This document shows, one piece after another, positions 1-64,000 of a stretch of 64,000 nucleotides of DNA. Under the pieces are notes generated by a model. The model ran no database searches and had not been told where the DNA came from. It saw only the letters and a list, made by a program, of their open reading frames with translations. The stretch covers positions 66,177,492-66,241,491 of the forward strand of contig NC_092497.1 of assembly GCF_047495875.1 (NCBI RefSeq), given 5' to 3'. The stretch's first letter is position 1, and each line of letters begins with the position of its first letter. Made by a program: the position numbers and the translations under genes. Origin of the DNA: Pithys albifrons albifrons. Taxonomy: Eukaryota; Chordata; Aves; Passeriformes; Thamnophilidae.

Positions 1-2374
1 TATGCACTACTCAGTATCTTCACTCTACTATTTTTGTGGGTTTTGCAAGTACAAATAGCTAGGGAAAATATGCAGCTTTGAGACCTACTTTAAATGTAGC
101 TTGCAACACTATTCACAATTCCTTAACTCCATATATAAGAGGTAAAAAGTCTTTGAGCAAGAATTCGTCTTTGTATTTTCAGAAGTTAAATAGATTCTTA
201 ATGAATAGTCACTCTACCTTTCAGAATTATTTTTTCCAGACCTTCTTAAGCCTATTATATTGTAGACTTTACTATTGTAGCTCATTGTTCTACTTTATTA
301 TTTGCTCAATACACTCTTGTTGAGTACTTTATTTCCTTGCCCTTAAAAAAGCATATTTTTAAAAATGCCACTTATATAATATAATATTTTTTGAACTTTT
401 TTTTTTTCCTTGCAGATATGTTTTCTTTCTGTCTATATCTATCACAAGTGTATGGTATCATTTATTGTCTGTGCACAAAGATATATTCATCCAGACACTT
501 TTATGTCATTATAGCTTGAGATCCTTGGCGCTTTTGCTTTTCAGATAGATGCATGTTTATGATCAAGTTAAGTTAGAAGCAGAATTTTCTCGTATTTCTG
601 ACTGTATTTTTCTCAGGAACACAGAAATAAATTGTTTTAAGAGGTCTTTAGCTTTGACCCGTGCTCTTCAATTAGACTCTGGGGTACTGTAATATTGCAG
701 AAACTGCCTGCTGTCACAAATATTTGGAAAGCAGTATTTAAATAACAAACAATTTGATTCTACCTGCCTTGTCCTACCTACTGCCTTTTTTGAAATTAGT
801 ATAATTTGTTGAAAGGAAAACATGCCAAGGGAACTGAAGAATAACCATTGCAGTTAAGTTGCAGCCATATTTGTAAAAGGCTGCATTACTAAAGAGCTAG
901 ATCCCAGGATATGGGTAGGATTGGTAGTTGAATTAAATTAAAATCATTTGAACAATGATTTATTTCAAGTTCAATGTAATGGTAGTTGTCCACCAGTTTA
1001 GAAAGTGAAGTCACTGTGGTTACTACAAGGAGAAGATGTTATTAACATCTTGCTTTCACAAGGAGATTTTTAAACATCTTGTAAGGCTCTTGTCTTCATA
1101 TAGTTCTTAACCTCATGAGTTCCAATTTCTCTGCATGTTCCTTTGGGAAAGAAGGAGATTGACAAGCTCCCTTTGTAATACCTCATATGACATAGCAACT
1201 ATCTTTTCAGCTATATAATAATCTCATTCCTAACTGTTATCTGTAATAGTCACACCATCACTAGCATTCTGGATGGTTTCATTGCTCATTAACATGTACC
1301 TGTATATTTTCTATTTCCATTTTACTTCACTTCCAGTGGACAATTCTATCTCTGTCTGTATCCCAGATATTTAAAAACGTATGAAATTAAATTCATACTA
1401 CATCTAGTATCCTAACCTTTGTCTGTGGTTAGAATATTTCTCTCATTTAAGAGCATTCAGAATGAGAAAGACCTCAATCCAAAATACATTAATAGCAACT
1501 GAAAACCAATTGTGCACCAGGTAAGCAAGCTGAACCCTTGAATGATTTTATTTGTAGGACTCAGTGATACTTTGTGTTCTTAAAGAAGGAAAAAACAAAA
1601 TGTACTTTGGTGTTTTGTAATAAAAGAGCTTTTAAAATACGTAGGTTCATCACCCTTTTGAGAACACATCATTACAATAAGCAAATTTTTTCCATCTTTC
1701 TGCAATGCATGCCAGAGGATTCAGGGAGGAAAAGCAGGTATGAAAAATCAAATGGTGGTAGTTGGTCTCCTGTAATTTGTTTCATGTTGCTTTATAGTCC
1801 AGAAAATTACTTACTGTACATGCTCAGGTATCAGGTTGCAGAAGATTTCTCTGACATTATTGACCCCCTGCAATGAGATCCTTTGATGTGGAGTCATCAG
1901 TTGTCTTGAAACTATGCTTATGGAGAAGATCAAGCTTAGAAGAGATTACTCAGAAAATAAGTCTTTCCTCCAAGACCGTTAGCCTCAATACCTGATCTTT
2001 CTGACATGACTGAAATATTGAGTTGTTGTGCTTGCTGTTTCCATATTTGAGAGCTGTTTCAATCACTGGTGTTTTGAACTTCTATTTTCCCTAAGACAAG
2101 AGTTACTTGATGTTGTGGATCCGTGCTTGTCACATATTCTGCTGTTATCAGTTTATTGTTATGTAAATTTAGAAGTTTCCTTTGGGAAATGTGTTAGATA
2201 TTCTAAAGCACTCCAAAGACTTTGTGTGTGTAGCATGAGTTCAAAGTTATATCTACACCTATATACGACTTTCAACTACATGCTTTTAACCTTTTATTAG
2301 CATTGCAAATACAAGGCTAAATCAAAATGAAAGTCCTGTGACTTTCCCCCATTATTCAGACTGCAAGGTTAGGG
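1..2374. other. Unassigned AT-rich DNA
   Basis: No gene, RNA or repeat family was recognised. Short open frames here begin mostly at non-ATG codons, have biased AT-rich composition and show no domain. A T-run followed by CCTTGCAG near 400-415 resembles a splice acceptor, but no exon can be supported from it. Confidence 0.5.
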
Positions 2375-2575
2375 TAGTAAGACACTGGAATAGGTTGTCC
2401 AGAGAAGATGTGGGTGCCCCATCCCTTGCAGTGTTCAAGGCCAATTTGGATGGGGCACTGAGTAACCTGGTGTGGTAGAAGGTTCCCTGCCCATGGCAGA
2501 TGTATTGGAATTAGATAATCTTCAACGTCTCAGCCAACCCCAGCCATTCTAGGATTCTGTGTATCATTCTATTAC
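2375..2575 (+). mobile_element. CR1 retroposon 3' end fragment
   Basis: About 200 bases match the typical CR1 3' end: a GGAATAGGTTGTCCAGAGA-like stretch, then the segment on a single-copy target that ends in a TTCTAGGATTCTGTG tail. It is 5'-truncated, as most CR1 copies are, and carries no useful coding capacity. A second CR1 end follows almost directly in the same orientation. Confidence 0.8.
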
Positions 2576-2578
2576 TAT

Positions 2579-2825
2579 AGGACAAGGTGTAGTGGCTTTG
2601 AACAGGAAGAGGGAACATTTAGGTTAGATGTTAGGAAGAAATTCTTTACTGTGAGGATGGTGAGATGCTGCAAGAGGTTGCCCAGAGAAGCTGTAGATGC
2701 TCCATCCTAGGAAGTTCTCAAGGGCAGACAGTTGAGCAATACCGTCTAGTGAAAGGTTTTCCTGGGTTGGAAGGAGATGATCTTGATGATTGCTTCCAAA
2801 CCAAACCATTCTATGATACTATCAT
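2579..2825 (+). mobile_element. Second CR1 3' end fragment, tandem with the first
   Basis: It starts at AGGACAAGGTGTAGTGGC, passes through GTTAGGAAGAAATTCTTTACT and GAGGTTGCCCAGAGAAGC, and ends near CATTCTATGATACTATCATA. This is the standard end of CR1. It differs clearly from the upstream copy, so the two are separate insertions rather than a duplication. Both point the same way, consistent with the second having inserted at or near the tail of the first. Confidence 0.8.
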
Positions 2826-5800
2826 ACAAACTAAATGGCTAAAGTTTTCCCCTCCAGGATAAATATTGAGATCCTGCATACAGTCCTCCAAACCAAGGGG
2901 TTCTCATTCACAGCTCACTGGAGAGTTTTCTAATCATGTAGCTTGTGGGAGAATAGGCCTCTGCAGCTGCAGAAATAAATACTGTATATATGGGGCACAG
3001 AGAAAGCAGGTAAGAATGAACAGAACAGTAAATATAATGGTGAGGATAAATCCTTAAAAAAAAAATTAGGAAAACAGGTCCCGTTTTTCGGTGGTCTCAT
3101 ATTGGGCTGCAATAGAGAGAGGTATTCGTGGAAAGGAAACTGTTATTCATTCCAGACTGTGACTAAAATTTCATTTTTCCTCAGGACTTCACCTCTCCAG
3201 GAAAATAATTTAAACCTTTGAAGATCTTGACCTGGGAAGCACCTTTGAGTTTCACTGGCTACTTAGAAATTCTCAGCCAGTGCAAGACACTTCAGAATAT
3301 GCCCCAGACCTCCAGCCCCTATTGAATTTACAGGATGTTAATGAAACACTATTTTACTGCCATGCTAGTGTTTTCCAAGCTCTCAGCACACTCAATTTTC
3401 TCCTCTGAAAGGGAGACAAAGCAGTTTGAAAAACTGTTCTCAAGGTCCGGTTTCCTGTCAATCCCAAGAAACATTCCTCAAAAAGGAATGGTTTACAAAC
3501 TGGCTCTTAAGAGCTCTGGCTGCAACTGGATAAAGTCAAGTAACAACTCTCAGAGCATTGTACCACTATTAATAATAGCTACACTCACAATGACCTGGAA
3601 ACTGTGCCTGGGGCTTTTTGGTCCCAGTTTGCAAGCTTCTTGATTATCTTATTGACAATATGGCAACATCTTTGCTAAAGAAAGGAGTTGAACAAACAGA
3701 AAAAATTTTCCATGCCCATTGTGACACTAAGGTAGGACTCAGTAAAAAAGCTGAAGAGAAGAAAGGCAGAAGAATGTAAAGCGTCAGAAAGGAACTTATA
3801 ACTCCATACCTTCTTAAACTCATCCTTCTGAGGAATTATTGACTGAAACCACATGGAAAGTTTCTGCTTAACTACATTTTTAAAAGCTTTCATAAATATT
3901 GTAATAAAGTTAAATTCATTGCTAGTTAAACCCTAACACTGGCATAAGCTTATTTCTTATTCAGATGACTGAGCTGAAGCAGAAAAGCAGCACTGGAAAA
4001 GCATAGGATTTATATTGCAAAATTTGAAATACCCTTCTGCATTAAGTAATAAAAGACACTCTGATATTCTATTCTAATGGCCAATAAAGCACTAGACCAG
4101 CTAGAAAAATAAGGTTGGCAGAAACATGGAATAAATTAGGAAATTATATTTACACTACAGTCAATTAGCACAGCATCATTTTACTTTATAATACGAGATT
4201 TTCTTGTGAACTCCAGTGTGCCAAAAATATTCCAGTGAGGGAGTAGGTTGTCAAATCTTTTTCCAAACTACAAAAAAATATTTCCATTACCCACTACGAT
4301 TTCCACATTTAATAAGTTATTTGCAAGAGTTTGGCTTGAAAACACAAATGTGTGCTGGGAGAGGGAGCATACAAGAGCCCTAAAGGCTTTTGTGTCCATA
4401 GCTTGTCTGCCGGCAGAATTCAAGGCAACCTTAAGCATTGAATTTGTGCTCCTTGGCAAAAAACACATAGGATTTGATGCTGAATTGGCATATCTGATAT
4501 CCTCACAAAAACTTTCATGGTGACCTACATGAGCCTGTAGCTATGGCTGGACATCAGAAAAACACCAGTTAGGGTTTTTTGCGGTTTTTTTCATGCACAA
4601 GGGAATGGCATTATCACAGTTCTCATCAGCTTACTGGTTGGCCTAGGTACAACTCAAATGTTTCTGTGCTTGTCAGCAGTAACATTACCTGAGGACAATT
4701 GTGAGATGATTTTCATGCAAGAATAAACATATTTTGCAGTGCATTGAAAATATGATCATTCTGTTGGGTTTTATGTAGTTATTGAAATTTGTTTCCAATA
4801 GATTTTGGAAAACAAAGTAGTGATTTTGACCCTTGAAACTCTGAAGTGGTTATGCTTTAAGAATAGCAGATTGGTCTGAGACGTGTCATAAAAACTGAGG
4901 TTAATTGACGTACTTGGGCTGTCATTCTTTACACTTAAACAGAAAATGATGTTACAGTCAGAGTCCTTGATCTGATACTTCAGTATTGCCCCAAATACCT
5001 GATTTCATACCATGCTGTTTGTTGGGTCGACTCACCTTCTTTTTTTTTTTTTTTCCAATAATGTAAGATTTACTCCTAAATTTCATAATATTTTAAGGCT
5101 AAAAGATATTCACAATGCTATAATAATCTTAGAAAATACAGTTATGAAAACATCCCTTTCAAAATCACACAATAGTAAGTACATGCCAGGTCTGTGGGAC
5201 ACTGTCATTTTTGTATTCTGTGATGAAATATGAAGGGAAAGAGAATCCTGAATAGAAAGCAGTTAAAGTGTGTTGTGCTTCAGATTTCAAAGTGCACACC
5301 ACATGGCTGCCTTGGCCATCTCTTGGTATTCTGGTATAGTTAATAAGTATATTCAAATAAAAGCCATGTGCTGGGTATTACAATTCTACAGATATGTCAT
5401 GTGCAACCAAAAAGATGCAGCTGTGCAAACTTTGAAATTTTGTAGGGCTTCATTTCTGCATGGACGTAGGTGTTTGGTAACTCTTCACCACAGCTGGACC
5501 AGCCATGTCCAATAGAATATCCTACAGTAGCTTTCATGAGTAGTATGATATCGTATTTGTTTTATTCATTCTTAAATTATGAATCAGTCTCAGAGGTCTG
5601 TGCCAAAACCACCAAAGGTTGGATTGAAAATATTATAACATTTTCTTTAACCTTGACAAAATGTGAGGCTGCTCAGATGAAGCAGGATTTCTTAGCCTGC
5701 AATTTTTTTTCTCCAAGCCTTGAATCTAACCAGCTGTTTTGTTGGTGGAGTTTCTATTAAGACTCAGTACTGATCTGTGTGAAAATATACTCTGTGTTTG

Positions 5801-8800
5801 CTGATGTTTAAAGTTGAAACACTTGTTTAGCACGATCTGAAAATACCTTTTGCATGATAGACTGCAGTTGGGCTTCTTTTCCTTTGCCCTTTTTCAGACC
5901 TGGTACAACTTCACCTGTCATACTGCCTCATTCTGCATCACATTTTCAGAAATTTTTGAGTGGAGTTCTGCCAGCTGCAATGCCAGCTGTTGCTATCCTG
6001 AAAAGTTGCTTTAAAGAAATGGACCCCATATCCTGCTACTACTTGTAACATCATTTCTTCTTCATCTGTTACACTTCTTACTGGCAACAACTTTTCTAGG
6101 AAATGGATGGAATGATAAGAAACAAGAAAGTAATGTCACTTTACAAAGTGGATCCCAAGAAAAACAAGTTCTACTCTCAAGTTTTTTAAATGAATCTAAA
6201 AATACGTGTGTGAAATTATATTTGTGCTAATTAAATACTATGATGAGTATGTCTCTCTCCACAAAATGTCAAAAGTGTAATTTCATGTGGGGCCACTTTT
6301 TTACCTTCTCGGCTTTCAGCAGTCAAGGTATTCATGTGGAAGGAGATTGCTTAAATGTTCCTTGCTGCATCCCCTAAGAGAGTTTGTTCAGGTTTAATAA
6401 AATAATCTAACAAAGCAATTAGTGGCTGATTCAGCAGCATGCTAAGCCAGTCCCCTGAGGATGAAGGACATTGAGCATCTTTTGAGGCTAGGCCTTTTAA
6501 ACAAAAAGAAAACTTACTTTTCTATTTCCTTCTCTTCAGTTGCAGATAGACATGTCCCTATGATCACATTGAACTAGTGTAAGTTTACAGAGCATATTTT
6601 ACCTGTCACCCAAACAAAATCTTCTTCCACAAGGCTGAGAAAGAACGTAAACAGTCCAGCTTTTATAAATATTTTCCATTTTCCCACTCTACATAAAAAT
6701 ATTTGGATTCTCAGGCTCCTGTATTAAGTTTCACAAACTATAACAAGGAGACATTACATAACATTTTAGATTACTTCTCTTAGATATAATTTCTCAACAT
6801 GCAGCATGAACATGACCAAATAACATACTATGAAGTACTAGGTTTATGGTCTTTCAAGTCTGGAAGAAGTGTAAAACACCTTCTTATAGTAGTACAGCTA
6901 AATACGTTTGTGTCCTTCAGATACGTTTCTTATGGAGATCTCCCATGATAATAACAGCTGTATCCATTTAACACAAAACATACCATCAGGCCTTTCCTTT
7001 AATGTAATGATTCCTGTAAGTGAACTGAGACAGTGAGTGTCTTACTGACCATACCAAAACTCCAAAAGTAACCTAAGTGTCCTCAGTTATGAGCCTCCAC
7101 TGAGAAAACAAACTAAGCATTCTTCTGATTCTTTTACCTGTGCATAAAATCATACAAATGAAGAGTACCATAGGTTCAACTGGAAAATTTTTTTTCAAGT
7201 GACTGGCTGTTTTCAGTCCTTTCCAGAGATTTTAATACTCTCAAAATCAAAAGAATCCTTCTGATTTTTCCCTTGTCTCTCCTTTTATTTTACAGTGATA
7301 TAAATTAAAATAACTTTTAACCCTAATTTGACATCTATTCCTTTCATTTCTGGAAGAGTGATCACTGGGATACTCTAAAGAGGCTTTAATTCTTTCGGTG
7401 TTTTTTCTCTGAGAAAATATTTCTCTTCTTACTGGTACATTGGTAAAAAAGGGACACTGAAAACAAAATCGGCCATGAACCTGCTGAAAGTTACCGTCTG
7501 AGGTCTCCTTAAACCATTTTCAAGCAGCAAATGTATATTTTTATTATATTAAGTATATAAAGGTATTGCCTTTTTGCCCATATGAATTGCTTCACTTTTG
7601 AAATAGTCAAATTGATTCTATAGCTACCATCTTTTCTGAAGAAAACAAAAACCAAACCAACCAAACAAAAAAAAAACCCAAACAGATTTGGAAAATAACC
7701 ATTTAAAAATAATTAGTAAAAAGTATCTGCATTAACAAAAATAATTCAGATTTTAGTACCTTGAGGATTCTTCGCCCTCAACATAATGACTTTATCATCC
7801 TCTTAACATACCCAACACAGTATCTTATTATGGCCTTAGCAAAGTAGTAGAAATAGAGGAAAATTTTTCAAACTCTATCCAAACATCTGTTGAAGTAGAA
7901 ACAATTTGCCCTGAATTCTGCTTCCATTGTATTTTTGATTGCCAAATAAAAATTTCTTCAGTACATTTTTCATTGTCCAATAAAGAATAAAAATCAGTAA
8001 GAAAATTGCCTTGAAGATGAGGCAATTCAAAACTCTTTGGAGTCAGTAAAACATGGAACCATCAGAATAAGACAGTCCTCTATCAAATTAAAGACTTTAT
8101 CAAAAATGGCCACATATCTTGTCTACTTGTATAGAGAGTAATACTATTTTTTAAACTATCGATTCTGTCAATAAGGTCTATGTAATTGTAGCAACATTAC
8201 TTATGATCACTTTACATTTAACATTGCCTTTCTGGTTTTGAGTTTTTAAGCTTTGGACTAAAAGTAAATAAAAAGCTTAAGAGTGAGTTCCCTACTGATT
8301 ACAGTATGCTTAGAAAAGTAGTAAATCTTTTCACTGGAACTGTCATGTGTTGCAGCTTGGAACCCGACAATCCACAAATGCGTCAATGTAAATATTGAAG
8401 GCAGTTTTCTTCTAACTGAGCTCTAGCATATTATAGGATTTTCTTTCTTAATTTTTTATTTAATTTTAAACCATTAAAACTCTCTGAATTTAAAAATTAT
8501 ATTTGCAATATTTTCTTAAATTGGTGAGATTTCTTTGAACTGCTTGCTGTCTTCTATATTTCTAGAATACTCTAGGGAATACCACAATAAAGGAGCATAG
8601 TATTTAAGAAACTGCAAAAAACATGAAAGATGTATTTGTTCTTTTGCTTGGTAGGTTGTTGTTTTGTTTGTTGTTGTTGCTTTTTTTCCCAGGACTCTGT
8701 TTTTCACATATTGTTGAGAAGTAGCTACATGCATGCCTTAATACTGAGAAGAGCCAAATCTAGCACTTACCTTCTGTCAGAGCGATTCACTGCTGATGAC

Positions 8801-8965
8801 GTGACTTGTTAAAATTTAACTCTTTAGTTTAAATGTGTTTAGAGGTACTGGTTATCACAGCATGGTGCAGGATGAATCTGAGATTGAAATTAACCCCAAA
8901 ATAAGGAAAGTGGTATTCAGGCACATGTGAGATTTTTTTCTGACACTTGGAATTTATCTCTCACT
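2826..8965. other. Unassigned AT-rich DNA with homopolymer tracts
   Basis: No recognised gene or repeat family. It contains a poly-T run near 5040-5055, an A/C-rich tract near 7641-7685 and a T/G-rich tract near 8640-8690. The small open frames are chance-level and have no recognisable domains. Confidence 0.5.
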
Positions 8966-11155
8966 TGCAGAATCACAGAGTCACAGGAAATGCTGAGTTG
9001 GAGGCAACCCACAAGCAACATCAAAGTCCAACTCTTACCCTTGCACAGGACCACCCCTAAGAATCACACCCCATGCCTGAGAGTGTTGTCCAAATGCTTC
9101 TAGAACTCTGTCAGGCTTGGTGCTGTGACCACTTCCCTGCAGAGCCTGTTCCAGTGCCCAACCATCCTCTGGACGAAGAATCAGTTTAAACCTCCCCTGA
9201 CATAACTTCAGGTCATTCTCTCAGGTTCTGTCACTGGTCACCACAGAGAAGAGATCACTGCCTGCCCCTCCTCTTCCCCTCAGGAGGAAGTTGTAACTGC
9301 AATGAGGTTTTCCCTCAGTCTCCTCTTCTCCGGGCTGAACAGAACAAGTGCCCTCATCCATTCCTCACACGGTCCCCTCAAAGCTCTTCACCATCTTCAT
9401 TGCCTTCTTTTAGATGTTCTCCAGTAGCTTTATATCTTTCCTATATTGTGGTGCCTAAAACTACACACAATGTTCAAGGTGAGGCTGCCCCAGTGCAGAG
9501 CAGAGCAGGATAATCCCCTCCCTCAATCAGCTGGTGATGCTGTGCCTGATGTCCCCAGGACACGGTTGGCCATCCTGGCTGCCAGGGCACTGTTGACTCA
9601 TGTGGAATTTGTCATCAACCAGGACCCCCAGGTCCCTTTCCATGACACTGCTTTCCAGTATCTCATTCCCCAGTCTGTCCATACACCCAGGGTTGCCCTA
9701 TGCCAGGTGCAGAATGTGGCACATTCCCTTGTTGAATTTCATATGGTTGGTGATTGCTCAGTCATCTGATTTGTCGAGGTCTCTCTGCAGGGCCTCCCTG
9801 CCTTCCAAGGAGTCAACAGTTCCTCCCAGTTTTGTATCATCTGTAAACTGGCTTAGTGTCCCTTCCAGTCCTGCCCAAGATGGAGGCCTGTGGAACCCCA
9901 CTAGTGACAGGTCACCAGTCTGATGTCACCCCATTCACCATTACCTGCTGTGCTCGACCCATGAGCCAATTGCTCACCCACCACATGTTGTGTTTATCCA
10001 TCTGTGGGGTTCAAATTTTGTCCAGAGGATTCTGTGATAGACAGAATCAAAAGCTTCGCTGAAATCCAAAAATATTACATGAACTGTGTTTCTTTTGATT
10101 GAGTAGGTGGGTTACATTTTGATAAAAGAAGATTGGGTTTGATAAGCAGAACTTCCATCTCATGAAGCTGTGCTGGCTCTGGCCAATGACTGTGTTGTCT
10201 TTTGGATGTTTTTCAATAGTTCCTGGAATAATCTCCCTAACTTTACCAGGCAATAAATTGACACTGACATGAATTTTGTTTCTGAAGTCCTGCTCGCCTT
10301 TCTTGAAAATCTGGATATTTCTCATATTCCTGTCAGCTGGGACCTCTCTGGATTCCCAAGACCACTCAAAAATCATCAAGAGATCTTTTGCAATGACATC
10401 AGCCAGGTCTTTGATGATTCAGAAGTGAATCCCACCAGGTCCCACAGATTTAAAGGGATTCAGCTGGAGCAGCAGATCCTGCACAATTTCAGGGTTGACT
10501 AGGAGTTGATCTTTCTTGCAGTCATGGTACTTCAGCTCAGGGCACCGAGACCCCCTTGGTCTGTCTGTGTTGCAGAGGCAAGGAAAGCACTAAAACCTCT
10601 GTTTTGTCTCTGTTCCTGTTTGTGAGGTGTCCATCTTCATCCTATAATGGGCCCATGATATTTTTATGCCCATTGCTGTAAATATATTTTTAAAACACCT
10701 TTTTGTTGTCCCCCACATTTCTGTTGAGCTGCAACTCCAGTTGAGCTTTGACTGCATGAATTTTCTCCCTGAAAAGGGACAAGCAGCATCTCTGAATTCT
10801 TCCCATGTCACTTGACCTTGCTTTCACTGGGCATACACCTTTCTTTTTGGCCTTCTTCCTGTTCAACCAAGATGGCCTTCTGCCTCACCTGTTTGAATTC
10901 CCAATTTGGGAATTGCCTGCAGGAAGTGATGTTTGAAAAGTGACCAGCACTAATGGGCCCCAGCAGCTGCAAAAAAGTGTTTTCCCAGGGGATCTTACTT
11001 ACTAATTGCCTGAGCAGCCTGAAGTCTGCTCTCCTCATGTCCAGAGTTGAGGTTTTGCTGGCACTTTTCCTCCTGTCATCAGAGATTTTAAACTCAATCA
11101 CTTCATGATTGCAGTAGCCAAGATGGCCATCAATCTCCATTTCTTGAATCTGAAA
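8966..11155 (-). mobile_element. 5'-truncated CR1, about 2.2 kb, old
   Basis: Read on the minus strand this is a long CR1 fragment. The 3' tail lies at the left (AGAATCACAGAGTCACAGG), followed by the 3' UTR, the C-terminal reverse-transcriptase region and, beyond 10.5 kb, the sequence between RT and endonuclease. Segments such as the complement of CTGAGCAGCCTGAAGTCTGCTCTCC are typical of CR1. The reading frame is broken by many stops and indels, so no long protein survives. It is more divergent than the CR1 copies at 43.5 and 52.4 kb, which suggests an older insertion. Confidence 0.85.
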
Positions 11156-12278
11156 ACTACCAGATAGTTCTCTTGTGCTATTTTTCCTTTGGTGGCATGC
11201 CTTCAGCAGAGTGGTTTTGTTTAAAATCCAATTATCCAGTTTTGATCTGTTTTGTGAGATTCAAATTATATTGCATTCTGAAACCATCAAACTAGAGGCT
11301 TTAGAACTGAAGTAAAAGGAAACATGAAAGCCCTCTATTAAGATGGCTAATATTCCAGATGAAACTAATTAGTATGATAAGCTATGCACATAACAAAATT
11401 GTAAAATTGGTGAGATCAACCCTGCAATACCATTAACTATATTATAACTCTTCACATGATTTTCTCCCCCCACTAATAAAAGGTCTTAGAAATCTGAGAT
11501 TTCAATTTGCTTTATCGTCCGGTGGAGCTCATCATCACCACACTCTATTGTGAATATTGTGGTTTTCACAGCAGGGCCTTTTTTATCTTTGCAAATTTGT
11601 GAATTAAAATAATTTCACCTGGGGAAATCTATCACCAGAGAAATGCTGGTGACCTTGACAACACTTTTCCATTTCTTCTTTTTGTCCTCCTGTTTTTCTC
11701 TAACACAGCACAGTGGCAGACAAATGACAGAAGACTGCCTTGTGATATCCATCACATTTATTACATTCATTTTTGTGCTGTGTGTTTCTCTAAGGTTGCA
11801 TAGTCAGATTTACATGCTATACTGATGTGGAAACCTGCAATGGAAAAAAGAAAAAAACAAACAAAAGAGAGAGTAATGAAAAAAATTGCATGTGGTGTAG
11901 TCCACTGAAACAGGGATAAAATGGGGGGAAATGATGAGGAACTTGCAGTATGAGTAATAGCTAGTAAGTCATCTTTGTGAAGTGCAAATCCTTATTAATA
12001 AGGAAATATCCCAGTTGACTGTATCTGCCTCTTTATTTTCTTATGTTCTCTTGTAACTTGATTTACCAGAACTTTAGTAGCTCCTGTCTTCTTTTTCTAC
12101 TTTCTCACGCTAAGCTAAAATCTTTGTATTATCAATGAGAAACTTTTCAAACAGTGAAAAGTGGTCTTGGAAAATTTTACTGTTAACATAAGACCCTGGT
12201 TTTCCATTCAATATTTAACAGTAATTGGGGCTAAATAGTATCTAATGGACAGAAGGGCACCTTTTACAAAAGAGTTCT
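11156..12278. other. Unassigned DNA
   Basis: Nothing recognisable. The left boundary with the CR1 is approximate because its 5' truncation point cannot be fixed by eye. Confidence 0.45.
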
Positions 12279-12358
12279 AGAATCAGAATTATTTAGGTTG
12301 GAAGAGACCTTAAAGACCATCTAGTTTCAATCCCCTGCCACGAGCAAGGATACCTTTT
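12279..12358 (-). mobile_element. Short CR1 3' end fragment
   Basis: About 80 bases with the CR1 3' signature on the minus strand: AGAATCAGAATTATTTAGGTTGGAAGAGACC followed by the segment ending in CAATCCCCTGCCA. It is strongly truncated. Confidence 0.7.
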
Positions 12359-12359
12359 A

Positions 12360-15300
12360 TTGGCCATTAAAAATTATTTATTTTGGGGTAAGCATATATG
12401 AGACAACAGTTTTCCAGCTGTACTTTTAAGGAAGCTGATCCATATATTGCATCTGGGTACACTGCTAACCTATATTGTTTGCCTCTGTCTGTTGCTTCAG
12501 AATGGGGATTCAAAGCTGTCACAAAATGAGTGAAACCAGATACAAGCACACCAAGTCTTTTTTTTTTGAATCTGTGACAATGACATAAATAACAACAGTG
12601 ACATAAATTTAAATAATTTTACATAAATGTAAAAGTAGTAATAAATCTGGTATATTGCAATCTCTTGTCTTGTTTAAAATCCTTACCCCAAAAATGTGTA
12701 AATCAGCAACAGGAATAGTTGTCACAATGTCTCACCTAGGTTTCAGAGTGTTAGGATTAAGTAATACTGCCTTTGACCCTTTGCAAATTGCTTGTGCTTC
12801 CTTCCTGGATTGTCAGTGTGAGTATGGCACTTGCCATCATGTTTACACTGGGGGCTTGAATCCATGAGTTAACTCTCTTTCATTCTCACTATCAGAAAAT
12901 GAAAGGACTCTAAAAGACGGGAGGAATATTCAATCTACTGGGGAGGGAGAAGCCAAATAATACCTATGCTAATTAAAACTGCACTTGTTTACGAAAAAAT
13001 TGGTACCATTTTTGCTCTCTATGGCAAAGAAGCAGGTCTTTAAACATATATTTCTTCATTTCAGGGAGTCAAAGTAGTGTCAAATCAGGATCTTCACATG
13101 CAATGCACTAAAATTGATGGGGAAAATTCTTATAATCACATTGTCTAAGGTGCATTTAATTTAATGTAAAGAAACAGTATATAACCTGGGGATGCTTAGA
13201 GGGAATATTAGTGCTTTTTGATGGGAAGAAAATTTAGCTTTCATGGTGGAAGAAGCTGACATAGCAGCTAGAAGCATCTGTGCATATGGTCAAAGGCCAG
13301 GAACCCACAGTGCTCCTTACTCTGACAGCACTGCAGAAAAGGCTGGTTGCAGCTGGCATGGGCAATGTGTACTGCAAAGGCATGAGTGGCAAAAGGCCCA
13401 GTAACAGTCGTGAGCAACCAAAACCCAGGAACTGTAGAGGCAAATCTGAGTGATACTCTGTCTTTAATTTCTCACCCCTTTGTACTTTTTTTTGTTTTCC
13501 TGCAACTGTGAGAGTTCAAGGTAAAATGTCAGCCTCAGCTTTTGACTACAATCAGAAAATTGAATATAAGAAGCATTGTAACATATTAGTACTGAGACCT
13601 TTATTTTCTGGCTAGGAGAAAATAGATCTAGCTGCATTTGAGCTTGTTCTCATCATTCTAAAGCCAAGGAAAGTCACACAGCCAAAATACCATGGAAATG
13701 CTTTATTTTTTTTTATTATTATTTTCTATTATATTTCTAGGGCTTCTAATATTGTTCTTAGACTTAAAAGGGGCAGAAGCCAGGGTTAGCCTTGATTAGT
13801 CTTTCACCTCAGGAAAGTACTGTGCCTGTTCCTTCTGGATCATGGTAATCCTACAGACCCCTACTTTCAGTGACAGTGGTTTTGATCCACAAAAAACTGC
13901 TGCAGATTAATACAGAGATAATTAACAACCAAAGAAACCATGCCAGGTCCTCATTATACTCCTTCTGTGCCTCTAAATCTACTCCTGTGATTCTCCGCAT
14001 TACTGGGTCTCACCATCCTGGGCTGCTAAGACAGACTGATTGATAGTATGTTATCACAGTTGCTGCTACTTGCAGTATAGTCTCAAGCAACATCAGAACC
14101 TTGCTTCTGCTTGCAACCAAATGCAGTCAGAGCACTGACTTCTCATTGACTAAATGTTGTATTTACAATTTTAGGCAACTTTCTGCTTAGAAGTGATCTT
14201 TACGTATCCCTATACCTGAATGATGATTCAAGACAGATCTTAAGTCTATGCATAAGCCTGTGCTGCTTCTACCTCTTTCATCTTTTTTTCTTTTTAATTT
14301 TATTTTAGGATTATAGTAAAATGATACTCTGGTATTTCCTTTTTGATAAGTCTTCATCCTTTTGCATGTTAGATATCTGGTTCTGGCTTTCTGCAGGTCT
14401 TCTATTCACTGCTTACCCTGAAGCCAGTGATAGCAGAGGCCATGACACATCAGGAAAGTATTTTCTAATCATTCTCGACTCTTCTCTAGATTCACTGCCC
14501 ATTTTAAATAATTCTTGGCAGATATAGAAAGGGTTAAGCACCCTTTTCAAACCTGATGTTGTGTTTCTCTGCATCTTGAACTACATAGACAGTTCAAGTT
14601 ATATTTCTAGCTCAAGAAGGGCCTTGGGATGCTTTATTGTTTTGTACTTTCTGTCTTTAGGTTCTTGATATAAATAAGCAAACACAAGTAGTAATGTAGC
14701 TGGTGAATTTCTACACTGCTTTTAACAATACTTAAGGAATAATTTCTGAAACCACTACTGCTGATTCCCAAGGATTTTTGAGTACTATTAAGTCTGACCA
14801 AAGACTTAAACACCAGCAAGGGAATTTCCAGTTAGAAAAGAGAAACACTGGCAGCGTTCCATGTACCATATGTTAAGCTCTGACCATAGTTCCTCATTTT
14901 TTCTGAGTGCAGAAAGTTAAAAAATATTGTGAGGGAGGGAAGGATTATTCAAGAAGTCATTTGATAGTAGGAAAATGGGTTCAGAGTTTAGGATTCACTG
15001 TGTTGCAATATGGAGATTATAGGAGAGAGAATTTAATGAATAACCTTAGAAAAAAACCCTGTTTACATCAATTCCTAATTGAACCACAATTCCTTTGTTA
15101 TTCAAAAGTATTTGATGAAGCTTCTAGGCAAATTTCAAAAGTAGAAGATTAGTATTAAGATCTCTCTATAGACATGATTGTTCAAAATGCAAAGAAATTG
15201 AACACGTAAGATACAAATAGCCATTTTGTCCTTTCAAAGAGGGTAATAGCATTTCTATTGTGATGGTACTTTGCATTTAATTCTCTCAATACTTGTCCTT

Positions 15301-18154
15301 ATTACCAGACAACTTTTTACAAGCAGTGACAAGAATTTTGATCATTGAATAGTGGAGGTAGAAAAGGCAGAATATGATGCATTCAACAAAAAGAAACTCT
15401 GAAATACTTTAGGCAATTTTTTAGACTATATTTTTGGTAGTACTGACAAAAATACATTTTATAAAAATAATTAATATGTTAATAAAATTGATCTGTCAAA
15501 ATAAACGGGGTTTTACCCTTGTGTATATCTAGGGCTCTTAGGTTTCCAAATATACTGGTAGGTTTTTCCCTGGATATCTAGTCATATTGTTTACTGTAGC
15601 AATTTCTGAAAGGTCCTCCTCATCTTCACAGGGAAAGGAGGTCTGCACCTGGCAAGTAGGCTTACAGAGTCTGGTTACTTTGTAATAGTTGGATATACTG
15701 ATTGTTCGAAATCCATAATTTATTTCACATAATTGTTCACCTTTCTGCCTGTGTTGTCAGGTGAAGAATACAGACCATTTACAGTACTGCAGAAGAGAGG
15801 TGTTTCTGTCTAATAGAGGTCAGAAGGTTTGGTAGTTTCCTTTTAAATCACCGTATTCAGACATTTGAGTACTCTAAATACTATTTTTTTCCCACAGCTT
15901 CAATTAAACTGTTAAAATCTGTGGTTCTAAAGATCACACAACCAAACAAGTGTTCACACAGCTGTGTGATATTGCAGTTTTTAACATTAAGCAAATTGGG
16001 ACATACATCAGAATGTTTAATTTAGGCACAATATTACCATTTGCTAAGATCTGACAAATGCGCCTGTTGCTTTATCTTGATGAAAAGGTAGTGGTTTATT
16101 ATATAAAACTATTTTTAACCCCTATGTTAAGAGATTAGTTGGTAAAATAATAAAGGAATTTACTTGAGTATAATTTTTGTACTAAATGATTTTAAGCAAT
16201 AACCAGATTATTTACAGTAATTTGTTCTGTTATCAATGGAGTTAGTAGTTTGAAGGAAAATACACAAATGATAAGGAAGACTGTACTGGAAAAATCAATT
16301 TCAATTGCTTTCTCAGTTTACTACAGGAAAAAGCTTTTGACTAAATCTTGTGCCTAGTAGAACAACTGCCATAATGTGGACAGTAATCATTACTATGAAC
16401 AAGAAGAAAATAACTTACTACATCCTTTGGCCCTTTTTTGAGTGAAAAGCAACTTTAATATCTTTCCCTGCTAAGTCCAGGAAATTACTAGGTAGGCTAA
16501 TACTTTTTGATAGGAAAGTTATAGTGATCTAGGAATATTATTTAATTTGTTTATATCTTTTGCAGTACTTAAAAACATTTTTCCTTCTGGCAATTTCAGA
16601 GGCAGCTTCTGGCTTTAGGATAAGAAGTGATAAGAAGGTCTCCACGTAGTGACTGCAGACTGCCTTAACTTATGACACTAAAGTCCTAGGTGTAAATCTT
16701 CTCAGAGGTCAGATGAAATAATTTCCCCAGAACAGTGCTCCAGAGGCAGCCTCATTTGGATTCTCTTGAAAGAGATTTCATTTCATTAAAATCTAGACTT
16801 GGCTGTTTTGCAAAGAGGGCAGGAAAAATACTACATGTTACTCAGACCCCCTTCAGTAATGTCACTACTTCTGTGATTTGTAGAAGCTGCCTCTTTATGT
16901 GCCACAGAAGGACTGTATAGGTGCAGTCCTTTTACTGGTAAAATTAAGGCAATCAGAATAGGGTATAATACTTCTGAGCAAAAAACCAGAAAGCTGCACT
17001 CCATTGCAGTATCATTGCAATAGTTTATGCTTGTTCAATAACAATTTCAGTTAAAAATTTAAGAAACAAACATAACCCCCAAACTTTTTTTTTTAAACTT
17101 ATTTTCCAACACAGGCACATTATTATAATAATGTTTTTCTGAAAATCTTGGCAATGTAACCACATTGGGCCAGGTCAGACTTCTCAGTAAGATAGTCCAG
17201 ATAACTAGGTTACAAAACGTAAGTAAAATTGTAAATTATTGTTAGCATATTACCAATACTGTTAACAATGTTTCCCTAGTTTTTAAATGATAACTTACTT
17301 ATGTTAAGCAAATTGTTTCCCAGTCACAATCGTTCTGTCATTGAGTTTTGATCTCACATCCTTTGTTTGCCATTTAGCTTTGGCCATCCTGTTCTCTAGT
17401 GTTCCTGGGTGTCAAAGGGCTGCTTTTACCTACAGACAGCTTCATTTAGGGTCATACATATGTATTGTCATAATGGACTGTTGCCTTTGATGAGACAGAA
17501 TATTAATTTATTTGTTTCTTAAACAGCAAACAGCTAGTCAGACTCCCTGCCTTGTCACTTATTGGTTCTTGTATGGGGCGAGAGAGAGCACAAGAGCTTG
17601 GGTGCTAGTGATCCCTAGGCATGAATTGCTTCATGGAAAGAAGGCACCAAACTTTTTTCTGAGAAAAGAAAGCAGAAATTTCCTCCAGGAAGAAACAAAT
17701 AAAATCTCATTCATGGTGTACCCTTTATTGAAAATAGTGCTATGTTCACTCTTTTATTGTGCACTTTACTGGAATCTGTGCAATGAAGTTGCATGGAGTG
17801 AAGACAACAGCTTGGTAGAGCTGATATGAATGTGTTTTTGACTCATAACTATTGTGAGATCTCGGTTTCCGACCTTTCTCCATGTCCCTTCTGTCTTCCA
17901 TCTTGGTTGAGTGCAAATATCCATTGGTAGGGCACTGGGGTATGTGTCTCTTTCCCCACGACCTTTAGTGACAGAAACTTGTTTTACTTTCAGGTATACA
18001 ATGTTAGAAACTCTTGTGCCAATAAAAAAAATCTAATCACAACCAGAGCATCAGGTAATCATGTTCCTGCTTCTGCCTATATGCCAGGAAAAAAGATCTG
18101 TCATAAAGTCTCAGGAAAACCAGGAACTATAGATAAGAATTAGACTCGTCTGAT
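12360..18154. other. Unassigned AT-rich DNA
   Basis: No gene or repeat family was recognised. Open frames of 60-105 codons occur on both strands but lack domains and are broken in short order, as expected for AT-rich non-coding DNA. Short poly-T runs occur near 13705 and 17085. Confidence 0.5.
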
Positions 18155-18245
18155 TATATAATCATTTCAGTTGGAAAAGACCTTTAAGATCATGGAGTCC
18201 AATTATGTACAGTAGCTTGAAAATGGACTCCAAAGTCACGAATCT
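18155..18245 (-). mobile_element. Degenerate CR1 3' end fragment
   Basis: The stretch reading TTGGAAAAGACCTTTAAGATCATGGAGTCCAA matches the start of the CR1 3' end on the minus strand. The similarity fades quickly to the right, so only this core is called. Confidence 0.6.
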
Positions 18246-18299
18246 CATTGAACAACCTTCTCACTTCAGTTTCAGGAGATGTCTTTCCCTTTTGAATTA

Positions 18300-19629
18300 C
18301 TGTAACTACGAGTGTACTCATTAAATCTTTTTTATTTATTAGATGGATGATGATATTTTATAATGTGGCCAAATAATGTGCTCATTATGAGTTTCAAGTC
18401 TGGTGCCAAAAACTTGTATGCAGCTCTTCTTAAACTGCATTGAAACTTCAGAAGGAGAGTCATTAAAAGACAATTTGGGAAGAAAGCCATGTGATTTTAA
18501 CCAGTAACTAGTAACCAGTAACCATGTTTAGATGTTGTAGGATTTTTGTTTGATGTCATCTTAGTAATTAGGGTTCATAAATATGGTGGAAGTAAAACAG
18601 GAAAAGGTTAATAATGGATGTGAGCAAGGATCTTGACCCTGTGTGTGTCAGAATTACATAGAGTCATATCCAAATGAAGTTTGGAATCATTTGAAAGGCA
18701 AAAAGAATCAAAACAGACTTGCCTGTACCTCCATTTATTCAAATCAATGCTTTAAAAAATCTTAATAAAACATTTGTGTTCTTAGAAAAGCCAGTGTTTC
18801 TGCTGTGGACTACTTTGCAATGTTTGTAAGGAAAAATACCCTAATTATCTTTCCTACTTTTGTGATAATTTTTGGTTTTTACTTACTTATGGCAATTTCA
18901 GATCTCTCCATCACACATTTGTGTTACATTTATTCTTGCTTCCTTTTCCTCCTGTTTCTATTCAAATTTAAATGCCCCTATATAGTTGTTTCCTTTGTGG
19001 AAGTTGAGAGGTTTAAAAAAACTTCTTTGTAATCAGATTTATTTCCAAGCACTACCTTGATACTGCAAGATACTCATCACTGTCAAGATGTTGGCTGTGG
19101 AGGTAAAAGATTAAAGCTGTATAATTTTTTTTCCTGTATTTTTATGTTGAGTCAAAGAAGTCCTCTATAACCGGGGACATAGCTTTCTTATAACATCAGA
19201 GGAAAATTTTAGGACATCAACATAATCTAACAAAGCATTCAAGATCAGCAACACCAGAATTAGAAGCAAAGTAGCAACTCGTATCAAGTCCACTGTCATG
19301 ATGCATGAGCAGGAAATGAGAGTTGAAAGCAATTGTATTCAGTAAATCAAAATATATTTGACGGAAGACAAGTGTAAATGATTCTGTCCACTGTGAGCTA
19401 CACACAGCCTATGAGACTGTCATTTCAATACATGAGATAATTTGCTTGTTTTATAATATGTTTCCCATAATACTAGGAACATGTCTGTGTTTTCTTCTTA
19501 GCCAAGAAAGATAAAAAATGACTATTACCTTTTCTCCAATAACACCAACAATTTTTTTTCATTCTAAATTCTGAAACAATACTTTTATAGAATGCAAACA
19601 CATAACTGTACTGAAAGTTATATTAAAAC
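18300..19629. other. Unassigned DNA with one tiny tandem repeat
   Basis: No gene was recognised. At about 18498-18524 a short unit close to CCAGTAACTAGTAA is repeated nearly three times. Confidence 0.4.
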
Positions 19630-19945
19630 TTGCCACACAATCACACAATATTCTCAGTTGATAGGGACACACAAGGATCATCGAAGTCCAGCTCCTCTGA
19701 AGAATCATACTGTGTGCCTCAAAATGTTGTTCAAACACTTTTTGGACTCAAACAGGCTTGGTTCTATGACGATTCCCTGGGAAGCCTATTCCAGCATCCA
19801 GTCACCCTCCGGGTGAAGAACACTTTTCTTATATTCAACCTAAACCTCCCTTGACAGAAATTCAGGCCATTCCATCAGGTCCTGTAACTGGTCACCACAC
19901 AGAAGAGATCAGTGCATGACCCTCCTATTTCCCACATGAACTTCA
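19630..19945 (-). mobile_element. CR1 3' fragment, about 300 bp
   Basis: On the minus strand this matches the CR1 3' UTR and the last part of the RT frame. Landmarks are the complements of CCCTGGGAAGCCTATTCCAG, CCTAAACCTCCCTTGACAG and GGTCACCACACAGAAGAGATC. It is divergent and has no intact frame. Confidence 0.8.
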
Positions 19946-22900
19946 CTAAGAAAAAAAAAAGGAAAAAAAAGAAAAATATGACACATTTCAACAACATACC
20001 AAGATAATCTGTTACTAAGGTGTTATTAAAAGGATATTTGATACTGGTCTATTAATAACTTATTTCTCTCTTTCTCAATTTACACTGTCAATTTTCTTTA
20101 TCTTATTATATGACATCTATGATTACAATATGGTGCTTATAATTATAAATTAGCAGAGCTAATAAACCTAATGAAGATGGTGTCAATCCCTGACTAAACC
20201 TGAAAAGAGGAGACATTAATATTATCATACTCCTCATTCTCTTGTTTTAATGGGGCTGAGCAATTCTTGAGCATTGAAAGCAGTTTGTGGAACTGGTTGT
20301 TCAGAAACAGAATTTCTGAGATCACAGACTTTAAGCTGTTTGTATGGTGGTTTTGGAAAGCCTTTAAGAAATAGAAATAAGCAAAGGTTTGGATCTACTT
20401 ACATGTTTTGGGTTTTTTTTTCTAAAAGATTTCTGAGACAAAAAGTCATGACCCGTGAGTTTGATGGAATTGAAGAAACTCTGAGAGATTCATCAAGTGG
20501 ATTGGAAAGAACATATTTCCTCTTTTTGTATCTAATCTTAAAATTCTCAATTCCAGCATGTTTCGAGCTTGTCTACAAAATTATCTGTGACTTATGGGCT
20601 TTAAGGATATGCCTTAAGGAGATATCCTTTATGCGTTCAATTTTAATGAATTTGTGATAAAAAAAGCCTTATTTTGAGAAGCTGTGGTTTGAGGACAAGA
20701 TAATTTAATGGAATTTTTTGTGCTAACATCCCTTGCCACCCTCTCTTGTAATGACAGAATTTACTTCAATTTGATGGTCTATAGGCATCATGATCCTATA
20801 TCAGGCTGTCCCATTATCAGTGTAGTTGAAATAATTTGCTCATAAAGTGAATTTGTAGTTCTTACTGATTTTTATTTAAAGTCATCAAACATCTCCAAAA
20901 AATGCAGTACAATGTATGTTACCTGTCTTTATAGCATGACTCATACATATTTTCTATAGGCTTATGCAGTTATATTTAAAATTTTATTGTTATGAATTTG
21001 TCTTGGTATCCTTCAATTAACAGCTTTTTACAGTAGCTGATAAACGAGAAAATGGCTTATTCAGGGTAGTGTGTATTTTTGAAGAGAGCGTTAAGTTTTT
21101 ATTATTGCAATAATATTATTGCTTAAACCATGTAAAAATATTTTCTTATTTCTGCATTTCATAAAACAGGTTCTTTTCCCCCTGGAAAAAATCTGCCATT
21201 TTCCTTTTACCTGGGAAACGTTTCTGTGCTACATCTGATTCAAACCCATGAAATAACCCCAGATAACCTATAAGGAAGTATTTCCACAAAAGATTTGCTG
21301 ACATAAATGTGGCATAAATATGCACATGGTTTCAATTTCCTGAGCAGCACTGACATTTTTACTCAATTTCCTCTTAATCCTGCATCACTTACAACTCCCT
21401 TGCCTCTGGATGCCTTTCTCAGCAGCCAGGGGTGGGGTTAAAAAAAACATTGAAATGGAAGAGAGCTCAACCAGCTCATTCTGTGTAATAAAATCCATTC
21501 CACTGTGGTCCTAATTTCATCAACTAATACAAGTCAACATTGAACGTTAATGAGAAAAGGTTTCCAATTAGATATAGTCTGACACTGACCCAGCTTTTCA
21601 GTCACCTTCAATTGTCAGCGATAAAAAGGACGGTTCAATATGATATGGATCATTCACTCCAAATCTCCACAACTCATTTATGACAAACACAACTAACAGA
21701 GCATAGGGAACTGCTGAATTGTTTTTCATTATGCTGGCACATTGGCTTTAGACTACAGTGGTAATGATCTTTAGAGGTTTTCCATACAGAGTGCCACTAA
21801 TGAGCAAACCAAGATAGGGTGATGAGGTGATGACAACCCACATTTTCAAGTGACAATACCAGCAACATGATGATGCTTAAAATTCCCTATTATTTCTGGA
21901 AAGTAATTCACTAACAGAGAGAAGAGACAGTTAGGAGGCTAAGCTATTAAATAAAATGAGTACAGAAAGTGAATAGCTCATTAAAAATGAAACACTTTTG
22001 CAAAATACACAAACCCTGTCTTTATTAGTCACTGTAAAATGTGCTTCAGTCCATCTTTCTATACAGTTACTTAAAGAGGTATTGTAAGCTAGGAGATCTA
22101 GGGATGTGTTAAGTTCTACAGAAGTGCATTTTCCAGTGCACTATTGCTTCACCTTCAAACCCAGAGCACAAATGGGGAATAAAGGTAGATAACACTTGTT
22201 AAATTCATTCTTGATCTTGGTCAAGGACTTCCTACTGACCAAGATAATACAGGACAACTTTGAGACTATTCTAAAACACTCGGTTGTAATGACCACTTGC
22301 AATTTGTTAAAATGTTAAGAATGGCAAGTCATTAAATTACAGCAGTGCTACAATTGCTACAAAATGAGTATGTGATAACTTAATAATAACCCATAAAAAC
22401 TATCTGGAGACTATAACATATAAGAGCCAAAGCTAATATTCCACCCTTTGAGACTGAGTAGAACTTTAAAATCAGTTGTTCCTTTCAAAATCTCTCTGAA
22501 GATCTTCTATTTCAGAATGGAATGAATGCTGTTTTATCATTTTGGAACAAGGGTTTTGAAAACTTGAATTAATTTCTGTCCATATAAACCATTTCCTGGA
22601 AAATGCATTCCAAGGATAAGGTACTTTGGGAAGAATGGAATGCTAGGGCTGCAAAACAAAATGTGTTGATATTTGTCACTATCAGAAACTTGAACATTTC
22701 CATCAGAAATTATGTTGCAAGATGAAATTAATTCTACTTCTATCAAATATTTTCAATAGAAATGAGCTCAATAAGTATTATATTAGCAAAATATGTAAAT
22801 TACTACTTTTTCCAGTTGATGTTTCACTGTATTGTCAAGCAGAGTAGGCTGGTCAAATAAATATCTTTTGTTGCTATTTCCCCATAAAATCTATCAATTT

Positions 22901-25233
22901 TGATTTTATGTCAAACTAGATTGGGGAAAGCCCATGTGTATGGGCAAGTGTATACACAGGTACTTCAAACTCCTTTTTAAAATTGTATGAAAATTGTGGA
23001 ATGTGAATCATTAAAATCTATTTTGCATAACATTTTCCATTTCTCTCCTTTACAGGATAACTTTGCAGCTTTTTTGATATTTGAAAGAGTCATTAACCTT
23101 GTGGAAACATATTAAGAGAATTATTTATGGATTTGGTCTTTCTTTGTCCATAAATGGTGCAGAAAGAAACTTGCTAACCCAAATTTAAAAGGGTTTCAAA
23201 AAGCCATTACAGTGGTTCTGCTTCTGATATATGAGTTTCGTGTGTCCTTAGTTTCATCTGACATTGCAACCTTGCCAGAAATTAAATGTAGACTAGTGAT
23301 TCCCAGCTTGATTAATGATTTCTTATTTACATATTGATTTCAAAATCACAGCATTCAGCTACAATCTTCCTAGGAAGCCCTGCACCATCCAGGTCTGCCT
23401 AAGGGTCTCCTTTTCTTTCTCGCATCAACAGAAACAAACCCCTTCACTTACTGTCATTTTAGGCAGATTATCAGGCAGATGCACCCTGTTGCCAGTGGAT
23501 CTGGACATCTTAGCAAGTTTCAATCTGAATACCTTCAATAGTTGAAAAGTTGATCAGTTTCAGTATAGAAGATGTAACAGTGGAACTCTGTAGAAGCTTG
23601 CATTTGTGTACACGTATTGACTGTTGCCTTGATTTTGGTCTTCCAGAAAGAAATGAAAAAAGTAAGCTAGGTATAGGTCACTACCCTGTGAATTTATCTG
23701 TAGGTATCGTAAAGGGTACAATGGAAGTCATATTTAGCAATATTTTCCTCTAATGACGGACAGATGTGACTTGTAATAGATAGATAAGTCTGCAGATTGC
23801 TTCAGGATGTGTGCTTCATCTAACTGTTGAAAGTTCTCTTCTGCTCTCAATTGTTTTGAAAAGTAATGTGCTTTCCCAGTGGCACTTGAAGTTAGGCAGA
23901 AATCTGACTTGGAATTATCTTTATCTAGATTTTCTCTATGCAAGCCAGACTTCTGGGGAAATTTCAGGATTTTTGAAAGGTTTTAAGTGCTTTCCAGCTG
24001 TGTATCAGCTCAAACATACTCAGAAAATAGTTTTTCCTGATTTGTTTTCTAATTTTTGCACTTAGTGGCTATTGAAAACAAATGGGAAAAAACCAAACAA
24101 GGCAGATAAAAGTTAATGGAATTCTTCTAAGCATAAAGTTACATTCTCTGCAATGCAGGGTTTTGGCAAAGCTTCAGAATGTTTTGCTTGAACTGTCACA
24201 TCTATCAGAAGTTAGAGTTAGCTTGGCGAGAGAGTAAGTGTTCATCATACCTAGATAGGAAGTGCATCAATTTCTTAAAAACCAAGTGAAAAAAATCAGG
24301 CTACATTTCTTAAGCAGCATAACTCAATAGTCAACAAAGCTGGAACAGTTTTAAAACTCTTAGGATTCTCAAACTGTTAATCAGATTATTATTGTATGAG
24401 TAATGTTTTCTATCAAAGCAATATAGAAACACATGGACTTGATTTCTCCCCTCACATAAACTGATTAACTGATTTCATTGTTGACAGTGGTGTTATGCTG
24501 ATTAAAAAAAAATAGAGTGCAGAGGTAAGAAGAAATTCAGGGCACAAACTGCCTAAAGACTTCATTTTATGAAAGCATTAATAGAGTCAATAGACAATGT
24601 TCCGTAAACTGGGTAGATTCTTTTGCAGGCTGTATTTTGAGGATGAAAAGTGCATTTTCTCAGATTTTTAAGATCATTTGGCAAAGGAGTCACATTTTTT
24701 TGTAAAGAAGAAAAATTTTTTCTACACAGCCATTGTGCGGAGGGCCATGACAGAAAATGGATTCATTCTGCCACTCATCATATTACTACCAAGAAATATG
24801 ATAGGACTGATGAGTTTGAGGTCAGAAATCATAATAAGCAGAATTGATACTCCTGTCTAAAATACATACAAAAAAATCAATTGGTGTAACACTTTCTATA
24901 TGATATCAAAGCAGCTCTTTAGCTCCTTACCTGGCAGCTGTGAAGGCATCAGGTGCTGTGAAGAACTTGGACTGACTGCTATTCACAGCCTCACAGGCCT
25001 CAGGGAGTTGTGCATTGTGTGTGCCTAGCAATCTCTGGAATTTTGTACTCGGGTCTTTCTGACTCCTTAGCAAAATATTTCAATAATTATAAAAATTAAG
25101 ATGTTATAAAGTATTTCATACACATTGATTCGAGTACTTTTGATGTACAAGTCCCCCAAAACTTCTTCTTCCCTAAGAAAGCAACCATAATTGCTGGTTT
25201 CTTTTGGATTTATCTCCAAGCTGGTGGACATTT
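19946..25233. other. Unassigned DNA
   Basis: No gene was recognised. The longest open frame (20274-20657, 127 codons) begins at TTG, has no domain and is treated as chance. The stretch about 21440-21900 has several homeodomain-type core motifs and is listed as a weak candidate regulatory element under findings. Confidence 0.45.
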
Positions 25234-25802
25234 TGTTTGGGTTTGAAACCTTAGCAAAATCCCAAGTGTTCAACCACACAATGAAACTCCCTTACCCTGC
25301 CAAGAAAAGGGAGAAAAAACCCCAAAACTTAAACAGAACTTGTTTATGTATTTACATGAAAGAGTGAAAATTAAACTACAGTATAACACACACCTACAAA
25401 AGTTAGAAATAACAACAATAACTCCCCACTCCACATTGAATACAAATCCTACCACTGAAGCCACAAATCACTCAAGGGAACTCAAGTCTCCCAGGGAACA
25501 GACCCAAGCAGAGAGAAAACTAGGAATAAACATATTACTTCCTTGAAATAATATTGTGGTGAGGTGGCACTGGGCCTAACTCAGCAGAACAACAGCAGCT
25601 TCCTGCCACTACCATGGCTATGATCAGAAAAGACTAAGCACCTCCTCCTCCACTGTATTTATACCTGATGAAATTAAAATATTGTATGGAATATCACTGG
25701 CCAGTAGAAGTCAGCTGGCCTGACCCAACTCGAGTCAGCTGATAATTCAAGGCCTGCTTTAAAAACCAAAGCATAAATCTAGGCTTAATTAAACTCATAA
25801 CA
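25234..25802 (-). mobile_element. Solo LTR, ERVL-like family (copy 1)
   Basis: The plus-strand left end TGTTTGGGTTTGAAACC resembles the start of the LTR at 48511, and the right end CTCATAACA matches that LTR's CCCATAACA end. The interior shares the same order of segments: a polypurine AAAAGGGAGAAAAAA, the ACACACCTACAAAAGTT part, CTCCCAGGGAACAGACCCAAGCAGAGAG and GTCAGCTGATAATTCAAGGCC. It has TG...CA ends. By comparison with the provirus at 34.6 kb it is transcribed on the minus strand. No clean target duplication is visible (CATTT against CAAAT), so the copy is old. No internal retroviral sequence accompanies it. Confidence 0.75.
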
Positions 25803-28800
25803 CAAATTTAACTCACGTATACTATGACTGAAAGATGAGTTCATGCTTTATTAAATGTCTGATATTCCATGCGGAAGAACAGAAAGATTGTCAAAATGAG
25901 AGAGAGAGAGGTTATGAATACCGTGTGGACAAAGAGCTTCAGTCTGCACAGCCACTTTATCAGATGTTAGAGGCTCTGCCATGATGAACACGGCCACCAT
26001 GAGCACACCTTGAACACATATTCTCTGGTGTATGATAAATGGCATAAACCCACTAAAGATTTTGCCACACTCAAGGAACACACAGCAGTGCTCTCTGCTG
26101 CGGTTTGTCCTTTGCTTAATAATAGCTGAACTCCTGATATAACCCTCAGTTACAGAGTGTCAGCCTGACATGTGATACAAATACTTTGCAGACCAGGTAA
26201 TACTGATTGTGGTGCAATCCTGGGTATATTATTTGATATCATAAAAGGCTAAAAAACTTTCTGTGGTCTTTCCCTTGATGACAGCCATATATGTGCCTAT
26301 TTTTTCTAGTTTCCAATTCTCATGAAATGCACAGGATTTTAACATATTTGAGAGCTCTGTTTCTCTAATTGAAATCGGCTTCTGTTTTGAAAATTCAAGA
26401 GAAAGACAGAGTTAACAGAAAGATATTTGTCTAAGTTTAGGAAATCAGGCTAGAGCTTTTCTCTCTCGATCCTCTCCAAGTTGAGTGCAAGGGATTTGAG
26501 AGGATATGGAAATACAGCTGCAGTTTTTGAACTTTCCAGTACCTCAATAGAAGAGAGACAAAGTGTTTTGTGGCTGCTTTTCATAAAACATGACAGGAAA
26601 GCACATCTGAAGAGTGTTATATGGTTGGCTTAAATAGCTAGCATAAGATGTTTAGATATTTTTTAGTGTCACATCAAGCGCAGTGAGAAATTGCATGTTG
26701 TTTCAGTTAATACCTTTTCTTTAGCTTGGAAACTAAAGAAAATTATGTTTGATATTTACACGTAGTTCTTTGAGAGGCATAGCAGGCTCTGAGTTTTATT
26801 AATAAACTGAATTTCCATAATTGCAGAAAAAGCAAAGTCATACAATATTGCCATTTTAAATTTTCCTTTTTACACTTTCCTAAATGTTATACTGGTAAGG
26901 ATCTTTTTCAAATTATTTAACTTCTTAGTGTTTATTTGCTTGCTTGAGCATAAACAACTATTCCATTTCAATGCAGGTAAGGCTAGGAAAACATTTTTAA
27001 ATTTATGGAAGACTTTTTCTGCCAGAAACACCTGTGCAGTTCATGCTGGTAAGCAAAAATTTGATTTGGAAATTGCCTCAAAGAGGGAGATATTCCTGCG
27101 CTTAGGTATGAGAAAGCTGATTTTGCTTTGACCCGTTTGGGTATTTTGAGGAATTGGATATTGAATATGCTTGGTAAATTCTGTCACTAGGCTCAAAAAG
27201 ACTGCTGGGCTAGTGAAGTTCGAAGTTCAGACTCTGTTCTGTAAACTGCCTTGACTCTGTGGAAAAAGAACTTGCATTATCATCTAGCCAGATGTTGCAT
27301 GTCTATCGACACATAAATGCCCCAAAGAAATATAACTAGAAAAAAGCTTTTGTGAATGTCTTTAAAAGATTGTATCAATAAGAACATTGAGGGAAAAATG
27401 TTATCAAACACTGTGCACTGCAATGTATGTGCATGTGTATTACAAGATTGGTGTCTGCAGCGACAGCTTGTAAATGCTCTCAGTAGAAGAAAAGTAGTTT
27501 GGTCCCTACAGCTCCTATAACCATCTGAGGTTTGAAATTTGCAAGAGTGATACAGTCCAGAATTTGAGACAATTTCACAGGCATTTCAGAGATGGTGTAA
27601 ATAAAGATAAGTTATTTGTTTTACCTACATGAGTCACTGGTCCTCTGTGGCTGCCTTGGAATCAGTGACATAGAGGTAGAAGTGTCTTACAATTCATTGC
27701 TTCTTTCTATCTGGTTCCTGTCTTTCACACTCTTCTCTATTCCAGATGATATCCTTTGTGTCATAATATTTACAGTACTGTGAACAATCTTCCCTTTATC
27801 TCCACATTTACATGGAGTTCCTCCTGTCCATCCCAAAATGTGTGCATGAAGAGCATATTTGACTGTGAGGACACACAAACATGGGCCTTCCTATAACAAA
27901 GTACCTGATCAAGTAATTGACTGTTAGGATTTTGAATGCATACATAAGTGAACTTCTGAAACTGAGTAAAATCATATGGTTATTATTCATCTCTTTTCAC
28001 ATCAATGACACAGCATGGTATTTCCACAGCATTTGTAGTAACGCAGCAGATGGAAATGTTGCTCACAGAGTTGAAGAAGTACTGTTTCACACTCCAAGAG
28101 AAAAATCAGGATAAAGTCCATATAGATTTACAGATTTTTTGTGTCCTAGCTAAAATGATGTAATAAAAATAAAATATCAAAGGCTCCTGCTGTTATTTTT
28201 ACTGTTATCTTGCTGGTGTTGAACATGTAAGAGGTATTACTATTATCTAAGTAGTAGCCTATGATGTTTTCTGTAGGATGAGTTTCACTATTCAAATATT
28301 CAATGAAACAGATCAAAGATCCATACTGATTGAAACTGCATATATTCTATACTTTATATAAAGTATCATTTCAGCTGCAGTGTTATTTATTCTGGTTTTG
28401 CAGACTGGAAGTACTGTAGTCACCTACCTTCCATTGTGTAAAGGAATTAATATATTTATTTGATCCTCTCTTCTAAGTAGAGTACAAAAGTATAACTTTA
28501 ATTGATTAAATTATTAGCAGCAACCACAAGATTTTTTCCATTTTACATGAGATTTGTAGTAATAGTGATTAGCACTACACAATTATAGCACTAGTCACTT
28601 ACAGCAATTGATGGTAATTAAATACAACTTCATTTCCTGTACTTGGCAATATATTAAGTTTCATGTTTATGGATTATATCTTCCTTTGGGAATACATTGT
28701 TTCTGAATTAAAATGAATAAATATTTGTGGCAGATATATGATAAATTGAAAATATTTCTTGGAAAACATAAGGAAGAATAAATGCTTTATATTAGGTGAT

Positions 28801-29657
28801 AGCAAAGAGATCATTACACATATATAGTGCACCAAGTCACAACTAATAGCTACCCAAGTGGTAAGATTTCCAAAGGCTGACTGGTCTCTGCAAATTAACT
28901 GTGCTACTGCTGTCTCCGTAATATTGCACCCAACCCAGCAGGGCTTTGCAAGACTTCAGACTTCTGATTTTTTGCAAATGTTGTCTTTTGCGTGATAGTT
29001 TATGTCCAGACCTAGTATCTTGGCAACTTGTAGTCATGAAAGGTCATATTTCTGTTTGAGGGATAAATGTATTAATTGCTTGAGATTTCTCATTTTGCCC
29101 ACTCTGAACTTGTGTTCATGGCTGGCTGGAAACTTCTTTTTCTCTTAGGGGCTGCATCATCGAGCAGCTGTTGCTCTCCACAGGGTGCTCAACCATCCGT
29201 TCTTCAAAATCTTCTCTGAGGTTTGCTAGGAAAAAAAGAGTTTAATAAATCTGTCTTGCTTGACCACTTTCCAGAGAGCATATGATCTTCTGCATTATAT
29301 GTGGAAATCAGATTCTGATCTTGAAATGCTGAGGATCAAATTTTGATGAGAAGCTCTGTCATAAGAGCTCAGATGAGCTGTGTGTGCCTTAGATTTGCGT
29401 CTGCTTTAAAATAAGAGAATGGGAAACCTTTACCCAAATACTTGAGTGAATCACCAGGACATTCTAATAGGTTTATTTCTGAGTGTGAGGTTTTGATTAT
29501 GGGCAGATAGGGTATGGGGTTGATCCAGCTGGACTGGCACAGCAAAAAGGCCCATTTTCTCTCTTTAGATTTCCCAAGCATGCATTTCTTTGTGGACTTC
29601 CTATCAGACTGTATTCACTACTACATCACAACAGGAATGTGATCTCTTTTGTCACCC
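25803..29657. other. Unassigned AT-rich DNA
   Basis: No gene or repeat family was recognised, apart from a short GA-dinucleotide run near 25897-25912. Confidence 0.5.
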
Positions 29658-31549
29658 TGTGGTGGGTTGAACTTGACTGGAAGCCAGGTGCCCCCCAAAG
29701 CCACTATCTGACTCCTCTCCTCAACTAGACAAGGAAGAGAAAACACAACGAAATGCCTGTAGGTCAAGATAAAAGTAGGAGTTCATTCACCAATTACCAT
29801 CATGGGCAAAACAGACTCAATTCATGGAAACTAATTTTAATTTATTACCAATCAAATCACAGTATGATAATGAAAAATAAAATCAAATGTTAAAACACCT
29901 TTCCCCCCCTCCCCGCTCCCACCCCACTTTCCTTTGTCACAGGCTCAACTTCACTCATAAATTCTATATCTTCTCCACTCAGGAGCTGCAGTCAGTTCAG
30001 CACACACTGTCTCTATTGCTCCTTCCTCACACACTCTTCCTCTGCTCCACAGGAGATATGAACTTCTCAAACATGAGTCCATCCCACACACTGCAGTTCT
30101 TCATGAACTGCTCCAGCATGGGTCCCTTCCATGGGATGCGCTGCCTCAGGAACAGATGGGTTCAGTAAGTCACCCATGGGGTCACAAAGTGCTGCCAGCA
30201 AACCCACATCAGTGTGAACTCCAGTCTTCAGAGGGCCACAGCCCCTGTCAGGAGCCTGCTCCAGTGTGATCTTCTCACATGGTCACAAGATCCTTTGGGC
30301 ACAACCACCTGCTTTGGTGTGAGGTCCTACACAATCTGCAGGTGGATATCTGCCTCCACTGTGGACCTTCATGCGCTGAAGAAGGACAACTTACCTTACC
30401 ATTATCTTCACCACAGTCTGTCAGGGAATCTGCTGTGGTGCATGGAACATCTGGATAGACTTGAGAGATGGGCTGATTCCAATGGGATGAAGTTCAATAA
30501 GGCCAAGTGCCGGGTCCTGCTCTGGCCACAACTCCATGCAGTGCTACAGGCTGGGCATAGAGTGGCTGGAGAGCAGCCAGGCAGAAAGGGACATGGGGGT
30601 ACTAATTGACAGGAAGCTCAACATGAGCCAACAGTGTGCCCAGGTGGCCAAGAAGGCCAGTGGGATCCTGACCTGTATCAAAAATAGTGTGGCCAGCAGG
30701 ATGAGGGAAGTGATCCTTCCCATGTACTCTGCGTTGGTGAGGCCACACCTTGAGTACTGTGTTCAGTTCTGGGCCCCTCAGTTCAGAAAGGATATTGAGG
30801 TGCTGGAGTGGGTCCAGAGAAGAGCAACAAGGCTGGAGAAGAGACTGGAGCACAAGTCCTATGGGAGAGGCTGAGGGAGCTGGGGTTGTTTAGTCTGGAG
30901 AAGAGGAGGCCTAGAGGTGACCTCATCACTGTCTAGAACTACCTGAAGGGGAGTTCTAGCCAGGTGGGGGTTGGTCTCTTCTCCCAGGCACTCAGCAATA
31001 GGACAAGGGCTCAAGCTCTGCCAGGTGAAATTTAAGTTGGAGATCAGAAAAAAATTCTTTCCAGAGAGTGTAATCAGGCATTGGAATGGGCTGCCCAGAG
31101 AGGTGGTGGATTCACCATCCCTGGAGATTTTTAAATGGAGATTGGATGTGGCACTGAGTGCCATGATCTGGTAAATGGACTGGAGTTGGACCAAGGGTTG
31201 GACTTGATGATCTCGGAGGTCTTTTCCAACCCAATCGATTCTGTGATTCTGTGATCTCCTTCCCCTCCTTCTTCATTCACGCTGGTGCCTGCAGAGCTGT
31301 TTCTCCCACGTATTCTCAGTTTTTGCTTCCAGCTCCTGCTGCACTGCACATTTCCCCTGTTCTTATGTAAGTGATCCCCCACACCCCCCAAGCCCATTGC
31401 TAATGGGCTTGGCCTTGACTGTCAGTGTTTCCATCTTGGTGCCATCTGGCATTGGGTCTGTCAGACATGGGGGAAACTTCTGGTAGCTTCTCACAGAAGC
31501 CACGCTTGTAGCCCCTCCATTACGAAAAACTTGCCGCGCAGACCAAATA
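29658..31549 (+). mobile_element. Solo ERV LTR of a second family, split by a CR1
   Basis: The left part, 29658-30450, starts TGTGGTGGGTTGAACTTGAC, the opening of a long LTR family I recognise from passerine genomes. It contains a minisatellite-like series around CTGCTCCAGCATGGGTCCC. The right part, 31256-31549, continues the same LTR from CTCCTTCCCCTCCTTCTTC through CAGACATGGGGGAAACTTCT and ends near GCGCAGACCAAATA. The two halves are separated by an 805-bp CR1. Without the CR1 the LTR is about 1.09 kb. The terminal CA is lost and no target duplication is evident. I place it with ERVK-like LTRs, but that assignment needs a library search. Confidence 0.75.
30451..31255 (+). mobile_element. 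CR1 3' segment nested in the LTR
   Basis: It starts at CTGGATAGACTTGAGAGATG and ends in the CR1 tail GATTCTGTGATTCTGTGAT at 31255, so it is 5'-truncated and complete at its 3' end. An open frame at 30536-30874 encodes the C-terminal part of the CR1 reverse transcriptase, with recognisable stretches such as [19 protein letters not shown] and [19 protein letters not shown]. The frame then breaks. LTR sequence resumes at the next base, which makes the CR1 the later arrival. Confidence 0.9.
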
Positions 31550-34500
31550 TGTACCTTCTTCAAGCCTGATTCCTGATGTACAAGTAGTCCAGAAACAGGT
31601 AAGGTTATGATAAAATGACTCAGCTCTCTCCATTTTATAGGGAGAGAGATTTTGTAGCCTAGTCAGTTCAGCAATGGCTGTGTTTAATTTGAATTTTGGA
31701 GTGGATCTTTTTAGTTGAAACTTAGCTTTATGTTTATATTGTGATCTGCAACCAAGTACAATGCTTGTACAATTGAAATGGTTTACCTCCTTCTGTAACT
31801 AAGAATGAAATCAGGGAATGGAGTATGGATGCAATATGGATGCAAGGTTCCCCAGCAGTTAGCTTATATGAGTGAATGGTATGCACAGAAGACTGAATAC
31901 TGACCCAAACTTAATTTCTGGTCAGAGGCTATGTAAACATGTCATCCTGGAAATGTTGCAGACTGCAGAAAATCAGAACACAGTCCACTCTTTGTGCCAC
32001 ATGCCAATCAATAATGTAGGCACACCCTACAAAAGATCTATGACCAAAGGGCAAAGGCTGTATCAAAAACTCTTGAGCCTTATATCTCTTCTCTGTGGTT
32101 TGTTTTATTGTGATTGATAATACCTTCATTGATTGTGGTTTTTAAAAATTTTTTGTGTGTTTTGTTCCTTTAAAAACACAGGGTCATGAAAAAAAAAGCA
32201 ACTCTTCCCACGAAAAATTATTTAACCCACTGAGGAAAAAAATATGTGGGAGGCCATTGGATGCAACAGACAAAAAGAAATTAAAAAGTTATATCAGGAA
32301 CTAAACCCCTGTATTTGAAAAATATTGCAGGAGGAACAACCAAATTAGGCAAGATGCAGTTGGCCGGGCTGCAGGAGAAGTAGGAGAAATGTGTGCACTG
32401 TACATGTTTTGGTTCAGTGTGAAGTGACTGAGGTGGAGAGAACTCTTCTGTACTGTGTAATCTTTCTCATAAAGTTATTTCTTTCTAGCTTTTATTTTCA
32501 AATACATGATTTCTTGGCTTTTGAAACTCTCTAGCCTCTTGAGAGGATCATTTAAAACCATGGCTAGGCATACCTACCTCAAAACTCTAAACAGGAGATG
32601 ATAGCAGAAAGCTCCTTAAAAGTAGATGAGGATTTTACAGTTATGATGCTACTTTTTCCAAAGTTGTTGAGTTTTGAAGTCCAGTTATTGATTTATAAAG
32701 CTGAGAATTGATGGTGTGTTACAGGATTAATCTGTTGTGTGTTTGCTATTTTGAGGAGGCATAGATTTATTAACTCTGCACTTTTCTTGCTGATAAGTAG
32801 CTGGAAAAAACGGTAGCAGACATAAATATGAACAGTTTCAACTGTGACAAAATGGCTGTTTTGCTGCCTGCCCCTTCTTGACTTTCTTTATTTTAAACTT
32901 CTAGTTCTTTAAATTTTTGACCTAGCCACTGAGGCACAGCAAGTCATCTTGCCTCTATTGAGCTTGGGAAGAAGAAGAAATGAAACAACTCAGACATGGC
33001 ACCAGGCCAAATGATTTGTAGTTTGGCTTTTCACCAGACAAATCAGTGTACAAATAACATGATTTCCATTTTGCCAAACTAGATTACTGAAAAAAAATCA
33101 AAACATCTTGTCTTTATTCTAAATTTTAAAGGGACAAATTAATTTTATTAGGTAAACAACTCTAAGGCTGGAGGAAAACAGTGCTGGGTTCTGCCTGTGA
33201 AGCTGTTCTCACAACCATCACAGTATAAAGTCTAGGTCTTGCAACCAACTTGTCCCTAAACTCCGCTGAAAGCTAAAGTAATAAGGCAAACTTTTCATTT
33301 GAAATTTAGTGACACGACTTCAAAGAATTGAAGAGGGAGAGCAGGAGGAACAAGAGCAGCTGCTTCTGCCTTATGAGATTGTTCTCGAGAGGAAGTTTTT
33401 TCTGTTTTGAGCTGCACACTGGAACAGATGCAAATTGTAGCAAGGGCATTAGAACTTATTATGGGGACAGGATGGAAATTTTTTGGGGACTTGGCCTACT
33501 ACATAATAATTGCATCTTTTATTCCCAAAGCCCTTAGATATTTGGAAGTCTCTAGTCTGAGAGAGGATTAGTGAACTCAGCTTCATTAATTTTCAGCAAA
33601 TGTTGCCTTTCTCTCTTTGCCAAGTGTTTATGATGCAATTGTTGCAATCGTTAAGCAATACCTATTTGCCCACAATGCATGATATTCATCCAACTCCTCT
33701 CAAACTTCCTTGAGCACTGGAGCCAAAATAGTCCACTAATTTGGTTCTTTACCTGAGGTAGTCTGCATTTCGGATCTTGCTAGTCCTGTGCTTGTGCAGC
33801 TGTTGTGCTCCTGCTGGCTGTAGAGGACCAGACCTAAGCACATTTTGCCTCAAACATTCGGACTGTTATGGCAGGAAAGACTGTAATCAGAATAAAGAGT
33901 CTTGCAGAGGTGGGGCGGTGCTGTCCTGAACCAAATTCCTGCTGCATCTTGAGACTTGTGCTCAGTCTCCCCACTTTCCTACTCATTTCCTGAAAATTGA
34001 GAAGAGCTGGTTATGCATCTGTGAACAAAAACGTGCGAGAAGTCTAGTTTACATAGGAGACATGTATCAGATTAACTGTAAAAGGATTTGGATCAGGCCT
34101 CCTAGCTTTCTTTCACCACTCTCTTTTGTTTTCTTTGTCTCACAATCCAGGCTCTGGATGGTCCAAGAGGCAGCACCTATACAGGTTCTGAGGACTGTTG
34201 ACATTCTTTGTTTTCTTCCCTTGCTTTTTACAGGCAAAGCATGCCTATCACATTCTACTCCATACTGTGTTTTGGAGTTTGTTGTGGAAGTGGGGAGGTT
34301 GTGTAGGTGTTTGTGACTTGTGAGACAGCACTTTTGAGGGAACTGAGAATTTACTGAAATGTACTGTACAATATCAAGGGTTTTTTAGCCTACTCATTTT
34401 GCAGGAGTGTCTTGTAAGAATTTAAGGGCATGCTAGCCAATACCTTTTGAATCTAAATAGCAGGCTGGTTGCTGAAGTTAACAGGAATGTACAATAAAAT

Positions 34501-34561
34501 ATATGAGTTCCTGATGCATGGTCCAGTGTCTTTGTTTAGTCTGATGAGAATTTATAATGAA
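31550..34561. other. Unassigned DNA upstream of the provirus
   Basis: No gene or repeat family was recognised. The right edge abuts the outer end of the proviral 3' LTR; the five bases before that LTR are ATGAA. Confidence 0.5.
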
Positions 34562-35088
34562 TGTCGCAGGTCTGGCCTAGCTGTTGCCAACCCTGGACTG
34601 GCCCCCCTTCCCCCTCCCAGAACCTTCCCAGCAAAGGAAAGGAAAAAAAAACGGAAAAGAAACGCACTCTAAAGAAACTGAACTGAATAAAAAGAATAAA
34701 TTATGTTTACTAACATTTACAAACCACACTGTATACACAATACAGGATCCCCCCCCCCCAGGGGAGAGGGGAAAGGAGAAAAGGGGATTGATTAGCCGGA
34801 AAATAGGGAAGACACCAACCCAACCCAAAGAAACTGAATGAATCAAAACAAACACAATTAAAAACCTCAAGGAAGGGGAACAAGAATGAAACAATCTCAC
34901 CCAGGACAGGAGAAACACCAGGAACCGGAGGGACCAGACTTCAACCACCTCCCTCCAGCTCCTCAGCCAAGGACCGGAAAGTAAGAACCAAACCACTCCC
35001 CCACTGCTACGTGGAAGACACGTGTGGAATACTTGTAACTTCCTTAGATACAATGATTACTGAGGAAGCCATGGGTCAAACCATTACA
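34562..35088 (-). repeat. Proviral 3' LTR
   Basis: On the plus strand it runs from TGTCGCAGGTCTGGCC to GTCAAACCATTACA, so the LTR proper reads TGTAATGGTTTGACC...CGACA with TG/CA ends. The left boundary is set by divergence from the other LTR, and the right boundary by the purine-rich tract that follows directly. It contains a homopolymer C run near 34749-34760. It has an extra 8 bases near 35014 compared with the 5' LTR. A 158-codon frame on the minus strand inside it starts at TTG and is interrupted in the other LTR, so it is not called as a gene. Confidence 0.88.
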
Positions 35089-35102
35089 TTCTCCACCCCT
35101 TA
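35089..35102 (-). promoter_or_regulatory. Polypurine tract
   Basis: On the minus strand TAAGGGGTGGAGAA sits immediately before the TGTAATGG start of the 3' LTR. This is the expected place and composition for the primer of plus-strand DNA synthesis. Its position is what fixes the U3 start of the 3' LTR. Confidence 0.8.
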
Positions 35103-35153
35103 TTCCACACTGGTCTTTCCACGCAATCTGTATTATTGCATTTGCTTATATCC

Positions 35154-35220
35154 CACACACACATATATATATATATCTATATATATAGATATATATATAT
35201 AGATATATATATATATATAG
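35154..35220. repeat. CA/TA microsatellite between integrase and 3' LTR
   Basis: A short CA run followed by TA dinucleotides with interspersed C or G (ATATATCTATATATAGATAT). It lies in the untranslated stretch between the integrase stop and the polypurine tract, where an envelope gene would be in a complete retrovirus. Confidence 0.9.
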
Positions 35221-35448
35221 TCCATATGCGGTCCTTCAAGGCAGATGTCTTGTCATCAAGGATCAACACCAGCATCAGTTCAGCTTTAGTCCATTGCCTT
35301 TTGGTTAGAGTCACAGTTCCAAGTTGAGGCCTAGTCCACAGTTAGGGCTGCCTTATCGTTGGACATCATGGGATACCAGTACCGGCTTTGTTTGGGTTTT
35401 TCTCATCTTGTGTCTGGTTTCCTGCAAAACACAACTCAAAGCACATAA

Positions 35449-36366
35449 TTAGTTCTTCCCCAAGGCTAGATTGCTTTGGGGCACACACTGGATCTCACCA
35501 TCTTTCCTCATTACCCACCAGGTGTTTCCGGACCCTTGGGCAAAAACAATCTTGGCCCAAGGTTTGTCTTGGCCCAAGGGAGGGGTAATCCAGACAGATT
35601 TCCCTAACATGCCTCTCAAGTGAATCGCTGGAACTTTGTCTCCATCTACCGTGTGGAGGGATTCTGCTTGGGCAGGACCAGCTCGATTGACAGAGCCTCT
35701 GGTGTTAACTAACCAGGTGGCCTTGGCTAAACGCTTATCCCAGTTCTTGAAGGTTCCTCCTCCTAGTGCCTTCAGAGTTGTTTTTAATAGTCCATTGCAC
35801 CTTTCAACCTTTCCAGCAGCAGGTGCGTGATATGGAATGTGATATACCCATTCAATACCATGCTCCCGTGCCCAAGTGGCCACGAGATTGTTCTTGAAAT
35901 GAGTCCCATTATCTGACTCAATGCGATCTGGAGTGCCATGCCTCCACAAGACCTGTTTCTCAAGGCCCAAGATAGTATTGCGGGCCGTTGCATATGGTAC
36001 TGAATATGTCTCTAACCATCCAGTGGTAACTTCTACAATGGTAAGCACATGGCACTTACCTTGGCTAGTCTGTGGCAATGTGATGTAGTCAACCTGCCAG
36101 GCCTCTCCGTATTTATACTTGTCCCAGCGTCCACCATACCAAAGGGGCTTCAATCTTTTTGCCTGCTTAATGGTGGCACAGGTTTCACAATCGCGGAAAA
36201 CCTGGGAAATAGTGTCCATGGTTAAATCCACCCCTCGGTCTCGTGCCCATTTATAGGTTGCATCCCAGCCTTGATAGCCTGAAGCATCACGGGCCCATTG
36301 AGCTAGGAACAATTCTCCCTTTTGCTGCCAATCGAGGTCTAGTTGTGACACCTCAATCTGTGCAGC
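35449..36366 (-). pseudogene. pol: Retroviral integrase (end of pol)
   Basis: The open segment gives 300 codons from a GTG at 36351 and continues in the same frame as RT and RNase H, behind an in-frame stop at 36367-36369. The catalytic triad is visible: Asp88 in WQVDYI, Asp147 in ESDNGTHF and Glu183 in KVERCNG. The Asp147-Glu183 spacing of 35 residues is the classic D,D(35)E arrangement. The N-terminal zinc site looks damaged. Cys55 and Cys58 are present, but Arg21 and Tyr26 sit where the His pair would be expected. The C-terminal part ends at a stop at 35449. The enzyme would join viral DNA to the chromosome. With the upstream stops it is not made as part of a complete Pol here. Confidence 0.9.
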
Positions 36367-37434
36367 TCAGTCTGCCTGTCTGTTATTATCTTGTTTCTCA
36401 TTAGCTCGACCTTTGGGCACATGGGCATCTACATGGCGGACTCTCACGTTCAATTTCTTTACTCTGGCAGCAGTGTCTTGCCACAGATCTGCAGCCCAGA
36501 TGGGCTTCCCTCTACGCCTCCAATTCATCTTCTCCCACCGGTCTAGCCATTCCCAGAGAGCATTTGTTATCATCTATGAGTCGGTGTACAAGTAGAGCCT
36601 TGGCCATCCTTCTCTTTCTGCAATGTCTAGGGCCAATTGGACAGCTTTGAGTTCTGCGAACTCACTCGATTCGCCTTTCCCCTCAGTGGCTTCTGCCACC
36701 TCCTGGGTGGGATTCCACACAGCTGCTCTCCACTTCCGGCTCCTCCCTACGATACGGCAAGAACCATCAGTGAAAAGGGCGTAGTGCGTCTCTTCATCTG
36801 GCAGCTGATTATATGGTGGAGCTTCTTCAGCTCGACTCACTGACTCTTCCTCTTCTTCATCTGCCAGGCTGAAGTTCCCACCTTCAGGCCAATTGGTTAT
36901 AATTTCTAGAATTCCAGGGCGATTCGAGCTCCCAATTCGAACACATTGTGTAATCAAAGCAATCCACTTGCTCCTCGTGGCATCGGTGGCATGGTGTGTA
37001 GGGGGCACTTTTCCTTTGAACATCCAGCTTAACACTGGTAGTCGAGGTGCCAGGAAAAGCTGGGCTTCAGTACCAATTACCTCTGAGGCTGCTCGTATGC
37101 CTTCATATGCTGCTAGGATTTCCTTCTCCATAGGGGTGTAATTGGCCTCAGAGCCTTTGTAGCTTCGGCTCCAGAAACCAAGTGGTTGCCCTCGTGTCTC
37201 ACCAGGCACCTTTTGCCAGAGGATCCAGGAGGGACCTTTATCTCCAGCTGTGGAATAAAGTACATTCTTCACATCTGGTCCCATCCTGACTGGTCCAAGA
37301 GCCACGGCATGTGCGATTTCTTGCTTGATCTGCTTGAAAGCCTGTTGTTGTTCAGGACCCCATTGGAAAATGTTCTTTTTACGGGTTACAAAATAGAGAG
37401 GGCTCACAACCTGGCTGTACTCTGGGATGTGCAT
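36367..37434 (-). pseudogene. pol: Pol connection and RNase H, interrupted by a stop
   Basis: One frame with RT upstream and integrase downstream, separated by in-frame stops at 37435-37437 and 36367-36369 and cut inside by TAG at 36574-36576. In the first 286 residues the connection domain is followed by RNase H: Asp223 in YALFTDGSCR, Glu261 in SSEFAELKA and Asp285 in YLYTDS. The remaining 68 codons carry VRHVDAHVP, the conserved region that closes RNase H. The internal stop falls directly after the third acidic residue. RNase H would degrade the RNA strand of the RNA/DNA hybrid during reverse transcription. Confidence 0.9.
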
Positions 37435-38644
37435 TCACCAGAAGCCTATGGCTCCCAGAAATGCATGGGTCTCTTTCTTGTTAGTCGGTGGAGCCATTGC
37501 TACAATCTTATTGATGACGTCGGTTGGAATCTGGCAACGTCCATCTTGCCATTTCACCCCAAGGAACTGAATCTCTCTGGCAGGTCCCTTGACCTTGCTC
37601 TTTCTGATGGCAAAACCAGCTTTGAGGAGAATCTGAATAATCTTTCGTCCTTTTTCGAAGACTTCTTCTGCTGTGTCTCCCCATACAATGACATCATCAA
37701 TATACTGGATGTGTTCTGGGGCCTCACCCTTCTCCAATGTGGCCTGGATCAGCCCATGACAAATGGTTGGACTGTGTTTCCACCCCTGGGGCAATCGGTT
37801 CCAGGTGTACTGCACGCCCCTCCAGGTGAAAGCAAACTGTGGCCTGCACTCTGGTGCCAGAGAAATGGAGAAGAATGCATTAGCAATGTCAATAGTGGCG
37901 TACCACTTTGCTGCTTTGGACTCCAGCTCATACTGGAGCTCCAACATAACTGGCACAGCAGCACTCAGCGGTGGCGTAACTTCATTCAGGCCACGATAGT
38001 CCACCGTCAGTCTCCATTCTCCATCTGATTTACGTACAGGCCAGATAGGGCTGTTGAAGGGTGAGTGTGTTCTACTGACCACCCCTTGGCTCTCCAGCTT
38101 CCTGATCATTTTATGGATGGGAATCACAGCATCTCGGTTTGTACGATACTGTTGCCTATGTACAGTTGCAGTGGCCATCGGTACTTCTTGATCATTGACT
38201 CGGAGTAATCCCACAGCAGAAGGGTCTTCTGAGAGACCAGGGAGAGTAGACAACTGTTTGGACTCTCCTTCAATCACTGTGGCTACACCAAAAGCCCACC
38301 AGTACCCCTTCGGGTCCTTAAAGTGTCCTCTTTTTAAATAGTCCATACCAAGAATGCTAGGGGCTTCTGGTCCTGTCACAATGGAATGCTTTTCCCATTG
38401 GTCTCCTGTTAGGCTCATGTCAGCCTCTACCACCGACAGGTCCTGAGACCCTCCGGTTACTCCAGAAATAGACAGTCTCTGTACTCTCATGTTCTGATGG
38501 CATTAATGTACATTGGGCACCAGTATCTACCAAAGCTCGGTATTTCTGAGGATCTGATGTGCCAGGCCATCGAACCCACACAGCCCAGTAAACCCGATTA
38601 TCATCCTCGTCCCTCTCCTCCTCCTGGCAGGAGGCAGAGCCCCT
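37435..38644 (-). pseudogene. pol: Protease and reverse transcriptase of pol
   Basis: The aspartyl protease signature (Asp-Thr-Gly-Ala, codons starting at 38527) is in the gag frame, 39 codons after the gag TAG stop. The rest of the protease and all of RT are one frame over, open from 38490 for 351 codons, so a shift lies just after the active site. In that frame ILGMDYL near residue 47 is protease C-terminal. RT follows with Asp201 in ATIDIANAFF, LPQG at 233-236, the catalytic YIDD at 263-266 and FLG at 309. The frame ends with TGA at 37435-37437 directly after GFW, in the RT thumb/connection. The sequence clearly resembles ERVL-type Pol. Confidence 0.92.
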
Positions 38645-40406
38645 CTATTGTTGTTCCTGGTCGGAGCATTCTCCATCTGACGTGTGCGATGCTCTGTCAG
38701 AGGCTCCTTCATCAGCATGGGGGGAGTTGTTTCTTTTGCGTCTCGGAGATCGATGTTTCTTTTCCGGGGTCTTTGCTTCAACTATGTGGACAGCTTTCTT
38801 GCCAGCTACTTTCCGTTTTAATTCTTGCACTCGGGCTTTAAGTTTAGGGGTGGGTTCACCGTGCCATTTTTTCATGTTTTCCCCTAGTTCGCGCAGAAGG
38901 GCCCACAAGAAACCACGCTCACTTTGTGTCTTACTCCTGGGGCTTCCAGTTTTCTCTCGTGCTGCATGAGATGACCGAGAATGGGAACGGGAACGAGAAC
39001 GAGAACTGGAACGAGAATAAGAACGAGACCTTTCTTTGCGACCTCTAGAACGTCTGTGTCTAGGTTCTTCTTCATACACAGAGCGTCTAGTATTCCTCTG
39101 GTGGCCTCTAGTTCTCCCTCGTGCTGCATGAGGTGACCGAGAACAGGAACGGGACCAAGAATGGGAACGGGAACTTGAACGAGAATGAGAACGAGACCTT
39201 TCTTTGCGACCTCTAGAATCTTTGCCTCTAGGTTCTTCTTCATACACATAGCGTCTAGGATTCCTCCCTACCCTTTCCCCACTGTAGAGGGAAGAATGCT
39301 GGTGGTTAGAGGGGACCCTCATGGTTTCCGATATTCTCCGTATCCAGTGGCACATTCTGTCAACGTGTATCTCATTCTCGTCCATACTTAGAGGGTATGC
39401 AGATATCAGACACGGCATATAAGATTTAGGGGCCCCATTCATCACCTTATCCCACATCGGCTGTGTGCATGGCATCTTCTCTGGGATCAAGATGTCATAG
39501 TAATTTGGATCAGAGTATATAATCTCCAACATGGCCAGTTCCCGCAGATACTGGATGCCTTCTTCTGCAGTATTCCACTCTCTTGGAGCACTCACCAAAT
39601 ACTCTTTAAATGGGTATCTTGCCCTCACGGCACGGAGGATTCGGGTCCAGAGACTGGATGCCATCTTCCCCTGTCCCATTTCCTGTTCTATTTCACGGTC
39701 TCGGGCAAGAGATCCCAATTGTTGTGCTTCATGACCTTCCAGCACATGACTACTGGCCCCCTGGTCCAAGCATCGCACCAGCCAGGTGAGGATGCGTTCA
39801 TTGGGCCACCGACTGTAATCCCTTCGTATATCTCGAATCTCCTTTGGGGTCAATGATCGTATAATTTCACTTTCCCTCATTATTTCCTGTCCATCTCTTC
39901 CACGTACTATTCTCTCTACCTGTGTTTTTACTCTTCCACTCCTTCGTGGAACCTCTCTCACTTCCTTTCTGACCCTCTCACGCGAAGATGGGGATTGTTC
40001 ACGCCGTGAGGATGAGCTTCTATGGTGTTCACTCTGGGAGGATGGGCCTACGTCGTCCACGCTGTGGAGAGAGACTTCTACTTCGTTCGAGCCGTGGGGA
40101 AAGACTCCTAGCTCGTGCACCCCGTGAAAGGGAGCTCCTGCATTGTTCATCAGGTCTGATGAATGGAGGTAGCACATAGTCCTTGGAAGGCCTGGGTAAG
40201 GGCTTTCCCCGATCATCTATTCCCTCAAATGTAGGTCTAGTATGGGGAGGTGGAATCATACCTCCAAAGGAGGGTTGCCTTTGGAGAGGCTGAAACGGTC
40301 CTTCCTCAGGCTGATGGAAGCGCGTTGACCACCTCTCTTCCTCCACTGGGTACTTGCGTATGTAGTCAGAGCACCAATCGTCGAATGTTATTCTATCCCA
40401 GGATGC
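38645..40406 (-). pseudogene. gag: Gag: ERVL-like capsid plus Arg/Ser-rich domain, frameshifted
   Basis: The main frame gives 523 codons (ATG at 40216 to TAG at 38645). Residues about 115-300 are capsid-like, with TWLVRCLDQGASS and EAQQLGSLARD resembling ERVL Gag. Residues 335-420 are dense in Arg-Ser dipeptides. They form two copies of a 54-residue unit (162-nt direct repeat) that begins with VYEEEPR. I see no CCHC zinc knuckle. The true N-terminal part is in another frame, open from 40406 with no ATG and ending at 40029; it also becomes RS-rich, so the shift lies about 40040-40060. That frame overlaps the last 14 bases of ORF1. Gag normally builds the particle shell and packages RNA. Confidence 0.85.
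38957..39214 (-). repeat. Tandem 162-nt repeat encoding the Gag RS region
   Basis: The plus-strand landmark GCTGCATGAG starts at 38961 and again at 39123, and CTTTCTTTGCGACCTCTAGA recurs with the same spacing. The unit is a multiple of three, so the duplication keeps the frame and doubles the RS-rich segment. The copies differ at several bases and by a few residues. Confidence 0.85.
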
Positions 40407-42285
40407 TCACACCATCCCTTTCCTTTCTCCTGGCATGCCTCTGGTCTCTTTTGGACGTGCCCCCAAGTCCCATTAGGTGTGCCCCATCCCTTGTGACCAC
40501 TCCTCCCTCTCTGGCGGCTGCTCCCTCTTCTGCTGTGACTATTCTTTCCTCTCGTGCCATCGCTCCTTCCATCGTCACAGTAGTTTCTTCCTCTCTTGCA
40601 TCTGCTTCTTCGTCTGCTTCTTCTTCTTCTTCTTTTTCTTCTTCTTCTTGTTCCTCTTCTTCTTCTTCTTGTTCCAATTGCGGAGGTGGCTCTATGGGTT
40701 TTGTAGTCTCCTTTGTCCTTGTTGTTTTCTTCTTTATGGGGGCAATGATAATCTTCCGGTCCATAACTTCAGTTTGAGTTCCCACAGAGCGAATAGGAAC
40801 TGTATCCGCGTCGGCTTGAGTTTGAGCTTCGACTATGGTTTTGGTGGGTTTAGTAGGAATGGCCACTTCCAGATCTGCAGCTTGAGTCTGAGTTTCCACA
40901 GAGCGAATAGAAACTGTATTGACGTCGGCCTGAGTCTGAGCTTCAACTGTGGTCTTAGCAGGCTTAATAGAGATGGCAACCTCCAGATCTACAGCTTGAG
41001 TCTGAATTTCTACGGAGCAACTGGAAGCTGTATTAGCTTCAGCTTGCGTCTGGGTTTCAGCCGTGGTTGTAGCGGGGACAGCAGAAATGGCCTTGTCCAG
41101 ATTTGCAGCCTGAGTCTGGGTTTCTGTCAAGCAAACAGAGACCATATTTGCTTCAGCCTGCGTCTGAATTTCAGCTGTGGTTGTAGCAGGGACAGCAGAA
41201 ATAGCCTTGTCCAGATTTGAAGCCTGAGTTTGGGTTTCTACCGAGCAAACAGAGGCTGTATTAGCTTCAGCAACTTGAGTTTGGGTCTCTACAGAGTGAA
41301 CGGGGGCTTTGTTGGCCTCAGTTTGAGTCTGAGTTTCAACTGTAGTTTTAGCAGGGACAGCCGAGATAGCCATGTCCGGGTCTGCAGCTTGAGTTTGGGT
41401 TTCTACAGAGCGGACGAAGGCTGTATTAGTTTCAGCTACTGGAGTTTGGGTCTCTACAGAAACAACATCGACCTCATGCTGTGTTTGGACTCTGCTTTCG
41501 GTAGTCTGAATGGGGACTACACGGATCTTGGATGGCATATCTCCAAATTCTATCCTGTCCTCAAGCCATTGACAGTAGTCCATGGCACATCGATAAGCAC
41601 TAGCCAGGCCCCAACACAAAGCAGAGACTCGCGTATACGGGTCCTCATAGGAAAAACACTCTTCTGACAAACAGCGGGCCACCTCAGCAGAGTCACACAC
41701 TTGTTCTGACGTGAACTTCCAATATACGGAGGGTGAGATATGCCCTAGCACTTTACCGAGATCCGACCAAGCCCCATCCCACCCCGGGACTGGCCTGTCC
41801 AAAGCCCCTTCCAAAGTTCCAGCGAGTCCCCCAGAGGCATAGCCTTTCTTAGGTCTGAAACAAGGGAAGCAACAAAGTGCCAGCATTCTTCCAATCTTAT
41901 ACAACAGTTTCATTACCTTCATAAACACTAGTGCTGTCACAACACAATTTAGGTAATAACTGGGACCAATTGTAACAGTAGGGATCTCTCTCAATAGTCC
42001 ATTAATGTCATAATTTAACAGGCCTTTAATGTCACATGTCAACAAGTCTTTAATGCCAAGATTCAGGAGGGCCTTACATGGATGACAATTATCAGGCAGA
42101 CCTAGGTATGTCCCTAGGAGACCTCTCAGAGTGGGAGTAAGCATTAGCACCATCAGTATGTAAAAGAATAGAAAGACACTTAACAGGAGGCCTTTCACTA
42201 CAAGAGACTGCCAGGCCATGCCAGCATGGTTGGAGTGACCTCCTCTGGTACCTCTCAGGTATTTGCTAAAAAGGGTAAAAACCAT
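40393..42285 (-). CDS. ORF1: pre-gag membrane protein with TQT repeats, unknown function
   Basis: An intact 630-codon frame lies between the primer binding site and gag. Its ATG at 42285 has A at -3 and G at +4, a good initiation context. I do not recognise a family. Residues 28-50 and about 110-137 are hydrophobic and likely membrane-spanning, the second followed by a Cys cluster (LCCFPCF). Residues 180-245 are Cys-rich and may fold. Residues 276-506 are tandem repeats of 38 residues holding thirteen ETQT-like motifs, nine with an exact TQT. Residues 538-567 are nearly all Glu, and the C-terminus is basic. The TQT core suggests binding of dynein light chain LC8, an inference. It could instead be an N-terminal extension of Gag now split off by a shift. 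Its openness contrasts with the broken pol. Confidence 0.75.
   Translation of the reverse strand: MVFTLFSKYLRGTRGGHSNHAGMAWQSLVVKGLLLSVFLFFYILMVLMLTPTLRGLLGTYLGLPDNCHPCKALLNLGIKDLLTCDIKGLLNYDINGLLREIPTVTIGPSYYLNCVVTALVFMKVMKLLYKIGRMLALCCFPCFRPKKGYASGGLAGTLEGALDRPVPGWDGAWSDLGKVLGHISPSVYWKFTSEQVCDSAEVARCLSEECFSYEDPYTRVSALCWGLASAYRCAMDYCQWLEDRIEFGDMPSKIRVVPIQTTESRVQTQHEVDVVSVETQTPVAETNTAFVRSVETQTQAADPDMAISAVPAKTTVETQTQTEANKAPVHSVETQTQVAEANTASVCSVETQTQASNLDKAISAVPATTTAEIQTQAEANMVSVCLTETQTQAANLDKAISAVPATTTAETQTQAEANTASSCSVEIQTQAVDLEVAISIKPAKTTVEAQTQADVNTVSIRSVETQTQAADLEVAIPTKPTKTIVEAQTQADADTVPIRSVGTQTEVMDRKIIIAPIKKKTTRTKETTKPIEPPPQLEQEEEEEEQEEEEKEEEEEADEEADAREEETTVTMEGAMAREERIVTAEEGAAAREGGVVTRDGAHLMGLGGTSKRDQRHARRKERDGVSILG
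40612..40675 (-). repeat. GAA/GAG-rich tract encoding the ORF1 acidic run
   Basis: On the plus strand this is a CTT/TTC-rich microsatellite-like run. In the ORF1 frame it encodes the Glu-rich segment at about residues 538-567. Its length is likely to vary between copies. Confidence 0.85.
40768..41456 (-). repeat. Tandem 114-nt repeats encoding spaced TQT motifs
   Basis: In ORF1 the motif-initiating residue recurs at 278, 295, 317, 333, 350, 372, 388, 410, 426, 448, 464, 486 and 502. From 350 on the spacing alternates 22 and 16, so the unit is 38 residues with two motifs each. Exact TQT occurs at 279, 296, 318, 334, 351, 389, 411, 465 and 503; the other four read IQT or AQT. Neighbouring copies have diverged at the nucleotide level. 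Confidence 0.9.
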
Positions 42286-42444
42286 TCTTTCTATTGTTTA
42301 CCTTATGCCTGAGTCGTCTGTTCCCAAACAAAAACCTTGTTTATATCAACAAGATACTCTTTTGATAATACCACTTCAGTTGGCAGTTCTCCCGGACACT
42401 GTTCTCTAAACAGAGAACTATTTACAAAACAATTCAAGGTCAGT

Positions 42445-42462
42445 ATCTCGGTGGAACCTCCA
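42445..42462 (-). promoter_or_regulatory. Primer binding site, tRNA-Gln
   Basis: On the minus strand TGGAGGTTCCACCGAGAT lies four bases after the end of the 5' LTR. All 18 bases are complementary to the 3' end of vertebrate tRNA-Gln including its CCA. This is where the tRNA would prime minus-strand DNA synthesis. Class III elements are named after a leucine primer, so glutamine is noteworthy. Confidence 0.9.
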
Positions 42463-42466
42463 ATAA

Positions 42467-43007
42467 TGTCGCAGGTCTGGCCTAGCTGTTGCCAACCCTG
42501 GACTGGCCCCCCTTCCCCCTCCCAGAACCTTCCCAGCAAAGGAAAGGAAAAAAAACTGAAAAGAAACGCACTCTAAAGAAACTGAACTGAATAAAAAGAA
42601 TAAATTATATTTACTAACATTTACAAACCACACTGTATACACAATACATAGGATCCCACCCCCCAGGGGAGAGGGGAAAGGAGAAAAGGGGATTGATTAG
42701 CCGGAAAATAGGGAAGACACCAACCCAACCCAAAGAAACTGAATGAATCAAAACAAACACAATTAAAAACCTCAAGGAAGGGGAACAAGAATGAAACAAT
42801 CTCACCCAGGACAGGAGAAACACCAGGAACCGGAGGGACCAGACTTCAACCACCTCCCTCCAGCTCCTCAGCCAAGGACCGGAAAGTAAGAACCAAACCA
42901 CTCCCCTACTGCTACGTGGAGTGGAATACTTGTAACTTCCTTAGATACAATGGTTACTGAGGAAGCCATCTTGCCCCCCTGCCAGTGGGTTGTCTCGGCA
43001 GATAACA
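42467..43007 (-). repeat. Proviral 5' LTR, with a differing outer end
   Basis: It matches the 3' LTR from TGTCGCAGG (42467) to GGAAGCCAT (42969). Beyond that the two LTRs differ. Here the plus strand continues to CGGCAGATAACA at 43007, giving a possible TGTTATCTGCCG start on the minus strand, whereas the other LTR starts TGTAATGG. The TG/CA ends make 43007 a plausible boundary. The alternative is that the LTR is simply broken at 42969. Confidence 0.7.
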
Positions 43008-43134
43008 CTAAATCATTCACTCTGGATATTCAGACCATACTATTGCTATGCCCATTATTGTTGTAAAATATAGAGTAAATTCTCCCTTCTAAATTAAGAC
43101 TTCTGTTTCCTTTACACTTCACACATTATGCCTT

Positions 43135-46100
43135 TCACAAAATCACTGAATCATAGGATGGGTACAGTTGGAAGGGACCACAGTGGGTCATGTTGTTCAA
43201 ACTCCCGGTTGCAGGGTCATCCTAGAGCATGTTGCATAGGATTGCATCTGGACGGTTCTTGTATAGCTCTAGTGAGGGAAACTCCATAACCTCTAGGGAG
43301 AATCTGTTTCACTGCATGGTCATCAATATAGTAAGTAAATTCTTCCTCATGTTACAGTGGAACTTCCTGTGCACTAATTTCTGCCAATGTCCTATTGCCT
43401 GGCAACAGCAGAAGAGCCTGACTCTGTCCTCTTAACAAGCTCCCTTCAGATATTTATAAACATGGATGAGGTCCCATCTCAGCTGTCCCTTCTTGAGGCT
43501 GAACAGGCCGAGCTGCTTCACCCTTTCCTCATAAAAGAGATCATAGAATCATAGAATCAACTGCGTTGGAAGAGACCTCTGAGATCATCAAGTCCAACCC
43601 TTGATCCAACACCATGGCACTCAGTGCCATATCCAGTCTCATCTTAAAAACCTCCAGGGACAGAGAATCCACCACCTCTCTGGGCAGGCCATTCCAGTGC
43701 CTGATTACTCTCTCCATAAAGAATTTCTTTGTAATATCCAACCTAAACCTCCCCTGGCAGAGCTTAAGTCCATGCTCTCTTGTTCTATTGCTGGTTGCCT
43801 GGGAGAAGAGACCAACACCCACCTGACTACAACCTCATTTCCTGTTATTGTAAAGAGTGATGAGGTCATCCCTGAGACTCCTCTTCTCCAGACTAAACAA
43901 CCCCAGCTCCCTCAGCCTCTCCCCACAGGTAGGACTTGTACTCAGGTTCCTTTGCCAGCCTTGTTGCTCTTCTCTGGACCCGCTCCAGCACCTCAATATC
44001 TTTCCTGAACTGAGGAGCCCAGAACTGAACACAATACTCAAGGTGTGGCCTCACCAGCGCAGAGTACAGGGGAAGGATCACTTCCCTCATCCTGCAGGCC
44101 ACACTATTCTTAATACAGGTCAGGATCCCATTGGCCTTCTTGGCCACCTGGGCACACTGTTGGCTCATGTTCAGCATCCTGTCAGTCCAAACTCCCACGT
44201 CCCTTTCTGCCTGTCTGCTCTCCAGCCACTCTGTCCTCAGCCTGTAGTGCTGCAGGGCGTTGTTGTGGCCAAAGTGCAGGACCCGACACTTGGCCTTGTT
44301 GAACTTCATCCCATTGGAATCAGCCCATCTCTCAAGTCTATCCAGGTCCCTCTGCAGAGCCCTCTTGCCTTCCAGCAGATCGACACTCCCTCCCAACTTG
44401 GTGTCACGACGTTACAGTTCCCTAATCATTTTTGCAAACCTCTATTGAATTTGCTCCAGGAGCTCCATGTCCATCTTGTACTGAGGAGCCCAGAACTGGA
44501 CACAGCACTCAACATGTGGCTTCACTAGGGATGAGAAGAAAGGCAGGATCACCTGCCTTGTCCTGCTGGGAATGCTTTTCCTAATGCGCTCCAGGCTACC
44601 CTTGGCTTTCTTTGCCGTCAGGACACACTGCTGGCTCATGGACAGCTCGTTGTCCTCCAGAATTCCCAGGTCCTTTTCTGCAGAGCTGCTTTCCACTAGG
44701 TCAGCCCTAGCCTGTACCTGAGGTTATTCCTCCCCAGCTGAAGGATCCTGCATTTCCATTTGTTGAATTCCAGATGGTTCCTCTCTGCCCATCTCTCCAA
44801 CTTGTTGAGGTTCTTGTGGATGACAACACAGCCCTCTGGGGTATCAAACACTCCTCAAAACTTTGCTTTGTCAGTAAACTCAGTGAGGAGGCCTCTGTCG
44901 TTGATGGTGTTGGGCCCAGTATTGAACCTTTCGGGGATACTATTAGAGACAGGCCTTCACTAGACCCTGTGTCACTGATTATGACCCTCTGGGATCTGCC
45001 ATTCACCTGGTTCTCAATCCACTCACAATACACTTACCCATTCTGCGTTTTCTGAGTTTGCCTATGAGGATGTGAGAGACAGTGTCAAAAGCTTTGCTGA
45101 AGTTGAGGTAGACAATATCCACCTCTCTCCCCTCATCCATCCAGGTGGGCGTCTTATTATGAAAGGCAATGAGGTTCGTCAAGCATGTTTTCCTTTAGTT
45201 AATTCATGCTGACTACTTCTCATCACCTTCTTGTCCTCCATGTTCCTAGAAATGGTTTCCAGAACAAGGTGCTCCATCATGTTTCCAGGGATTGAGGTGA
45301 GGCTGACTGTCTGGTCTTTCTTTCCCTTTTTGATGACTGGGCTGACATTTGCTTTCTTCCAGTCCTCAGGCACCTCTTCTGATCACCATGACCATTCAAA
45401 ATGATTGCGAGCAGCCCAAGCTCTCCCAGCATTTGTGAATGCATCCTATTCTCTAATGAAATCCCCCTTGTCCAAGAGAAAGTCTTCCTTTCACATTTCA
45501 TTTTTCCTTGACTCCTGGATCAGAGATTCCTGAGGGCTGATCTTGCCAGTGAAAATCAAGAAAGTGTTCACAAAGTCTGCCTTCCCTGCATTCTCTGTTA
45601 CCAGGGTCTCCCCTCTGTTTGGCAACAGTCCCATATTTTCTTTAGTTTTCCTTTTGTTATTGATCTATTTGAAGAAGCCCTTCTTATTGTTCTTGACATC
45701 CCTGTCCAGATTTAATTCCACATGGTTCTTGGCCTCCCTGGCCTCATTTCTACTCAGACAATGACTCTATATTTATTTCCAGTTGTCTGTGCCTTCTTCC
45801 ACCTCCTGTGTTTTTCCTTCTTGTGCCTGAGTATTGTCAAGAGCTACTTTTTCATCCGCACAGGTCTTTTGACCCTTTCCTCAATTTCTTGCTTATCAGG
45901 ATATGCTACTCCTGAGCCTGAAGGAAGTGGTGCTTGACTATTGATCAGCTACCCTGGACTCCTCTTCCCTGCAGGTTGCATTCCCATGGAATTCTTCCAA
46001 GGAGATCCCTCAGGCAAAAGTTAGCTCTCCTGAAGCCTGTGGTTGTGATTTTACTTCTTGTCTCTCCTTCTACATGCAAGATACTGAGCTCCACAATCTG

Positions 46101-46500
46101 TCACTGTAGCCAAGACTGTTCCCACCCTTCACAACTCCAACTAGGCCTTTCCTGTCTCTTAGTATAAGGTTGAGCAGCACACTATTCCTTGTTGATTCCT
46201 TCACCACCTGTGTCAGTAAGTTGTCATCAATGCTTTCCAGGAATCTCCTGGATGTTTTTTGTCTTGATGTATTGTTTCTGCAGTGGATGTCATAGTGGAT
46301 GAAATGCCTTACAAGAACCAAGACCCATTGGCTGTGAGGCTATTTCCCATTGCCTATAGAAGATCTCATCTCTTCCTTCTCCAGATCAGATGGCCTGTAG
46401 CAAACACCTACACTAATAGTCCTTCCCTTAGTCCTAACCCATAAACTCTCAAGCTGCTCATCATCTGCTCTAAGACAGAGCACCTGCAGCTACCAGTCAT
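43135..46500 (-). mobile_element. CR1 (host copy) interrupted by a younger CR1
   Basis: On the minus strand the 3' tail is at 43135 (AATCACTGAATCATAGGATGG). Sequence runs to about 43538, then resumes at about 44405 with the part reading TTGCTCCAGGAGCTCCATGTCC and continues through RT (to about 45500) into the endonuclease region, fading near 46500. The right end is approximate. Frames are short and broken; recognisable pieces include LSMSQQCVLTAKKAKGSLE at about 44600 and VSLTSIPGNMMEHLV at about 45290. Without the insert it is about 2.5 kb. It is more diverged than its guest. Confidence 0.85.
43540..44404 (-). mobile_element. Younger CR1 nested in the older CR1
   Basis: The 3' end is at the left with the tail ATCATAGAATCATAGAATCA, and the 5' truncation is at about 44404 after CCAACTTGGTGTCA. 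A 167-codon frame (43893-44396) encodes the C-terminal RT region, including [19 protein letters not shown] and [20 protein letters not shown] second frame at 43541-43822 covers the last part of the protein. It is closely similar to the CR1 copies at 30451 and 52370, suggesting the same fairly recent subfamily. Confidence 0.88.
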
Positions 46501-48505
46501 GATAATGAAGCTGCAGGTTCTCAGAAGCTGTATAAATCAGATCCTCCTCCCCCTTTTTTTCCCCCCACCCCGAGCCCCCAGGTGAACCCACTCTTAAAAT
46601 TTTGGCTTAAGCTCTCTACATACTCATTTTGCAAATGCTATCTTAGGATACTGATCCCTATCTTTTTAAGGAGCTTTAGCTGTGCAGCTCAAATGTACTA
46701 TATAAGTAACGAATGCTAAGTAATATTATTATATGTGTGGAGTCAAATACTTCTCCATTCTTTTCAATTGCTTTTGTCACAATATTGTTACTAGCAGATG
46801 ATTCATCTTTCTGGACAGCTGATAGGGCTTTGTTATATCCACCTTTTTTTCTAATTTTTTTTAATGCATTTTACCAAGGGAACAGAGTCCTAGTCATGAC
46901 AATCCTTCTTCTATCTCTCTCTTGTACATTATCTCTTTGGAGCCATAAATATAGCTATTTGTTGCTGTTACTATTGTTACAGCCTATCCCTGTGAGATCT
47001 GCACAGAGATACCTTAAGGTTAGATATGGTACATATTTTTCTGATGTTGTCTTCAACTTTCCAAGCTGAAGGGTGGTGTTTTGGTGAAAAAGAAAAAAAA
47101 ACAAGCAGATCTCAGAGGTCTTTGAGTGGCAAAGAGAGGTGTGGAGTGGTAGAAAATGGGATTCTCCCTCAGTTATTGGAATGCACACTTAAAATACTAG
47201 TCACTTTCTTTCCCCAAGAGCTCATTGCTTTGTCGCACTCTAAATAACTTTGAATTGTCAGTGACAGTCTAAGTTATTTACCACTCTTTCCACTTTCCCA
47301 ATGATCTACCCAGTATTATCACTGGAGTTACATAGCCTTTTTTTTTCAGACAGAGACAATTATGTTACAATCAGCATGGAACAGAGTTTCAGCGGAGCTT
47401 CTGTTGTAACTGGGGTGAATGTTTGCCCTCCACGAATGTTGATAGTTAGAAAGAACATGACTGCCTCCAGTGGGGAAGAACATTAGCTTTCTAATTTCCT
47501 GGTATGGACACAATTTCAAAACAGTGCATAAGGCTTATATTTCCTTTGTATTTTTTTTATATTCTAAACAGTAAAGTAGAAAAGTGCAAAATTATGCATA
47601 TCAAAATTAGATCATTATTTCAGACAGTCTTCATTTTAGACATATGTAAATCAGAGTTAAATAGCTATATTATTGTAAGAAGAGCAGTAAAGCTCTGCTG
47701 CCGTAGGTCCTGGTTCAAATGTTCATGCAATCAGATAGACTCTTCTTCCTGAAACCTATACTAATGTTTAGTTATTAATCAGCTGGAGTCAAATATTCTT
47801 TACAAATAATAACAATGGTATCCAAATTAGTCCTGTGTAGAATAACAGAGTTTACTGGACATGACCTGTTTTGTTTTCAGAGGTGTTGAGTGATAATAAT
47901 TTTTTAGATTAATTTTGTGTATGTCTGGCTATGGTTTTTACTGTTTCCTCTACATGATATATGCCTATATAACTTACTCTGAAGTAATTTCCTTGGGCTT
48001 TCCTGTTAGAGAACTGAAGTCTATTAAATAGTAACTGGTAAATAATTGTTCTGTGTGGTGGTGAACTTCTGGTGCCGTGAGAGCTGAAAGGAGCATTAAT
48101 ATGGTAATATCAGATACTTGATCTGCCTTTCTGGGTGTTGCCCTGCTGGCCAGGAAAATCACCCTGATCAGCACTATTCCATTTCTCCTGAACATAGAAA
48201 TGGATTGATTCTCAATGTAAAGTAAGAGAAGTGGGTTTGGTTTAATGTCTTCCTCCAGCTGCATTGACAAAGCTTAGACTTTTTGACAGGTAAACTCAGG
48301 CAGCATCATTTATGTTTTTCACACCTTATTCTGCCTTTTTCTCTGACTTCCTTGTATCTCCCTTGTACCTTTCTCTACTACACTGATTTCCTTCCCAGTA
48401 AACAATCCCTAGTTACTCTTCTTAAGTGGTCACATTTCTGATACATCTTTACCCAGATTTTGTACTTCTCATATTATTATCCAGGCAATCTTAGTTTTGT
48501 ATGTT
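46501..48505. other. Unassigned DNA
   Basis: No gene was recognised. A C/T homopolymer stretch lies near 46547-46575. Confidence 0.45.
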
Positions 48506-48510
48506 ATTAC

Positions 48511-49136
48511 TGTCTTGGTTTGAGATAAGCAACTGCCAACCCCCCCAAGCACAGAGAGAAAAGCCTCCCTCCTAACACCAGGGAAAGGGAGGAAAAGAGA
48601 GGGGAAAGGAAAAAAACACTTCAAACTGCATTTATACTAAATCTACATATATTTTTCACAGAAAGAAAGAGACAATTAGAAGAGAGTACAAATATACACT
48701 CACACAAGTCTGCAACAACAAGTTCCCCACCTCAACTTCTTAACGAACACACAAATTCTACTGTCCTAACTACACATTACTTAAGAAGAAGCTTATTCCC
48801 CAGGGAGACAAACCCAAGCAGAAAGGAGAGACCAAGAACAACACATTTTACTTTCCTGAGGTACCCTGTGAGCCAGTGGTGGGCCTGGTTCTCTCCATCC
48901 CCCCTGGGACAGCATCGTGAGTCCTCCCAAGAGGAGGGCTGAGAAGCAACTGCCTTAACCACTCCCACACTGGTTCCTACTTCCCTGGAGATGATGTCAT
49001 AATGTGGTATGGAGTACAAAATTACTGGCTAGAAGAGGTCAGCTGTTAGCTCAGCCCAGCTCAAGTCAGCTGACAGCTTCGGCCTAGTCCAAACTTCAGA
49101 GCCCAAATTTAGGCCCACCTAGGTGAACCCATAACA
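48511..49136 (-). mobile_element. Solo LTR, ERVL-like family (copy 2), with target duplication
   Basis: On the plus strand it runs from TGTCTTGGTTTGAGATAAGC to TGAACCCATAACA, 626 bp with TG/CA ends. ATTAC stands on both sides (48506-48510 and 49137-49141), a perfect 5-bp target duplication as expected of class III elements. End similarity to the provirus LTR, with TGTTATGGGTTCACC against TGTAATGGTTTGACC on the minus strand, sets the orientation. Only the LTR remains, so the internal part was lost by LTR-LTR recombination. Confidence 0.9.
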
Positions 49137-49141
49137 ATTAC

Positions 49142-52100
49142 TGACTTAGTAACACTAGTACTGTTGGTGTTTCAAGATACTACCCATTAGGAAGTTCCCA
49201 GGGGTCCCCTCCAGATACCCCTAATGTCCATGAATTCTTACTGTCTTTCATGGCACTGTCTGTAGCTTTTGTTGGCTTCTTGCACTGCTGCCTGTTACAT
49301 TCAGCATTTTCTTATGTCATGACCTGTAGTTTTCAGTGTTCTGTTCAATTAGTGCAATCTAGTGCCAGGTCCTAGTCAAAGAGATACTCATTTGCCCACA
49401 GCTCTCACATATCTAATGTGTATTTTCATCCAGAAACATACTGTAACAGTGGAGGCAATGAACCTGTCATTGTAGACAATTTATGCTGGATTCACAAATA
49501 TGTTAGTGAATATCAGATGTTCATATATCAAAATGTTTATAAAATAAAAAGTATAACAAAATTATTTTAGTGTCAAAATATTTTAATAATTATTCTACAG
49601 GCCATTTCAGTCTTAATTTCCATAGGAGTGTTTTTACTATAATTGGACTACATCACACAGCTAGTTATTCTAACTCTTAGAATATTATTAAATCACTTTA
49701 GAATCATTACTAAGAAGTACTTTGCCATGTTTAAAACTTTGTTTGTGTGGTAGGCTCCAATATTGCTGATAGACTTGTACATGCACATTTAGCACCATTC
49801 TGAAATATCTGAAAAATCTAATATAGATGAAGGTATCAACTACTGTAAATACCATGTGAGGTATAGTACTGTACTAACATTTGCGTGTGTGGTAGATTTT
49901 CCAACACCATGTTGAAAGGTTGTTGCACAATGTTATGTGCCTTCCTAAAACTTTAGCTTTATGTAGCTTTACTCTGAAGTTTTAAGAATTCTTCCCTACC
50001 TACAATACTCATATGCAATTTCCTTATAAATAGCTCTGAATGAATTTAGACATCAGAAAAAGGGATATTTGAGAGATTCTCCTATAATGTGACTTAATAA
50101 TGTGCAAATTTTCATCTCTTCTTATATGTGCCATTCATAGTTGGCCTATACAGTTGCTTATTTTCCTTTGGCCACTGACTGTCATTTCTATCAGCTAGAT
50201 GTGTTTCCTGACATGCACAAATAGTCATTAGCATCAAAGTCAACTAACATATCTCCATTTACATGACCTTCTTCAGAAATTTAGCAATTGGTCTCTAGAA
50301 ACTACAACCTTATGCCCTAGCTCATCCTCCATTCTGACAAAAGCATCTGATTATAAATATGCTCCCACACTAGATTAATTTTGTAGTTATCATATAACAA
50401 TGTAAAAGAAGAGATTTTTGTTGCTCCCTGATTTTGACTCATCTATTTGTTCGTTTGGGTTTTTCTTTTTTGTTGTTTATGTTTAGAAGGGGTTTTGGAA
50501 CTGTTTGATTTCCAGCAAGTTCTTCCTATGTGTGTTGTCATAGAAGACTGTTAGTGCTGTCTGACATTATGTGAGACTTTTCTTGAGGGAAGGGCTTCAC
50601 TTCAGTGCAATACCTGATTAAAGGCAATGAAAATGCAACAGAGCACACTGATTTTGATTAGTACTTTACTCCCAATATTAGCACAGCTTCTGAAACACGA
50701 AGTGTATTACCTCCACTTGAGAGGCCTATGATGCCACTTTGTGTAAAATCAGTGTATCATTTCCAAGAATGAAAACATACACCTTGGAGGAAGCAAGTAC
50801 AGGACCTGTTTCCATAAAAATAAATTTACTCAAAGTAAAAAGTACTGATTGGACAGTCAGAACTGCAGTGTACAAAAATAAGACACATGTTTCAGTCACC
50901 GATATGATGGAAACATTGCCTCTTATGCCTGCAGCATAATATAATTTTCAGGACAGTAATCCCTCATGTTTCTGCAAATTTTTGCAGCGATGATAAAGGC
51001 ATTTAAAAGCGGACTGAGATAGATTGCCTCATTTTGTACTGTCTACTGAATAATATTCAGATGGAAAAGGATTTTGATTTTCAGTGTTGCATTTGAAGTG
51101 TGAATACCACACTGAGGGTTGTGAACTTATTTCCAGCCCTTTTACCTATCTGTTTCTATCAGCTTTAAGTTCCTGATATCAAAGTAACAAATAGGCATTA
51201 ACGTTTTGTTCTAGTTTCAGCATAACAATCTGGTTTTATTTCCATTGCTTTAGTACATTTGCAAATGTTATTAACATTTACAAATTAATTAATCAATCTT
51301 CTACGACTGGTCAGCAATGATAAGTGCAAAAGTATTTCTATTGCATTGAATGAAATTAGCACATGTTCTGCTGCTGCTTAATTTTCATATTGATTAGAAC
51401 ATGCATGGAAGGTAAGTTTCCCTTTCCCCCCCTTCCCCTCCTACCTCCTCCCCTTCTAAATTTTTTTTAGTTCACTCATGTTTCATACCACACTCAGATA
51501 TTTATCCTAGGTGAAACTGAGGCAAACTGTTGCTTACCTGTGAACTTTTTCGAAATTACTCTTAATTTTAAGTTTTCAGTTGAAGATTCTGTGACTTTTC
51601 TGTAAACAATCCTCTTGTGTTTTAATTTCGTTAGACACTGTCAACTTGACTTTTAGCTACTCCCTGTGCTTCCTGATGACTAAAATGTTTCTTTGTTGAA
51701 CAATTCTTTATGTCAATCTCTATAGTAATTCTAGTTGCATTTAATATGCTTTTTGAAGTTATCATTTGGCTAATTAGGTCTGAAAACCCTCCACAGAATT
51801 TTTCCCCTTGGCTGGGGTATAAATTTTAGATTTTTTTTTTTAAACTTTTGTAAGTGAAGCTGTCTTTATCAACCAGTACTCTTAATTTCTCATAATCTGT
51901 CCTTTTGAAATTGAGAACCTCAGGGCACAGTCATACATTCATTCTTGAAATAGATGTAGCAATTTAAGATGTCATTACCCTATGGCGAGTCATTAATACC
52001 TTTCAGTTTGAAATTGTTGGAGCCTCAGCTATGGGGACTGGTATCTGATGACGAGCATTTCTAGTCCATTTCAGAGCAAAGTGGAACAGGTTTGCTTAAT

Positions 52101-52369
52101 TTACTCTTAGCTGCACTTTACATGAATCTGTTTTACTTTGTACAGAAATGTACTTCCACAATGACTTATTGTCTCTCAGCTGAAAAGTTGGTTACAAATT
52201 CATGTAGGGTAATAACAATATACAATGGTCAACAGCATGGAATTGGAGGAACTTTGGGAATTTACATAATCCAGACTCCCTTTGAAGGTGGGACAATAGT
52301 CCATCCATGATCAAGGAGGCATAACTCTATCTGGTCAAAGGCTGGAAAATATTAGAAGAATTTACAACT
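49142..52369. other. Unassigned AT-rich DNA
   Basis: No gene or repeat family was recognised. A C-rich run lies near 51425-51460. Confidence 0.5.
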
Positions 52370-55300
52370 GCATAGAATTACAGAATTGATTGGGTTGGAA
52401 AAGATCTCTGAGATCATCAAGTCCAACCTTTGGTCCAACTCCAGTTCATTTACTAGATCATGGCACTCAGTGCCACGTCCAATCTCAGTTTAAAAACCTC
52501 CAGGGACAGTGAATCCACCTCCTCTCTGGGCACACCATTCCAATGCCTGATTACTCTGTAAAGGATTTTTGATTGATCTCCAACTTAAATTTCCCCTGGC
52601 AGAGCTTGAGCCCGTGCCCCCTTGTCCTATTGCTGAGTGCCTGGGAGAAGGGACCAGCCCCCACCTGGCTAGAACTTCCCTTCAGGTAGTTCTAGACAGT
52701 GACGAGGTCACCTCTGAGCCTCCTCTTCTCCAGACTAAACAACCCCAGCTCCCTCAGCCTCTCCCCACAGGGCTTGTGCTCCAGTCCCTTCACCAGCCTT
52801 GTTGCTCTTCTCTGGATCCACTCCAGCACCTCAATATCCTTTCTGAACTGAGGGGCCCAGAACAGAACACAATACTCAAGGTGTGGCCTCACCAACGCAG
52901 AGTACAGGGGAAGGATCACTTCCCTGGTCCTGCTGGCCATGCTATTTTTGATACAGGTCAGGATCCCACTGGCCTTCTTGGCCACCTGGGCACACTGTTG
53001 ACTCATGTTGAGCTTCCTGTCAATTAGTACCCCCATGTCCCTTTCTGCCTGGCTGCTCTCCAGCCACTCTGTGCCCAGCCTGTAGCGCTGCAGGGGGTTG
53101 TTGTGGCCAAAGTGCAGGACCCGGCACTTGGCCTTGTTGAACTTCATCCCATTGGAATCAGCCCATCTCTCAAGTCTATCCAGGTCCATCTGCAGAGCCC
53201 TCCTGCCTTCCAGCAGGTGGACACTCCCTCCCAACTTGGTGTCATCAGCAAATTTGCTGATGATGGACTCAATCCCCTCATCTAAATCATCAATAAAGAT
53301 GTTCAAAAGGACTGGACTCAACACTGACCCCCGGGGAACACCACTAGTGACCAGCTGCCAGCTGGATGCAGCTTCATTCACCAGCACTCTCTGGGCCTGG
53401 CCCTTCAGCCAGCTCCTAATCTAGCAGAGGTTACGCTTGTCCAAGCCCTGGGCTACCAGCTTTTCCAGGATTATATTATAGGAGACAGTGTCAAAGGCCT
53501 TGCTGAAGTCTAGATAGACCACATCCACAGCCTTACCCTCATCCACCAGGGGGATCACTTGTTCAGAAAAGCAGATCAGGTTGGTCAGGCAGGATCTAAA
53601 CCCATGCTGGCTGGGTCTAATCCCTTGTCCACCCTGAAGGTGCTGTGTGATTGCACTCAGGATGATCTGCTCCATAACCTTGCCAGGCACCAAGGTCAGG
53701 CTGACAGGCCTGTGGTTTCCCTGGTCCTCCTTGAAGCCTTTTTCGTGGATTGGCATGATATTGGCCAACTTCCAATCATCTGGAAACTCTCCAGAGGGCT
53801 AGGATTGTCAGTGGATGATGGAGAGTGGCTTGGCAAGCTCTTTCACCAGGTCCCTCATCACCCTGGGATGGATCCCATCTGGCTCCATACACTTGTTAGG
53901 ATACAGGTATCTCAGTAAGTCACTAACTATATCCTTCTGGAATACAGGGAGGCTATTCAGCTTCCTGACTCTGTCTACCAGCCCTGTAGGCCTGTTGTCC
54001 AGAGGGCCATCTGTCTTACTGGTGAAAACTGAGGCAAAGTAGGTGTTAAGTACCTCAGCCTTCTCCTCATCTCTGGTAACTAATTTTCCCCCAAGTCCAA
54101 CAAAGAATGGAGGTTTTCATTGCTCCTCCTTTCGTTATGAATGTATTTATAGATACACTTTTTGCTATCCCCAACAGAAGTAGCCAAATTGACTTCAAAT
54201 TGTGCGTTTGCCTCTCTAATTTTCTTTCTACATACCCTAACTATAATTCTAAACTCTTCATGAATAGCCAACTCCCTTTTCCACAGTCGGTAAGCTCTCT
54301 TTTTTTAACTTGATTTCCTTCAGAATCTCCCTGTTCAACCAAGCTGGTTGTCTTCCCTGCTGACTAGCCTTTTGGCACACTTGTACAGCCTGTTCCTGTG
54401 CACTCAAGTCTTCTTTCTTGAAGGATGTCCATTCCATCTGTAGCCCTTTGTTTTCAAGGGTTTTTTCCCAGGGTACACTCAGGATCAGTCTTCTGAATAG
54501 GCCAAAATCTGCCCTCTGGAAGCCCAGCGTAGAGGTCTTGTTGATCTCCCACCTTGCATCCCTGAGTATTGAAAACTCCACCATGGTCACTGTGCCCCGA
54601 CCACTATGTCTCCAACCAGCCCCTTTCTGTTTGTAAACAGCAGGTCTAGTGTGGTCCCACCTCTGATAGATTCATTTACCAGTTGAAGCAGTAAATTATC
54701 CTCTATACACTCCAGGAACCTCCTAGACTGCCTGTTCTCTGCCGTGTTGAGCTCCCAGCAGATATCCAGCAGGCTGAAGTCATTCACCAACTGCTTGTAG
54801 AATAATTCATCCCCTTCATCATCCTGGTTGGGTGGTCATTAACAGACTTACACCAGGATGTCAGTCTTGTTGGCCTTCCTCCTGATTCTGGTCCACAGGC
54901 ACTGAACCTTATTGTTGGTGACCTCAAGTTCTACACAGACAAGAGACTCTAAAATACAGAGCCACCTCCTAGCCTCTCCTACCCTGCCTGTCCTTTCTGA
55001 AGAGCTCATAGCCCCCCATAGCAGCACTCCAATCATGTGACTCATCCCACCACATTTCTGTGACAGCAACTACATCATAGCTTTCATGCTGCACTATGGC
55101 TTCCAGCTCCTCTTGTTTGTTTCCCATACTGCATGCATTAGTATACATGCACTTCACCTGGACTACTGATTTCACTCCTAATTCTGGCTTACCACCTTTA
55201 GGCTCATCTCTGGAGAGCCTGGTTTCAGTCCCTTCCCCCTTTGAACCTAGTTTAAAGCCCTCCTGATCAGCCCCACCAATTTAGGGGCTACAGTTCTTTT

Positions 55301-57190
55301 GCCTTTCCTAGATAGATGCAGCCTGGCTGATTTGAGGAGATTAGGTACCATGGAGTTTTCCCCATGGTCAAAACCCCCAAGATTTCAACGGTGACACCAA
55401 TCCTTTAGCCACCTATTGATAAGATGGGCTTTCCCTTCTCATTCATCCTGGCTAGCACAGGAACTGGGGCATATACCGCCTGTGCTCCTGTCCCATGAAC
55501 TGATCTACCCAGAACCTTGAAATCCTTTTTAATTACCCTGGTACTCCTTCTATTAATGTCATCACTGTCAGCCTAGACTGCCAACAGTGGATAATAATCT
55601 GAGGGCTGAATTAACTCAGAAAGTTTCCTGCTAATATCCCTCACTGTGGCCCTAGGAAGGCAGCAGACCTCTCTGCGAGGTGGGTCCGGTGGACATACAG
55701 GGCCCTCAAGTCTCCTCAAAAGGGAGTCAGAAACTACAACTACTCTTCTTTTTTTTTTTTTCTTATGGCTGTAGTTGTAATCTGTCTAGTATATGGGGGG
55801 CAATCAGGAGACCCCACAGTCAGATTTTTCACTTCAGTATCCTCTACCTGACTTTTTTGGCTCCAGGGTCTCATACCTATTCTTTAACGGCACCTGGGGA
55901 GGTGATGGGGGTCGAGAGGGGGCTCTTTTACCTCTCTAATCAGAGACCTGTTTCTATTCTGCCCCATCCACTCAGTTTGCTCCATCTGCCTTATTGCAGG
56001 AGGGGCAGGGCTTCACTGTCTCCTGCTGGGCTCACTTAGGAGTTGAATGGGTGTGACTTCACCAGTCAATTTCCTTTTCACTTTCCCGTCTTGGTTTAAG
56101 CTGGCAAAATGCCAACTACTCAATACTAAGTCAGAGCCTCTCTCCCCTCACCGAGAAAAGAGTGAAAAAATCAAACTAAGTTTATGCTTAAACTAGCTAC
56201 GTATATTTATACAGAAAAGAGAAAATGAAGAGAAAATTACAATATAACAAACACACAAGTTGTATAACAAGAAATAACTTCTTACTCTCCGGTTAATACA
56301 AAGTCTGTTACTCTAGATTCATAAGCACTTTTTAAAAGACACCCAGCAGGAAACAAAGAATAACAACAAAATGTTTCTACTTCCCTGAAACTCAAACAAA
56401 ATGCAAGGAGCGGCAGCCAGAGCAGGGCCTAGTACAGTAGAAGAGCAGCAACACGTCCTTCTCCTACTTCAGCCATGATGGAACTAAGTGAACACCTCCT
56501 ACTTCTGCACACATATCTTAGGTTTGCATCATCTGGTATGAAATATTTCCTTGGTTACCCAGTCAGGTGATAGCTGTCTCCCAATCCACGTAGATTCTCT
56601 GAGCCTGCTAATTTGAGGCGTAGCTAAAACCACTACACTTTCCCTAATGCTTCTTAGCCTCTCTACCTCTTCCTTGAGCTCTTCCAATAGGCACAGCAAA
56701 TCCCTCACCTGCTCTTATCTCACGCAGGTGCCTCTCACACTGTCCTCTGGTACCAATGCCAGGTTCAAACAGTCTGCGCAGCCAGAGACCTAAACAGCTG
56801 CATCCTTCTTGGAGGGTTCTGTCTGTGTTAACACACTCCTAGAGACAACAGCAGCAACAGCTTTCATTTTTTTGGAAACCATTACTGGCATTGGTTGAGT
56901 TGCAGGGGAAAAAAACCTCAAAAACCAACCAAACAAAAAAACCCCACAAACTCACCTGAGAGAGCTGGGAGATGGCTGTGCCCTGCCTGCTTGCCCTACC
57001 TGTGCGAACTGCCATGTCATGCACTCACTGATGGGCCAACGTCCCTGTTTGCTCTCTCTTGTTCGCTCTGCTCCGGGTCTCTTGTGCTCCCTGGGGCTGT
57101 TTTTAAAGCCGCTCTAGCACCTGCTAACGAGCCTGTCCCACTCCTTACTCACCTGAATGGGTTCCGAGGAGCAGCTAAGCCTGGGCAGTA
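52370..57190 (-). mobile_element. Near-full-length CR1, split by a solo LTR
   Basis: On the minus strand this covers almost the whole element, about 4.3 kb without the inserted LTR. From the 5' side: a GC-richer 5' region and ORF1 remnants (57190-55200), endonuclease (N-terminal part 54969-55175 with YTNACSMGNKQEELEAI, C-terminal part 54587-54790), linker (54258-54590), RT fingers and palm with VYLDFSKAFDTVS (53421-53768), the FADDTK active site and C-terminal RT (52692-53387), 3' UTR and tail CATAGAATTACAGAATTGAT. The protein is split by several stops and shifts. CR1 endonuclease-RT copies itself by target-primed reverse transcription. This copy is inactive but unusually long. Confidence 0.9.
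56087..56637 (-). mobile_element. Solo LTR, ERVL-like family (copy 3), inside a CR1
   Basis: On the plus strand it runs from CGTCTTGGTTTAAGCTGGC, whose first base has changed from the expected T, to GCTAAAACCACTACA, 551 bp. CTTTCC flanks both sides (56081-56086 and 56638-56643), consistent with a 5- to 6-bp target duplication. CR1 sequence is continuous when the LTR is ignored. Orientation is minus by similarity of its TGTAGTGGTTTTAGC start to the provirus LTR. It has diverged considerably from the copies at 25.2 and 48.5 kb. Confidence 0.87.
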
Positions 57191-60100
57191 ATCCTGGACA
57201 GGTCATCTGTAGACACTTACGGGTATTAAAACCAGAATAATCTCTCTGTATATTCTATCTAGTTTATGCTAGATAAAAGTGACCAAATGTAATGTCAGCA
57301 TTAGATAGGCAACTAATGGTCAGAATTTTCTTTAAAATGAAAATTTTCATAATCTTCATCTCTTTTTCAGAGTGATTTTGACACAACAGATAGATTTACT
57401 TTGTTCTTTCTTCACTTTCCAGAAAATAGTTTTTTTTTCAATGGAGGTCCAAGTTTTATTTAGGAAACTAGGGTCAGGGTTGGAAGAAAATATTTTCATG
57501 CCAGTTCAACATACATGAGACTTTCCTGGGAAGACCTTATGCCATCAGCAGGACTTAAAAGAGAAATTAAAAACTGAAACTGATTAGCATTAGAATCCAG
57601 AGATGAATGAGCTTTAGAAGTAAGAAATCCACTCTTCTACACGTACTCCTGAGAAATTAAAAGCAAAGAGATATATCTACTTTAGCCATGTGCATTTTGC
57701 TCTGCCTTTTTTGTTTTTTGCTGTTTTTGTTTATACTGAAAGCTGGAAGATAGGGTTATAACCAATGACACATAACAGAATATAATTAAATACTTTTCTA
57801 CATAGAGGTAAAGAAAGGGATAAAGAGGCAGAGAAATTTGTAGGTGTTACCAAGGTTCAAAAGAAAGTAATGAAAATTAACTGCACTAAAATTTATTGAT
57901 TTGGACAGATTATATACTTACTTGTGCTATAGGGAAATTCAGATTTTTGTGAGTCTCTATATAAATATTCTTACCCTTCTGTAAGGTTTAAATACAGATA
58001 TTTTTGCTTTACTAATTTTAGAAATGCACACTGAAGTGTTCAGAGAACCATGTTTTTTTACATTAAAGTCGATAGAAACAGATTACTTTGCAATGAACAA
58101 AAATATTTGTTCTCTCTGTTCTTTTGTTGGCTTGCGTTGGTTTCCTGTCCTCTTATGCGAAAGCAGAAACAATAGCCCCAAGTTCCATTTAACCAACTGA
58201 AATGTCTGGAACAGATGGAGGCACCATTATGTGAACGACTCAGCAGCCAAAATTTGTTTTCATAATCTGTTTGGGATATGCCCATGGATGGTTAACATCT
58301 ATTTATAATCACTCATGAATCTTTCCCAACTTATGTATATGTAATTGCGGTGGATTCATGAATGATTTATGAACAAAGATCTGAATTGCACTTGTCAGCT
58401 GAATTATCCACAGCAGGTAATTTAACCTACTTATTAAGAGTCTCATATTTTGAGATTAAGTGTTATTTGGGTCCACTTTTGTGATGGCATTTTTAATAAA
58501 TACATATTCAAAAAGTGTTTTATTAATATTTTTTCTTCAAGCCATATTGATTTATATTATGCTACATATGTCAAAATAACTATTAAAATAATAAGTTAAA
58601 GTGGAATGACATTTACTCTATGGAAATTCTAAACAAACCAGTCAGAGAATGGTTTTTCTGTTATAGAATCTTTTCTTTCAGATGATAAGAATTTAAAAAG
58701 TACTGCATCATGAAAACAATTGAATGTATTTCTAAATGTCCATCAGAGTCTCTGAACAGGTCATTGCCAAGCTAGTGAATTTCTTGGTTGGTTACACATC
58801 CTCATTTTCATTTTAAGTTGCCACAGAAAACATTCATTGCCAGGCAGCAATTAGTACTTAATCAGGTCTTATGGCTGAAATATTTGTCAGCAGCAATGGA
58901 GAGGAATCATTTGCTTAATTTCTCAAGTTCAGCACTGTCCTCTATGTAAAGTGATGCTCATTAGCATTCAGAACCATTGCATGGACAGCCTTTCCAGTGC
59001 TTTTTCTCAGATGGCTCTTTCTATCACTAGGAATGATTAGTGTCCTTACAAAGAGGCTCTTCAGAAATTTTTCTCAAGTACAAATTCCATGTTGTTGTTT
59101 ATGGAACATTTGTTTGTAGTTTGTTTTATTTTGTTTTGTTTTTTATTGTTTGTTTGTTGGGTTGTTGTTTTTGTTTTTGGGGTTTTTTTTTCTGTAGGTA
59201 GGGTTTTTAGATTAAAACCCACAATATTCTTCTTCCTTTTTTTTTTTTTTTTGGAAACTCATTTCAACTTTGAAATGGAACTCTGCTTCTGGGATGCAAA
59301 ACAGCTCCCTGTGCAGCACAGAAATTCACACAGAGTGATTGAATATTACAAACCAGTCTGTTTTCCCTTACTTTAAGGAAAAAAAACCAAAACCCACTGA
59401 TGTATTCTCCATTTCCATGGAACAGAAAAGGAAGTTAAGTGTAGAATAGAGGAAACAAAATAGAGCATGCCGTGCCCCCATCTTGCCATGAGACTCATGG
59501 AACAGTTTCAGAGAAAGGGATGAGAGAGTCAAGCAAACAGTTTTGTTGCAGAAATTCAGACAGTGCCTGTGCTTGTTTCTCCTGTTATAGATGTTAACAG
59601 CAATAGCTGAGTGAAACAACTGAAAGGCACAGCTGCTTCATTCCACATCCTTGCTGATTCTGACTATATTACAGAGCTCCAGCAGCTGGTCTGTGCTCAC
59701 AAAGACCATTTTATTAGGTATTTCTAATTTCTATTGACAATGCATCAGTGGATTTTGAATTCCCATAAGTAAGTCTCCAGAGAAGAAAAAGATGTGAAAG
59801 CAATCCTTTCTTTACTTATCTGTGAGATTAAACCATACTATATATCATATATGTACGTTATTCTTTTTAAAAAAATCTGTATTATCACAATTCAATGAAT
59901 ATATGACAATACCTTAAACAATGAGACCAGATCAAAATGTAGATTTTTGGTTGTGTAGGTTTTTTTTTTCCTTCAGTAATGGGTTTTACTTGGATGTCGG
60001 ATTTAAAAAAATCTTTGATTTCTCTCTTTGACTGTTGGAATTCAAGGCTTACCTTAAAAGATCAGCAAGCATAATTTGTTCAAGGAAAGAGTTTGCCTAA

Positions 60101-61599
60101 TTTTAAAGCAGTCTGTATAAACGTGCTCACTGGAAATACCCATCTCAGCTGGTAACTTCTGATTAGAGTTTTCTGGTTAGAGTTTTCTGGCTTGCTATGC
60201 TCAGTAACTGTTCTTGGAGAAGAGCAGTAGTAATCTTTTAAACTATCAGAATTTTTCAATGCATTAGTGTGTTCAATCAGTAAGAAGCTGTTGATTTCTT
60301 AGCTTAGGTTGGGACAATTGAGCCAAAATGTGCAAAAATTTTCAATTGTTCCACTGTTACTAGCAGCTGGAAAGTGCTTCAGTGGTGCAAAAAAAAAAAA
60401 AAAAACAAACAAAAAAACCCCAAAAAAACAAACTCAAAAAGACCTTCAGTGAGTTACAAATATTCCTTTAAAAATAAATATACTTTTTTTTTCAATTATA
60501 AGGTTTATTTTTTAATACATTCCAGAAAGCACTTTGTCTTTTCTTCCTACAAAATTTACAGTGTCAGCATGCAAAACAGATTAGGAATAAATTAGTACTG
60601 AACATAAAGTCCTTGAAGTCCTATCCACATAGCATCACTCTAAGAGCAGTAACATACATCTCATATTACAGAATTCACTATTCTTACGGAGGCTTGAAAC
60701 ATGGACATTAAAGGCAATATTATAAGGCTTGCATTTTCATCTCAGTAGGTTCTGAGAAGGAATTTCTTGAATACTAATTCCATGTTAGTGAGTTCATACT
60801 TTTTGTATTTGCACTACAAAGTAAAGTGAATAATCATGGTGACCCTGTTAATCAAGGTGTCATGGAAATGAAAGGGGAAAAGTTTCTTTTGCCCTTCAAA
60901 ATCAATCGTTATAATGCTTTAGGTTAAGTGCTATCCATTTGGAGCAAAGTAGAAGAGTTAATTAATTTATCTTGCATCCCATGCTCCTATTTATACATTC
61001 CCACTTAATTTTTACATTACCTGAGAGCAGGTCTTTGCTAACTGGAGTTCATCTTGCAGTTATATATAATCTATTAATTTCTTTTCTGAAAAATTGCTTA
61101 CCAACCAGTTTGCTCTTCTTTAAAGGACTACCAGGAACACCTGAGGAATTAAATCTTAGGTTTATGTTGTCTCTCTAAGCTGTCAAAATCTTTTGAAAGG
61201 TTAGAATGGCAATTTTAATCTTTCAACCATGTTTATTTTCCTTTCAAATATGGAATGTAATTATTTTTACATAGAATATATTACATGCAAATATATTTAC
61301 CTTCTATATCAGTATGTTTCCATATGTAGTAAAAATGTCTTGTCTCATATTCATTTCATTGATGATATAGGAAGCAGGTGTAGACCTAAATCAAGCCTCC
61401 ATAGAATCCCATTTAATAAGTTTTTCCCCTGATTCAGTGAAACATTAATGACTTCTCACTAGATGTAGAAGTACTGAATCTGTGCTCATGTTAAAAGATT
61501 TTTCACAATTTTCATTATGTTTGTGTTCTTTAATTTCCTTCATGGTAAATACTTTCAGAAATCTTACTAGAATTCATAAAACCTCTTATCCTATCAGAA
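57191..61599. other. Unassigned AT-rich DNA
   Basis: No gene was recognised. It includes the low-complexity tract listed separately, an A-rich tract at about 60390-60440 and a perfect local duplication of GTTAGAGTTTTCTGG at about 60160-60192. About 58840-59010 carries clustered homeodomain-type motifs and is noted as a weak regulatory candidate. Confidence 0.45.
59100..59255. repeat. T/G-rich low-complexity tract
   Basis: Irregular repeats of TTTG, TTTTG and GTTG are followed by a poly-T run. The hydrophobic open frame across it is a by-product of this composition. Confidence 0.85.
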
Positions 61600-61965
61600 T
61601 AAGACAAGGGCCAGTGCCTCTGGAGATTGCCCAGATCCACCCTTGTTAAGAGCAAGGTCAATCAGAGCAAGCTGTGCAGAGTCATGTTCAGGGGAGTTTG
61701 AATGTGTCCAAGGACAGAGACATCACAACTTCTCTGTGCAGCCTGTGACAGTGTTTACTACTTGCCCAGCAAAAAAAGTGTCTTCTCATGCTTAAGTAGA
61801 ATTTCACATATTTCAGCTTGTGCCTTTTGCCTTTTGCCTTTTCAGAGGGCTCCACAGAGAAACGTTTGCATCCACCCTCACCAGGTTTATATATGCATGT
61901 ATGAGATCCTTCTGAAACTTCTGCACACTAAACATTCCCAGCTTTCTCAGAATCTTGTGCAAGAA
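61600..61965 (-). mobile_element. Old CR1 fragment
   Basis: On the minus strand it resembles the CR1 3' portion. It carries the complements of GTGTCCAAGGACAGAGACATCACAACTTCTCTG and CTAAACATTCCCAGCTTTCTCAG, in the right order and spacing. The frame is lost and the ends are vague. A triple TGCCTTTT lies at 61821-61842. Confidence 0.75.
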
Positions 61966-63980
61966 ACTACCTTAATTTGTATTTTTTTTCCCTTTTGCTA
62001 ACTAAATTTACTTCTGCTGCAACTCAGCTCAGTGTTGCATGTTTCATTTCTTTAGTAATAGATAATTTATTCTGAAATGTATCCAGGTATTCCAATTAAG
62101 TTAATTATCTAAGTTATGTCTCCTTTTGAAGAAAGACAGCATATTTGCCTTTCTCTTTTGCTCTTGTTCATTCCCTAGGAGATCTTAGAGTGGCTCTCTA
62201 GTGATTCTATACTATCAGTTTAATAGACCATTTTTAGTATTCTAAGGGTAAACTTATTGTCTTGAAGCTATTTCAAAGTATCTGAGTATTTTAAATAGTC
62301 TCTGATCTGATCCTTTTCTCCTGCTGGTTGAGAGCGTCTCCTTTTTGCTTTAACTACAGTGATTAATGGGAATAATGGGACTAAAAATAAATATGCATAT
62401 TTAATTACTTCTGAGTTCTATTATTTTGGAATATGAGATTAGTAGAGCCATGTTCTGCCAAAGCTGAATACTTAATGAAAATGGCATGCATTAGTAGTAA
62501 CAATTACTGCTAGTGATAGTATTCTCACACATTTTTTTCACTTCTCCTTAAAAAGAAAAGAAAGGACGAGAGCACTTGGGCAGTACAGAAACATGCAAGG
62601 CACTAATTGAGTCCAATTCATCTCTGAATGTTTTACTGGTGGGATGATTTAGCATAGTTATGCTTAGTTGCATTCTTTTGTTCTTTTCTGTGATGAATTT
62701 TAAAGGGACCTGACAGAGCCAAAGGGAAAGAAGAAAAAACCTTTTAAAACCAGAAAAGCACAAAATGCATGAAAAATAATCCAAATAGATGATAACTTAA
62801 TTTCAAGTCCTCTGTAAGGAGCTGCTCCTTAGGAAAAGACCCTAAGCTTCTATCTAAAAGAATAAGTCACTGAGATTGGATGCTGCCTTCCTTGTTCATG
62901 ACAGTAGATCACAAAGATAGAGGCAAGAGGAGCTTTGCTGAATGGCAGAAGCAGTAAAGAGGGATTTGGTTTATCATGGGAGTTTGCCCTAAAAGCACAG
63001 AGAAGAATAACAAAGGTTTAACAATTTGACAGAATTTCAAATATGTAATAGGAAAGTAGTTAATAGCTTTCAGAGGTTTCTCTCCTGTTTCATATCACTT
63101 GACTCTTTCCTTGACAAAGACTTTGCATGCAAGAAAGCCAAATGAGTTATCTTGGCACAACTTAATTTCTAAATTGCATACCCTAAAGTCTAGTACAAAT
63201 AATAACTGCACTTGGACTTGTTCCAAGTTTGTAATATCAGTCTTATAAAGACATTTCCATATTTTCTGCCTGATAAAGATATAAACTCTTTCCATCCCGC
63301 AGAATGAGAAAACAAATAATAAAGGGAAATATTTATTATTTGTAAGAATACAATCTAGCCTTTTCTTCATAAAATAGAACAGTTTGGATTAGTCGAGTTA
63401 TTTCTCAGATAACTTCTCTCAGAAATTCAATGAGCAAGGGAGCTAATCACCAGAAAACCATCTCTGTCCTTTTTTCCTTCTCACACTGAACAGAAGTTGA
63501 GTACAGGCTTACTTCATATTTAGACCCACATTTTATATAGGATACAACATGATTAGATATTTGATTTCCTTTAGTTTCCAAAGCAAATGGGTTTGGTGGC
63601 TCAGAGGCCTTCATATTACCACCTGCCATTTCTTCTTGCACCAACACATGGAGTTCAGTTTCCTCCGCTATTCAGGTGCTTCAGAGTACTGTCTTCTTTT
63701 ATCTCAGGACTTGCACATTCTAAAAATCTGTAGTAAGGCAGATAAATAAATACAAAGAAAAGAACACCAACCCCATGTCACAACAGACCATACAGGAATA
63801 GAAAATTTGGCAATCTATAAAGTAAAGCTTTCCATACAATATTTGCTTTTGTCTAAAATTTTTACTTTTCTTTTTCCAAACTTTTAGTTTGTTTGGCAAG
63901 ATGTTTTTTGAAGGTAGTTTATGATGCTTTATGGGACGAGCCTGACCATTTCTATCTCATCTCAAATGCCACTGAGGTAC
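61966..63980. other. Unassigned AT-rich DNA
   Basis: No gene or repeat family was recognised. Confidence 0.5.
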
Positions 63981-64000
63981 TGTTATGGGTTTAACCAAGT
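63981..64000 (+). mobile_element. Probable start of another ERVL-like LTR, cut by the window edge
   Basis: TGTTATGGGTTTAACCAAGT resembles the minus-strand start of the LTR at 48511 (TGTTATGGGTTCACC). Only 20 bases are available, so this could be a full LTR in plus orientation or a chance match. Confidence 0.5.

What the first reader, a model, noticed from the sequence alone, without database searches (positions are those of the whole stretch)
40393..42285. Intact 630-codon ORF ahead of gag in an ERVL-type provirus
Retroviruses normally begin with gag after the leader. Here an open frame as long as gag comes first, with a strong start context, two predicted membrane segments, a Cys-rich middle, a repeat array and an acidic run. 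I know of no characterised retroviral protein with this layout. It may be a captured or newly evolved gene, or a split-off N-terminal half of Gag. It is fully open while pol in the same copy has three stops and a frameshift.
Basis: partly seen in the sequence, partly recalled or inferred. Interest (0 to 1): 0.88.

Follow-up and report, generated by a model that had tools for sequence, protein, structure and literature searches.

The report
Membrane-anchored front half of bird Gag
The long open frame in front of 'gag' in this bird endogenous retrovirus is not an extra gene but the front half of the Gag protein itself, cut off in this copy by shifts of reading frame, and in its bird relatives this half carries greasy segments predicted to anchor Gag in a cell membrane, with repeats here that would likely bind a motor-linked cell protein.

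Summary
The 630-codon frame is real (42285..40393, minus strand) but is the N-terminal half of Gag, not an extra gene. Of 123 relatives examined, 76 carry its conserved domain, and 71 of these have it ahead of capsid in one chain. Passerine relatives P0001, P0124 and P0129 match window stretches lying in two or three frames, so this copy's gag is split by two frame changes; ORF1 staying whole has p about 0.15. The half itself is unusual: hydrophobic N-terminal segments (two or more in 15 of 18 members with a long N-terminus, none after the domain), a helical domain without a solved match and an array of TQT motifs (10 seen, 0.77 expected) whose units differ with dN/dS 0.15-0.60. Best reading: an env-less, foamy-related bird retrovirus whose Gag is predicted to be an integral membrane protein and would likely recruit dynein light chain LC8. 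The searches listed no description of it. Membrane insertion and LC8 binding are untested.

The parts
42467..42969 (-). 5' LTR, lacking the first 16 nt that the 3' LTR has; no matching target-site duplication seen by eye
   Evidence: 501 of 519 columns identical to the 3' LTR, 13 of the 18 differences being gap positions
42445..42462 (-). primer binding site; fits the 3' end of tRNA-Gln (tRNA sequence recalled, not from a call)
40393..42285 (-). ORF1, 630 codons: N-terminal half of Gag; its last roughly 10-35 codons run on outside the frame that relatives use
41869..42225 (-). hydrophobic membrane-anchor region (residues 21-139): segment 32-50 strong, segment 114-132 marginal, followed by Cys and basic residues
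   Evidence: window; relatives
41551..41835 (-). conserved helical domain ('B', residues 151-245), block means of pLDDT 86-95 over residues 171-250
40763..41451 (-). TQT repeat array (units of 114 nt), putative LC8-binding motifs; 10 TQT in the linker against 0.77 expected
40035..40469 (-). middle of Gag (linker before capsid), in a different frame from both ORF1 and the capsid part
   Evidence: P0001 and P0124 match here in frame -3
38645..39979 (-). capsid and C-terminal part of Gag (within the frame 40216-38645), ends with TAG
38420..38644 (-). protease-like piece (LVDTGA), in the same frame straight after the gag TAG; no Pfam match, named by a recalled motif
35449..38502 (-). pol: RT (38490-37435), RNase H (37434-36574 and 36573-36367), integrase (36366-35449), separated by in-frame stops
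34562..35088 (-). 3' LTR, TGT...ACA, 527 bp

Best explanation
The frame is the N-terminal half of the Gag protein of an env-less bird endogenous retrovirus, separated from its capsid half in this copy by changes of reading frame, and it is predicted to anchor Gag in a cell membrane and would likely recruit the dynein light chain LC8. Shown: relatives carry both halves in one chain; the conserved domain and capsid vary together; hydrophobic segments precede that domain in 28 of 33 members inspected, and none follows it in the 18 scored; the TQT array of this copy is far above chance and its units have kept their amino acids. Inferred: Gag is inserted into the ER membrane as it is made, with the loop between segments facing the lumen (a glycosylation sequon lies there in 8 of 18 members) and the conserved domain, linker, capsid and C-terminus in the cytosol (net positive charge after the last scored segment in 16 of 18). 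Capsid would then assemble against that membrane without Env or myristate, and LC8 dimers would tie Gag chains together through the TQT motifs or link them to dynein. In the window copy the N-terminal half alone could at most give a membrane protein without capsid.
For: Homology and fusion: (71 of 76). Frames in the window. Some continuous examples nearly fill short contigs from unnamed sources (P0005, 602 aa on 2,081 bp; P0017, 593 aa on 2,348 bp; P0037, 664 aa on 2,616 bp), which leaves little room for spliced gene models. Co-variation of domain and capsid. Hydrophobic segments, sequons, charge. TQT: 73 observed against 7.8 expected in 70 linkers, and 10 against 0.77 in the window. Selection on the array: pooled pS 0.49, pN 0.22 in frame, near equal in the two other frames; Fisher p 0.002 and 0.004 for two non-overlapping unit pairs that I picked from the ten as closest. 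LC8 motif [D/S]KX[T/V/I]Q[T/V][D/E] and selected consensus VSRGTQTE: abstract of PMC3078936; the window's last site reads RSVGTQTE. Precedents: MuERV-L particles accumulate in the ER (passage, PMC5930517); ERV-L and foamy Gag are listed without a myristylation signal (table passage, PMC8278194); foamy Gag binds LC8 (passages, PMC3705263).
Against: Membrane insertion rests on hydropathy and on a model of mean pLDDT 70. The window's second segment is marginal (1.55); 3 of 18 members show one segment only; 5 of 33 inspected show none (P0009, P0035, P0041, P0046, P0067), some of these being chimeric or short models. Two duck models are negatively charged after the last segment, and for ORF1 and P0037 the charge was scored after the first segment because the second missed the cut-off. 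TQT is absent from 33 of 70 linkers, so LC8 binding cannot be essential in the whole family, and the linkers are related, so 73 against 7.8 overstates independence. PMC6607443 says that many TQT peptides do not bind LC8 (passages), and foamy Gag uses a coiled coil, not TQT. P0001, P0124 and P0129 are annotated gene models, which could join frames artificially. The capsid part gave a poor model (pLDDT 55) without a PDB match.
Confidence: 0.8

Rival explanations
1. ORF1 is a separate accessory gene, captured or newly evolved, that stands in front of gag and is made as its own protein.
For: In the window it ends with its own stop and is fully open. One of the five proteins with the domain but without capsid behind it, P0106, ends soon after the domain, though it is a chimera with a non-LTR reverse transcriptase.
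Against: 71 of 76 proteins with its conserved domain have it in one chain with capsid; none of the other five is a clean stand-alone ORF1 protein; parts of the window's gag that lie in different frames map to single passerine proteins; ORF1's survival is expected by chance at about 0.15.
Confidence: 0.04
2. ORF1 is the N-terminal half of Gag, but its hydrophobic part is a cleaved signal or matrix-like region that does not stay in the membrane, and the TQT array is only a drifting repeat.
For: Linker repeats are replaced by alanine-proline-threonine repeats in many relatives and TQT is absent from 33 of 70; repeats grow and shrink between members.
Against: Two or three well-separated hydrophobic segments, not one N-terminal signal, in 15 of 18 members; selection on the coding frame of the array in this copy.
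Confidence: 0.2
3. The N-terminal half was kept open in this genome because the host uses it, for example as a Gag-derived restriction factor like Fv1 (recalled).
For: The frame is intact while the rest of gag-pol is broken; low dN/dS among its repeat units.
Against: Only five mismatches outside gaps separate the LTRs, so there has been little time; an intact ORF1 beside six breaks has p about 0.15; dN/dS among units may reflect selection before insertion.
Confidence: 0.05

Closest known systems
ERV-L / MuERV-L Gag (class III endogenous retroviruses)
   Same: Env-less layout; ERV-L Gag is listed without a myristylation signal (table passage of PMC8278194); MuERV-L particles accumulate in the ER (passage of PMC5930517).
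   Different: No dUTPase was found after integrase here, and the primer binding site fits tRNA-Gln rather than tRNA-Leu (recalled). I had no mammalian ERV-L Gag sequence to compare, so whether it has such an N-terminus is open.
Foamy virus (spumaretrovirus) Gag
   Same: Nearest solved RTs are of foamy type; foamy Gag also lacks zinc fingers and binds LC8 (passages of PMC3705263).
   Different: Foamy Gag has no membrane-binding domain and relies on Env, and its LC8 site is a coiled coil. No sequence relation between the Gags was tested.
MLV glycogag
   Same: A Gag whose N-terminal extension makes it an integral membrane protein (passage of PMC5120145).
   Different: Glycogag is an additional form beside normal Gag, type II with its C-terminus outside the cell; here the hydrophobic part belongs to the gag frame itself and the capsid side is predicted to be cytosolic.
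XtERV-S Gag of African frogs
   Same: ERV-L-related Gag without myristoylation signal or Cys-His box (section read).
   Different: It has polybasic N-terminal regions, PSAP and a major homology region; the bird Gag has hydrophobic segments, and its strict match to that homology pattern fails.
Ty1 Gag of yeast
   Same: Gag synthesis at the ER nucleates the assembly site (abstract of PMC3945221).
   Different: Ty1 Gag is described as translocated to the lumen and returned, not anchored; no homology tested.

Membership tests
Gag of this bird endogenous retrovirus lineage | conserved N-terminal domain and capsid in one polypeptide, in that order | tested here: met
   71 of 76 proteins holding the domain, of 123 examined; passerine P0001 and P0124 match window stretches in three frames, P0129 in two
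Gag of this bird endogenous retrovirus lineage | position straight after LTR, primer binding site and leader | tested here: met
Class III (spuma-related) retroviruses | RT closest to foamy virus RT | tested here: met
   the top five solved matches are protease/RT proteins of foamy type, E 1.3e-34 to 8.2e-32 (that these entries are foamy virus is recalled); similarity only, no tree was built
ERV-L | dUTPase domain after integrase | tested here: not met
   integrase frame ends at 35449 and the 3' LTR starts at 35088, 361 nt; minus-strand frames there are at most 54 codons; the 305-residue integrase frame gives integrase and a weak DDE match only; the 361 nt itself were not scanned against Pfam
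ERV-L | tRNA-Leu primer binding site | tested here: inconclusive
   the site fits tRNA-Gln; tRNA sequences recalled
Orthoretroviral Gag | N-terminal myristylation signal (MG...) | tested here: not met
   ORF1 starts MVFTLFSK; 9 of 138 proteins start MG...[STAGCN], of which 6 start inside the conserved domain, 1 in the loop, 1 in the linker and 1 at the start of capsid, so I take them as truncated models
Orthoretroviral Gag | CCHC zinc finger in nucleocapsid | tested here: not met
   0 of 138 proteins and not in the window's gag frame
Orthoretroviral Gag | major homology region QX3EX4(hydrophobic)X2R | tested here: not met
   strict pattern in 1 of 138 and not in the window; a conserved QYLRELA stretch is in 116 of 138
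Retroviral matrix fold | structural match of the N-terminal domain to a solved matrix protein | tested here: inconclusive
Integral membrane proteins | two or more hydrophobic segments long enough to span a membrane | tested here: inconclusive
   by hydropathy in 15 of 18 members; in the window one clear (2.55) and one just under the cut-off (1.55)
LC8/DYNLL clients | TQT-type motifs in a disordered segment | tested here: inconclusive
   motif part met: 10 TQT in a 275-residue linker, 0.77 expected; disorder was not predicted
LC8/DYNLL clients | measured binding to LC8 | not testable with these tools
   needs an experiment

The most novel reading that the evidence does not exclude
Birds carry a widespread family of env-less retroviruses whose Gag is itself a multi-pass membrane protein: it builds its capsid on the ER from an integral N-terminal anchor, dispenses with Env, myristate and a classical matrix, and in some lineages uses a selected ladder of LC8 motifs to zip Gag chains together and ride dynein.
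Probability: 0.35. Interest if true: 0.75.

Novelty: new variant of a known kind. Interest (0 to 1): 0.5.

Why it matters
How the Gag of env-less class III endogenous retroviruses reaches intracellular membranes is not explained by a myristate, since ERV-L Gag is listed without that signal (table passage), while MuERV-L particles accumulate in the ER (passage). A Gag with its own predicted membrane anchor, seen in proteins from a mousebird, cranes, an ibis, hawks and eagles, goose and duck and in shorter models from an owl and a manakin, would answer this in a directly testable way. The TQT array offers a second testable point, since LC8 binding is already reported for foamy Gag. It also removes a tempting false lead: there is no extra gene ahead of gag here.

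Tried and rejected
ENS-1/ERNI, the chicken Soprano retroviral protein, was my first guess for a frame of this kind. The passages I saw describe a coiled-coil and HP1-box protein (PMC3958431); no sequence was compared, so it was set aside, not tested. Pfam gave nothing above its cut-offs in ORF1 and no match in the capsid frame. A PDB sequence search with the Gag alignment A3 gave only matches with E of 0.42 or more. Fold searches with both models gave no convincing match. Scans of viral and prokaryote contigs for relatives' DNA found none, so dN/dS across copies could not be done; dN/dS among repeat units inside the frame was used instead. The window's own genome could not be searched: the genome search answered 'busy' all eight times. 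The 2008 MuERV-L paper was not held. Late-domain motifs (patterns recalled): PPTY in 5 hawk and eagle proteins of the 18 long members scanned, and a YPGL in the window's second gag frame, in a stretch where relatives use another frame; not pursued.

Limits on counts. The second homology search scored only the 7,994 candidates sharing most words, found 174 proteins and listed 120; the 123 proteins of the first two searches went into. The fifteen new proteins of the third search (P0124-P0138) entered the counts and, in part, the mapping (12 chosen proteins), but not or the co-variation test. Of the 33 sequences (window included) inspected, 28 have a hydrophobic segment; 5 have none. For the count of 18 (window included) I kept sequences with at least 100 residues before the domain and no RT, and left out by hand P0019, P0041, P0046 and P0106 as chimeric; P0041 and P0046 have no segment. 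For the linker count, linkers under 20 or over 320 residues were dropped (70 kept). For the co-variation test 42 proteins passed length cut-offs. The chance of 0.15 assumes six independent, evenly placed breaks in 6.84 kb and is rough. The two Fisher tests use two of ten unit pairs. That Willisornis, Manacus and Myiozetetes are suboscines is recalled; the taxonomy tool gives passerine families Thamnophilidae, Pipridae and Tyrannidae.
Full report
What is there. The window holds an endogenous retrovirus on the minus strand: a 5' LTR (42969-42467), a primer binding site (42462-42445), ORF1 (42285-40393), a second gag frame (40216-38645), a protease-like piece, RT, RNase H, integrase, and a 3' LTR (35088-34562). 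There is no room for env: the integrase frame ends at 35449, 361 nt before the LTR. The LTRs differ by five mismatches and 13 gap positions in 519 columns, so the insertion is fairly young.

ORF1 is Gag. A search with residues 1-260 found four bird proteins. One, an uncharacterised mousebird protein of 680 residues (P0003), has hydrophobic segments, a domain like ORF1's, TQT-type repeats, an acidic run, and then the capsid region that in the window lies in the separate 'gag' frame. A search with P0003 gave 174 hits, 120 of them listed, with bird names or from unnamed sources. Of the 123 proteins then in hand, 76 contain ORF1's conserved domain, and in 71 it precedes capsid in the same chain. 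In the other five the capsid is missing or the model is a jumble (P0002, P0004, P0019, P0086, P0106); P0106 is a chimera with a non-LTR reverse transcriptase, and none is a clean stand-alone ORF1. Some continuous examples nearly fill short contigs from unnamed sources (P0005, P0017, P0037), so splicing by annotators is unlikely to be the general cause.

How this copy is broken. Matched to the window piece by piece, P0001 (Willisornis) lies in frame -2, then -3, then -1; P0124 (Manacus) likewise; P0129 (Myiozetetes) in -2 and then -1. So the gag of this copy is split by two frame changes, one near the end of ORF1 and one between about 40035 and 39979. Relatives with an unbroken gag frame exist. 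With two breaks in gag and four in pol, the chance that the first 1.83 of 6.84 kb stays whole is about 0.15, or 0.21 with five breaks, so ORF1's openness needs no special explanation.

The domain is not a recent capture. Distances between proteins in the conserved domain and in capsid are correlated (Mantel r 0.73, p 0.001, 42 proteins), as expected if the two have travelled together.

The repeat array. The window's linker holds 10 TQT against 0.77 expected after shuffling; over 70 relatives' linkers there are 73 against 7.8, in 37 of the 70. Relatives are not independent, and some lineages have other repeats instead. In the window the glutamines of the motifs (TQT and the variants IQT, VQT and AQT) alternate with spacings of 16 and 22 residues over the later part of the array. 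Five 114-nt units compared with each other give dN/dS from 0.15 to 0.60 in ten pairs, pooled pS 0.49 and pN 0.22; the other two frames give near-equal values. Two non-overlapping close pairs give Fisher p 0.002 and 0.004. The array was therefore under selection for its amino acids while it grew, most likely before insertion. The sequences fit the published LC8 motif (PMC3078936, abstract); the last site, RSVGTQTE, is close to the selected consensus VSRGTQTE. PMC6607443 warns that many TQT peptides do not bind (passages).

How it most likely works. Shown: a gag frame that begins with hydrophobic segments, no myristylation signal, no zinc finger, and no env in this provirus. Inferred: insertion into the ER membrane while being made, capsid part in the cytosol, assembly against that membrane, and LC8 joining Gag chains or tying them to dynein. 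MuERV-L particles accumulate in the ER (passage in PMC5930517), ERV-L and foamy Gag are listed without a myristylation signal (PMC8278194), and foamy Gag binds LC8 through a coiled coil (PMC3705263). MLV glycogag is an integral membrane Gag, but an additional form with its C-terminus outside (PMC5120145).

Novelty. Ten paper searches were made. Those aimed at an additional frame before gag, at class III bird Gag with a transmembrane domain, and at transmembrane helices in avian Gag listed nothing that by title or abstract start describes this layout, in a library that lacks most subscription papers; apart from passages of PMC8278194 I saw only listings there. I rate it a new variant of a known kind.

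Noticed in passing
42969-42467 and 35088-34562: The 5' LTR lacks the first 16 nt present in the 3' LTR and no target-site duplication is seen, which suggests a truncated or recombined 5' end.
   Followed up: partly
38647-38420 (minus strand): The gag stop is TAG and a protease-like piece follows in the same frame; the Willisornis protein P0125 has Q at about that place. This would fit readthrough as in MLV, or a changed Gln codon.
   Followed up: partly
P0046, P0079, P0082, P0110 (other birds): Parts of this Gag are fused into annotated models of host genes: USP4 isoform X3 in Buteo, AMFR isoform X1 in two parrots and an owl (P0046, P0079 and P0110 checked). Exonisation or annotation error; the AMFR case in two bird orders deserves a look.
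   Followed up: no
P0124 (Manacus vitellinus): A protein named 'neurofilament heavy polypeptide-like' is this Gag.
   Followed up: yes
38928-39266 (minus strand): The part of gag after capsid holds an imperfect 168-nt tandem repeat that codes for an Arg-Ser-rich stretch; no zinc-finger motif is present.
   Followed up: no
30451-31261, 43408-45867, 52456-54304, 9067-10859: Several fragments of a non-LTR reverse transcriptase, CR1-like by recall, lie around the provirus; stretches at 30.5-31.3 kb and 43.5-44.3 kb form an inverted pair.
   Followed up: no
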